From the IMG/VR virus record IMGVR_UViG_3300025128_000088, positions 1 to 44,767 of that record: a DNA stretch of 44,767 nt; one strand, given 5' to 3'. Below are positions 1 to 44,767 of this stretch, piece after piece; positions within the stretch are counted from its first letter, which is position 1, and each line of letters opens with the position of its first letter. The notes under the pieces are model-generated. The model was not told the DNA's origin. It saw only the letters and a list, made by a program, of their open reading frames with translations, and ran no database searches. This DNA is from a virus. A program made the translations under genes and the position numbers.

Positions 1-400
1 GTTGTAATTTTCTTTTTTCATAATATTTACTTATGTTCTTCCATTCATCTGGAGATTCTTCTTTAAACTCTTCGTCTTCATAATTTCTATGCATTGCCAT
101 GCTTTCTAACTCAGGATCAATTACAACAGCAAACTTTCCTGTATATTCATGAGGTATTTTAGTTATGTAATAACCAAGTCTATTAACCCAGTGAAAACCT
201 GCAGTCACAGAACCATCATCATGATATGTCCATACATAAGAATCTTTATGTCCTTTTATAAAATCTAAGTCTGCTCCGAAGGTTTCGTAGTGCATATCCC
301 CTTCAGAGTCTTTCCAGATAGGTTTGTATTTCTCAACCCATTGCTCCCAGGAATAGTTCGCTTCTTTAGGTTCTCCGTATTCGTCTATATAATTAATCAT
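1..400 (-). CDS. hypothetical protein, C-terminus outside window
   Basis: Open frame from an ATG at 400 running off the left edge (133 codons visible). The start overlaps the stop of the upstream 67-aa gene as ATGA, typical of translational coupling. The product starts MINYIDEYGEPKEANYSWEQ, is rich in Trp, Tyr and acidic residues, and shows no signal peptide or membrane segment. No family recognised. It is the most distal visible gene of the leftward early cluster. Confidence 0.75.
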   Translation of the reverse strand, partial: MINYIDEYGEPKEANYSWEQWVEKYKPIWKDSEGDMHYETFGADLDFIKGHKDSYVWTYHDDGSVTAGFHWVNRLGYYITKIPHEYTGKFAVVIDPELESMAMHRNYEDEEFKEESPDEWKNISKYYEKRKLQ

Positions 401-600
401 AATCTTCCTTCTTTTAATACTGACTCTTCATAATCGTCAAGACTATGATCTTCTTCTATTTCTACATCAGTACAATTGTCTTGCTCTTCTTCTTCATCAG
501 GGTCGGTATCGCATACTCTTTCGAATGCAGTCTCTTCATCAGGAGCGTTTACATACCAAGTTTTTTTAACTTCCACATAAGTGGTACATACATATTTCAT
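397..600 (-). CDS. small acidic hypothetical protein (67 aa)
   Basis: The N-terminal 30 residues read as two short beta strands followed by a helix (pattern Y-x-V-x-A-x-x-E-x-A). The rest is extremely acidic, with runs of Asp and Glu and two Cys. Start and stop both overlap neighbours by a few bases, as is usual in this cluster. Many phages carry such small proteins with an acidic tail, some of them inhibitors or DNA mimics, but no function can be assigned here. Confidence 0.75.
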   Translation of the reverse strand: MKYVCTTYVEVKKTWYVNAPDEETAFERVCDTDPDEEEEQDNCTDVEIEEDHSLDDYEESVLKEGRL

Positions 601-761
601 AATTCTTCTTTCTTTTCTAAGTAGGCGTATTTAGGTTTTTTAACAGCGGAGGCTTCTCTTATTTCGAGTTGTGAAATTCTAAAATAATCATAAAGCCACC
701 ACTTATCACCTGCATACTTCCTATAATGTCTTAGCAATCTCTTTTGATACGATTCTTTCAA
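597..761 (-). CDS. small basic protein, TTG start (54 aa)
   Basis: TTG start at 761 preceded by GATAGGAGAATACT, a good Shine-Dalgarno site; no ATG lies in the frame near it. The stop TGA overlaps the next ATG (598-600). The product is Lys/Arg/Tyr rich, starting (M)KESYQKRLLRHYRKYAGD, and appears helical. No family recognised. Tight packing, the ribosome site and the overlap support it as real. Confidence 0.6.
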   Translation of the reverse strand: MKESYQKRLLRHYRKYAGDKWWLYDYFRISQLEIREASAVKKPKYAYLEKKEEL

Positions 762-879
762 AGTATTCTCCTATCTTTTCTCTTGTCTTTGAGTCAATAG
801 ACAATTCCTTGTATGACTCATTTAAGAGAACTATTGCTTCTTTTATGTCTTCAGTTAAGACAGTGGTCTTTCCATTCAC
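721..879 (-). CDS. possible small protein nested between two genes (52 aa)
   Basis: An open frame from GTG at 877-879, inside the 3' end of the nuclease gene, to TAG at 721. GGGAG lies 10 nt upstream of the GTG. It overlaps the nuclease gene by 29 nt and the TTG-start gene by 41 nt. The product is amphipathic (…LTEDIKEAIVLLNESYKELS…), which looks like a real helical peptide. The double overlap lowers confidence. Confidence 0.45.
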   Translation of the reverse strand: MNGKTTVLTEDIKEAIVLLNESYKELSIDSKTREKIGEYFERIVSKEIAKTL

Positions 880-1561
880 AGAAATTACACTCCCATGCTG
901 CTGATGGATTTTCTCCAGGCTTTAGAGGAGGTAATCCGTTAAGGTGCTGCAATTTAGTTTCAGCCCACCAATCTTTTGCTTTTTCAATCCAATGCAAGTC
1001 AACGTCAACAGTTCTCATCTTTGAGGTGTCTTTGTTGTAGTAAACAAGGTACATACCGTCTAGTCTTCCGAAGCGCTCTTTAACAGCTTGTCCATACATA
1101 CCTAATTGCATAGAGTATCGTGGATCTTCAGGTTTACCAGCTCTTCCAAATTTTAATTTCCAAGGGTAACTTCCTGCTGTTTTAAAATCATATAAATAAA
1201 TCTCACCTGATGGCATTTCGGCTACACAATCGAAAAATCCCCTAACGTTGTAAGCGGGAATTTCTAATGCATCTTCATAATAAAATTTTACAGCTTCACC
1301 GTTTTTATTGTTATTATGAAGTTCTAATGCTTTTTCCATATCGTCATGAAAGATTGTTCCGAGTCTCATTTTACGCATAGACTCATCACTTGATTTATTT
1401 GTCGTAGCTGCTTTTACTACATTTTTGTAATAAAGCTTTCTTCTACAACTGCCACTTGAAGAGGCTCCATACCAATGCTCATTGCCTTCGTATCTTTCTT
1501 TTCGATTCTCTTCGTTTTTATAGTCTAAATATGTGGCGTAGACTTCTTCAAAATTTATCAT
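851..1561 (-). CDS. Cas4/RecB-like PD-(D/E)XK nuclease with Fe-S cysteines
   Basis: 236 aa with the motif order of the Cas4/AddB-type exonuclease family: C39 in SGSCRRK, H72 in the GTIFHDDME helix, D111 in FFDCVAE, D125-x-K127 in LYDFKTA, Q152-x3-Y156 in QLGMYG, and a C-terminal cluster C225, C228, C234. The four cysteines match the 4Fe-4S layout of Cas4 nucleases (family knowledge). It probably resects DNA ends during phage recombination together with the ATPase and SSB-like protein of this cluster. No Cas genes or CRISPR repeats are present. Its start overlaps the stop of the upstream gene by 4 nt. Confidence 0.85.
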   Translation of the reverse strand: MINFEEVYATYLDYKNEENRKERYEGNEHWYGASSSGSCRRKLYYKNVVKAATTNKSSDESMRKMRLGTIFHDDMEKALELHNNNKNGEAVKFYYEDALEIPAYNVRGFFDCVAEMPSGEIYLYDFKTAGSYPWKLKFGRAGKPEDPRYSMQLGMYGQAVKERFGRLDGMYLVYYNKDTSKMRTVDVDLHWIEKAKDWWAETKLQHLNGLPPLKPGENPSAAWECNFCEWKDHCLN

Positions 1562-1785
1562 AAGACAGTTCCTTTAAAGGTTTTTATCACAGCTTTAAAT
1601 AAAGGGTGATTCTTTTTTTCTTTTTGTCTAAAATTGCCACATCCTATGTCAACAATATTATCAGGTATCGCTTTAGGTTCTTGCTGTAAAACTCTAAAAT
1701 AAAGACACTTACCGAATAATGATTTTTCCTCTAATTGCTGAAATATACATGACCAACATTCTCTATTTTTCTGTTGCTTGTCGAT
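1558..1785 (-). CDS. small Cys-rich protein, apparent AUC start (75 aa)
   Basis: An open frame that ends in an ATGA overlap with the nuclease gene. The in-frame codon at 1786-1788 is TAA, immediately followed by ATC at 1783-1785. No ATG, GTG or TTG occurs in frame before the conserved-looking part. GGAG sits 7 nt before the ATC. The product would begin (M)DKQQKNRECWSCIFQQ and has Cys at 10, 13, 27 and 49 (CWSC…GKC…GCG), a zinc-binding pattern typical of small phage proteins. The coding sequence looks real; the AUC start is inferred. A sequencing frameshift is the alternative. Confidence 0.65.
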   Translation of the reverse strand: MDKQQKNRECWSCIFQQLEEKSLFGKCLYFRVLQQEPKAIPDNIVDIGCGNFRQKEKKNHPLFKAVIKTFKGTVL

Positions 1786-1939
1786 TTAAAATCTCCAACA
1801 ATAATAAGTTTGTTCTTTCCTGTTCTTGAATTAATAGTTGCATTGACTTAGCTAAGAGTTCTGTGTGCGGATCAATACATCCTTTCTCAATCCATTGAGA
1901 TAAAACGCCTTCAAGTTTTTCAGAATTATTATACGTCAT
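1763..1939 (-). CDS. small helical hypothetical protein (58 aa)
   Basis: ATG at 1937-1939 preceded by GGAGTTAGGGCT; TAG at 1763. The product MTYNNSEKLEGVLSQWIEKG continues as a Leu/Gln/Glu-rich helix that could form a coiled coil. Its 3' end overlaps the first 23 nt of the apparent AUC-start gene, so translational coupling could help that weak start. No family recognised. Confidence 0.65.
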   Translation of the reverse strand: MTYNNSEKLEGVLSQWIEKGCIDPHTELLAKSMQLLIQEQERTNLLLLEILNRQATEK

Positions 1940-1943
1940 AGCC

Positions 1944-2018
1944 CTAACTCCTATTTACTTTATCCGTCCTAAGATAACCACCACATTGAGCTATGAATAC
2001 TATTTGGCTCATATTCAT
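1944..2018 (-). CDS. possible 24-aa microprotein
   Basis: ATG at 2016-2018 overlaps the resolvase stop codon as ATGA, and the frame ends at TAG 1944-1946, just before the ribosome site of the next gene. It encodes MNMSQIVFIAQCGGYLRTDK plus four residues. Supported only by the coupled start and by filling an otherwise empty gap. Confidence 0.3.
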   Translation of the reverse strand: MNMSQIVFIAQCGGYLRTDKVNRS

Positions 2019-2476
2019 CTCTTGCTCCCTGGTCCATGATGAGTTAAGGCTAATCCGTAATTCGCTATTAAAACGGCATCTGAAGTGGCAAGAGTGTTTT
2101 TAGCCCCTGGATACAATTCAAATGCAAGGCTTTTAAGTTTATGTTTGCGAGACTTTTTTTCTTTCGGCATCGCTCCATAATATTTTTGCCATTTAAAAGG
2201 TGTTATTTGTTTGAAAGGAATTTTGTTTGCTGCAAGTATACCAAGCCACATACCGTAGTTGGTACCAAAAGAAAAAGAACTTGCTACTCCATCACGGGGC
2301 ATTGAATGAACTCTTTCTATTGAAGCAGATACAATTTTAACTTTATTAATTTTCTCTTTGACCAGCATGGCCATTTCGTGGGGTGTTTCAGGGCATTTAA
2401 AAGCTTCACATGATATATTATCTTTAATGAAAGCTATTCCCCCATTTTTTCCAGGATCAATGCCTATATAAACCAT
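2015..2476 (-). CDS. RuvC-like Holliday junction resolvase
   Basis: 153 aa with the RNase H-fold architecture of RuvC-type resolvases: an N-terminal MVYIGIDPGKNGGIAFI strand (D7), E54 in ASIERVHSM, a conserved FSFGTNYGMWLGIL helix, a basic KEKKSRKHK patch and a C-terminal acidic residue D133 in TSDAVLIANYG. Length matches phage RuvC-like enzymes. It probably resolves branched DNA before packaging. The usual second C-terminal acidic residue (D-x-x-D) is not evident, since Ala/Leu/Ile follow D133; whether another residue takes its place cannot be told from sequence. Confidence 0.85.
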   Translation of the reverse strand: MVYIGIDPGKNGGIAFIKDNISCEAFKCPETPHEMAMLVKEKINKVKIVSASIERVHSMPRDGVASSFSFGTNYGMWLGILAANKIPFKQITPFKWQKYYGAMPKEKKSRKHKLKSLAFELYPGAKNTLATSDAVLIANYGLALTHHGPGSKR

Positions 2477-2615
2477 TTTCTAACTCCTGTTGTTTTTTAG
2501 TATATCGTTTCTCTAACATGTCAATTCTATTTTGAACCTCTTCTATTAGAGATCTTTTTAAGTGTTTTAATTCTTCAATTCTTTGTTTGAGCATTTCTTG
2601 TTCAACCGTGTGCAT
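2457..2615 (-). CDS. small coiled-coil protein (52 aa)
   Basis: ATG at 2613-2615 with GGAGAATAT immediately upstream; the stop lies inside the resolvase gene (about 20 nt overlap). The product MHTVEQEMLKQRIEELKHLK continues as one charged heptad-like helix. No family recognised. The ribosome site and overlap pattern match neighbouring genes. Confidence 0.65.
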   Translation of the reverse strand: MHTVEQEMLKQRIEELKHLKRSLIEEVQNRIDMLEKRYTKKQQELENGLYRH

Positions 2616-2630
2616 ATATTCTCCGTGATT

Positions 2631-2683
2631 ATAAAGGAGAGAATACGCCTAGCTATGCCATCCGCTTTACATCTCTCCTTTAT
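2631..2683. repeat. 11-bp perfect inverted repeat with 31-nt loop
   Basis: ATAAAGGAGAG at 2631-2641 is the exact reverse complement of CTCTCCTTTAT at 2673-2683. It occupies the gap between the primase-helicase gene and the 52-aa gene. No U-run follows, so it is not a standard terminator; it could be an RNA processing or stability element. Read leftward, it places AGGAG just upstream of the 52-aa gene region, so it might sequester a ribosome site. Confidence 0.55.
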
Positions 2684-2707
2684 GTTTACGCTACCTACAG
2701 GAAGGTA

Positions 2708-4573
2708 TCATAATTTTAAACTATTGTCAGCTTTCTCGTAATGCATTGTATCGCCCCAGAACATCATTTTAGCACGCAAAGTGCCTTCATTTCTATTCTT
2801 TGCAGAAGTTATTAAACGGTCAGGTTTATAGTCTCCAGATGGGCTTGAAACAAATAATACTTTATCTGATTTTTGGAATATTGCGCCAGAGCCTGATATG
2901 GATTCTTTAAGGTTATTATAATGTTCACTCGTTCTATCTGAAGCAGACTTCTTCTTGTGAGCAATGGCAATAACAATAACATCCAGTTGATTGGCTAAGT
3001 TTTTAAGTTGAACTGCAATATCACGTTCTTTTTCTAATTGACCTCTAGCATTGCTATGTATCATGTCCATCGTGTCAACGACGACAATCTTAGGTTCAAT
3101 TAAAGCGATTTCTTTCTTCATCTTGTTAATATCTGGACAGGCACTTTTAGTAAAGATATTGTCAAATATTCTCTGTGAATCAATTCGCTCATTATGCGAT
3201 AAAGTTTTAAAATATTCACGAAGTTTTTCATCGTTCATATTAAAATGCATTTTGTTAAACCTTAATCTATCAAGTTGTTCGCCCATTTCCATTTGGTAAT
3301 AAGCTGTCTTTAAACCACTATATAGTATTAGGTTTTGTACAAACGCTGATTTACCTGCGCCAGAATCTCCAGAAATTATCACAAGCTCTGATGGATTTAC
3401 CCACCAATCATATACACCTGCAAAACTTCCAATATTTAATGATTTAGAATAATCAAAATTCATAAACCAATCAATAAACTCTGGGCTTATATCTTCATTT
3501 GTCTTGAACTGAGTACTGGTTTCTCTTGATGCAAAGTAAACACACTTTTCTGAACAATGCTTTTCCATAATATCATTGTTACACCAAAAGAAATAAGGCT
3601 TTTCAAAAGTAGCCTTTACCCCTCGTAAAACTTCATTTGCAGACATTCTATCATTTGGATCGTTTATATACTCACTAAACCAAGAAGTAAGAATATCTCC
3701 TACTAATGTTTGTGGTAATCCAGACCTTCTTAACCATGAGGCTAAGACTAAATTTGTTCTGTGCCGTGATCCTTTTTGTGGTCCATTCGTAAATATCGTT
3801 TGACAGCATGTCATAAAAGCTGAAGGTGAGGGAATTTCTGTATCGTCAGTATTATACTGGGTAGCTATTTGAGTTTCATTTTGCATTGCAGGAGCCGTTT
3901 TTATCTTGTCTTGATGTGTAGGCTCAAATTCAGACCAATCCACGCTAAATTTCTGATCTTTCCTTTTATTAGTTGCAAGCGCCTGAATCTCTTTAGGCCT
4001 CAATATAGTAAGTTCGCTAATAGTTAAAGGTATTTTGTAAAGATTTGACTCTTCGTGCTTACTATTACCAAGTCTAATAAGTCTTGTTTTATTATAGATT
4101 ACAGGGTCGATGTCTTCAAAGTAATGTGTTAATGTATGCTTTACTTTATCAGGAACATCAGTACCTTTGCCGAAGCCAAAGAAGTCAGGAGTAACGATGT
4201 GATAACCACGTCCACTAAACCATGGCTGTATATACCTTTCGTCTATTTCCCAATCATTCTGCAGTTCAAATACTAATGAACGAGCTCTATTTAAACACTC
4301 TTCATCAGTAATTTCACTTTCATTTTTACCTTTATCAATGTCAAAATATAACTTAGAAGCCGTAACGTCGCCATCATAGCCTGCTACAGATTCATTTTCA
4401 TTAACATAATCTTGATAATTTTTATCAAAATCATAAATTGACATATACATAGCTTCACCATTTGCTCGTGTAGCATAATCAGCAATATTATTCAATGGAA
4501 TAATGTTACCTCTATGCTTAACATCATTAACGACAAATTCTTTAAATACATCTATCTCCATATAATCTCCCAT
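2708..4573 (-). CDS. primase-helicase (AEP-like primase plus RecA-fold helicase)
   Basis: 621 aa, two modules. Residues about 70-190 match archaeo-eukaryotic primase (PrimPol-type) motifs: LYFDID (D78, D80), FSGRGYHI (S120-H125) and D156…RLIRLGNSKHE. Residues about 330-345 hold C331, C340, C344, a possible metal site. Residues about 395-600 are a DnaB/RecA-like ATPase: Walker A GDSGAGKS (402-409), Walker B KIVVVDTMD (D500), then an IAIAHKKK strand. It would prime and unwind phage DNA. An ATG at 4561 (Met5) has GGGAG 5 nt upstream and may be the true start; the ATG at 4573 has only a weak site. Confidence 0.85.
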   Translation of the reverse strand: MGDYMEIDVFKEFVVNDVKHRGNIIPLNNIADYATRANGEAMYMSIYDFDKNYQDYVNENESVAGYDGDVTASKLYFDIDKGKNESEITDEECLNRARSLVFELQNDWEIDERYIQPWFSGRGYHIVTPDFFGFGKGTDVPDKVKHTLTHYFEDIDPVIYNKTRLIRLGNSKHEESNLYKIPLTISELTILRPKEIQALATNKRKDQKFSVDWSEFEPTHQDKIKTAPAMQNETQIATQYNTDDTEIPSPSAFMTCCQTIFTNGPQKGSRHRTNLVLASWLRRSGLPQTLVGDILTSWFSEYINDPNDRMSANEVLRGVKATFEKPYFFWCNNDIMEKHCSEKCVYFASRETSTQFKTNEDISPEFIDWFMNFDYSKSLNIGSFAGVYDWWVNPSELVIISGDSGAGKSAFVQNLILYSGLKTAYYQMEMGEQLDRLRFNKMHFNMNDEKLREYFKTLSHNERIDSQRIFDNIFTKSACPDINKMKKEIALIEPKIVVVDTMDMIHSNARGQLEKERDIAVQLKNLANQLDVIVIAIAHKKKSASDRTSEHYNNLKESISGSGAIFQKSDKVLFVSSPSGDYKPDRLITSAKNRNEGTLRAKMMFWGDTMHYEKADNSLKL

Positions 4574-4821
4574 TTACCGTAAGGCTTTTCTTGAATTGTA
4601 TTTATTTGCTTGATGCCAAAACCAATATAAGATTTCTCTCTCGGATCTTTAAACCTCCTCCACTCGCGACTATAGGTCGAAGCTGTATGCATTACATCAA
4701 AGAACGTGTGTGCATATCCTGGTACTTTAGACTCGATGTCGATTGTAGATACCTCGGAGGGTTTATAGGCCAGTAGAAACTGACCTATTAAATCCTGTAT
4801 TTTCTCTTTAGGCAATGCCAT
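4552..4821 (-). CDS. hypothetical protein between SSB-like and primase genes (89 aa)
   Basis: The start shares a base with the stop of the SSB-like gene (4821) and the end overlaps the primase-helicase start, so it is translationally coupled on both sides. Soluble, mixed composition, MALPKEKIQDLIGQFLLAYK at the N-terminus; a basic central part (REWRRFKDPREKSY) could bind nucleic acid. Position suggests a replication accessory, but no family is recognised. Confidence 0.7.
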   Translation of the reverse strand: MALPKEKIQDLIGQFLLAYKPSEVSTIDIESKVPGYAHTFFDVMHTASTYSREWRRFKDPREKSYIGFGIKQINTIQEKPYGKWEIIWR

Positions 4822-5462
4822 TAAAAGGGCACTGCATCCGCTAATTGAGCTTGAGCTCCATTTGGGTGAGAATTTACTTCTGGTTGATGAGAGTTGTTCA
4901 TATTGAAGTTAGCTTTATCACCTTCACGACCTTTAAAGTCTTTAGGTAACCAACGTAAATTCGTAGGTTTTTTCTCTAATGCACCACGCATGAAATCATG
5001 ATAATTGTAGAAACATTTAACGAGCTGGTCGCTATTCCCTACAGATTGAACAAATTTAGAAGTTCTAGATTTATTATCATCATTCTTGTAAGCGATGTAA
5101 ATAAATTCTTTACCAATTAAATCTGGTATGCATGAAGATATGCCTTTTTCATCACATAGAGATATAACCTCTTCTGGAACACTACAAGCTTCTAGCAATG
5201 GATAAATAGATTGGTCTTTAGACATATCTCCCCATCCAGTAATGTTGCCAGCGCTGTCTCTATCCCAACTACCATTTAAATACATTGTATTTTCAAATAA
5301 TTGGCCATTATTTCCTTTAACAGAAAATGTAACGGTCATGCTAATCTCAGAAAATTTACCTTTCTCAAGTTTAACATCTTTTATAATCCCAGTATTTACA
5401 AATACAGGTCCGTTACCACCTTCACTTGTACTTTTCTTTTTTGTTGGTATTCCAACTGCCAT
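4821..5462 (-). CDS. single-stranded DNA-binding-like protein
   Basis: 213 aa. Residues about 15-135 are beta-rich, consistent with an OB-fold, followed by a polar, Asn/Gln-rich linker and the C-terminal tip ADAVPF. The tip resembles the acidic-hydrophobic PF tail by which bacterial SSBs recruit partners (family knowledge). It lies between the RecA-fold ATPase and the primase-helicase and overlaps the ATPase gene by one base. The assignment rests on tail, size and context; the OB-fold itself was not verified by alignment. Confidence 0.6.
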   Translation of the reverse strand: MAVGIPTKKKSTSEGGNGPVFVNTGIIKDVKLEKGKFSEISMTVTFSVKGNNGQLFENTMYLNGSWDRDSAGNITGWGDMSKDQSIYPLLEACSVPEEVISLCDEKGISSCIPDLIGKEFIYIAYKNDDNKSRTSKFVQSVGNSDQLVKCFYNYHDFMRGALEKKPTNLRWLPKDFKGREGDKANFNMNNSHQPEVNSHPNGAQAQLADAVPF

Positions 5463-6184
5463 TATGCGGCCTCCTGTTGTTTTACATTATTATTCTTAAA
5501 AATATTATCCCATGAAAAGTCTATTGTTTGGCCTTTTAAATGAGGACTTCTTGAACCCGCTTCTAAAGCATTGTTTGCTTCAAATGAGATTTTTAACTTT
5601 TCATCTTCTCTAAACACATAACCAATAGAATCGCATTTAGCCATAATCATATTCTTTAACTTTCCAGTTAAATCTAATGATTGAGGATCAACAAGTGTTG
5701 AGTTCTCTGATAATGCTTGTGCAAGTTTGTTGTGTCCTGTAATGACTAGACAATCACAGAAATGCATAAAAGTATCTAGAAGTTTGTTTACTTTTTCACG
5801 GACCATTCCATGGCCCTTTCCAAAAGCTAAATCACCGAAATAATTGATTTTTGAATTACTATTATTATTATGATCAATAACAATAGCTTCTTCTATCCAA
5901 TCGACAACTTTATTAATTGTGTCAATCGCTATATATTTATAAGGAGATTTTCCAGACTTCATTTCTTCTGCTAAATGCATTGTAAGTTCTCGCAAATCAC
6001 CTAAATTTGTCACTTCTGCTATTGTACCAGAAATGAATTTGGCACCCTTTTCTGTATCTATTATTAGGCAATCATCAAGCTCGCTAAGCATGGTTGTTTT
6101 ACCTGCTTTTTTAGCTCCATAGAGTAATAATAGAGAAGGGTCTATCGACTTCGGGAAATCCCGTTTTTGAATTAAACCAGACAT
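5462..6184 (-). CDS. RecA-fold ATPase, Sak4-like recombinase
   Basis: 240 aa beginning MSGLIQKRDFPKSIDPSLLL. Walker A GAKKAGKT at residues 23-30, a CLIIDTEKGAKF strand next, and Walker B YKYIAIDTINK with D88. This order and length fit the AAA_24/Sak4 group of phage RecA-like annealing proteins. It heads the leftward operon, preceded by CGGAGGACATTTA, and is followed by the SSB-like gene, a pairing typical of phage recombination modules. Confidence 0.8.
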   Translation of the reverse strand: MSGLIQKRDFPKSIDPSLLLLYGAKKAGKTTMLSELDDCLIIDTEKGAKFISGTIAEVTNLGDLRELTMHLAEEMKSGKSPYKYIAIDTINKVVDWIEEAIVIDHNNNSNSKINYFGDLAFGKGHGMVREKVNKLLDTFMHFCDCLVITGHNKLAQALSENSTLVDPQSLDLTGKLKNMIMAKCDSIGYVFREDEKLKISFEANNALEAGSRSPHLKGQTIDFSWDNIFKNNNVKQQEAA

Positions 6185-6352
6185 TAAATGTCCTCCGTTT
6201 TATAGTGTTAAAAATTAAAGATAGCGTGTGTTATAATTTACACAACGCAACATATTACTACAATGTTTTATTGCTATTTGTTTACTATATTATTGCCATT
6301 GACGGGGGTCAATGATAATTAACTAAGAGATTTTCTGGGGAGAAAGTAACAA
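6185..6352. promoter_or_regulatory. divergent control region between early genes and regulator
   Basis: 168 nt of AT-rich noncoding DNA between the leftward replication genes and the rightward PAS regulator. It contains the palindrome at 6297-6314 and TATAAT-like tracts on both strands (for example TTATAATTT near 6230 and TATATTAT near 6287). Exact promoter boxes cannot be fixed by eye. By position it should hold the early leftward promoter and the regulator's own promoter. Confidence 0.6.
6297..6314. promoter_or_regulatory. 18-bp perfect palindrome, candidate operator
   Basis: CATTGAC-GGGG-GTCAATG: two perfect 7-bp arms around GGGG, about 40 bp before the regulator start. Symmetry and position fit the binding site of a dimeric XRE-type regulator. 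TTGACG inside the left arm also resembles a rightward -35 box, so binding here could autorepress the regulator gene. Confidence 0.6.
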
Positions 6353-7156
6353 ATGGAACTAAATTCACAAGAGATGATGGACTTCATTTCAAATAGAATA
6401 AAAGAGTCTGGCTATACAGATACTGATTTGGCTATTGAATCAAATATGCATAGAGTTTCTATATGGAAGATTCGCAATAAAAAAATTTCCAAAATAAAAC
6501 CTAACAACTTAAAAGCTATTACAAATGCTCTCGGTATACACTACAGCATCGACGATAGAAAAATTACTTTTAATATAGACACATCAAAACCCATAGGAGG
6601 AGGAGTAATGGCCGACACAACAGCCGATAAAGTTATCGACCATCTAATGCTCGAAAACCAACGAGCAAACGAAACAATCGTTGAAATGAAAAAAGTCGTA
6701 GATACTTTAAAACAGGATTTACGATTTAAAGACGAATTGTTAACCAAGAATCACGTTATACGACCTAATCTTGATCAGAATCGTATGCAATGCTTAGTAA
6801 GTATCCCAAATGATACTATAAAAAAAGGGAAGTATCTTGATATTACTACTATTTATAGTAAATTTTTAGGATATGAACCTTACGAACTCTTAGGAGAAGA
6901 ATTTCGTAATCATATCCATAATGACGAGCATGAACGTATAGATGCGATTGAAGAAAATCCCGAACTTACAAAAGATATAGAAGTTTGGAAAGTGCTTCAT
7001 AAAGATGGAAGTTCTCTTTATGTCAGAGCCTTTGGAAAATCTATTGAAACTGCGTCGGGTGTACTATCTGTTGTTGATTGTAGTTCTATTACGGAAGATG
7101 ATTACATTCATGAACGGAGTGACTCATATTATACTGATATAAAAGGTCGCTCTTAA
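6353..7156 (+). CDS. HTH-coiled coil-PAS transcription regulator
   Basis: 267 aa. Residues 8-62 are an XRE/Cro-type helix-turn-helix (TDTDLAIESNMHRVSIWKIR…NLKAITNALGI). Residues about 88-132 are a coiled coil. Residues about 143-250 read as a PAS fold (KYLDITTIYSKFLGYEPYEL … HKDGSSLYVRAFGKS). The start has GGGGAGAAAGTAACA upstream. Diverging from the early operon, it is the best lysogeny-control candidate. It lacks the LexA-type S24 protease domain of many phage repressors, so induction would go through a ligand or redox signal sensed by PAS (inference). An internal ribosome site lies at 6595-6610. Confidence 0.8.
   Translation: MELNSQEMMDFISNRIKESGYTDTDLAIESNMHRVSIWKIRNKKISKIKPNNLKAITNALGIHYSIDDRKITFNIDTSKPIGGGVMADTTADKVIDHLMLENQRANETIVEMKKVVDTLKQDLRFKDELLTKNHVIRPNLDQNRMQCLVSIPNDTIKKGKYLDITTIYSKFLGYEPYELLGEEFRNHIHNDEHERIDAIEENPELTKDIEVWKVLHKDGSSLYVRAFGKSIETASGVLSVVDCSSITEDDYIHERSDSYYTDIKGRS
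6595..6610 (+). promoter_or_regulatory. internal ribosome-binding site and ATG within the regulator gene
   Basis: AGGAGGAGGAGTAATG: a near-ideal Shine-Dalgarno with the ATG 4-6 nt downstream, in frame at Met86. A product from here (182 aa) would contain only the coiled coil and PAS domain and lack the HTH. In normal reading it encodes the Ile-Gly-Gly-Gly-Val-Met stretch linking HTH and coiled coil. Confidence 0.6.
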
Positions 7157-7165
7157 CCTAAATAA

Positions 7166-7208
7166 AAAAGAGCCTCCCAAAACTTCACTCTCGAAAGGCT
7201 CTTCTTTT
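7166..7208. terminator. terminator after regulator gene
   Basis: Inverted repeat AAGAGCCT (7168-7175) / AGGCTCTT (7196-7203), flanked by an A-run on the left and TTTT on the right. It could work in both directions between the converging regulator gene and the leftward Ub-like operon. Confidence 0.65.
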
Positions 7209-7213
7209 AATTA

Positions 7214-7285
7214 ACTAAGGTAATAATCCTTAGTCAAATATCATACCAAAGCATAAAAACCTATTAAAAAACCTCTTAAATAGGT
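7214..7285. terminator. two further hairpins between converging transcription units
   Basis: ACTAAGG (7214-7220) and CCTTAGT (7228-7234) form a perfect 7-bp stem with a 7-nt loop. ACCTATT (7259-7265) and AATAGGT (7279-7285) form another, over the stop codon of the leftward 89-aa gene. They may end or stabilise transcripts from the Ub-like operon; neither is followed by a long U-run. Confidence 0.45.
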
Positions 7286-7545
7286 GTTTCCACAATATTT
7301 TCTTGAACAATGCAATTATTTTCTTGCACTACAGATTCCTCAATTTCAACTTCATAGCTAGGATTAATAGACATTTCTTTTCCATTCTTAGTTTTAAACA
7401 AATATTTCGGCTTCACGCCTCCATTGCTATAACCTAAAAAGGTAAGTGATCTGTGTATGTTTCCGAGGTTTGTTGTAACATCGTAACATCGACCTCTTCT
7501 TGGCCATTCAGTATAGTTTTCATTCCTACTTGGGGTTGTGACCAT
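7276..7545 (-). CDS. small protein overlapping the PcfJ-like gene by 112 nt (89 aa)
   Basis: ATG at 7545 has AGAGGAGAATT directly upstream, so the start is well supported although it lies well inside the PcfJ-like gene in another frame. Residues about 15-65 (RRGRCYDVTTNLGNIHRSLT onward) read as a small globular domain, followed by an acidic Glu/Val/Asn tail. No family recognised. Last gene of the Ub-like operon; any role in that pathway is unknown. Confidence 0.65.
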   Translation of the reverse strand: MVTTPSRNENYTEWPRRGRCYDVTTNLGNIHRSLTFLGYSNGGVKPKYLFKTKNGKEMSINPSYEVEIEESVVQENNCIVQENIVETPI

Positions 7546-8834
7546 AATTCTCCTCTTGCTTTACTTATAATATCTTTTATTGCACATATTACATTAATAT
7601 TTGGAGATTCGTTACGTACTCCACATAATTGATCAAAGTGAAACTGTTTATCTTTACGAATAAGTTTCACTCCTAGAGTAAACCTTATTTTTGGATACTT
7701 TATTGACCACACAGCGTACGATTTTCTTCTTATATCATGACAATAGTTAGCAACACAATGACTCATTTCGTAGCCTTCTAATGCTAAATCAAAACTATTA
7801 TCAATCAGCTTTATATTTGTTCCGAAATACTTAACAAGCTCTTTATCAAGTGTTGAAATTTGATTTTCAAACTTGTATTTATAATTCTTTTTTTGTTTAA
7901 GTCTGTTAATAGTTAAATCTGCAGCAAGCTTATCGTGTTTAGAAACAAGTCCTTTGTTGGATTTGAATTTTAAAGAAGATTTTCTACCATTTTGAGATTT
8001 CATCCTCAAATAATCGTGTAAAATTCCTTTATCAAAATCGGTTTTATTTATATTTTCTAAATATCTAAGCGTTAAAGTTGTTGTATCGGCATTCTCAGGA
8101 TTTTTTTGATAATAATTCAAAACTTGAGGGATAACGTTCTTTTCAAGACACATTTCAGCCTCAGCAACAATACCAATAGGTAAGTGTTTTCTGATTTTCT
8201 TAGAATACTTACTTAAAACCATATCTCTCAATTCTTTCTCTGATTTTGCTTTTCTTGTATATGCATTTGAAACAGCTCGATAATCTTCACTGGCCCAATC
8301 TTTGTCTGCAATCCAATCGTTCCCTGGATAAAGACTCATTAATTCTATATCAATAGGGTCTTTAATATTTTTCAATGAAAGCCATCTTGTACATCCTTTG
8401 GAAAATCTTCTTAAGACATGGTAATTACTTCTTACTGTATATTTTTCTATTAATTGATTCCAAATAAATCTTCTATTCTCCTTGATAAATGGCTGACAAT
8501 ATTTATACTCATAAGTTATTTGATTGTAAGTTTTTGAATACTTAACGCATCTCCATTTCATCCATATAGAAGGTGTATCCCATTTTAAAGCTTCTTTAGG
8601 GCTTTTTTTTAAAAATTCATCTATTAGCTTATCATAGTTTTTAGATTTAATTTTCTCAGTAACGTAAATAAAATGCTCATCAGATTTTACATCATGTTTT
8701 ATATGATTAAACGGCCCCATTGAAGTAACATTAATATAATGTTTAAAGAATAGCGACATACCTTTATACATCCTCTCAGGTATATCTTTGCAATAGAGCT
8801 GAAGTTTTTGCTCCAGCCCTATATGCTCCTCCAT
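7434..8834 (-). CDS. PcfJ-like protein in the Ub-like operon
   Basis: 466 aa from the ATG at 8834, 7 nt after the Ub-like stop. A TTG at 8876 would add 14 residues but has no ribosome site. Residues about 350-412 carry the PcfJ hallmark: LALEGYEMSHCVANYCHDIR, then YAVWSIKYPKIRFTLGVKL and HFDQLCGVRNESPN, like the HCVGxY…I…T…Q..G..N pattern of that family. The N-terminal 300 residues are basic, Lys/Tyr/Trp rich and not recognised. PcfJ-like proteins occur on conjugative plasmids and phages and their biochemistry is poorly defined. Here its place directly after the Ub-like gene makes it a candidate substrate, ligase or effector (inference). Confidence 0.7.
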   Translation of the reverse strand: MEEHIGLEQKLQLYCKDIPERMYKGMSLFFKHYINVTSMGPFNHIKHDVKSDEHFIYVTEKIKSKNYDKLIDEFLKKSPKEALKWDTPSIWMKWRCVKYSKTYNQITYEYKYCQPFIKENRRFIWNQLIEKYTVRSNYHVLRRFSKGCTRWLSLKNIKDPIDIELMSLYPGNDWIADKDWASEDYRAVSNAYTRKAKSEKELRDMVLSKYSKKIRKHLPIGIVAEAEMCLEKNVIPQVLNYYQKNPENADTTTLTLRYLENINKTDFDKGILHDYLRMKSQNGRKSSLKFKSNKGLVSKHDKLAADLTINRLKQKKNYKYKFENQISTLDKELVKYFGTNIKLIDNSFDLALEGYEMSHCVANYCHDIRRKSYAVWSIKYPKIRFTLGVKLIRKDKQFHFDQLCGVRNESPNINVICAIKDIISKARGELWSQPQVGMKTILNGQEEVDVTMLQQTSETYTDHLPF

Positions 8835-8841
8835 CAATCCA

Positions 8842-9051
8842 CTAGGAATTGCTTCCACCTTTTTTATCTCGTGCAACTACTGCAACCACAGCGTCTTGAG
8901 TTAAAGCAGTAGAATCAATAGCTACTTGAGAATTGACATTTACTGTCGCTGAACTCTCTAAGCCTAATTCGTCTTTTAACTCACCTACTGTTTCGGCAGA
9001 TGTTTGATAAATGTTGAAAGAATGTGTTCCATTCATTAAATGAATTTCCAT
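8842..9051 (-). CDS. ubiquitin-like beta-grasp protein with Gly-Gly near the C-terminus
   Basis: 69 aa. The order strand (MEIHLMN), strand (HSFNIYQ), helix (TVGELKDELG), strand (ATVNVNSQ), strand (AVVAVVARD) fits a minimal beta-grasp/ubiquitin-like fold. It ends in KKGG-SNS: Gly65-Gly66 plus a three-residue tail. As in ubiquitin and bacterial Ub-like precursors, removal of the tail would expose the diglycine for adenylation. The neighbouring JAMM protease and E1-like enzyme supply those activities. AAAGGAGG precedes the ATG by 10-11 nt. Fold assignment is by eye but the context makes it convincing. Confidence 0.8.
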   Translation of the reverse strand: MEIHLMNGTHSFNIYQTSAETVGELKDELGLESSATVNVNSQVAIDSTALTQDAVVAVVARDKKGGSNS

Positions 9052-9077
9052 TGGCGTTATGCCTCCTTTTATTGTGG

Positions 9078-9797
9078 TTAATTAACATCAATTGTTAAAC
9101 TTGGTATATGAAATACGAACTCTTTGTGAAAAGGCTGACTAGAAATAATCTTCCTTATCTGGCTCGCTATCATGGATCCTGCAAGCATTGAACAATAACT
9201 CGTTCCTTTACTTGTGCAGGGATCTGTACTCGCTTCATTGTCTGGGTACCATTTTTCTTTGTACTCTTCAATAGTTTTGCAAGTATATATTTGAAGTTGC
9301 TCTGCTCCCATACGGGCATCTATAACATATTCAAATCCATGATCAAAACAAGATTCAGCAATTTGTAATCTTGACAACATATTGTCAAATCCAAGGATTG
9401 CGAAATCTTTGTTCTTTTTGCTTGGTATTGGAAGTGGTGTTGATAAAGTAACCCATCGGTGAACCTTTTCAATATTGTAGTCAATATCTAAAGGCGTATC
9501 AATTAAATATAAATCAGTTATCATATCTCCTAAAGAATCAACTTTTTTATTTCCAACATGACGACCATCATACATTGATAATCCTAGATTTTCTTCCCCC
9601 ACTATATCACTATCATATAATGCGAAATGTCTTCCATTCATTTTAGCAATTGCAATAGCTGCGGAACTACCTATAGCACCGCAACCAAAGATGTGATAAT
9701 TATATTTATTAAAATCACTACATAATCCACTATATCGGGAAGCCATTATCGGTAGTGAGTTGTTTGTCGTAATTGACTGAGACGTATTCGTCTGCAT
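9078..9797 (-). CDS. E1-like (ThiF/MoeB superfamily) Ub-like-activating enzyme
   Basis: 239 aa. Nucleotide loop HIFGCGAIGSSAA (38-46), then ALYDSDIVGEENLGLSMYD (D62, D64, N70), K84/K85 and ILGFDNMLSRLQI (D138, R143): the ordered ATP/Mg and arginine motifs of E1 adenylation domains. C194 (STDPCTSKG) or C202 could be the thioester cysteine. It should adenylate the Gly-Gly end of the adjacent Ub-like protein. AGGAGG lies 8 nt before the ATG at 9797. The start overlaps the JAMM gene by 68 nt. About the minimal length for a ThiF-type enzyme, without a separate Cys domain as in eukaryotic E1. Confidence 0.85.
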   Translation of the reverse strand: MQTNTSQSITTNNSLPIMASRYSGLCSDFNKYNYHIFGCGAIGSSAAIAIAKMNGRHFALYDSDIVGEENLGLSMYDGRHVGNKKVDSLGDMITDLYLIDTPLDIDYNIEKVHRWVTLSTPLPIPSKKNKDFAILGFDNMLSRLQIAESCFDHGFEYVIDARMGAEQLQIYTCKTIEEYKEKWYPDNEASTDPCTSKGTSYCSMLAGSMIASQIRKIISSQPFHKEFVFHIPSLTIDVN

Positions 9798-10623
9798 TTA
9801 TCATTCCTCCTGTTAAGTCCATCCTATCATAAACATTTTTAGGTACTGTTGTGATTACAACATCCTCTTTAAACGCTTGTTTTGAAAGAAGAAGAACAGC
9901 TCTATTAAAGTCTAAATATTTTAAATTATTAGACCAATGTTCATTAGCTGTATCCTCAAGCATCTCTACATATTTATCCAGCAATGTTTCACTTTCATTG
10001 AACAAGGTCTCTTGTTGATGCCATCCCAGATTCGCATTCCAATGCATATCATAACCTTTATAGTCTTGTGACCACGACTTAGCATTTCCTTTATACTTAC
10101 TGCTGGTAAGAGTTAAAGCTCTTTTATCAACTAAACTGTCGAAGCTTTCCTTCATCTTTTTAGTTAAAACAGGCTTTTTACTTAAAATATTGAGGTCTAA
10201 ATCCTCAGATGCCTCAAATGGTTTCCAATATTTAATCGTAAGTTGGTATTCTTCTTTTAAATTCACAACAAGACTAATGGACCAATCTCCAGAAGAAAAC
10301 TCTTTCATGGCTTCTTCATCAGTTGAGCTCCAAAATGCACTCATTGTGTGGTGAGAATGCCACCATACAAACTTTATGTTATTAGGGCCGTGTTTAACAG
10401 CCATTTCAGAATAATATTTAGCAAGAGCGTCTTTGTCTAACCAGCAATTACCTGCTGTGACTTCTTGTTTTAATATTACAGGATCTTTAAGAAGCATGCC
10501 TTCTTTGGTCTCTACTAATAACAACATTCCAGCAATTTCGCTTTTATACTCTTCGTAAGCTAGTTTGGAGTAATTGATTATTTTATCCCAGTCTTTCTGA
10601 GATATATCAACTTGTTTCTGCAT
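9730..10623 (-). CDS. JAMM (MPN+) metalloprotease, deubiquitinase-like
   Basis: 297 aa. Residues 1-135 hold a complete JAMM zinc motif: E29 (KSEIAGMLL), then H89-S-H91, seven residues, S99, two residues, D102 (WWHSHHTMSAFWSSTDEEAM). This is the catalytic signature of Rpn11/AMSH/CBASS Cap3-type isopeptidases. The likely jobs are to trim the Ser-Asn-Ser tail of the Ub-like protein or reverse its conjugation. Residues about 140-297 form an unrecognised extension rich in Trp and Tyr. It overlaps the E2-like gene by 17 nt and the E1-like gene by 68 nt. Confidence 0.85.
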   Translation of the reverse strand: MQKQVDISQKDWDKIINYSKLAYEEYKSEIAGMLLLVETKEGMLLKDPVILKQEVTAGNCWLDKDALAKYYSEMAVKHGPNNIKFVWWHSHHTMSAFWSSTDEEAMKEFSSGDWSISLVVNLKEEYQLTIKYWKPFEASEDLDLNILSKKPVLTKKMKESFDSLVDKRALTLTSSKYKGNAKSWSQDYKGYDMHWNANLGWHQQETLFNESETLLDKYVEMLEDTANEHWSNNLKYLDFNRAVLLLSKQAFKEDVVITTVPKNVYDRMDLTGGMINADEYVSVNYDKQLTTDNGFPI

Positions 10624-12283
10624 GATACCATCCTTTTACTAATTCTTTAATTAATTCCTGCTTTCTACTCATATCAACTTCAGCTTCTTCCGTAACCTCT
10701 TCAACGTGTTCTTGGTTTGGAATAAAGTCAGATAATTGAATACCTGTGGCGTTGTGAAAATCGTTTACATTAACACAATCATCTTTAAATTTACATGAAA
10801 CACAATGATGCTCCATAAAACTAGAGACTTCTGCATTTACTACATCCTCTTCGTCGAAATCGCTATCAAGATAATCTTGTAAACTATTTCCCTCGTTTCC
10901 AGTAGCCCATAGAAATAAATGTCTACAAGTTTGCGTACTTATATCTGTTAAATCATTATACCACTCAGGAGCAGTTTCTTTAACTCCAAACAATACTCCT
11001 CTAGGATGACGTAATGGATTTGTATTCGTAGCAGAATACACACTTGTCCATTGTTCTAAGGAATACATCAATGTAATAAAGTTGTTGCGAGCATACTCTA
11101 TTCTAAGTGTAGAGGCATAATCTCCTGTACAATAACCACTATTACTGTGATTAAATTGACTGTTATTCAACATTGAGTCTGTAATATCCTCAGTAAGGCC
11201 ACCTAATTCATTCGAGCTTACATAAAACGTAGGATGATTTGGAGAGACAACTGTGCCTATTTTAACATTAGCCCCACTAGTATCATCTAAATGTTTAAAC
11301 ATTCTGTGAATATGCCAAACAGATTCTCCGTCAAAAGTTTTTATATCTGTTTCATAATCAGGATAATTATTTGTATCTCCCGAAGGATGCCTTATAATTG
11401 CTTTAGATTTAGAATCAATTACTTTTATAGCAAGTCCTATTCTTCTATTACGTTTCACGATTTGAGCGTCAGTGATATTAATAGTTTCAGGCATAACTCT
11501 ATTTGCATGAAGAATTGATTGAATAAAGCCTTCACATTTCTCTCTAAGTTCAGGATTATCAGGATTTATATCAGCAGTGTCAATAACCATTTCACGTCTA
11601 TATTTTAATGCATCTTGCAATATTGCAAAGAAATTTGCAGCTACATTTATTCTTTGATATTTTTGCAAATGGTAATTTGATCGTTCAAGACGATCTCCAT
11701 TATGATCAAACATTTGCCATCCACTGTCATTAAATCTGGATCTGTTCCCACTTTCTTCAAACGCTATATATTCAATAGCTCTCTCAATCCACCAGTCTTT
11801 AAAGTGCTCAAAATTTCGATTAAATATATCTGAATTGTAATTCATATTTTCAGAAAATACATTTTCGCGATAATTCCTGCTTCTATAAGTTTTAAATGAA
11901 TTAATTACAGTATTAGGAGTGCTATAAGCGTTTAAAAGCTGAATCTCATCATTTGTCATACCCCTTACATTCCATGAAGATGCAGAATAACTACTTCTAG
12001 ACATCGCTTCTAAACGATTTGCAACACGAGCTTTTTCTCCAGGACTAAGCCTGAAAGTTTGCGTTGTTTTTATCGGCAATACCTCTTCAAAATATTCACG
12101 ACCATGTGAATCTCTAGCGTTAGAAGATAATGGGTCTTTCCAGAGTAAAGCTTTATTCAATTCTGATTTTACTATTTCTATTATTGCATCGGCTCTTTCT
12201 ACATCAGAATAAGTATGTTCATGATAGTCCGATAGATCTTCAGGTATAGCGCGTGCTTGACCATTTTCAATAATTTTAAACAT
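10607..12283 (-). CDS. large protein with candidate E2-like conjugating domain
   Basis: 558 aa, first gene of the Ub-like operon, with AAAGGAACTGT before the ATG. Not recognised as a whole. Residues about 325-430 show features compatible with a prokaryotic E2-like fold: a strand ending SPNHPTFYV (H350-P351), then NSGYCTGDY with Cys385, a long helix (NNFITLMYSLEQWTSVYSA) and NPLRHP. This parallels the HP…G-x-C…helix…P order of E2 enzymes, Cys385 being the candidate catalytic residue. C494, C497, C503 with H492/H493 form a possible zinc knuckle. Residues 1-320 are helical and unassigned. The E2 call is inference from motif order and operon context. Confidence 0.5.
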   Translation of the reverse strand: MFKIIENGQARAIPEDLSDYHEHTYSDVERADAIIEIVKSELNKALLWKDPLSSNARDSHGREYFEEVLPIKTTQTFRLSPGEKARVANRLEAMSRSSYSASSWNVRGMTNDEIQLLNAYSTPNTVINSFKTYRSRNYRENVFSENMNYNSDIFNRNFEHFKDWWIERAIEYIAFEESGNRSRFNDSGWQMFDHNGDRLERSNYHLQKYQRINVAANFFAILQDALKYRREMVIDTADINPDNPELREKCEGFIQSILHANRVMPETINITDAQIVKRNRRIGLAIKVIDSKSKAIIRHPSGDTNNYPDYETDIKTFDGESVWHIHRMFKHLDDTSGANVKIGTVVSPNHPTFYVSSNELGGLTEDITDSMLNNSQFNHSNSGYCTGDYASTLRIEYARNNFITLMYSLEQWTSVYSATNTNPLRHPRGVLFGVKETAPEWYNDLTDISTQTCRHLFLWATGNEGNSLQDYLDSDFDEEDVVNAEVSSFMEHHCVSCKFKDDCVNVNDFHNATGIQLSDFIPNQEHVEEVTEEAEVDMSRKQELIKELVKGWYHAETS

Positions 12284-12289
12284 ACAGTT

Positions 12290-12745
12290 CCTTTCTTAAA
12301 TTTATGCAGAGCAAAGACGTTAAATGTCAAAACAAGAAGCAAAAAGCCATTACTAAAAATGGAATCCCTGCTCTGCGACCACGGTTTGGTAAAAATATTT
12401 AGAGGTAGGATAACAGTTTCCTTTATGTTATCATTAACGGCATGCCTGCAGACTCTACCTCTATTTTATATAATAATTGGGGCTACAGTGCAGTTTAAAA
12501 CTGCTATGCTATGGTATTGTAAGTGTGGTTCGTAGCCCCGAGGTATGTACTTACTAATAGCAGAGAAGCTTGACCCTCGTTAGTTGTGTACGGTGCACAC
12601 CACCTAGTTATCTCGCCTGTCAATATCCTCTCTTAAATCTGTGCAGCAAGTCATAGACTTTTTAATTCTTTATCATCCTATAAGTAGCGTACTTCTGGAT
12701 GCCTACAACTTGCTAACAACGCCACTATTATAATAGTGGTTCGAG
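12290..12745 (-). ncRNA. stem-loop-rich leader or structured RNA upstream of the Ub-like operon
   Basis: About 455 nt without a convincing gene. Three consecutive elements are each closed by a perfect stem: GCAGAGC/GCTCTGC (12306-12312 with 12370-12376), TAGAGGTAG/CTACCTCTA (12400-12408 with 12455-12463, an inner GATAAC/GTTATC stem) and GGGGCTAC/GTAGCCCC (12479-12486 with 12532-12539, an inner GCAGT/ACTGC stem). They are 61-71 nt long, close to tRNA size, but no cloverleaf could be drawn. Strand is assumed from the neighbours. It may be the operon's 5' leader or separate small RNAs. Confidence 0.5.
12722..12739. repeat. 18-bp perfect palindrome after the HTH gene
   Basis: CCACTATTATAATAGTGG is fully self-complementary. 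It lies 12 nt past the stop of the leftward HTH gene, with no U-run after it on either strand. It may be an operator for a dimeric regulator (for instance the HTH protein just upstream) or a transcript-end hairpin. Confidence 0.5.
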
Positions 12746-12750
12746 GAATT

Positions 12751-13236
12751 TCAAACAGCTACCTTCTCAATAGCTGTTGCAATCTTCAGAAACCCATTTG
12801 CAATACTTCTAGTAAATCTTTTGATTATTGCAGGTTTTCTTTGAATCCTATAGTTATGTGAAGCAGTAGTATACTTTTCAGATACATTGCCTACGTTTCT
12901 TGCAGTTAGTTTTATAGTAAACAATTCACCAGCGCCCTGGCTATTATAAAACTCATCCATAACTTTCAAACTACTAAGCCTAAAATCTCTTAGATTGTAG
13001 TGAGGGATTTGTATACCTAGAAGACTTGCAATGGCTAACTGTCTATTCAAATGTACAGTTCGATGTGGGTCTCCATATCTCATTGCACTGTGAACAGAAT
13101 GCGCTGTTATACCAACTTGCTTAGCGATCCAAGGAATACTAACTTTTTTAGAAATTATATAGTCATACAATTTTCGTGCGATGTCAATCTTAACATCAAT
13201 TTCGTTTTGAGCTAATGCTCTGACTCTTCCTGGCAT
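12751..13236 (-). CDS. HTH DNA-binding protein
   Basis: 161 aa. Residues about 31-58 (KVSIPWIAKQVGITAHSVHS then AMRYGD) form a helix-turn-helix resembling XRE-type domains, preceded by an amphipathic helix with KLYDYIIS. The C-terminal third is very basic (IQRKPAIIKRFTRSI). It probably regulates transcription in this accessory region, perhaps of the Ub-like operon just downstream. AAAGGAATTTTAA lies before the ATG, immediately after the stop of the membrane microprotein. Confidence 0.7.
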   Translation of the reverse strand: MPGRVRALAQNEIDVKIDIARKLYDYIISKKVSIPWIAKQVGITAHSVHSAMRYGDPHRTVHLNRQLAIASLLGIQIPHYNLRDFRLSSLKVMDEFYNSQGAGELFTIKLTARNVGNVSEKYTTASHNYRIQRKPAIIKRFTRSIANGFLKIATAIEKVAV

Positions 13237-13413
13237 TTAAAATTCCTTTCGTACTCTACGATTCCAAGAAAAACTAGCGATACCTAATGCTACCAGTATA
13301 TAACTTTGTACTAATAACGTTATAGAATCAGTTTGGAACCACATTAAAGACGAAGCGCTTACTACACAAAGTAAGGACATCCATGCCGTGGTTAGATAAA
13401 TGAAATATTTCAT
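13237..13413 (-). CDS. small membrane protein (58 aa)
   Basis: ATG at 13411-13413 with AAAAGGACGCAAAT upstream; TAA directly abuts the next ATG. Two hydrophobic segments (residues about 4-24 and 31-50) suggest a helical hairpin, ending in a basic tail SWNRRVRKEF. No family recognised. Shape would suit a small phage inner-membrane protein. Confidence 0.65.
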   Translation of the reverse strand: MKYFIYLTTAWMSLLCVVSASSLMWFQTDSITLLVQSYILVALGIASFSWNRRVRKEF

Positions 13414-13453
13414 TATATTTGCGTCCTTTTATTTATTATTAAAAAATTTAAGT

Positions 13454-13526
13454 AGCGGACACAGGAGTCGAACCTGCTATCACAAGCTTATGAGGCTTGT
13501 ATGATTTTCCGTTTCACCCATCCGCT
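13454..13526 (-). tRNA. tRNA with CAU anticodon (Met or Ile2)
   Basis: Full cloverleaf of 73 nt. Acceptor AGCGGAT/GTCCGCT (one G-U), D stem GTGA/TCAT with GG in the loop, anticodon stem CAAGC/GCTTG around loop CTCATAA, T stem GCAGG/CCTGT with loop TTCGACT. Discriminator A; CCA is not encoded. CAU could be elongator Met, or Ile2 after lysidine modification; sequence by eye does not decide. It follows directly on the candidate large structured RNA. Confidence 0.9.
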
Positions 13527-13531
13527 GTAAT

Positions 13532-14400
13532 CAAAGCCTGAGACTAGAGCTTTGTACGAGAACCTTAAGAAGAGATTATTAATTCCTCTTCGTATCCACT
13601 ATTCTTTTAGGAACAGTAGTCCTCAATGCCAATGAGTTAGACTCATCACCCCTTACGTTCAAGTTATCTTTGCAACTACTAACACTATCAACCTCTATCG
13701 AGATCTAAACTGTCGCTAAACAGAATATTGCTTTTATTACAATTACACAGCCTTGTGAGCTATGCAACCCTGTCCATTTAAACAGGCAAGAGGCACCTAT
13801 GCTCTTGAACGTCCATGCTATTTTACTTATTCTTAGGGTAGTGTACTTTTAAACACTATAATTAAGTTAAGATTCAGGTAGATTCAAGACGTCGCACTGG
13901 ATGAAGCTCCGTACTTTCATACGAAATACTTCACGCCTTGATATGGCTTCTCCTGGTGAGAGAAATTGCATAGTATGCCTAACATTCCCTTCCATTACTG
14001 GAAGACAACCTTATGACTACTGAAACACGCGACAAACCACCACAGTCACCGCATAGTTCCTTGAAGTTCTCCTATCGGCTATTAACCTCAATGAGCATCC
14101 CACGCTCATCACTTCAACCTTCAGCATTTGCCATTAGGTCTTAGTGGTAACTTCATTGCATACTCAACTGCATTGCTACAGCGCTACATCAGCTTAATCC
14201 GATGTTGACTTTATACTCATTACTGAGTTTATCTTAAGGACTATATGCAGCCCTATATCTCACTCTGTATTTACACGGACTTGTGACCGTTATGCGATAC
14301 AATAAGAGCTCTTGACTCTTACCAACGCATAGTTACATTAAGATTAGCAAGGTCTCCTATGCCATAAATGCCCTTGCTATACATTAATGGTGTGGTTTGT
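13532..14400 (-). ncRNA. candidate giant structured RNA (GOLLD/ROOL-like)
   Basis: About 870 nt with no credible reading frame but a dense series of perfect stems. ACAAACCAC (14032-14040) pairs over long range with GTGGTTTGT (14392-14400) and closes a domain containing CATTAA/TTAATG, AGCAAG/CTTGCT, TATGCG/CGCATA around AAGAG/CTCTT, ACTCA/TGAGT, ACATC/GATGT, CCATTA/TAGTGG, and TTGAAGT/ACTTCAA around ATGAGC/GCTCAT. The other half has CAAAGC/GCTTTG, GAAGAG/CTCTTC, ATGAGT/ACTCAT, CCTGT/ACAGG and TAGTGT/ACACTA. Size, ornate structure, phage origin and an adjacent tRNA recall GOLLD and ROOL RNAs. Strand is assumed from the tRNA and neighbours. Confidence 0.6.
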
Positions 14401-14404
14401 TAAT

Positions 14405-14539
14405 TTAATTTGGCACATCCTTATCAATAAAAGGAGTGACGTCTCTAAAACCAGAATTATCTAGGTCATGTCTTCCCCATGAAGGTTCTTTTGTCTTGAT
14501 ACAAAATAAACCTATTAATAGAATTATAAATATTTCCAC
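14405..14539 (-). CDS. small membrane-anchored protein, GTG start (44 aa)
   Basis: GTG at 14537-14539 with AAGGAGTATTA upstream; TAA at 14405. An N-terminal hydrophobic segment (EIFIILLIGLFCI) is followed by a polar tail (KTKEPSWGRHDLDNS…). It probably sits in the inner membrane as a single-pass protein. It ends just before the candidate large RNA. No family recognised. Confidence 0.6.
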   Translation of the reverse strand: MEIFIILLIGLFCIKTKEPSWGRHDLDNSGFRDVTPFIDKDVPN

Positions 14540-14557
14540 TAATACTCCTTGTTTTAT

Positions 14558-14644
14558 TTAAATAATTTGAAAGCAGGTCCCCAGAACATACCATAGGTTC
14601 ACTTTCTTGGCCCTCTCAACATAGAATACTGTGCCAATAAGCAT
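14558..14644 (-). CDS. possible 28-aa hydrophobic microprotein
   Basis: ATG at 14642-14644 to TAA at 14558: MLIGTVFYVERAKKVNLWYV plus eight residues. The ribosome site is weak (AACGGG just before the ATG). It lies 18 nt upstream of the GTG-start gene. The rest of the 14645-14794 gap shows only scattered complementarities (ACATACC with GGTATGT) and no other gene. Confidence 0.3.
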   Translation of the reverse strand: MLIGTVFYVERAKKVNLWYVLGTCFQII

Positions 14645-14794
14645 CCCGTTAACTCCAGACTTTTTCCATGATGATCGCTGGGTCCTTACTCATCAAGTTT
14701 TCTTTACAGGTATGTGTTATTAAATGTTTAGTTCAGTAGCGTATGTAATATTACACACACTACAAAACACAACACAACAACTTTCACAAAAACT

Positions 14795-14914
14795 TTATGA
14801 ATTGTCTCTAATAAATGTTAGAGCATCCTTTAAAGTTCTATGAATACTAACCACCATAGACTGTTGATTTGACACAACGAATCTGCTGGCTTTTTCATCA
14901 AAAAATACTGACAT
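14795..14914 (-). CDS. small hypothetical protein (39 aa)
   Basis: ATG at 14912-14914 preceded by CCACGGAGGTATA, a strong Shine-Dalgarno; TAA at 14795. MSVFFDEKASRFVVSNQQSM then a short helix ending IRDNS. It lies just beyond the terminator at 14941-14975, so it is expressed by readthrough or its own promoter. No family recognised. Confidence 0.6.
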   Translation of the reverse strand: MSVFFDEKASRFVVSNQQSMVVSIHRTLKDALTFIRDNS

Positions 14915-14940
14915 TATACCTCCGTGGATTAAATCAGATT

Positions 14941-14975
14941 AAAAAAAACCTCCAAGCACTAAACAAACTTGGAGG
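14941..14975 (-). terminator. Rho-independent terminator (leftward)
   Basis: CCTCCAAG (14949-14956) and CTTGGAGG (14968-14975) form a perfect 8-bp stem with an 11-nt loop. On the minus strand it is followed by eight U (14941-14948). It ends transcription from the small genes at 15030-15647. Confidence 0.85.
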
Positions 14976-15029
14976 CTAAAAATAACAAAAAGGCTAGTAC
15001 CTAAGTACTCTCTTGCCTATGGAGTCAAA

Positions 15030-15170
15030 CTAAAAAATCTTGTGCAAAATAATTGCTACTACTAATGGAAATAATGCGAGTAGAAATATAATTACTCTTT
15101 CTTTAAATGGAAGATTATTATTAGATCCTCTGCCACCTGAACCACTAAATTCTTTCAAATAAATACTCAT
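15030..15170 (-). CDS. small membrane protein (46 aa)
   Basis: ATG at 15168-15170 has AAGGACATC upstream and gives MSIYLKEFSGSGGRGSNNNL followed by a C-terminal hydrophobic helix (VIIFLLALFPLVVAIILHKIF). A longer frame reaches an ATG at 15296 but crosses the terminator hairpin and lacks a ribosome site, so the short form is preferred. A tail-anchored single-pass membrane peptide; function unknown. Confidence 0.6.
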   Translation of the reverse strand: MSIYLKEFSGSGGRGSNNNLPFKERVIIFLLALFPLVVAIILHKIF

Positions 15171-15246
15171 GATGTCCTTCGTATTGTTTATTAATAATAC
15201 TATACTAAATACTCGTGCTATACATAGAGTACATGTACACAAGTAC

Positions 15247-15308
15247 AAAAAACCTATAGGGAGTAGGGCTACAGCAAGGCTTGGTCGACCCCTCACTGTT
15301 CCCTACTC
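15247..15308 (-). terminator. terminator-like hairpin (leftward)
   Basis: GAGTAGGG (15261-15268) pairs with CCCTACTC (15301-15308). On the minus strand the stem is followed by CCTATAGG and six U (15247-15252). It lies just past the stop of the 109-aa gene. The 32-nt loop is long for a classical terminator. Confidence 0.55.
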
Positions 15309-15317
15309 ACGACTTCT

Positions 15318-15647
15318 TTAAAACGCGGAATATCTAGTCCGATAGTTGTTAGCCATCTTTCTAAACCTCTGGTTAGATTTCTTCATCGCGTCAAAATCAC
15401 AAATATCAACTAACTCTTCAAACTGACTGCCTAGTACTGTAAGTATACTCTCCATGGCGTCATACTTCGCTCGTTGACTACAAGGTGTTTCAGCTATATC
15501 TAGCAAGAAACCTTCTACTCGTCTAATCAACTTGTTAACTGGTGCTATAGCATCTACATCTTTGTCTTTCGATAAGACTATATCAAACTCAGCTTCAGTC
15601 AACTTACATTGCTTCAAGGTACCTGGTACCATTACTCTAAATAACAT
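15318..15647 (-). CDS. hypothetical helical protein (109 aa)
   Basis: Soluble, mostly helical product (MLFRVMVPGTLKQCKLTEAE at the N-terminus), with several Cys, a basic C-terminus and no membrane segment. The start has AGGAGAATGAT upstream. It is the first leftward gene of this accessory block, so its promoter should lie in 15650-15730. No family recognised. Confidence 0.7.
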   Translation of the reverse strand: MLFRVMVPGTLKQCKLTEAEFDIVLSKDKDVDAIAPVNKLIRRVEGFLLDIAETPCSQRAKYDAMESILTVLGSQFEELVDICDFDAMKKSNQRFRKMANNYRTRYSAF

Positions 15648-15818
15648 ATCATTCTCCTAAAATAATTCTAAATAAATAAATCATACATAAATAATACAAA
15701 ATCAAAAATAACTAAAAAACGATAGTGAAAGTCCCCTGATAAGGGGGTATATAAGGAAATAAGACCGCATATTAAAATCCGCCAATTTTTCAAAGTTGCA
15801 CAACACTACAATCTCATC
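15648..15818. other. AT-rich intergenic region with one hairpin
   Basis: Very AT-rich DNA between the leftward accessory block and rightward late genes. CCCCT (15733-15737) and AGGGG (15742-15746) form a short stem with a GATA loop. No gene seen. A promoter region is likely in at least one direction, but no box pair stands out. Confidence 0.4.
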
Positions 15819-16049
15819 TTAAATTTGTTGCTCAGGAAAGTTCTCCAAAACAACTTTATCGGTTATTAGTTCTCCCCATGTCAAGGGCCCGTAAAGTGTT
15901 AAAGAGGGGCAATCTGCCAGACCAAACTTCTTTAAATCGTAGCAAAGTCCAGGATCGTAAACCTGTAAATCATAGAGAGTTAGTGCTTTCCGAGGGTTTA
16001 ATACTCTAATGGGCTTTTTGCATTCAAAAAAAACGTCGCTCGCAACAAT
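15819..16049 (-). CDS. open frame of about 75 codons without a standard start
   Basis: Read leftward, the frame is open from just after a TAA (16050-16052) to TAA at 15819-15821. It encodes a protein-like sequence (…FFECKKPIRVLNPRKALTLY, then DPGLCYDLKKFGLADCPSLT). No ATG or GTG occurs in it, and the first TTG comes far downstream. No Shine-Dalgarno precedes the ATT at its head. It could be a gene with a non-canonical start, a frameshifted gene (an eight-T run lies near the N-terminus) or a remnant. No family recognised. Confidence 0.4.
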   Translation of the reverse strand: MVASDVFFECKKPIRVLNPRKALTLYDLQVYDPGLCYDLKKFGLADCPSLTLYGPLTWGELITDKVVLENFPEQQI

Positions 16050-16067
16050 TTATATAAAAGGAAATAA

Positions 16068-16802
16068 ATCATTAGAACATATACAATAAAGGGTATTGAA
16101 CATTTCGTCTATGAACATGACTCTGAAATACCAAGTGCTGTAAGCGTAGTTGAAAACTGGCGTGAAGGTAGTAAAGGTGATTGGGTACGTGCAGATGACG
16201 GGAATGTTATACAAATCCTTAGACAAAACAAAATGAAACCACACAGATCTAATAAACGTCACGCTAGGTCTTATATCGGTACCTGTACAGGAACATTCAT
16301 GGTCTCGGATTCCGTCTCAATGGATACAATAAAGCGTCACAATATTTATAGTTTTGGTGGTAATAAAACAAGTTCCAAACAAGCATTTGACAGAGAGAAT
16401 ACTAATGGAAGAGAAGAGTTGTTCTCCTTGTATGTTTCTCAAGGTGTAGATCCAATTAAAGCATATATGAACGCTTATAAAACCGAGAACCCTCGATATG
16501 CTGAGAAAAAAGCAATGCTGTTATTAAAAACAGAAAGGATTAAGAAGTCCGTGAAAGAAAATGTAAAGCCTGTATTAAAAGAATTAGGTATAAATGAAGA
16601 TTTTGTGTTGCGAGGGATACGTGATATTGCACTTACCTCAAGACAAGATGGAGAAAGGTTAAAAGCTTTCTTAAAATTAGTAGATATATTAGAAATAGAA
16701 GACAAGGGCACTAAGACTTCAGGTGTAGCTATGGTAGGATTCCAAGGATTCAAACCTGAGAGTATAGAAGCTGTTGAAAAAATTATGGAAATAGAGGAAT
16801 GA
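16068..16802 (+). CDS. terminase small subunit-like protein, apparent AUC start
   Basis: 244 aa if begun at ATC 16068-16070, which follows an in-frame TAA and has AAAAGGAAATAA upstream. The first in-frame ATG (16233) would drop 55 residues that clearly look coding (SVVENWREGSKGDWVRADDG then VIQILRQ). ATT at 16071 is the alternative start. Residues about 120-200 resemble small terminase helical domains (PIKAYMNAYKTENPRYAEKK then an ALL-type helix and LKELGINEDFVLRGIRDIA). Position at the head of the late genes supports DNA-recognition in packaging, although integrase and attP separate it from TerL. Confidence 0.65.
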   Translation: MIRTYTIKGIEHFVYEHDSEIPSAVSVVENWREGSKGDWVRADDGNVIQILRQNKMKPHRSNKRHARSYIGTCTGTFMVSDSVSMDTIKRHNIYSFGGNKTSSKQAFDRENTNGREELFSLYVSQGVDPIKAYMNAYKTENPRYAEKKAMLLLKTERIKKSVKENVKPVLKELGINEDFVLRGIRDIALTSRQDGERLKAFLKLVDILEIEDKGTKTSGVAMVGFQGFKPESIEAVEKIMEIEE

Positions 16803-16806
16803 AACA

Positions 16807-18069
16807 ATGGCAGGCTTTGACGATAAAAAATGGATGAACGAACCAACACCTGTAGAAGCAGTAGAACCTTTTGTAGAGCCTTTAGTAGATATACCTATAC
16901 TGAGTGAGATAAGTCAAGGCGTGGGTAATATAGCAGAATCTATAGATAATACACTTCCCACTACACAATATGATGAATATATACCAAATATAAAGACATT
17001 AGCTGCGTTTCTCCCTGGTATAGGAGATCTTGATACAGGAGAGTATAGTCTACTAGATATGGTTACTGCAGGAATTGGAGTAAAAAGTATAAACAAAAGT
17101 GTAGAAGCATTAACAAATTTAAGCAATATAAAAGCAGTTAGGCAGGCAACAGACGAGGGTATTGATTGGGTTAGGCAGTGGAATAGACATCCAGAAGCTA
17201 TAAGGAGAAAAACTAGCGCACCAACAGAAGCCCCTTCTGTATATAGAGCTAAATTAATTGATAACCCATTTGTTGATACATACACAGCTGACAGCTGGAG
17301 AGAAGCATTAACCCTTGATGGTTATTCAAGAATGGTTAGGAATGAGACAAAATTTGCTAAAAGGCTTGAAGACCCTATTGATGTTAAAAATATACGAGAA
17401 GGAAAATCTACTTTTCATCATAGTGCCGAGGATGATACTGCCTGGTTAGGGCGCGCTTACAGAGGTCGAGGTAAAATGAGGATTAATTACCCTACTAATG
17501 TAGGCGATTACGTTCCTCCTCTAAAAGCAGATGTATTTTTAAATAAATTTGCAAAAAATAAATGGGATAATCAGTTTGGCGGATCTTTTGGCGAAAGGTA
17601 TCTTAACGAGGTAAGATCTACAGCTGCACATGAAGCTGATCACTTAACCGACGGAGGATTATCTTTGTTTGACAGGAGAATTATAGAAAAGTCTCTAAAT
17701 GAAGGTGGCTTAAAAGGACTAGATGCTAGGCTTAAAAATATTTCACTTGAAGGCGAGGGTAGCCATGGATTGAAATATTATTCAAATCCTCTTGAAATAC
17801 ATGCTAGAGTGCAAGAGCTAAGACAAGCTATTGGATGGAAAAGTTTTAATGATGTTCCTACTACCTTAAAAGGTGTAAAAGATCAGATTTATAAAATGAG
17901 ACGAAACGCAGGTCCAAGTTTGCAGAACCATAAAGCTTGGAAAGGTTTAATGAATGTTGTAGATCCTGAAGAAATCCCAAAGCTCATGAAAGACGTCTCT
18001 TTCAATACTCCTCAATCAGAAGAACAGCAAATTTTTAACACATTATTTCCCGAAAGTGTTATAGGATAA
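16807..18069 (+). CDS. zincin-motif protein (possible metallopeptidase)
   Basis: 420 aa, start preceded by GAGGAATGAAACA, 4 nt after the small terminase-like gene. An H275-E-A-D-H279 motif (STAAHEADHLTDGG) is the HExxH zinc site of zincin peptidases. A downstream YYSNPLEIHARVQELR segment could give the third ligand, E or H. The N-terminal 130 residues are acidic, then hydrophobic with Gly/Ile patches (LLDMVTAGIGVKS). It may be packaged, act on host proteins, or be a toxin-like effector. Enzyme activity is inferred only from the motif. Confidence 0.55.
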   Translation: MAGFDDKKWMNEPTPVEAVEPFVEPLVDIPILSEISQGVGNIAESIDNTLPTTQYDEYIPNIKTLAAFLPGIGDLDTGEYSLLDMVTAGIGVKSINKSVEALTNLSNIKAVRQATDEGIDWVRQWNRHPEAIRRKTSAPTEAPSVYRAKLIDNPFVDTYTADSWREALTLDGYSRMVRNETKFAKRLEDPIDVKNIREGKSTFHHSAEDDTAWLGRAYRGRGKMRINYPTNVGDYVPPLKADVFLNKFAKNKWDNQFGGSFGERYLNEVRSTAAHEADHLTDGGLSLFDRRIIEKSLNEGGLKGLDARLKNISLEGEGSHGLKYYSNPLEIHARVQELRQAIGWKSFNDVPTTLKGVKDQIYKMRRNAGPSLQNHKAWKGLMNVVDPEEIPKLMKDVSFNTPQSEEQQIFNTLFPESVIG

Positions 18070-18128
18070 ATTGTTTACAAAAATACTGCGATAGAAGAGT
18101 AATCCTACCTAAATTACGCGGGGCCTTT

Positions 18129-18142
18129 ATGGGGACTAAAAT
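18129..18142 (+). repeat. direct repeat, candidate integrase arm site (left)
   Basis: ATGGGGACTAAAAT, repeated with few changes at 18340-18351 and 18351-18364. Copies flank the tRNA-Leu attachment core on both sides, as arm-type sites of tyrosine integrases do. Confidence 0.55.
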
Positions 18143-18177
18143 TTTAGTGTCATAATGTGGCTTTAAACAGCATCTAT

Positions 18178-18257
18178 AGAGGTGGAATTGGTAGACACAA
18201 GGGACTTAAAATCCCTCGGTATTTATACTGTGCGAGTTCAAGTCTCGCTCTCGGTAC
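18178..18257 (+). other. attP core: tRNA-Leu(UAA) fragment
   Basis: From AGAGGTGGAATTGGTAGAC to TCTCGGTA this matches a bacterial tRNA-Leu: D arm, anticodon stem GGGA/TCCC with loop CTTAAAA (anticodon UAA), long variable arm CGG…CTG, T arm GCGAG-TTCAAGT-CTCGC. The 3' acceptor strand TCTCGGT would need ACCGAGA or GCCGAGA 5'. The phage has CTATAGA there, so only the 3' part of the tRNA gene is carried and the first bases would come from the host. Adjacent integrase and repeats support attP. The host gene is therefore probably a gammaproteobacterial tRNA-Leu(UAA). Confidence 0.8.
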
Positions 18258-18258
18258 T

Positions 18259-18291
18259 AAGCCCTCTATAGTAATAGGGGGCTTTTTTTTT
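18259..18291 (+). terminator. Rho-independent terminator next to attP
   Basis: GCCCTCTAT (18261-18269) pairs with ATAGGGGGC (18274-18282, one G-U) around AGTA, followed by nine T. It would end rightward transcription from the small terminase/zincin genes before integrase. Its left arm is also complementary to 18174-18182. Confidence 0.85.
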
Positions 18292-18339
18292 GCATTATAC
18301 GTTAAATACGATTCTTCCATTTCAACTCCAAAATAAGCA

Positions 18340-18364
18340 ATGGGGACTAAATGGGGACCAAAAT
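18340..18364 (+). repeat. tandem direct repeats over the integrase start, candidate arm sites
   Basis: ATGGGGACTAA then ATGGGGACCAAAAT, adjoining copies of the motif at 18129-18142. The second copy includes the first ATG of the integrase gene, so integrase binding could repress its own translation or transcription. Confidence 0.55.
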
Positions 18365-19256
18365 ATTGATGGGACCCGTGTCTTCGTTGTTTAAAAAGAG
18401 AGGAGTTTGGAATATTTCTTTGTACTACAAAGGCCGTAGGATTAAAAGGTCTTTAAGTACTACAAGCTACCAAAAAGCAAAAGCTTTGAAAAAAAAGGTA
18501 GAACAAGAAATTATTCAATCTTTAAATGATAATAGTTATGATATAAAGCTTATACCTTTCCCTGCTTTATGTGATAAATTTTTAAAAGCACCTCATGAGT
18601 TATCGCCTAGCACAATTAAGTTTTACAAAAAACAATTAAAACGATTTTTAACACAAAAACAATTTCCTGAGAACCCTACTTATAGGCAGATGATTTATAG
18701 ATCTGTAAATAAAGTTATTTCATGGGGTTTAGAAAACAATTATAAAACTGACCAAGTAAAGTTTTCCACAAAAGAAGTATCAGGTCGAACCCGTACTTTT
18801 TCAGATAAAGAGCTTCACATAATATTAAATGAATTTAGAGACGTTGGTTTCCAGAGATTTATACGATTTATGTATTACACAGGTATTAGGATTGGTGAAG
18901 CTTGTAATTTAAAAGAAGCTAATTTAAAAAAAGGTATGGTTACAGGTAAAACTGGAAACAGGCAAATAAAAATAACGCTACAAGCTAAAAAAGTATTAGA
19001 AGAACAATATGCAGATGGAGGCTTGTGGACTTATACTGTTGATTCTGCAGAGGCTAGATTTAGAAATAACAGAATACGCTTAGATTTAAAGGATGTTAGA
19101 GTTCAAGATATTAGAAGAACATTTGGATACAATCTTCTCAAGAAAGGTTTAGACATTCTTAAACTATCAAAACTCTTGGGCCATAAAAACGTAACAACAA
19201 CAGTAAAACATTACGCCCCTATAACTCTTTTAGATATAGACGACTTTACACTTTAA
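18351..19256 (+). CDS. int: tyrosine recombinase / phage integrase
   Basis: 301 aa. Short N-terminal arm-binding-like domain (FKKRGVWNISLYYKGRRIKR), a core-binding helical part (residues about 60-145) and a catalytic domain with R180 (YYTGIRIGEACNL), K200, R255 (VQDIRRTFGYNLL), H278 (LLGHKN) and nucleophile Y288 (TVKHYAP). The usual His of the HxxR motif is Gln252 here, a tolerated variation. It integrates the phage into the tRNA-Leu gene represented at 18178-18257. The start could be ATG 18351 or ATG 18369; neither has a strong ribosome site. Confidence 0.9.
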   Translation: MGTKILMGPVSSLFKKRGVWNISLYYKGRRIKRSLSTTSYQKAKALKKKVEQEIIQSLNDNSYDIKLIPFPALCDKFLKAPHELSPSTIKFYKKQLKRFLTQKQFPENPTYRQMIYRSVNKVISWGLENNYKTDQVKFSTKEVSGRTRTFSDKELHIILNEFRDVGFQRFIRFMYYTGIRIGEACNLKEANLKKGMVTGKTGNRQIKITLQAKKVLEEQYADGGLWTYTVDSAEARFRNNRIRLDLKDVRVQDIRRTFGYNLLKKGLDILKLSKLLGHKNVTTTVKHYAPITLLDIDDFTL

Positions 19257-19263
19257 TACAAAA

Positions 19264-19299
19264 CTGCTAGACCTCATCTATAGGGATGAGCTATAGCAG
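19264..19299. terminator. two-tier hairpin after the integrase gene
   Basis: CTGCTA (19264-19269) pairs with TAGCAG (19294-19299), and inside it CTCATC (19273-19278) pairs with GATGAG (19285-19290). It starts 8 nt after the integrase stop. No U-run follows, so it may be a weak terminator or stability hairpin. Confidence 0.5.
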
Positions 19300-19332
19300 C
19301 TCCAATTCTACTCCAATTCTACTCCAATTTAT
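19300..19332 (+). repeat. three tandem 11-bp repeats
   Basis: CTCCAATTCTA twice (19300-19310, 19311-19321) and a diverged third copy CTCCAATTTAT (19322-19332), with a period of about one helical turn. Located between integrase and the large terminase gene. Helical phasing suggests protein binding: integrase/excisionase arm sites, a regulator, or a packaging (pac) recognition site. Confidence 0.65.
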
Positions 19333-19416
19333 TGTTTTTTTGAATAATTAAATTCTATTATTGTTTGCTTTACGCAACAATTCGTAACATAACACTACTA
19401 ATTTAGTCCTAAATAT

Positions 19417-21000
19417 ATGGCAAACGTCAACTTTAAAAACGTCTCAAAGGAAGAGGAGCTTCTTAAGCGAGCCTTTTCAGATGTAATTTCATTTGGGAAG
19501 CTCTTTTTACCTGAAGACTTCATGCGTAGTGAAACTCCCCCGTTTCATTATGAACTCGCAGATAAAATTGATGATAAATCTATAAGGCAATTAGCTATTA
19601 TTATGTCTAGAGGACATGGTAAGACTGTATTTACAAAAGCTGATATTGTTCGAGATTTAACATTTTCTGCAAAAGCTAAAGAATGGGGCTTCACTGATAA
19701 AGGTGGACCTTATTTTTATGGCTGGGTATCTGCTACGCAAAAACTTGCCACTGGTAATATGGACTATGTTAAACATCATTTAGAATATAACGAAAAAATT
19801 AAGTATTACTTCGGTGATATAAAGGGCAAGAAGTGGACAGAGCAGGACATAGAGACATCTGATGGGTCGAAACTCATCTCAAGATCAAATATCTCAGGTA
19901 TCCGTGGAGGAGCGAAGCTGCACAAGAGGTACGACTTGGTGGTCTTGGATGATTTTGAAGACGAAAATAATACCATCACCGCTGAAGCAAGGGATAAGAA
20001 TAGTACTCTGGTCACTGCTGTTGTGTTTCCTGCTCTTGAGCCTGCTGATGGCCGTCTTAGGGTCAATGGTACTCCTGTACATTTTGACTCTTTTGTTAAT
20101 AATCTTATAGTTGGTCACGAACAAGCCTTAAGTAAGAATGAAGATTTTAGTTGGGATGTATTCTTTAGAAAAGCAATTGATAAAAAAGGCAATATCCTTT
20201 GGCCTAGTTGGTTTCCTAAAGAAGAAATTGAAAGGAAGAAAAAGTTTTATGCAGATAGTGGTCAACCTCAGAAATTCTATCAAGAATACCTTATGGAGGT
20301 ACAAAGTGAAGATGATGCAATTTTTACAAGAGATCATATCAAATACTGGGAAGGTGACTTCAGACATGATGCAGAGTCAGGAGTTAGCTATGTTGTTATT
20401 AATGGCACTCTTAAGCCAGTATTTACTTTTTGTGGCGTTGACCCAGCAACCGATTCAGTAAGAAGAGATAGTGATTTCAGCGTTATTATTACTGTTGCAG
20501 TGGATATGGACAATAACATTTATGTGCTTGATTATATTCGTAAGCGTTCTCTTCCCGTACTTGGCATACCTGGTTCTGACAAAAAAGGAATTGTGGATTA
20601 CATGTATGAAACCAACAAGATTTATCACCCACGCTTATTTACGGTTGAAGACACGACAATGTCAAAACCTCTCTTTCAAGCCATCAGAGCAGAGAGCCTT
20701 AGACGGAACGATTTTAGTCTTAGGTGGAGAGAAGAGAAACCAGGGACAAGAATGTCAAAAAGGGATAGGATTCAAGAAATATTGGCGCAAAGGTTTGCGG
20801 TGGGTCAAGTCCATATTAAAAAGTCTCATTATTCACTTCAAAGGGAGATTATAACATTTGGACCGAGAATGGCTCACGATGACGCAATTGATGGACTCGC
20901 TTATGCCTGCAAGTTTGCATACCCTCCTAAAGGACTTGAAGAGAATAAAGAAGGATTTACTAAGAAAAAACGTAAAGCAAAAGATTGGATAATAGCATAA
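19417..21000 (+). CDS. terL: terminase large subunit
   Basis: 527 aa. ATPase domain: Walker A SRGHGKT (64-70), Walker B DLVVLDDFED (173-182), coupling motif NGTP (217-220). Nuclease domain: FCGVDPATDS (D342), FTVEDTTM and a C-terminal HDDAIDGLAYA with the expected acidic residues. It is the packaging motor, docking on the portal encoded next. The upstream 85 nt is AT-rich and may hold a late promoter. Confidence 0.95.
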   Translation: MANVNFKNVSKEEELLKRAFSDVISFGKLFLPEDFMRSETPPFHYELADKIDDKSIRQLAIIMSRGHGKTVFTKADIVRDLTFSAKAKEWGFTDKGGPYFYGWVSATQKLATGNMDYVKHHLEYNEKIKYYFGDIKGKKWTEQDIETSDGSKLISRSNISGIRGGAKLHKRYDLVVLDDFEDENNTITAEARDKNSTLVTAVVFPALEPADGRLRVNGTPVHFDSFVNNLIVGHEQALSKNEDFSWDVFFRKAIDKKGNILWPSWFPKEEIERKKKFYADSGQPQKFYQEYLMEVQSEDDAIFTRDHIKYWEGDFRHDAESGVSYVVINGTLKPVFTFCGVDPATDSVRRDSDFSVIITVAVDMDNNIYVLDYIRKRSLPVLGIPGSDKKGIVDYMYETNKIYHPRLFTVEDTTMSKPLFQAIRAESLRRNDFSLRWREEKPGTRMSKRDRIQEILAQRFAVGQVHIKKSHYSLQREIITFGPRMAHDDAIDGLAYACKFAYPPKGLEENKEGFTKKKRKAKDWIIA

Positions 21001-21353
21001 TGGATTCTTATATAAAAGATGTATTGAATAAAAACCCACAAGCATCCTGGATAAACAGAGCAATATTCGAAGATTTAAAAACTTTAGACAATAAAACTGT
21101 CTTTTCAGGAACGGTTGAAATGGATGGTAAACATTACGTCTTTCCTAGGGTTAGAAAAAGCCCTTTTAGTGGAAAATTAGAAGAATATGATGATGAAACT
21201 GCTATTCAATATGGTGTAAAAAATAAAGATTTAATAGGTTTTGATACAGCGGAAGAAGCTGAAGAACTTTCAAAATATTTTTCAAAATTTCAAGAAACAA
21301 AAAACATTACCGAGCAAGATAGATTTAATAACTTATTTGGGAAACAATACTAA
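21000..21353 (+). CDS. hypothetical protein between terminase and portal (117 aa)
   Basis: The ATG at 21000 shares a base with the terminase stop TAA and is preferred over an in-frame TTG at 20985. Soluble, acidic; central part GTVEMDGKHYVFPRVRKSPF, then an acidic helix (DTAEEAEELSKYFSKFQE). It resembles the small proteins often found between terL and portal in marine podoviruses, but no family is assigned. It ends where the portal gene starts (one-base overlap). Confidence 0.75.
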   Translation: MDSYIKDVLNKNPQASWINRAIFEDLKTLDNKTVFSGTVEMDGKHYVFPRVRKSPFSGKLEEYDDETAIQYGVKNKDLIGFDTAEEAEELSKYFSKFQETKNITEQDRFNNLFGKQY

Positions 21354-23647
21354 TGGCAAGAAAAAAAGCAGCAGATAGAATTAAAGAAATGTTTAACACT
21401 GCTAATACAGGAACTCGTATTCAATGGCAGTATATTAATCAAAAAGGTGAAGATTTTGCGAATGATAACCAGTTAACTAGAGCTGAGAAAAACGCATTGC
21501 AAGAAGCTGGTATGCCAACATTTACTATTAATAGAATTATACCTATTATTGAGATGTTAAATTTTTATGCTACTGCCAACAATCCTCGGTGGCAAGCCGT
21601 GGGAACCGAGGGGTCAGATTCAGACGTAGCCGCTGTATTTTCGGATATTGCTGACTATGTCTGGTATCAATCTCATGGCTCAACTTTACTCTCTAATTGT
21701 ATAAATGACGCTATTAATAAATCAGTTGGTTATCTTCAAGTAACTGTTGATCCAGATGCTGATAGAGGTTTGGGAGAAGTAAAGATAATACAGCCTCACC
21801 CATTTGACTTATGGGTAGATCCAAAATCTAGAGATATTTTATTTAAAGATGCTTCTTATATAATGATAAGAAAAGTTCTTCCCAAATCCCATGTTAAACA
21901 ATTGTTCCCAGGCATGGAAAAGAAAATCAATAAAGCCTCTTCAATGAATTACGCTGAACATGATTACTCTGAAAAACCGAAAGATTTTGAACAAAAAGAT
22001 TTTACTATATATGATACAGATGACCCCGTCGATCTGAACGACTCCAATGCAACTGAAACTATGGTAGAGTTGTACGAGTTATTTGAAAAAATAAAAGTTC
22101 CATTCGTTTCTGTATTCTATAGAGTCCCTCCATCCCCTGAACAGCTAAATCAAATACAACAACAACTTTCAAAAGAGATGGCCGCGTTACAAGCGGAGAT
22201 GGAGGTCAAATTAAAAGAAACCCAAGTTTCTATTCAGCAAGCAGTACAGTCAGGTCAAATGTTACCTGAAAGAGCAGAATTAGAAATTAGAAAAGCTCAA
22301 GATGAGGCTCAGACACAAATTCAAATAGCCCAACAAGAGATGATGGCTAAATTACAAGAACAAGCTTCTAAAACTGAGAATATGTCAATCTCTAAAAGAG
22401 AATTTGATGCACTGCTTAAAAATCAAGAATTTGCTAAAAATGTAATTAATGCTGTTCCTTATTTTACAACAAGAATAAAGCAAACTTGTGTTGTTACCGA
22501 CGTTTTATTATATGAAAAAGTATTAGATGAAAAAATAGTCGACTACCCTATTGTTCCGTTCCATTATAAGTGGACAGGTACTCCATATTCAATGAGTGCT
22601 GTAGCTCCATTAATTGGAAAACAAAGAGAACTAAACAAGGCACATCAGCTCATGGTGCACAATGCATCACTCGGATCAAGCTTGAGATGGCTTTATGAAG
22701 AAGGGGCAATCGAAGAGGACGAGTGGGAGAAATACTCTTCTGCTCCAGGGGCTATGTTGAAATATAGACCTGGGCATAATCCTCCAACACCTGTTCAACC
22801 AATGCCATTACCGAATGCATTTTTTGGTCTTGTGCAACAAGGCAAAGGAGATATGGAATATCTTGCAGGAATTTATTCCTCAATGCAAGGTGATACTACT
22901 CAACAGCATGAAACTTTTAGAGGTATGCTTGCTATGGATGAGTATGGTACACGTAGAATTAAATACTGGATGAAGAATTGCATTGAACCTGCTTTAAGAC
23001 AGTTAGGTGAAGTTGTTAGACAATATACTCAATCTGTTTACACTGCTAATAAAGTATTTAGAATTGTACAACCTAATGCTATCCAATCTGAAAAAGAAGT
23101 AGAAATTAATATTCCTATTTATAATGATTTCGGAGAAGCAATTGGTAAATGGAAGGATTACGCAACTGCTAAGTTTGATATAAGAGTTATATCTGGCTCT
23201 ACCCTTCCTGTGAATAGATGGGCTTACCTCGCTGAATTAAAAGAATTAATGCAGCAAGGGGTTATAGACGATGTCGCAGTGTTAGCTGAAACAGATATTA
23301 GAAACAAAGAACAAATATTAAAGAGGAAATCTATGTATGCACAGTTATCGGGGCAAGTTCAACAACTTTCTGAAGCGGTCAAAGATAAGGACGGCACGAT
23401 TGAAACCCTTGAAAGACAACTTGTTCAAGCTGGTATTAAAGGTAAAGTTATGCAGGCAGAAGTTGAAATAAGTAAAAAGAAAGAAGAGGTTAAAGCTGGA
23501 CTGGATAAAGAATACGTAGAAACCGAAGGAAAACAAAAATTACTGAGAAACGTTATGTCCAATGAAGTTGATATGGCTAAGAGAGAATTACAAAACGAAA
23601 AGAATAATTTAAAAAATAACTTGCAAGACAACACAACGCAACAATAA
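21353..23647 (+). CDS. portal protein (P22-type)
   Basis: 764 aa, long as in P22-like portals. The N-terminal core has PTFTINRIIPIIEMLNFYAT and KIIQPHPFDLWVDPKS. Residues about 262-345 are a Gln/Glu/Ala-rich coiled coil (LNQIQQQLSKEMAALQAEME…) inserted in the middle. Then VPFHYKWTGTPYSMSAVAPL and MQGDTTQQHETFRGMLAMDE are characteristic portal segments. Residues about 660-764 form another coiled coil and a polar tail, like the barrel extension of P22 portals. It forms the dodecameric DNA gate at one vertex. Confidence 0.9.
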   Translation: MARKKAADRIKEMFNTANTGTRIQWQYINQKGEDFANDNQLTRAEKNALQEAGMPTFTINRIIPIIEMLNFYATANNPRWQAVGTEGSDSDVAAVFSDIADYVWYQSHGSTLLSNCINDAINKSVGYLQVTVDPDADRGLGEVKIIQPHPFDLWVDPKSRDILFKDASYIMIRKVLPKSHVKQLFPGMEKKINKASSMNYAEHDYSEKPKDFEQKDFTIYDTDDPVDLNDSNATETMVELYELFEKIKVPFVSVFYRVPPSPEQLNQIQQQLSKEMAALQAEMEVKLKETQVSIQQAVQSGQMLPERAELEIRKAQDEAQTQIQIAQQEMMAKLQEQASKTENMSISKREFDALLKNQEFAKNVINAVPYFTTRIKQTCVVTDVLLYEKVLDEKIVDYPIVPFHYKWTGTPYSMSAVAPLIGKQRELNKAHQLMVHNASLGSSLRWLYEEGAIEEDEWEKYSSAPGAMLKYRPGHNPPTPVQPMPLPNAFFGLVQQGKGDMEYLAGIYSSMQGDTTQQHETFRGMLAMDEYGTRRIKYWMKNCIEPALRQLGEVVRQYTQSVYTANKVFRIVQPNAIQSEKEVEINIPIYNDFGEAIGKWKDYATAKFDIRVISGSTLPVNRWAYLAELKELMQQGVIDDVAVLAETDIRNKEQILKRKSMYAQLSGQVQQLSEAVKDKDGTIETLERQLVQAGIKGKVMQAEVEISKKKEEVKAGLDKEYVETEGKQKLLRNVMSNEVDMAKRELQNEKNNLKNNLQDNTTQQ

Positions 23648-23694
23648 GTTACACCTATAAAATAAACGTTCTAAATACAAAATAGTGAGGAACT

Positions 23695-24570
23695 ATGTCC
23701 CAAGAACCTGAAACTCAAGACGGTAACCCTTTTGAAGGCCCTGCTCTTGAGGAGTCTGAAGACTTTTTTAACTCTTTAGATAATCAACTCGGAACAAGAG
23801 AAATGGAGCAACCCACTCCAGTACCAGAACAGGCAACATCACCACAAGTGATCCCCGAAGCTGCTGGCGAACAAGGGAATGATGAATCTGAAAATGCTAG
23901 ACTACAAAGAGCCGAAAGTGGCTGGAAAGGTTCAAGCGCAGAAGCTAAACGATTAAAGGCTGAGAACGATGAGCTCAAACCCTTTAAATCAGTTATTAAC
24001 TTCTTAAAAGAAGATTCAGGTGCTGTAGAAGTATTGCAGAACTATCTAAAAGGCGGAGGTCAAGTACCTCAAACTGTTCAAGAAGAACTAAAGTTAGATG
24101 AAGACTTTATGTTTGACATGGAAGAGGCTACAAAAGACCCTGATTCAGATAGTGGTAAGCTTTTTAACAAAATGGTTGAGAATAAAGCTCAATCAATAGT
24201 TAATAATACTTTACAGCAAGAACGGCAAAAACAATTGCAAATGCAACAACAGCAAGTCAAAATGCAAGAACGCCAAGCGTTTATGCAAAAAAGAGGCTAT
24301 ACTGAGGAGCAAATGCAAGATTTAGAAGAACGTGCTAAGCAGAAACCAATGACATACGAGGATATTGATTTAATATTAAATAAAAATCAAGTTGCTCAAA
24401 ATGTACAAAAATCTACTCAGCAAGAAATGATGAATCAAATGAATGCCGTTCGGAACATTCCCACCAGTATAGGTGGCACTAATAACGCTGGTCAAGGTAT
24501 GACCAGTGAAGAACAGACTTTCCAAACAATGTTTGGGAATCCGTTCGCAGATGATGATAACCCGTTCTAG
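23695..24570 (+). CDS. scaffolding protein
   Basis: 291 aa, low-complexity, acidic and highly helical. Acidic/Pro-rich N-terminus (GNPFEGPALEESEDFFNSLD), coiled coil with RLKAENDELK, a Gln-rich helix (QQERQKQLQMQQQQVKMQER) and an FGNPFADDDNPF tail echoing the N-terminal GNPF. Length, composition and position between portal and capsid genes are those of phage internal scaffolds, which guide procapsid assembly and are then released. Confidence 0.8.
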   Translation: MSQEPETQDGNPFEGPALEESEDFFNSLDNQLGTREMEQPTPVPEQATSPQVIPEAAGEQGNDESENARLQRAESGWKGSSAEAKRLKAENDELKPFKSVINFLKEDSGAVEVLQNYLKGGGQVPQTVQEELKLDEDFMFDMEEATKDPDSDSGKLFNKMVENKAQSIVNNTLQQERQKQLQMQQQQVKMQERQAFMQKRGYTEEQMQDLEERAKQKPMTYEDIDLILNKNQVAQNVQKSTQQEMMNQMNAVRNIPTSIGGTNNAGQGMTSEEQTFQTMFGNPFADDDNPF

Positions 24571-24633
24571 AGCTGGATTAAAAATTAAATAAACGTCCCA
24601 GCCTCAGAACTTAAATGAAAGTGAGGCTATATA

Positions 24634-26406
24634 ATGGCTAATGACTATACACGGATAGAACAACCTGCAGGTACAGGGAATCCGCATACAATAGAAAACC
24701 CTACTCAGAGTCAACCGTGGGGATCGAATAACTACGAGGTTCCAAATACTAACCAAAGAACAGGACTTACTCCTGCTGATGGTGGTTCTCCTGATTTAGG
24801 GGATTTGGGGCGTAAATATAACTTTGGTAATACTTACACAAATCTTTCTTTTGCGAGAGATCCTTTTGTACACTTATTAACAAAATTCAAAAAGAAACCA
24901 ACTGATGACTTTAAGTTTGAATATGCTATAAAAAGACCTACAGCTACATTTAAACGTTATGGTTATGTTATTGGTGTCGAAGACGCAGCTGCTGCTATTA
25001 CTGCTGATAATTTCCCTTATACAGGTGGCGCAGGCGTAGCTGATACTAGCGTAGGAATTGTTCCTGCTACAGCTGGTAATACTGCATGGAATAATGCTAC
25101 TTATGCTGATGCTATCGACCAAGCTGCTTCTGAAGAGGTTATCCCTCAAGATGCTTTAGATGGAGCTACTGATACATTTTGCAATCTATGGGTTATGGGT
25201 GACTATAAAACAGCTGGTAACATAACTAATAAAGTTGGTGTTGCTACAGACAGCTCACAGCATATTATGCTAGGGGCTCCTTTAACACAACCTAATTGGT
25301 TCTTAAAAAATCAAGTTGTAAGAGTGCCTATTCAGGCTAATGGGTCAGGAAAAGTTGATGACTATGTTATGCTTAGAGTTTTAGATACTAAAACATTTAA
25401 AGTGTATGGTGGTGGTCAAGCTACAGATGCGGTAGCTACTGCTGGTGACGAGATAGCTGAAGGAGTAATACTTTATTGTAAGTATGTAAAAGCGACATCA
25501 GTTACTACTCCAACATCATTAGCGATGAGCGCAACAACTATTTTCGATGTATCTCATGGTTCTACTGAAGCTAGTAAAATAGCAACTAAATTAGAACCTG
25601 CTAGAATGTATATCGCTGGTACTGCATACCATGAATTAAGTGGTTATGGAGATACTTGGAAAAGTCAACCATTCACAACTGACTATGGTCAAACTCAAAT
25701 CTTTAAAAAGACTGCAATGATGTCTGGTCGTGCGATGGCAACTAGCTTAAAATTTGGTGAAAATCCATGGGCTAATGAGTGGAAAGACAAGATGACTGAA
25801 ATGACATGGGAAGTTGGTCAAGCAGGTTATTTTGGTGAGCAGTTTACAGATAATGATGGAATTACATACACTGAAGGTATTGTGAACTTTATTCTTAATA
25901 ATGGTAATCAGTTAACATGGACAGATGCCATGACTGTAGATGATTACATGGAGCAGTTATCTGCACTACATGACCCACGCTATACTGTAGGTGGTAAAGT
26001 AAATACAGTTTACTATTGTAATACTCAAGTCTGGAACTGGCATGCTAAGTTAGGTGGATTTATGAAGAATAACGCTGAAATTAGCGCTAACTACAATGTT
26101 CAATTCTCAGGTACAGGTAAAATGGCTGGTGTTAAATATCGTTCTTTCGATGTTGATGGCACAACTATCAAACTTGTTAGAGACATTCACTTAGATGGAA
26201 CTAACGTTAAAATGATCGCTGCTAATATGAGTGCATGTGCAATTAGACCATTAATTGGTAACGGTGTGAATCGTGATGTGACTGTTTATCCTGGCGTTAA
26301 AACTGTTAAAAACTCTGGTGAAGATTATAGAGTAGACTTAATTCAAGGTGATATTGGATTTGAGTTCTCTGCTCCTGAAACTCACGCAGTTTGGTTACAG
26401 GGTTAA
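24634..26406 (+). CDS. major capsid protein
   Basis: 590 aa, following the scaffold gene and ended by a strong terminator. Residues about 85-115 (FVHLLTKFKKKPTDDFKFEY) and the C-terminal half (KFGENPWANEWKDKMTEMTW; AGVKYRSFDVDGTTIKLVRD) resemble large-capsid-protein families of the HK97 fold. Residues about 120-300 are Ala/Thr/Val rich and beta-prone, likely an inserted surface domain. Codon use is more regular than in neighbours, as expected for a highly expressed gene. Confidence 0.85.
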   Translation: MANDYTRIEQPAGTGNPHTIENPTQSQPWGSNNYEVPNTNQRTGLTPADGGSPDLGDLGRKYNFGNTYTNLSFARDPFVHLLTKFKKKPTDDFKFEYAIKRPTATFKRYGYVIGVEDAAAAITADNFPYTGGAGVADTSVGIVPATAGNTAWNNATYADAIDQAASEEVIPQDALDGATDTFCNLWVMGDYKTAGNITNKVGVATDSSQHIMLGAPLTQPNWFLKNQVVRVPIQANGSGKVDDYVMLRVLDTKTFKVYGGGQATDAVATAGDEIAEGVILYCKYVKATSVTTPTSLAMSATTIFDVSHGSTEASKIATKLEPARMYIAGTAYHELSGYGDTWKSQPFTTDYGQTQIFKKTAMMSGRAMATSLKFGENPWANEWKDKMTEMTWEVGQAGYFGEQFTDNDGITYTEGIVNFILNNGNQLTWTDAMTVDDYMEQLSALHDPRYTVGGKVNTVYYCNTQVWNWHAKLGGFMKNNAEISANYNVQFSGTGKMAGVKYRSFDVDGTTIKLVRDIHLDGTNVKMIAANMSACAIRPLIGNGVNRDVTVYPGVKTVKNSGEDYRVDLIQGDIGFEFSAPETHAVWLQG

Positions 26407-26422
26407 TTATAACTATTAATTT

Positions 26423-26446
26423 GAGCCTCCTTCGGGAGGCTCTTTT
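26423..26446 (+). terminator. strong Rho-independent terminator after capsid gene
   Basis: GAGCCTCC-TTCG-GGAGGCTC-TTTT: a perfect 8-bp stem with a stable UUCG tetraloop and a U-run, 16 nt past the capsid stop codon. It probably sets a high capsid-to-tail transcript ratio. Confidence 0.95.
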
Positions 26447-26465
26447 AACTTAGAAAGGATAAAAC

Positions 26466-26726
26466 ATGGCAAACGATAAATTTTTCTTAGCTAAAAAAAC
26501 AGATGCAACATTAACAGCTGACCAAGTTGATGATTTAAAATCAATAGCAGAGGCTAATGCTTATACTGCTGCTACAGGAACTGCGGTTGATGATGCTGAC
26601 GATGCTACTGGGGCTTATGATGATGCTAATAATACTGAAATATTAGCTGATGTTGCAGAGATTAGAACGCAGTTAAATGCTTTATTGGCTTCACTAAGAA
26701 CTCTTGGTGTTATAGCAACATCATGA
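26466..26726 (+). CDS. small structural protein, decoration/fibre-like (86 aa)
   Basis: ATG preceded by AGAAAGGATAAAAC. Ala/Asp-rich, with a C-terminal helix DVAEIRTQLNALLASLRTLG VIATS of the kind seen at the end of head-fibre and small virion proteins that trimerise. It lies directly after the capsid terminator, where decoration proteins often occur. Assignment is by composition and position only. Confidence 0.6.
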   Translation: MANDKFFLAKKTDATLTADQVDDLKSIAEANAYTAATGTAVDDADDATGAYDDANNTEILADVAEIRTQLNALLASLRTLGVIATS

Positions 26727-26794
26727 TTATTGCAACAATTGAAATATCTAATGATTATTGGGTGACATCACCTGATTATAATTGGTTCAACTAA
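26723..26794 (+). CDS. possible 23-aa microprotein
   Basis: ATG overlaps the stop of the previous gene as ATGA and runs to TAA 26792-26794 (MIIATIEISNDYWVTSPDYN plus three). No own ribosome site. Supported only by coupling and gap position. Confidence 0.25.
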   Translation: MIIATIEISNDYWVTSPDYNWFN

Positions 26795-26799
26795 TTATG

Positions 26800-26862
26800 A
26801 GGCTCGTTCACTTCTCTTGTGCATTTCTTGAGTTCATAGCGTCCTCCTCTCTGGGCGAGCCT
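26800..26862 (+). other. 7-bp inverted repeat with long loop in intergenic gap
   Basis: AGGCTCG (26800-26806) pairs with CGAGCCT (26856-26862), enclosing 49 nt with no gene. The sequence AGGCTC is shared with the terminator stem at 26435-26442. No U-run follows. It could be a processing site or partial terminator within the structural operon, just before the ribosome site of the next gene. Confidence 0.4.
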
Positions 26863-26883
26863 TATATTAATGGAGAATATTAA

Positions 26884-27165
26884 ATGAAAATTTTACAACC
26901 ACCAGAAGCTTTAACACAATCAACATTAGGAACTTTCCAGTATTTAGCTGCAGAAGAATCTGTGAGCGCAGATGATGTTAATATTAAATATTTTAATGCA
27001 GTTTATGTTATTACAGGTGGAGATGTTACTTTAACATCTTTAAAGGGTGACGGTTTGACTTCAGTAGATCTTCCAGCTGATAGATTGATTTATGGAAAGT
27101 TTTCTTCTGTAGCATCTGATTCAGGTGGATCTGCAGTTTTACTAGCTTACCACCAAGGAGAATAA
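26884..27165 (+). CDS. small beta-rich structural protein (93 aa)
   Basis: ATG preceded by TGGAGAATATTAA. Thr/Ser/Gly/Asp-rich with alternating strands (AVYVITGGDVTLTSLKGDG), typical of small virion proteins. It sits between capsid and connector genes; a decoration or head-fibre role is likely but not shown. Confidence 0.6.
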   Translation: MKILQPPEALTQSTLGTFQYLAAEESVSADDVNIKYFNAVYVITGGDVTLTSLKGDGLTSVDLPADRLIYGKFSSVASDSGGSAVLLAYHQGE

Positions 27166-27167
27166 CT

Positions 27168-27461
27168 ATGGCTAATTTTGCAACTAAAGATATAAATGCA
27201 ACTTTAATAATTTCAGGTAAAGAAGATTATCGAAGAGGAAAGTTTGTAGGATGGGTTTTCATACTTCAAGATAGTAATGGAAAGAAATACAGCTTAAAGC
27301 TAACTTCATCTGAACTTGCTTCAAGAGCTTCAAATTCTGCTATAAAAACAGCTTTAACAACAAAACTTGGTAGCGTTGAAATGGATGCTCGTACTCATAA
27401 AAGAACTGAGCGAGTTGAAAAAAGTATTATTGCTGGTAAAACAATAGGTGCGCTTAGATAG
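27168..27461 (+). CDS. hypothetical structural protein (97 aa)
   Basis: Starts 2 nt after the previous stop; AAGGAGAATAACT upstream. Beta strands at residues 5-45 (TLIISGKEDYRRGKFVGWVF) and then a Ser/Ala/Lys/Thr-rich basic C-terminus. One-base overlap with the next gene. No family recognised. Confidence 0.65.
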   Translation: MANFATKDINATLIISGKEDYRRGKFVGWVFILQDSNGKKYSLKLTSSELASRASNSAIKTALTTKLGSVEMDARTHKRTERVEKSIIAGKTIGALR

Positions 27462-28417
27462 TGAATTATATCACTGAAATAGAAAAACTTGTACCTATTC
27501 CTGCATCTCTAAAAGGATCTGATGAGAGCTATGAGCCTATGCGTCAAATAATTGAAGATGCGGGTATGGATGTGATTAAGAATGTAGAAAAGTTCAACCC
27601 GAAGGATTTGAATTTGTTTACAAGAAAACAATCTGTAATTACCCAAACTCCGAATGCAGATGTTCCTTCTCCAATCCAAGGGATTGACCTACCTACTGGA
27701 ATAGTTCAGTATGTAGAAAGAAGAGGAAAAACTTGTATTGAGATTGATCCTGCTATGAAAAACATGGCTAACGATATTACTTCTTTAAGTTATGCGACAG
27801 AAGAGTATCCAGTTTTCTATAAAGAAAATAAAAGGCTATATATACTTCCTGAACCTAGTGTTAATAATACTACTATAGAATCATCTTATGCTGTTTTTAA
27901 AGAGTCTGATGCTACTATAGAAATTTCAGGGCAAGATTTTCCTTTAACAGATATTGTGTTTTCTTTAGTTGAAGATCCAGGTGTTAATGACAAGCTTGCT
28001 GCATTGACTCCTCACGGGATTATGACGGGAAATATTATAAAGCTTAGACAAGCAGAGGAAGGGGAAACTGAGTGGCTTAATCCTTATAACTTTCCTTGTG
28101 TAAGGAAGGATTCTAATACAATTACGATTCCTTTATTATTTGCTATAGCAGATTTATATGTAGATAGTATAAGCTCTTTAACTGATGGTACAGCTTTTGT
28201 TCCTACGGGTCGAATTTATCCTGAAATAGCAAATTCTTTTGCATATATGGTGGATAGACCTTATACAAGGGCTGAAACTGTAAATACTGGAAATGTTTCA
28301 GTAACTGATGGTGGTACCATAACTGAGGTGCCATTTGAAATAACATTCGATTTCACAGACGAAGCTCCTGTTTTTGAAAATTCTCCAACTAGCAGTTCAA
28401 GTGGAGCAGCAAGTTAA
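27461..28417 (+). CDS. head-tail connector or tail protein, GTG start (318 aa)
   Basis: GTG start sharing one base with the previous stop. N-terminal helices (ITEIEKLVPIPASLKGSDES), a middle beta region (YPVFYKENKRLYILPEPSVN) and a Ser-rich C-terminus. The pattern of residues 80-140 resembles phage neck proteins that read out Y-x-x-x-x-x-x-LYILPxP segments. Its place after the capsid genes and before other small neck genes suggests an adaptor or stopper. Moderate confidence in function. Confidence 0.65.
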   Translation: MNYITEIEKLVPIPASLKGSDESYEPMRQIIEDAGMDVIKNVEKFNPKDLNLFTRKQSVITQTPNADVPSPIQGIDLPTGIVQYVERRGKTCIEIDPAMKNMANDITSLSYATEEYPVFYKENKRLYILPEPSVNNTTIESSYAVFKESDATIEISGQDFPLTDIVFSLVEDPGVNDKLAALTPHGIMTGNIIKLRQAEEGETEWLNPYNFPCVRKDSNTITIPLLFAIADLYVDSISSLTDGTAFVPTGRIYPEIANSFAYMVDRPYTRAETVNTGNVSVTDGGTITEVPFEITFDFTDEAPVFENSPTSSSSGAAS

Positions 28418-28719
28418 TGAAGATTCTTAATTTTCCAGTTAAATATGAAAAAGCAGCAATCCTTTATTCTGCTATGCAAATAACTTTAAAAAAGCTTGGT
28501 GAAGTTATGAATGAATATGGTTTAAAGCAGGCTACAACAATAGCTAGTGATGAAACTGCAACAGATTTTATAAGTGAAGAAGATCCTGAAATGGCTAACG
28601 CTGTAACTCAAAGAGGTGTAAGCGAGGCTCAATGGGTTCAGGCTAAGTACAATGCTTTAAAAGTGGAGTACTTATCATTTTTTAATATTCCAACTCAACA
28701 ACAAGGAGGTCAACAATAA
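28417..28719 (+). CDS. hypothetical virion-assembly protein (100 aa)
   Basis: One-base overlaps at both ends. Mostly helical (AAILYSAMQITLKKLGEVMN), acidic middle, Gln/Gly-rich end. Length and place among connector genes suggest a head-tail joining role; no family recognised. Confidence 0.6.
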   Translation: MKILNFPVKYEKAAILYSAMQITLKKLGEVMNEYGLKQATTIASDETATDFISEEDPEMANAVTQRGVSEAQWVQAKYNALKVEYLSFFNIPTQQQGGQQ

Positions 28720-28988
28720 TGACAATGAAAGAACTTATGGAAAGAGTTGGCGAAAGAAGATTTAATTTAGTAAAAGCTTTGGCAAAAGATGGTATTGCAG
28801 AAATACAGCAAATAACTAAAGAAAATATAGATGTCCAAAGAGGAGATTTAACTAAAGATGAGACTATGTATGTTTTGCCTCCTTATTTGATAAAGCTTTT
28901 ATCTGTAAAAATTTACGACAAAGATACTAAAAAGTATCATCCTATTGAAAGAATATGGGAAACTAGCGTTCCAGAGGCGGTATCATGA
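28719..28988 (+). CDS. hypothetical connector protein (89 aa)
   Basis: One-base overlap upstream and 4-nt overlap downstream. Helix-rich N-terminus (MKELMERVGERRFNLVKALA), then LPPYLIKLLSVKIYDKDTKK. The latter resembles the segment in phage head-closure proteins describing a solvent-exposed strand pair. Function inferred from context. Confidence 0.6.
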   Translation: MTMKELMERVGERRFNLVKALAKDGIAEIQQITKENIDVQRGDLTKDETMYVLPPYLIKLLSVKIYDKDTKKYHPIERIWETSVPEAVS

Positions 28989-29347
28989 GCAGTACAGTAA
29001 ACCCAACTAAAGAATATTGCTGGTTTTTAAGAGGAAAATACCTTGTAGTCCATGAAAAAGATTCAGAAAATGGCGGAATAAAAGAGCCATCTGAAACAAT
29101 TGCAAATGGCCTTATGGTCGAAATGACTAGAGTCCCAGATTTTAGTTTAATTGATTCAGAAGCTGATATTCTTCCTGTGCCAGAAGCCTTAGAAGAAGCT
29201 TTGGTTTATTATGTTCAAGCACAGCTAACAGAAGATTTACAGCAAAGAGAATATTTTTTACAGAGATTTAACAAAAAAACATCTCGATTTGGTGCCTCAA
29301 GAACAGGTGGTGCTAGAGTTGCAAAAGGAAGCTGGGTATTAAGATGA
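28985..29347 (+). CDS. hypothetical connector/tail protein (120 aa)
   Basis: ATG overlaps the previous stop by 4 nt (ATGAG). Contains strands YCWFLRGKYLVVHEKDSENG and a helix LEEALVYYVQAQLTEDLQQR, with a basic C-terminal FNKKTSRFGASRTGGARVAK. Helical and basic portions fit an adaptor that touches DNA or the portal. Next gene overlaps by 4 nt. No family assigned. Confidence 0.6.
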   Translation: MSSTVNPTKEYCWFLRGKYLVVHEKDSENGGIKEPSETIANGLMVEMTRVPDFSLIDSEADILPVPEALEEALVYYVQAQLTEDLQQREYFLQRFNKKTSRFGASRTGGARVAKGSWVLR

Positions 29348-29778
29348 GCACAACATGGACATCAATAATAACCAATGAAGATGGCACTCCTCAAACAGGA
29401 GTAACTATTGGGCTTGAAAGCGGTAATTACACATTTGACGGAGCTGGTAATTCAGGGACTACTCCATTACCAGGAGGAAGTACAGGCACAGGTGAAGGTA
29501 TTCCTTTTTCAGGATTAATAGCCACAGGAGACACATTCAAGTTTGGAGATGAATCTGAATTTGCAGTAGGGACATCAGACGGTTCCACTTTGTCTTTCAA
29601 CCTTACCACTGATCCGCTACCCAGTGACGTTATATTTAATTTTAACGATGCTTTAAAAGTATATGGTAACGGTGTTTTAGGATTGACAAATCTTGATGAC
29701 GATCCAGACCCAAGTAGCCACGAAAACGGCTCAATAGTTATGGTGCAAAATGAATTTAAAATATTGAAAGGGAGTTAG
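29344..29778 (+). CDS. tail-fibre-associated protein (144 aa)
   Basis: Gly/Thr/Ser/Asn-rich, beta-prone. Begins MSTTWTSIITNEDG, close to the short N-terminal motif shared with the fibre proteins at 30318, 31032 and 33231. Composition is typical of fibre segments. Probably a small virion protein of the host-contact module. Confidence 0.6.
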   Translation: MSTTWTSIITNEDGTPQTGVTIGLESGNYTFDGAGNSGTTPLPGGSTGTGEGIPFSGLIATGDTFKFGDESEFAVGTSDGSTLSFNLTTDPLPSDVIFNFNDALKVYGNGVLGLTNLDDDPDPSSHENGSIVMVQNEFKILKGS

Positions 29779-29780
29779 TT

Positions 29781-30305
29781 TTGGCAAATAATAAATTTGA
29801 AAGAGAATTAAAAACAAAATACGATGCTACAACATCATCAGGGAATTATGTCCAGTTAAACACAGATAATCTATTTAATCCTTCAACTGGTGCTGCAAAG
29901 TTAGCTTTAAACGTAGTGCTTAGCAATGAGGCTTCTGGAGGTGTTTCTCATATAGCATCAGCCCAAAGCTGGAACATGTCTTTAACTGAAGGTACTGGAA
30001 ATCCTTTAGATCAACTCCCTGCTAATTTGAAAGCAAGAGCTGAAGCTGGCAGATTAGTTATGAATGGTCTTGATTTTTCAGATCCATTTCTGATTAAAAA
30101 CGGCACTTTATGGGCAATTTCAGGCTACACAAATACTGCAGGAGCAAATTTAAGTGCTGCTACAGTAGCTGGGCATATAAAAGATTTATTGTACTTACAG
30201 GTAGGGAAGAAATTAGCAGAAGAATCTGTAAATAGCTCCAGGTCTTCAGATGCATCGACATTAGAAAATGAATACAATAATACAATAACAAATACTTTAG
30301 AATAG
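29781..30305 (+). CDS. hypothetical virion protein, TTG start (174 aa)
   Basis: TTG start with GGGAGTTAG upstream, 2 nt after the previous stop. Asn/Ser/Leu-rich, with an N-terminal helix KFERELKTKYDATTSSGNYV and a C-terminal polar helix (ESVNSSRSSDASTLENEYNN). Lies in the fibre gene block. No family recognised. Confidence 0.6.
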   Translation: MANNKFERELKTKYDATTSSGNYVQLNTDNLFNPSTGAAKLALNVVLSNEASGGVSHIASAQSWNMSLTEGTGNPLDQLPANLKARAEAGRLVMNGLDFSDPFLIKNGTLWAISGYTNTAGANLSAATVAGHIKDLLYLQVGKKLAEESVNSSRSSDASTLENEYNNTITNTLE

Positions 30306-30317
30306 GAGATTAGATAG

Positions 30318-31016
30318 ATGTCTTTAGAATGGAAAAAGCTAGTAACAAGTGAAACGTCAGGTACGTCCACTTACATAAATCATGATACACTTGGAAAAGC
30401 GGGTTCAATAACAAGTACAATTAACCCAAGTCAAGGTGGAACTGGATTAACTGCTCCAGATCGTGGAGTTTTGATGTATGGAGCCTTGGCTAGTGCTCCA
30501 AATGCATTTTCTACCGTTACCACTGGCACAGATGGCCATGTATTAACATATAATGGATCAACAGGAGACTTTGAGTTTGGTGCGTTAACATTTGCGGGTG
30601 GATCAGCAGATGATTATATCACAACGAATGCAGATGCTATATTTAATAGTTTAGAGGTTACTGGTACTCTTAATGTGAGTGAAACCTTGGTTTGGTCTGG
30701 AGAAGAACTTGCGACAAATGCGAACATAATAGCTCTTAACAATAACAATAGCGCTCCTGGAACTGACGATCAGTTTGGATTGAAAGCTGAACTTAGTACA
30801 TCTGCCTATGTATCACTAGTATGGGATCATAATGCTCAAAAATGGATAGTATCTAACGATTTAGCAGGTCTTGGAGCAGCGGTCGATGCAGAAATAGCAT
30901 TAATGCAGGTTGCTAATTACAGCGGTAGTGCTCCTTCTACTGCTGGTGAAAATGGAGTAGGCACCTTAGCTGTTGATAGTTCAGATGGAAGTATTTACAT
31001 ACAAACAGCTGCTTAA
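30318..31016 (+). CDS. tail-fibre protein (232 aa)
   Basis: ATG with TAGGAGATTAGATAG upstream. N-terminus MSLEWKKLVTSETSG carries the shared WK-x-[IL]-V motif. A fibre repeat of the form INPSQGGTGLTAPDRGVLMY and ATVTTGTDGHVLTYNGSTGD-like phrases follows, typical of phage fibre shafts. The C-terminal GVGTLAVDSSDGSIYIQTAA ends like a trimerising tip. Binds host surface or links fibres (inference). Confidence 0.75.
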   Translation: MSLEWKKLVTSETSGTSTYINHDTLGKAGSITSTINPSQGGTGLTAPDRGVLMYGALASAPNAFSTVTTGTDGHVLTYNGSTGDFEFGALTFAGGSADDYITTNADAIFNSLEVTGTLNVSETLVWSGEELATNANIIALNNNNSAPGTDDQFGLKAELSTSAYVSLVWDHNAQKWIVSNDLAGLGAAVDAEIALMQVANYSGSAPSTAGENGVGTLAVDSSDGSIYIQTAA

Positions 31017-31031
31017 TGAAAGGATTTTAAT

Positions 31032-32891
31032 ATGGCAAACTGGAAAAATATAGTTTTTGAAAACAAGACAGCTGCACCGCCTTCCCATGGTTCTATAAAT
31101 AATGGTGATCCATTTATAGTTGAAGACATAGGATCTGGCGGAACAGGTAGTGCTGAAAATTTAATAGACAGAGCTGGAAATCCTCAAGCTTTTTGGGTAA
31201 AACCCTCATCAGATGTTGCAACTGCAGAGCCTACGCCTCCAGTTGTAGCTGGAGAAGAGACTATTTCCTATGGTGGCGAAAGTTTCACTCTGGGAAATGT
31301 AGGTGGTGGTGGAACAGGAAGATGGGATACTACGATAAGAAATAATACTGATAGTAGTACTACTGCAGTTGCAAGTGATTATGGTGGTCCAATTTTTTAC
31401 GAGACTAGTAACGATCCAGGATTAGCATTTCGGGCAGCTTTAGGCGGAAGCCCAGATTTGGCTGGCTCTGCTGATCAATCAACTCAATTTAGGTGGAATC
31501 GAAGCACTCATACTAGTGGAGTCTGGAATAATACTGATCCAAATAATCCTTTAATACTTGTAGCAGATACATCAAAAATAAATTATAGAATGGCTTCAGG
31601 AGCCCCATCCCCAAGGCCTATTTTTGGTTATACATATCAAGAAACAGGTTTTAAAATGAAAAGTAAGCGAGACGTAATTAATGAGTACTTGGCTGGCGGA
31701 AACTTTGTAACGACAACACAAGCAAGTGGCGGAGCTGTCAAATTTGAAGGACCTGGCGGTAGTGATGTTACTGTTTCTACCAATTATCTTGATGCACCTA
31801 TTTCGTCTATGACTTCTGCACAAGGAGGCTGGACAGTTACAGGAGACGAAGCACAGGTTTCAAATGATAATATTTTTAATTTAAATGATGGGGGTAATGC
31901 TCTAAGTATCAATAATTCAGGTAATGGAACAGGGCTTGAAATACATAGTGTAGAGCCTTCACTTATTAATCTGAGTTATATGGTATTTGGTAGACTATGG
32001 GCTGCAGGCTGGTTTGGAGCCTATGGAACAGGTGGCGAAGGTCAAGTTGCAGGTATTGATTGCTGGAATGCAGCTGCTGTTGAAGCAGGTAGACTTTATA
32101 TACCTTTAGGCAATATTATAGAGACAGGTACAGACTGGACTGATGGTGACTATGTAACTCTTTATAAACCTGCGCAAGCGATTCTCTATACGGCACAACA
32201 TTATACTGGTTTTGAAGAAGGGCAAACAGAAAATGCAAGTGGTGCGGTTCAGATAGATTTGAATAATGGCAGCTTTACACTTGATGATACTATAAGTGGT
32301 ACTGTGGGAGTGGGACATTATTTTATGCCTCATACCCATAATTGGAATAGTAATGGCCCAGCTCTTCTTTGTGGTGCAAGACTTTTTAGATATAATGCCG
32401 ATCCTGCTGGTAATGGATCTCCTGATACTGCTACTGGGCCACGGCTTGAATGTTTAGCTTCTGATGGTGTGACGATGAATACTAGTGGGTCAAATTGGGA
32501 TCTATCTCTAAGCGATCCAACTAGCGGCAATATACTAGCCTATCAATCTGGGCAAACATTAACAGGATCTGACGCCTTGGGTATAATGATGGAAGCATTT
32601 AATAATTATAACACTTATGAAGGTGCGGGCCCAGCAAATGAAGGTATAGAATTTCATACAAGTGCAGCTGGAGTCCCTGTAGATAGAGGACTTGTACTGA
32701 AATTTGAAGATCCTAATGACACTTCAACTTATTATTTTGAAACTACAAAATCTACAGCTCCCGCTGGCCATAAGGCTATTGTGAGAACTGTAGGCAAAGA
32801 TAGCGGCATAGCCACAGGGATTGGAGGGATCTTTGTGAATGCTGGAAAACCTGTAATAAACCTTCCTAGCAATAGCGTAGCGACACCATAG
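31032..32891 (+). CDS. large tail-fibre protein (619 aa)
   Basis: ATG with AAAGGATTTTAAT upstream; N-terminus MANWKNIVFENKTA shares the short motif of neighbouring fibre genes. Gly/Ser/Thr/Asn-rich throughout with many short beta strands (GGGGTGRWDTTIRNNTDSST). Lacks coiled coils, so a beta-helical or triple-stranded fibre is likely. Probably the main receptor-binding fibre. Confidence 0.7.
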   Translation: MANWKNIVFENKTAAPPSHGSINNGDPFIVEDIGSGGTGSAENLIDRAGNPQAFWVKPSSDVATAEPTPPVVAGEETISYGGESFTLGNVGGGGTGRWDTTIRNNTDSSTTAVASDYGGPIFYETSNDPGLAFRAALGGSPDLAGSADQSTQFRWNRSTHTSGVWNNTDPNNPLILVADTSKINYRMASGAPSPRPIFGYTYQETGFKMKSKRDVINEYLAGGNFVTTTQASGGAVKFEGPGGSDVTVSTNYLDAPISSMTSAQGGWTVTGDEAQVSNDNIFNLNDGGNALSINNSGNGTGLEIHSVEPSLINLSYMVFGRLWAAGWFGAYGTGGEGQVAGIDCWNAAAVEAGRLYIPLGNIIETGTDWTDGDYVTLYKPAQAILYTAQHYTGFEEGQTENASGAVQIDLNNGSFTLDDTISGTVGVGHYFMPHTHNWNSNGPALLCGARLFRYNADPAGNGSPDTATGPRLECLASDGVTMNTSGSNWDLSLSDPTSGNILAYQSGQTLTGSDALGIMMEAFNNYNTYEGAGPANEGIEFHTSAAGVPVDRGLVLKFEDPNDTSTYYFETTKSTAPAGHKAIVRTVGKDSGIATGIGGIFVNAGKPVINLPSNSVATP

Positions 32892-32904
32892 ATAAGGAGG
32901 TAGT

Positions 32905-33072
32905 ATGGGATTGAGAAAAGAAGCCCCTTTAGCACCTTTAAACAATGATGACAGACGACTTATGCTTAAAATAATCCATGATTCGAAAAACTTGCATGGC
33001 AGGGAGTTTGAGAAAATGGTACACTTGGTAACTAAAATACAAGAACACATAAAAAGAGAGGAAGCTAAATGA
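32905..33072 (+). CDS. small helical protein (55 aa)
   Basis: ATG at 32905 with AAGGAGGTAGT directly upstream, a near-perfect Shine-Dalgarno. MGLRKEAPLAPLNNDDRRLM, then a charged helix (MVHLVTKIQEHIKREEAK). Its TGA overlaps the next ATG. A fibre chaperone or small structural adaptor is possible; no family recognised. Confidence 0.7.
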   Translation: MGLRKEAPLAPLNNDDRRLMLKIIHDSKNLHGREFEKMVHLVTKIQEHIKREEAK

Positions 33073-33230
33073 AATTTAGTGATGAGGAGTTAATGTTTTT
33101 AATACAATCTACACAGCATGCAACTATAAAAGGAAAAGATGCGTTGTTAGTAGCGAATATTTTAACAAGATTAACGCAAACATTTGAGAAGCGGCAGGAG
33201 AAAGCGGCCGAACAACCTGTGGAGGCTTAA
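33069..33230 (+). CDS. small helical protein (53 aa)
   Basis: Starts within the previous stop (ATGA). MKFSDEELMFLIQSTQHATI then an amphipathic helix and Glu/Ala-rich end. Immediately followed by the 516-aa fibre gene. No family recognised; a fibre assembly helper is possible from context. Confidence 0.65.
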   Translation: MKFSDEELMFLIQSTQHATIKGKDALLVANILTRLTQTFEKRQEKAAEQPVEA

Positions 33231-34781
33231 ATGCCCGTTTGGAAAGAGATAGCTTTATCCGAAGATCTTCCTGATGTATTCGAGAGAAATATCGACGGGC
33301 TAGTTCCTCATCCAGGAACAATAGTTGGTGGTTCTTCTGGATATTGTTTAAATGCTGAAGGTGGTTGGACTAGGGTTCGTTCAGAAAATAATGATATAAA
33401 TTCATTTGGAGGCTTAACAGATGCTCCTGACTACAACACTAACGAAGTAGATAAAGCGGTAAAATATGTAAGAGGTATTAGGATAAGCTCATTAACTCAC
33501 GATTCTGGAACTAATACTGTTACAGTTTATTGCCTAGATCAACATGAACTATCAGCTTCAGATACAGTTACTATAGCAGGTTGTAATGTTTCAGCTTATA
33601 ACGGATCTAAAACAGTTGCTAGTGTTCCTGGGAATACAAGCTTCACATTTTCCAGCAGTGATTCTACTGCTGTTACTGTCCCTGGATATATAACAGGAAC
33701 AACTGTAGATGATAATATGCTAATATTTGCTGATGATGCAGGTATTTCAGATCATTCTATTGGCCTTACTAAATTACCTGAATTAACTGCTATGAGAGTT
33801 ATAGGTAGTAAGACAGGAGGAGATGCAGAAGAAGTTGTAATAGACTTAACACCTGCAAATGCAAGTACTAATCTTATTACAAGCGGGGCAGTACACAGTG
33901 GACTTGCCGATAAACTTGATTTATCAGGTGGAACTATGACTAGCCATATTGAAATGGATGGAAACAAGCTTAAATTTGCTACTGACGAGTTTATTACAGG
34001 CGATGGTACAAACCTTAATCTTGAATCAGGTGGTGCAATTAATCTAGTTAGTGTAGGTGGTGACACAGCGATTCTAATTGGAGATGCAGATGAAGCTTCA
34101 AGATTTGAAGTTAAGTTGCATGCTCAAGGAGTATCTCCAATGCTAGCTGTTACAGGAGAAGCTGATGCCCAATCTGATTTTTGTATATATGAAGCAGGTG
34201 GTTCATCTGCTGATGACCTCTTTCGGATTAGAGTAAGTGAGCATGGGCAAACAGCAATATCAACTATAGATAACGCTGGTGCTGATGCTGATATGCAAAT
34301 AATAGCTGATGGTCAGTTACTTTTATCAGGGGTAAGTGGTACAAAGATTGCAATGAGTGTTCTTGATGATGCTAGTGATGTAGACGGGGCAGCTTCAGGC
34401 GATATTATCTACGAACCTACATCGTATTCAAGTGGTGTTACTGGAGTTCCTGGTAAATGTTATTACATTAAAGGAAATTCTAACACTTGGAGCGAGTCTG
34501 ATGCTAGTAATTCAGGTACAACGTCAAATTTAATAGCAATAGCTACAAATGCAAACGCCTCGAAAGGTCTTGTATTGAGAGGTATTGTAAAACTTAGCCA
34601 TGATGTAGGTGGAGATCCAGGAGATCCTGTTTACTTATCTGAAACTGCAGCTGAACTGACTACTACAGCTCCTACAGCAAGCGGTGCTTTTGTCAGAGTG
34701 GTAGGTTATCTTATTTCTACAGTTAGTAGCAAGAGTACAATATATTTTAATCCTGACAATACTTACATAGAAATAGCTTAA
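33231..34781 (+). CDS. tail-fibre protein (516 aa)
   Basis: ATG abuts the preceding stop, with GTGGAGGCTTAA upstream. N-terminus MPVWKEIALSEDLPD carries the shared short motif. Repetitive Gly/Ser/Thr/Asp sequence with GGTMTSHIEMDGNKLKFATD and SGGAINLVSVGGDTAILIGD, the hallmark of phage fibre shafts. C-terminal VRVVGYLISTVSSKSTIYFN resembles tip domains. A one-base overlap leads to the next gene. Confidence 0.7.
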   Translation: MPVWKEIALSEDLPDVFERNIDGLVPHPGTIVGGSSGYCLNAEGGWTRVRSENNDINSFGGLTDAPDYNTNEVDKAVKYVRGIRISSLTHDSGTNTVTVYCLDQHELSASDTVTIAGCNVSAYNGSKTVASVPGNTSFTFSSSDSTAVTVPGYITGTTVDDNMLIFADDAGISDHSIGLTKLPELTAMRVIGSKTGGDAEEVVIDLTPANASTNLITSGAVHSGLADKLDLSGGTMTSHIEMDGNKLKFATDEFITGDGTNLNLESGGAINLVSVGGDTAILIGDADEASRFEVKLHAQGVSPMLAVTGEADAQSDFCIYEAGGSSADDLFRIRVSEHGQTAISTIDNAGADADMQIIADGQLLLSGVSGTKIAMSVLDDASDVDGAASGDIIYEPTSYSSGVTGVPGKCYYIKGNSNTWSESDASNSGTTSNLIAIATNANASKGLVLRGIVKLSHDVGGDPGDPVYLSETAAELTTTAPTASGAFVRVVGYLISTVSSKSTIYFNPDNTYIEIA

Positions 34782-35644
34782 TGCCTGATATAGCTGAGAT
34801 TAATGATTTAGCTATAGCTAATATAGCAAAATTCAAAGGAAGAACTTTAGGTGCTGGAGATAAGGTAATAGGAGTTTCTAAGGCATCTGCTGGTGGTACA
34901 TTCACTAATTACTTATTTGAAGACTTTAACCTTTTATCTGAAGGTTATAACTCTTCATATGTTCCAACGAACTGGAGTATGGCCTTAACCAACGTAATCT
35001 TTGGAACAACTAATCCTGATAGATATTGGGAGCCTGAATCTGGAACAACACCTTCTGGCACTACAGGGCCATATAGAGCTCATGGAGGCTCTAATACTAG
35101 CGGAGTTTTTACTACTTATTCAAATACAGGCTACAAATATATGTACACGGAAGTTTCAGGTCAATATAACAAAGATTTTTTACTAAGAACATCTGAACTT
35201 GATTTTTCTAATGCTTTAAGTAATAATACTTTAAAACTCACTTTCTGGTTTCACATGGGTAGCGCCTCTAACTTTGATGAATTTGGAGCCCTTATGGTTG
35301 GTACAAGTAATAGTTCAACAAGTGCCGCTGATGGCACTATAGGTACAGGCTTTACCGCATATGCTGGTACTCAAACATCTACAGGTATGAGTATAGAGTA
35401 TTGGGATGACGATAGTGATAATGGCTCTTCTACATCAACAGGTATATCTATTAGTGGGAGACAGCAAACAGGCTATCATAATAGTGGATATACTACAACC
35501 GCATCTTATTGGAGAAAAGCAACTGTTGATTTAAACTCTGTAGCAGGAGAAAGTTCTTGCTATATATGGTTCTTTGCAAGGTCGGGAAGTGGTTATCGAG
35601 GCGATATTTGTATTGACACTGTAAGTATAACAGGAGAAGAATAA
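34781..35644 (+). CDS. tail protein with a MAM-like jelly-roll domain (287 aa)
   Basis: Short N-terminal part (residues 1-45), then a beta-sandwich-like domain. LKLTFWFHMGSASNFDEFGA, LMVGTSNSS, a WRKATVDLNSVAGESSCYIW strand pair and FFARSGSGYRGDICIDTVSI match the strand order of MAM/LamG-like adhesion domains, whose last strand reads G-D-I-A-I-D-D-I. Such domains bind glycans or proteins. A receptor-binding tip is the natural reading. Confidence 0.6.
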   Translation: MPDIAEINDLAIANIAKFKGRTLGAGDKVIGVSKASAGGTFTNYLFEDFNLLSEGYNSSYVPTNWSMALTNVIFGTTNPDRYWEPESGTTPSGTTGPYRAHGGSNTSGVFTTYSNTGYKYMYTEVSGQYNKDFLLRTSELDFSNALSNNTLKLTFWFHMGSASNFDEFGALMVGTSNSSTSAADGTIGTGFTAYAGTQTSTGMSIEYWDDDSDNGSSTSTGISISGRQQTGYHNSGYTTTASYWRKATVDLNSVAGESSCYIWFFARSGSGYRGDICIDTVSITGEE

Positions 35645-35835
35645 TGACTTGCAATACTTGTGGAAAAGATATGATTGAAGGCTATTGGGCGTGTACTGAA
35701 ACTGACTATAGAATAACAGATTTAGATGGAAATTTAAAGATAAAAATAGAAGAACACGATATTCCTAGTGATGATGAAGAGATTGGTGAAAAAACAAGCT
35801 TTCATTACTGCGAGTGTGGAAAATATAACAATTAA
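35644..35835 (+). CDS. small zinc-ribbon-like protein (63 aa)
   Basis: One-base overlap with the fibre gene. C3-x2-C6 (TCNTCGKD), C16 and C55-x-C57 (FHYCECGKY) flank an acidic central loop; a zinc-binding fold is likely. Very acidic (IPSDDEEIGEK). Function unknown. Confidence 0.6.
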   Translation: MTCNTCGKDMIEGYWACTETDYRITDLDGNLKIKIEEHDIPSDDEEIGEKTSFHYCECGKYNN

Positions 35836-35847
35836 AAAAAGGTAGTA

Positions 35848-36288
35848 ATGGAAAAGTCTATAAAAAAAATAATTAAATATGTCTTGGGTAAAATTAACAT
35901 GGATTCTGAAGAAGCAAGAGCAATGATATTTGCTACAGGAAAGGCTGAATCAGGATTTAGAGCATTAGAACAAATGGGAGGCCCTGCCGTAGGATTCTTT
36001 CAAGTAGAACCTGCGACCATACAAGATGTGTGGGATAATTATGTATTCTATCGTCCTGAAATCAAAACTGATTTATATGCACTTGGATTTGACGAGGAAG
36101 ATATGAAGCACTCTGTAATGTCAAATATAGGACTACAGGTAGCATTCGCAAGACTGCAATACCGCAGGTTTAAAGACCCACTTCCAGGTGCACAAGATAT
36201 GCAAGGACAAGCAAAGTATTGGAAAAAATTCTACAATACAGAGCTTGGTCGTGGTACAATAGAACATTTTTTAGAAGCCAATAAATAA
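35848..36288 (+). CDS. lysozyme-like transglycosylase, candidate endolysin (146 aa)
   Basis: A lysozyme-fold pattern: FATGKAESGFRAL with candidate catalytic E34, then GGPAVGFFQVEPATIQDVWD, the G-x-x-Q-x-E-P-A-T segment common in phage peptidoglycan-cleaving enzymes. Length suits a single domain. No signal peptide, so a holin would be needed; several small membrane proteins follow. GGTAGT precedes the ATG. Confidence 0.7.
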   Translation: MEKSIKKIIKYVLGKINMDSEEARAMIFATGKAESGFRALEQMGGPAVGFFQVEPATIQDVWDNYVFYRPEIKTDLYALGFDEEDMKHSVMSNIGLQVAFARLQYRRFKDPLPGAQDMQGQAKYWKKFYNTELGRGTIEHFLEANK

Positions 36289-36302
36289 AAGAAAGTAGAA
36301 AT

Positions 36303-36473
36303 ATGGATACGATAAAAGCGATAGTGGATTCTACGTATGATAAAGCGATACTTGCAGCTGGAGGAATAGGAATTACTTATATTGAGTTTGTTCCTTGGCT
36401 ACTTAGAGTCCTCATATCAACTGCGATATTTGCCAATATATGTGTGAAAACATATAAAGAATTAAAAAAATGA
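36303..36473 (+). CDS. small membrane protein, holin candidate (56 aa)
   Basis: ATG at 36303, GAAAGTAGAAAT upstream. Residues about 15-50 are hydrophobic with one or two helices (AILAAGGIGITYIEFVPWLL; STAIFANICV), charged at both ends (MDTIKAIVDSTYDK; KTYKELKK). Directly after the lysozyme-like gene, the usual holin position. Confidence 0.55.
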   Translation: MDTIKAIVDSTYDKAILAAGGIGITYIEFVPWLLRVLISTAIFANICVKTYKELKK

Positions 36474-36483
36474 AAGTCCCAAT

Positions 36484-37677
36484 ATGCAATGTTCATTATG
36501 CGGAGGAAGAACAGTTGGTCATGGAAGAAGAACTACTGCGAGCGGTGAAACGTATCAGCGTTATAAGTGCCGAGATTGCAGTAAGTATTCCCAAGCGCCT
36601 GTTGATGAAGTTATTGTTGAAAATGTAAGACTTGCAAAACAGAAGCAAGCGTTACAAGACAAAAACAGAATTGCAAATAAATCTTTTAGAGAATTTGCAA
36701 GAGTTGAGAATGCTGTCGAGGAGTATTCTAAAAATTTAGTAGCTATTTTTAAAAAAAATAAGTTACATAAGGCAACAAAAAGCAATACATTAAACCCGTC
36801 TGCAGTGGGTGTAATTCAGCTAAGTGATGTTCACTTTAATGAATTGATAGACCTGCAGGACAATAGGTATGATTTTAAAGTAGCGTCTCGAAGAATAAAA
36901 CACTTAATAAATCAAGCGTCCAACTACTTCAAAGCATACAAAATAACAAACGTATTACTCGCTCTAACAGGCGATTTAATGAATAGCGACAGAAGGCTTG
37001 ATGAGTTGTTAAATCAAGCTACAAATCGCTCTCAAGCAACATTTCTCGCAGTAGATATATTGCAGCAAGCACTACAGCAATTGAATGAAGATTTTAAAGT
37101 TTCAGTAGCCTGTGTAAGTGGAAATGAAGGCAGAGTAAATAAAGAATTTGGATGGAGTCCTGTAATAGCTACAGATAATTATGACTTCACAATATTTAAC
37201 ATACTTCAATACGTTTGCAAAGATTCAGAGATTGAGTTTATAGAAGGAGATCCAAGTGAGCTGGTTATTAATGTTGCAGGACAAAACTTATTGCTAATGC
37301 ATGGTAACTGCTCATTAAGACATGCGGCTTTAGACAAGTCGATTAATCAGGTTCTCGGTCGCTATAGTATGAAAGGTGTAAAGCTTGATTACATTATTAT
37401 GGGTCATGTTCATTCCGCATCAGTGGGAGATAATTATGCTCGGAGTGCAAGTGTTGCAGGGGCAAATGATTATAGTGATAAAGGATTGAATTTAACAAGC
37501 AGAGCATCTCAAAACTGCTACATATTTTACGAAAATGGAAATCGTGATGGTATTAAAGTGGATTTACAAAACGTACCTAAAAAAGGATACGACATAGACG
37601 ATTCATTAGTTGCTTACAATGCAAAGTCAATTAATAAAGGTCGTAACAAACATAGAATTATGGAAATAGTTATTTAA
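36484..37677 (+). CDS. calcineurin-like phosphoesterase with N-terminal zinc ribbon
   Basis: 397 aa. C3, C6, C29 and C32 form a zinc ribbon like that of IS1 InsA (CSLCGGRTVGHGRRT…YKCRDCSKY). The metallophosphoesterase core has D115-x-H117 (LSDVHF), GDLMN (D164), N214, H273 (LMHGN) and GHVH (H308, H310). The usual GNHE/D is GNEG here, so one catalytic His is absent. It may be a DNA or RNA phosphodiesterase guided by the ribbon. Its place inside a lysis-like cassette is unusual. Confidence 0.75.
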   Translation: MQCSLCGGRTVGHGRRTTASGETYQRYKCRDCSKYSQAPVDEVIVENVRLAKQKQALQDKNRIANKSFREFARVENAVEEYSKNLVAIFKKNKLHKATKSNTLNPSAVGVIQLSDVHFNELIDLQDNRYDFKVASRRIKHLINQASNYFKAYKITNVLLALTGDLMNSDRRLDELLNQATNRSQATFLAVDILQQALQQLNEDFKVSVACVSGNEGRVNKEFGWSPVIATDNYDFTIFNILQYVCKDSEIEFIEGDPSELVINVAGQNLLLMHGNCSLRHAALDKSINQVLGRYSMKGVKLDYIIMGHVHSASVGDNYARSASVAGANDYSDKGLNLTSRASQNCYIFYENGNRDGIKVDLQNVPKKGYDIDDSLVAYNAKSINKGRNKHRIMEIVI

Positions 37678-37692
37678 TGAACGGAGTTGCAA

Positions 37693-37995
37693 ATGGAAGA
37701 CTTTCTATACATCTTATCCGAAGAGGGTTTGCCAACATTTTTGGTTATCACATTCTTAGCGGGAATTGGTATAGTAGCTCGATGGCTTGCAACTCAATAT
37801 ATACATAAACTAGATAAACAATTTTCTGAAATGCTTAGAGAGATAGCAGAGGTTCAACAAAGCATAACTGAAAGCAATAACAAAGTTTATGGAATTGTTG
37901 AAAAACTTATTTCAAATCAGAGAGAGATTGGAGAGGACATTAATGCTTTAGAGAGTAGTTTAGATACACTTTTGAAGTATTTAAGGAAAGAATAG
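37693..37995 (+). CDS. membrane-anchored coiled-coil protein (100 aa)
   Basis: ATG at 37693 with ACGGAGTTGCAA upstream; an in-frame TTG at 37687 is less likely. One hydrophobic segment at residues about 12-34 (PTFLVITFLAGIGIVARWLA) then a long coiled coil (LREIAEVQQSITESNNKVYG…). Resembles holin-associated or spanin-like proteins of lysis cassettes. Confidence 0.6.
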   Translation: MEDFLYILSEEGLPTFLVITFLAGIGIVARWLATQYIHKLDKQFSEMLREIAEVQQSITESNNKVYGIVEKLISNQREIGEDINALESSLDTLLKYLRKE

Positions 37996-38508
37996 TTGTC
38001 TGGTCTTAATAAAGACGGAGGCATAAGTTTTGAGAGAAAGAAAAATTTTGGGGAAAAAAAGAAGAACGATATTCCCGAAGGAATGTTTTCTCGTAAACCT
38101 GAAGATAAGGTTGAGGAAATTGAAAAACCAATTAAAGTTGATACAGAGCAATTACTTAGGCAGGAAAGACTCAATGCTAAACTACGGAAGGCAAAAGGGA
38201 TACAAGCTGGAGGACTTGCTTTTAATGGAGGCAGTATTGTGGGTCTTCTTTTTGCCATTGATACTTTCGTGTTTAATCCTTCTACTCTTGAGAGTCTTCA
38301 ATTGATAAATGAGACTTTTGGGTTAAACATAAATTTTGAAGGAATAGTAATTCTTCTTCAAGAGTATAAAGCTCAAATAATTGGATTATGTATTTCTTCA
38401 CAAACAATGATTATGGGTTATAAAGATACAGTCCAAAAGATGAAGGATAGAGACACAGAATCTTTCATGGAAGTTGTAAATGATGAGTTAGGTAAAATAG
38501 GAATATAA
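37996..38508 (+). CDS. membrane protein with basic N-terminus, TTG start (170 aa)
   Basis: TTG immediately follows the previous stop. Residues 1-60 are highly charged (FERKKNFGEKKKNDIPEGMF), then two hydrophobic segments at about 70-92 and 117-140. Could be a holin or antiholin with a cytoplasmic domain. Overlaps the next gene by one base. Confidence 0.55.
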   Translation: MSGLNKDGGISFERKKNFGEKKKNDIPEGMFSRKPEDKVEEIEKPIKVDTEQLLRQERLNAKLRKAKGIQAGGLAFNGGSIVGLLFAIDTFVFNPSTLESLQLINETFGLNINFEGIVILLQEYKAQIIGLCISSQTMIMGYKDTVQKMKDRDTESFMEVVNDELGKIGI

Positions 38509-38756
38509 TGTCTGAGGAAAAGACAAGTATAGATATTTTACATGGAGGTGATGGTCTCCCAGATTGGATGCAGTTCACTATTTCAGTTATGATTTTTGGA
38601 TGCTTCGTCTGGATTATATGGCTACTCTTCCACCCCACTCTTAAGCTTGAAGGAAGTTTTAGAGATTTATTAAATATAATTATAGGAACCTTTCTTGCTT
38701 CATTCGGAAAAGTTATTGATTTTTGGTTCAAACATGATGCAAAGAAAAGAGAGTAA
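38508..38756 (+). CDS. holin-like protein (82 aa)
   Basis: Two hydrophobic segments, WMQFTISVMIFGCFVWIIWL and LLNIIIGTFLASFGKVIDFW, with a polar N-terminus and charged C-terminus (KHDAKKRE). That two-helix layout and size match phage holins that permeabilise the inner membrane. One-base overlap with the preceding membrane gene. Confidence 0.6.
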   Translation: MSEEKTSIDILHGGDGLPDWMQFTISVMIFGCFVWIIWLLFHPTLKLEGSFRDLLNIIIGTFLASFGKVIDFWFKHDAKKRE

Positions 38757-38757
38757 T

Positions 38758-38832
38758 GTGGATTGGGTTGTATTTATAGTATTTTTGGTTTTTTTCATAG
38801 GCCTATGGGCTTATTTAATATCGGAGATGTAA
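38758..38832 (+). CDS. possible single-pass membrane microprotein (24 aa)
   Basis: GTG at 38758, AGAGAGTAAT upstream; an in-frame ATG at 38734 would give 32 aa without a ribosome site. Almost entirely hydrophobic (VDWVVFIVFLVFFIGLWAYL). Its stop overlaps the next ATG. Fits the membrane-protein cluster here. Confidence 0.4.
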   Translation: MDWVVFIVFLVFFIGLWAYLISEM

Positions 38833-39045
38833 ATGATAGGTGATGGTTTAAGAAAAAAAATTACACAAATAGCGTTAAATGCTATTGATGATAAATTGGG
38901 AAAGCGCTTCCCTATTATAGATGAAATAACGGATGTGTTCCAAGAACAGGAAATTAGATTTAAAAGTATAGAAAAACAATTGTCTCAAATAAAGGAAAAA
39001 GAAAATGCAAAAACTTGTTGCTGTAATAAAAAAAATTGCTGTTGA
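38833..39045 (+). CDS. small helical protein with Cys-rich tail (70 aa)
   Basis: ATG one base inside the preceding stop. Helical (RKKITQIALNAIDDKLGKRF), a coiled-coil stretch, and a C-terminal KTCCCNKKNCC: five Cys within nine residues, fit for metal binding or thiol chemistry. The next gene starts 41 nt before its end. No family recognised. Confidence 0.65.
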   Translation: MIGDGLRKKITQIALNAIDDKLGKRFPIIDEITDVFQEQEIRFKSIEKQLSQIKEKENAKTCCCNKKNCC

Positions 39046-39202
39046 AATGATTTTAAATGAAGAAATGAAAGATAAAATCGTTGCAAAATTAAATTCTAAA
39101 ATTAATATACCTATGGTCTCAGAAGAGCGAGAAGCCGAATTTATAGAAGGTATATATGAATCAATGCAAGAAGCAATCTCAGAGGCCGTAACAGAGGCTT
39201 AA
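39005..39202 (+). CDS. small helical protein (65 aa)
   Basis: ATG at 39005 has AAGGAAAAAGAAA upstream and lies within the Cys tail codons of the previous gene. Two helices (KLVAVIKKIAVEMILNEEMK; FIEGIYESMQEAISEAVTEA), acidic end. Immediately followed by the 859-aa tail gene. No family recognised. Confidence 0.6.
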   Translation: MQKLVAVIKKIAVEMILNEEMKDKIVAKLNSKINIPMVSEEREAEFIEGIYESMQEAISEAVTEA

Positions 39203-39203
39203 A

Positions 39204-41783
39204 ATGCCAAAAGACTCAGTCGTCATAAATGGTTTTAATGGAGGTTTAAATGTCGACTCTTCTACTTCTGATTTAGTTTCAGATGGAAGAGGTAAAGACC
39301 AACTTGCTGAAATGGAACAGGTATATACTGATCAAATAGGTAAAGTTGTTGCTAAACATCCTAAAATAACTGAAGGTGTTCCTACAGGCTTGACGTCTGC
39401 CCCTGGTCCTGATTATGATGGAACCGACACTCTTATACACGATGGGAAGCTTTACCAGCATAATGGTTTATATAAAATGGGAGATGAAGTTGTTTGGAGT
39501 GGAGCTACAAATTATCAAGCAGCAACACCTACTGCAGGTGCTTATAATCCAGTGGTTGCTCTTTCAAATAATAGTGGTAATGGATTAGATGTAAAGTTTG
39601 AGCCAAAAACAGATGGTATTGTTATCTTTCAAGGCGAAAATAGCACTTTAGGCGAAAGTATTACTGGGCATATTTTGTTTGATGAAGCAGGTCAGTCTAT
39701 TAATGATGATCATATAAGATTTTCTATTGACGGTGATAGTGATGGAAGATCTGGCGAGTCATCTATAAACCCAATGGATACATGGATTCATACCAATACT
39801 CATTCAATCGGTGTAACAGCTTCCGACCAATCTATTCACGCCTCGCTTTCTGGCGGCAGTATTGATACATTCACTTGGAAAGATATGACTGCCTCTAGTG
39901 ACGAACCTGCTTTGCTGAGATTTAGAGTAGGTAGGCAGCCTTATGACGATAGCAGCTGGGGTACTCCTTATAGTGAGAATGGTGCTTTTGGAGTTAATTT
40001 ACCTACTATCTACAACAGAGATCTTGTATTAGAACTTAAATGTGAAGATTTGGTAAAGCTAGACAAGCTTGTTATTTATTTAGACACTGATTACGATGAT
40101 CATATTATATATTATAATTATACATCTAAAGATAGCTGGATGAAGTCTTATGAAATAACTCCAACTGAATTATCAGCTCTATCTAATGATGCAGGTGGAA
40201 CTGGTGCTGCAACAGGCTTTGTTCAGGTTGTAATTCCTTATAACGCAGAAATACATGAAGGCTCAAACTATAGAGGTGATCAATACATTAGGACTGTCGG
40301 CGTAGTTCCTGTATGGGACATAGGGACTACATCAAGTCTTTCACTTCAAGATCCAAGGTTTGAATTAAGATATTTAGGCTTTGCAGATGCAGCTAGCTCT
40401 ACTTGGATGAATAGGATGTTTCAATTTAAACAATCATCTACATCTAATAAAGTTGAATCACTCCTTCGACCTTATTCTAGCGATACAGGTTTTTTAATAA
40501 ACGCAGACTATAAGATAACTATCCCAAAGCCTAATGCATCAGGTGATTCAGGAAAGTTGTATTATAAAGAAATTTTTAGAGATGAGACTACTGAAATAGG
40601 TAGCAATTTTTTATTATTAGAATATGATTATGATAAAGGTGTTAAAGCTGCTAATAGTGAAGATTTTGTAGAGTGGAATAGCTCTAATGAGTTTTCTGCT
40701 GTATTTAGCCTTGCCCCAATTTCTTCAACATACGCCTTAGAGTCAGGATACCCTGATGGAACTACTGAAGTTAATGCTACTTGGAAGACAGCAGCAACAA
40801 TAGGGAGACAAGTTTATATCGGATGTGTAACTCAACCTCCAGGAGGAACAGAAGATGCATCTTTAATACTTAAATCTGCTATTGGTAAGCCTGCTGGATT
40901 TTCAGATAAAACTTATATTGATATTGAAGTAGGTGGAGATTCAATTACTGTATTAGAATCTTCAGGTGATAGGCTATTTGTATTTACGAATAATCAACTC
41001 TCAATTATCAATGTAGCACAAGATATTGAGTTCTTAGAAGCCGAACTACCTAATTATGGTATAGCAAGTAAAAATCAAGTGTGTAAAGTTGGTGAAGGAA
41101 TTGCATTTATAAATGATACTGGAGTCTACTATTTCAATGGGCAGAATTTCCAAGAATTAAAAGGCACTGCAATCTCTACTGCGGTATTTACAGACAATAA
41201 AGCAATATTATATGATGAAGTAAGAAAGCTATTATGGTGTTATGCTGATACAGATACTGTTTACTATTACAGCTTTAAAACGAATACATGGGTAGGAAAG
41301 GATTCTTCTGTAACTCAATTCCCACAAACAAATGGTTCAAACTTTACTGATGGTAAACTTGCTTTTTATAGCACGGACTCTAATAGCTCTATTCCTGTTG
41401 AGGGATATTATTATTCTGACGGATCTAATGTAATAACAACTAACAGGGCGTTTTCTTTCAAAACTGGACGAATAGATTGTGGGGATCCAAGTAGAACAAA
41501 AAGATTTTATTCAATATATATCCAAGCGAAAGCAGCTGTAAGTGTAGGCGTGACATCTATGTACATGTCTTATAGCCTTGATGGTGGAATTACTTATTCA
41601 AGTAACAGACAATTCTTATCAAATGGACTATCTCAATTTAAAGTTGAAGATTTGAGTAGTGAGAGTGCGACTGAAAAACAAGGAAAGACAGGTAAGAATA
41701 TTGTGTTAAAAGTTGAAGGCAAACATGCAAGTACAGAAATAGATGATATTACAATAGTATTTAGAAATAAGGTGCTTAAATAA
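39204..41783 (+). CDS. large tail protein, beta-propeller-like (859 aa)
   Basis: Starts MPKDSVVINGFNGGLNVDSS, the G-G-L/V-N-x-D opening common to phage tail-nozzle or stabilisation proteins. The last third has repeated strands such as GEGIAFINDTGVYYFNGQNF and RKLLWCYADTDTVYYYSFKT, typical of beta-propeller blades in podovirus tail hubs (P22 gp10-like or T7 gp12-like). Likely part of the tail tube, closing the DNA channel. Not confirmed by alignment. Confidence 0.65.
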   Translation: MPKDSVVINGFNGGLNVDSSTSDLVSDGRGKDQLAEMEQVYTDQIGKVVAKHPKITEGVPTGLTSAPGPDYDGTDTLIHDGKLYQHNGLYKMGDEVVWSGATNYQAATPTAGAYNPVVALSNNSGNGLDVKFEPKTDGIVIFQGENSTLGESITGHILFDEAGQSINDDHIRFSIDGDSDGRSGESSINPMDTWIHTNTHSIGVTASDQSIHASLSGGSIDTFTWKDMTASSDEPALLRFRVGRQPYDDSSWGTPYSENGAFGVNLPTIYNRDLVLELKCEDLVKLDKLVIYLDTDYDDHIIYYNYTSKDSWMKSYEITPTELSALSNDAGGTGAATGFVQVVIPYNAEIHEGSNYRGDQYIRTVGVVPVWDIGTTSSLSLQDPRFELRYLGFADAASSTWMNRMFQFKQSSTSNKVESLLRPYSSDTGFLINADYKITIPKPNASGDSGKLYYKEIFRDETTEIGSNFLLLEYDYDKGVKAANSEDFVEWNSSNEFSAVFSLAPISSTYALESGYPDGTTEVNATWKTAATIGRQVYIGCVTQPPGGTEDASLILKSAIGKPAGFSDKTYIDIEVGGDSITVLESSGDRLFVFTNNQLSIINVAQDIEFLEAELPNYGIASKNQVCKVGEGIAFINDTGVYYFNGQNFQELKGTAISTAVFTDNKAILYDEVRKLLWCYADTDTVYYYSFKTNTWVGKDSSVTQFPQTNGSNFTDGKLAFYSTDSNSSIPVEGYYYSDGSNVITTNRAFSFKTGRIDCGDPSRTKRFYSIYIQAKAAVSVGVTSMYMSYSLDGGITYSSNRQFLSNGLSQFKVEDLSSESATEKQGKTGKNIVLKVEGKHASTEIDDITIVFRNKVLK

Positions 41784-41971
41784 TGAGAACTAAGGAAGAG
41801 CGTAAAATACTACACACATCAAATTTAAAATTAAAGCAAAACGATACACAACTTGACAAATCGCGTACAGGAATACGTGAAGAGATTGTACAAATGAATG
41901 GCAAAACATACAAGAAAATCAAGGTTGATCATCAGCCTTATTTTGTTGAAATGAAGATTGAAAAGGAGTAG
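41783..41971 (+). CDS. small basic protein (62 aa)
   Basis: Shares one base with the preceding stop. Lys/Arg-rich and polar (MRTKEERKILHTSNLKLKQN), ending in a short beta pair (MNGKTYKKIKVDHQPYFVEM). Sits between tail and internal virion protein genes. No family recognised. Confidence 0.6.
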   Translation: MRTKEERKILHTSNLKLKQNDTQLDKSRTGIREEIVQMNGKTYKKIKVDHQPYFVEMKIEKE

Positions 41972-41973
41972 AC

Positions 41974-43167
41974 ATGAGTATATCTGGAGCTATTAGTCAC
42001 TACGGGAATACTTCTTTAATTAACAAGAGGTATGCAAAAAGAGCTGATGAAATAAATACTAGACATGGGGTAATTGCCGATGCAATAGATCTCGAAGACA
42101 AGCATTTAATGAGGCAGAAAGAAAGAAAAGATCTTATTAGTTATGCAGATAGTGAAGGTTATTCTTACGATAAAGATTCTGATGTTTTTACTGTTGGCGA
42201 TAATAAAGTTTCCTATCACACATTTAAAGCTGTTAAGCCTTTTTTAGAAAGTGGAATTTTTAATATCTTAGATTTTGACAATCCTCTTTTAAAAGTAAGT
42301 GAAGGACCTGACAATATTAAGACAACCCTAAATGGTGAACCTGCTTTAATAAACCAAGAAGAACAAAATTTGATAAATGCCACAGGTGAAGCTGGAGAAG
42401 CTATCGTCGCGGCTACAGGCTCAGGCAAAATAGACCCTATTACAGGATTGCCTATGCATAACAACGGTCTTGGTTTATCTGCAGGTTTAACTGCATCTAA
42501 CTACACCACTACTTCTCAATATGCTCCAGGAAATTTTAATGTAGGTAATAGCTCTTTTAATTCAGCAGTCCCCAGTATAGCTTCAAGTGGGTCTACTGCT
42601 CCACAAGGCAGCAGCCTCCTTGAAATAGGTAATAATGCTCTATTAGCAGCTAATCCCGCTCTAGGAGTTTTAAACATAGCAGCTCAAGAATTTATGCAAG
42701 CGAAAAATGTTGCAGAACAAAATACTAAAGCGAAGAAAAGGCTTCAGCAGGGCGTTGGTGTTCTTGAAAATAAAATCGGAAGCGTAGAAGATGATTTTCA
42801 TTCTAACATGGGTAATCTAAAAGACAACCTTAAAAGTAGTTTTCAAGATTTTTCTAATTCTGCAAGCGATGCTGTAGCAAATACAAGTAAGAATGTCGGG
42901 AAAATGATTAAAGGCGGCAAAGGTTTAAAAACTTCGGCTCCAGAAAACACTATTGCAGAGTTAAGTAAAACTATTGATGAAAAAAGTAGTATTAATACAG
43001 AGAGAGCCTTTAAAGACTTTAATATAAAAACAGAAGATTTGTCTAGCAAAACGCAAGACTCTATTGAAGATATTGGGTATTCAATTAAAGATATGAAATA
43101 CGAGATTGATACTTTAGAAGAAAACGATGAATGGCATGAGAATATGTTTGGTGGAATTTTTTCCTAG
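41974..43167 (+). CDS. internal virion/ejection protein candidate (397 aa)
   Basis: Start after AAAGGAGTAGAC. Helical and Ser/Ala/Asn-rich; residues about 225-397 form long amphipathic helices and coiled coils (FMQAKNVAEQNTKAKKRLQQ; LKDNLKSSFQDFSNSASDAV). Composition and place before the muramidase-bearing protein match podovirus internal proteins that are ejected with DNA. No membrane helix is evident. Confidence 0.55.
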   Translation: MSISGAISHYGNTSLINKRYAKRADEINTRHGVIADAIDLEDKHLMRQKERKDLISYADSEGYSYDKDSDVFTVGDNKVSYHTFKAVKPFLESGIFNILDFDNPLLKVSEGPDNIKTTLNGEPALINQEEQNLINATGEAGEAIVAATGSGKIDPITGLPMHNNGLGLSAGLTASNYTTTSQYAPGNFNVGNSSFNSAVPSIASSGSTAPQGSSLLEIGNNALLAANPALGVLNIAAQEFMQAKNVAEQNTKAKKRLQQGVGVLENKIGSVEDDFHSNMGNLKDNLKSSFQDFSNSASDAVANTSKNVGKMIKGGKGLKTSAPENTIAELSKTIDEKSSINTERAFKDFNIKTEDLSSKTQDSIEDIGYSIKDMKYEIDTLEENDEWHENMFGGIFS

Positions 43168-43179
43168 AAAGGACTAGAT

Positions 43180-44767
43180 ATGAGTAATGTATTAAAAGCA
43201 TTTAGCATGATGATGGATAGAAAAGCTTCTACTGAGGCTAACAAGGATAAAATAGCCGCGAATGCTGTGAATCTTGTTTATAAACAAAAGCAGGAAAAAG
43301 AATTACTCGCTTTAAACTTACAAGCCAAGTTATTTGAAAAGAATATGAATAAAGCCGAGGCTGTAAGAAGCAGTATAGAGAACGAGCTTATAAGCAATGA
43401 AGGGTTTAGGAAGGCGTTTAACTCTATTAATAAAGAGGAAGACCTTTCGTCTAGCGGTCAGATGGCTTATGATAAAAGTGTCTCTATAGAAAATAACTAT
43501 ATAAACTTAGCGAATCAAGCAAATGCGGATTTACAAAAATTTAAGACCCTTAGAAATAATACTATTGGGATAATGAATAAGGTCACAGATTTAAAAAACG
43601 ATCTTGCACAAGTTTCCTACACCGAAGGAGAAGATAAAACCAGTTATGATGCTGGGGATTTTGAATCAGTTTTTGTTGATTGGAAAGAAAAAAACAAAAT
43701 TAAAGATGATGACCCTTCTTTAGGTCTTTATAATAATGAATTTGCAATTGCTCGATCAGACGCAAATCTAGCAACTTTAAATAAAAAACTTAGTGATGCA
43801 GAAAAAGCAAACTTAGACGCTCAAATAAAGGGTACAAAGCTATCAATAGAAACAGGTCTATTTATACCTCCAACTGAATATCATGATCATACAGACGATT
43901 ATATAGGCTCTATTGAATCGAATCAAAACTCTATTGATGCAACCCTTGAGGGTATAGAAACAAAAGTTATAGACCTCTTTAAGAATAGTGACGGTCAAGC
44001 TGTTAACGATTATAAAAATAGTGCTTTTTATAAGAGTGTTGAAGAAGGATTTAGGAGGGTGACGAACGGTTCGTTATTTAGGCCAAAAATAGAGGGTAAA
44101 AAACTAAAAGAAGAAATGAGCAAGCTTCATAAAGCAGGTATCTCTGGAAAAGAAGGTGGCATTGATAGTAAAAATTATCCTTTCTTATCGCAGCAAGTTA
44201 TTAAAGACGGGCCAACATTCCTTGAACTTGGTCTTGGACCAGGTCTTACTAATCAATTAGTCAAAGCAGAAGAAAGACGCAAAAGGCATCACGACAAAGA
44301 TTTAAGAAAAGAAAATATAGATAAATTTTATCCAGATTCAATAAAGGGTGCAAGTGACATTAGAAACCTTCTTTATGACCATTTTAATATTCAACCTCAA
44401 GCAGAAGCTTCACCTACTACAAATGAAGACTTAAAATCAATCTTGGTAGATATTCAAAACAAAGACGATGAAGATTTAACAATTCAAGAAAACTTAATGA
44501 AGCATGAAGGTTTTGAGCCTGAAGTTTATCAATTAGAAATACCAGATGGAAAAGGGGGCATGAAATTAGACGAGCCCACTGCTGGCTTTGGCCATGTTTT
44601 AACAGAGGCAGAACGAGCTTTATACCCTGTCGGCACAGAAGTGCCAGCAGAAGTTACAATGCAATGGTTTCAAGAGGACTTTAAAAAACATAGTAATAAT
44701 GCTAAAAAATTAGCCGACGACTTGGGGATTGATATAAATAATTACGCAGATACAATGGGCGAAGCTT
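43180..44767 (+). CDS. internal virion protein with T4-type muramidase domain, runs off window
   Basis: ATG at 43180 with AGAAAGGACTAGAT upstream; open to the window end (529 codons). Residues 1-420 are helical and charged with coiled-coil stretches. From about residue 435 a T4-lysozyme-like domain begins: NLMKHEGFEPEVYQLEIPDG (catalytic E443) and PTAGFGHVLTEAE (the T-x-G-x-G-H motif), cut at the edge. Probably degrades peptidoglycan locally during DNA injection, as with other virion-associated muramidases. Confidence 0.75.
   Translation, partial: MSNVLKAFSMMMDRKASTEANKDKIAANAVNLVYKQKQEKELLALNLQAKLFEKNMNKAEAVRSSIENELISNEGFRKAFNSINKEEDLSSSGQMAYDKSVSIENNYINLANQANADLQKFKTLRNNTIGIMNKVTDLKNDLAQVSYTEGEDKTSYDAGDFESVFVDWKEKNKIKDDDPSLGLYNNEFAIARSDANLATLNKKLSDAEKANLDAQIKGTKLSIETGLFIPPTEYHDHTDDYIGSIESNQNSIDATLEGIETKVIDLFKNSDGQAVNDYKNSAFYKSVEEGFRRVTNGSLFRPKIEGKKLKEEMSKLHKAGISGKEGGIDSKNYPFLSQQVIKDGPTFLELGLGPGLTNQLVKAEERRKRHHDKDLRKENIDKFYPDSIKGASDIRNLLYDHFNIQPQAEASPTTNEDLKSILVDIQNKDDEDLTIQENLMKHEGFEPEVYQLEIPDGKGGMKLDEPTAGFGHVLTEAERALYPVGTEVPAEVTMQWFQEDFKKHSNNAKKLADDLGIDINNYADTMGEA

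Follow-up and report, generated by a model that had tools for sequence, protein, structure and literature searches.

The closest described system is the giant RNA GOLLD, of which env-38 forms a hollow 14-mer RNA cage by cryo-EM and is located beside a Met-tRNA (PMC12286853); ROOL is another giant RNA that forms a cage (PMC12286853). The Rfam model of GOLLD (RF02032, 416 positions) represents the conserved 3′ domain of the RNA. How the ends of GOLLD are made was not addressed in the literature we searched. GOLLD and twister ribozymes appeared together nowhere in that search, which lay mostly outside subscription papers and theses, and GOLLD and boxA appeared together only in plant papers that were, by title, unrelated to phage RNA.

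We analysed a phage record of 44,767 nt (IMG/VR record IMGVR_UViG_3300025128_000088, positions 1 to 44,767), referred to throughout as the window. It carries, on its minus strand, a GOLLD that shares with env-38 and RF02032 a complete 3′ domain, a less conserved 5′ domain, a variable linker and a tRNA-Met neighbour; unlike the RF02032 GOLLDs, it has a twister abutting its 5′ end and no boxA leader upstream. GOLLD and twister are each known, but a twister fitted onto the 5′ end was found in no other GOLLD examined. The likeness to ROOL is that of a giant phage RNA near tRNAs; the Rfam model of ROOL, which the initial annotation of this region had named beside GOLLD, gave no hit in the window at any of the thresholds applied. 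The features, from 5′ to 3′, are as follows:

14405 to 14539, minus strand: possible 44-aa ORF, uncertain, with a GTG start and GGAG upstream
14345 to 14404, minus strand: leader separating the twister from the possible small ORF, from folding
14257 to 14344, minus strand: predicted type-P1 twister ribozyme, from RF03160, our model R1 and the pseudoknots
13942 to 14253, minus strand: GOLLD 5′ domain, variable and less conserved, from nhmmer homology, the conserved hairpin and covariation
13535 to 13941, minus strand: GOLLD conserved 3′ domain, from RF02032, including a variable linker at roughly 13885-13815
13452 to 13526, minus strand: tRNA-Met (CAT), from ARAGORN and RF00005

The structured RNA is GOLLD, a known class. 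RF02032 matched 13941-13535 on the minus strand over its complete length (model positions 1-416), scoring 183.3 bits where the gathering score is 150. The Rfam check proposed in the initial annotation therefore came out in favour of GOLLD, and a new RNA class, which that annotation had held possible, is ruled out by the same full-model match. The 5′ domain opens with a conserved hairpin (GGGCUGCAUAUAGUCC) at 14253, 3 nt past the twister, giving a total of about 719 nt (14253-13535), within the range of about 700-850 nt for the class. This first hairpin is conserved in 88 GOLLD loci, where the GUGGAUA motif lies some 735 nt downstream of it. When the minus strand of the window was searched with nhmmer, a close copy was found in L039/L040 (E = 1e-82) and weaker copies in L004, L005, L006 and L007. 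All matches to other GOLLDs begin at about 14267-14256 in the window; the homology of other GOLLDs thus starts just 3′ of the twister, and we rejected the twister as a part of the GOLLD domain. The RNA is non-coding, phage-borne (a terminase and a portal are present) and near a tRNA: the tRNA-Met starts 8 nt past the GOLLD 3′ end, in agreement with the earlier statement that a giant RNA adjoins a phage tRNA.

Covariation was examined in an alignment of three sequences, the window RNA and those of L231 and L229, whose phages have terminases 87% and 88% identical to that of the window phage. The alignment holds 202 consensus pairs, with 96.8% of cells paired. Double-sided changes were observed at 58 pairs, compared with 22.8 after shuffling and no more than 10 in slid controls. 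Drawn from three sequences, these counts do not represent independent events, and the alignment also supplied the structure itself, yet the excess is large. The covariation called for in the initial annotation is thereby present. A further search for relatives of this GOLLD subtype yielded no additional contigs. The roughly 500 nt upstream of GOLLD in L229 (L039 5830-6340, minus strand) are non-coding; they match no Rfam family and resemble no other locus.

The region 13532-14400, which had been described as a single RNA of those limits, is confirmed to be non-coding and structured beyond chance. It contains no substantial ORF (the longest are about 40 aa), as had been claimed, and its folding z-score relative to shuffled sequence is -4.6 for the minus strand and -2.4 for the plus. 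Eight perfect hairpins with stems of 6 bp or more and loops no longer than 12 nt were counted, where shuffling gave 2.0 (0/200); allowing loops of up to 40 nt raised the count to 11, against 6.8 in shuffles, which comes near the more than twelve perfect stems once reported. The limits themselves must be redrawn, with GOLLD at about 14253-13535, the twister at 14344-14257 and the leader at 14345-14400. The GOLLD-type RNA was thus correctly seen, while its strand (minus, by the covariance-model match) had not been stated and the 5′ ribozyme had been missed.

A 9-bp pairing between 14032-14040 and 14392-14400 had been proposed to close a 370-nt domain. The complementarity is there, but it occurs at chance level: 2 pairs of complementary 9-mers were observed in the region against 1.7 expected, and a test of leader against GOLLD gave p = 0.19. 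Its 3′ arm lies within a conserved GOLLD hairpin (A2 helix 11 in the alignment of relatives), and its 5′ arm is upstream of the conserved RNA, outside the conserved part of the alignment. The second such pair, 13804-13812 with 13655-13663, corresponds to a genuine helix conserved in GOLLD (A2 columns 456-464/605-613). A divergent or new giant-RNA class closed by the 9-bp pairing would likewise be non-coding and strongly folded, as this region is, yet RF02032 matches in full above its gathering score, and the closing pairing occurs at chance level and is absent from the conserved structure; we consider such a class extremely improbable.

The presence of a type-P1 twister with an intact catalytic core is strongly supported by sequence comparison and by pairing. 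P1 would be formed by 14344-14341 and 14260-14257, followed by P2, a long P3 arm and P4, with the conserved UAA at 14340-14338. From established knowledge of twisters, we take the cut to fall at U14340/A14339. The core residues are all present (UAA at the cut site, GUC.CAAG, GUAAA and GAG), and P1, P2, P4 and both pseudoknots, T1 and T2, are paired; all of these are shared with the RF03160 twisters. The window copy differs from them in heading a giant non-coding RNA, in its long P3 arm and in its RF03160 score of 54.9 bits (E = 1e-9 for the window), below the gathering score of 67.2. The shortfall is probably due in part to the pseudoknot positions, which a covariance model does not credit as pairs. 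Read by hand, both pseudoknots are compensated: T1 is AC/GU in the window and GC/GC in the RF03160 consensus, and T2 is CAC/GUG in the window and CCC/GGG in the consensus. A pattern that placed no constraint on the T1 and T2 positions retrieved 18 further phage twisters; T1 and T2 pair in 18 of 18, with the same compensated variants as in the window. An alignment of 16 phage twisters, made without the window copy, showed changes on both sides in 10 of 16 pairs and 56 double-sided cells against 16.2 in shuffles.

Model R1, built from those 16 twisters alone, with short P3 arms in its training set, scored 58.6 bits at the twister site and found no other match in the window. The stretch that it aligned as the cleavage strand, 14307-14296 (UCUUAUUGUAUC), is a near-copy located in the P3 arm. 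The cleavage strand according to Rfam is 14343-14332 (UCUUAAUGUAAC), the only one of the two to have UAA and to complete T1. The two strands have 10 of 12 bases the same and could compete.

A twister is not a general feature of GOLLD, being absent from about 100 other loci. RF03160 found none in sets of 13 and 50 GOLLD-bearing records, R1 found none at 100 other GOLLD loci, and no Rfam ribozyme was found upstream of the other GOLLD loci of the window's clade. Conversely, no GOLLD was found in the 18 other twister-bearing phage records, and a joint pattern of twister and GOLLD had no match elsewhere in the viral and bacterial genome collections scanned. A different element precedes most GOLLDs: in the upstream flanks of GOLLD loci L004-L225 from IMG/VR, a boxA-like motif, GTTCTTT[GA]A, stands no more than 300 nt upstream of the 5′ hairpin at 80 of 89 loci, the background rate being 0.028 per 300 nt. 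GOLLD transcription may therefore involve antitermination of the rRNA type. From TAnnTTTG promoter-like sequences, most IMG/VR GOLLD loci probably belong to Bacteroidota phages. The boxA-like motif is absent from the window and its clade. L227, a relative, has a tRNA-Met whose end lies 8 nt ahead of the GOLLD hairpin. Since a boxA leader, a tRNA (L227) and a twister (the window) are each found there, the site just 5′ of GOLLD tends to hold an element that could define or serve the start of the RNA.

We propose, with a probability of about 0.7, that this is a GOLLD of a temperate T7-like phage whose ends are set by the twister and by RNase P at the tRNA-Met. A longer minus-strand transcript would carry the leader, the type-P1 twister, GOLLD and the tRNA-Met. 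Self-cleavage of the twister at U14340/A14339 would free the upstream mRNA or leader and would leave GOLLD with a defined 5′-OH end, the folded body of the ribozyme still attached. On the other side, the GOLLD 3′ end is predicted to be defined by RNase P through a cut at the 5′ end of the tRNA-Met, which would free both that end and the tRNA. The resulting RNA, about 800 nt long, would then fold and assemble into the GOLLD cage. GOLLD and the tRNA are established, whereas we infer self-cleavage, transcription of the parts as one RNA, release by RNase P and assembly of the cage. In favour of the proposal are the GOLLD match with its covariation, the twister match by two models with core and pseudoknots intact, the place of the twister 3 nt from the GOLLD start on the same strand, and that of the tRNA-Met 8 nt past GOLLD. 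Also in favour are the tRNA-Met of L227, a different processing signal at the same place, and the want of a boxA leader in the window's clade. Counting against the proposal are the sub-gathering RF03160 score, the alignment of the near-copy by R1 and the assumption of co-transcription with the upstream ORF. As this is a single twister-GOLLD case, covariation for the combination of the two cannot be demonstrated.

The possible 44-aa ORF ends 60 nt before the twister, and its position suggests a longer transcript. A scan for promoters and terminators found nothing above chance. A terminator-like 8-bp stem followed by eight T lies upstream of the GOLLD transcript, on the minus strand at 14941-14975 in the window; the scan missed it because its loop is 11 nt. 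The same ORF lends itself to another reading, in which the twister serves the upstream transcript, trimming or destabilising a neighbouring mRNA, and its adjacency to GOLLD is incidental. Other phage twisters are mostly close to protein-coding frames, and all 18 of their records lack GOLLD, as this would have it. In those phages, however, it is a likely gene that follows the twister, whereas here GOLLD follows after a gap of 3 nt; moreover, the upstream small ORFs, the 44-aa ORF included, had no homologue in the fetched loci. We regard this reading as unlikely.

The leader may bear on the activity of the ribozyme. In folding calculations, its CAUUAA can pair with UUAAUG of the cleavage strand, and the probability of P1/P2 in a nested fold falls from 0.88 without the leader to 0.02 with it. 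Such blocking of P1/P2 weighs against maturation by the twister, and would fit a twister fold that caps the GOLLD 5′ end structurally, or that serves as a leader-held switch with slow or conditional cleavage; competition by the near-copy at 14307-14296 for the role of cleavage strand could point the same way. The calculation ignores both pseudoknots, though, and in short contexts it yields an energy gap of no more than 0.1-1.9 kcal/mol; the catalytic core, moreover, shows full conservation. The pairing of leader and cleavage strand could be a switch or merely a limit of the method, and a cap or switch in place of a trimming ribozyme seems to us rather improbable. Processing by the twister and RNase P remains our preferred account.

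A further point in its favour comes from the nearest phage, L034, which has 96% terminase identity and no GOLLD. In L034 the site corresponding to that of the twister, upstream of the same tRNA-Met, is taken by a pistol ribozyme, which scores 57.8 bits over a cut-off of 34.5. On its minus strand at 7856-7296 lie the pistol and then about 480 nt of non-coding sequence, and from the pistol to position 7296 folding gives z = -2.6; a small ORF and then the tRNA follow. The RNA of about 480 nt matched no Rfam family and nothing among the other fetched loci, and a search with a pistol pattern returned only the record of L034 itself. This single case suggests a swapped ribozyme-headed RNA. A tentative extension is that the lineage makes giant RNAs as ribozyme-headed cassettes, in which the ribozyme sets the 5′ end, ribozyme and RNA are swapped and the layout with a downstream tRNA-Met is kept; we hold this to be possible, though doubtful. 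If it is true, the L034 RNA is a new giant-RNA class.

Elsewhere in the window, a tRNA-Leu stands beside a phage integrase (18176-19256, plus strand), followed by the terminase and portal, a layout typical of temperate phages. The minus strand at 8842-12283 holds a possible phage ubiquitin-like conjugation cassette, with a 69-aa ORF, a ThiF/E1-like protein (PF00899, E = 8e-12), a Prok-JAB-like peptidase (a weak match, below the cut-off) and a 558-aa protein of no assigned kind. A search for the host in bacterial genomes by terminase gave no match.

The twister probably trims the giant RNA to length. A twister-headed GOLLD offers a maturation pathway that is directly testable, and would make self-trimming of GOLLD possible in test-tube production. 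The built-in ribozyme suggests that it is important for GOLLD to have a defined 5′ end, and a small self-cleaving ribozyme gains a concrete candidate job in a phage.
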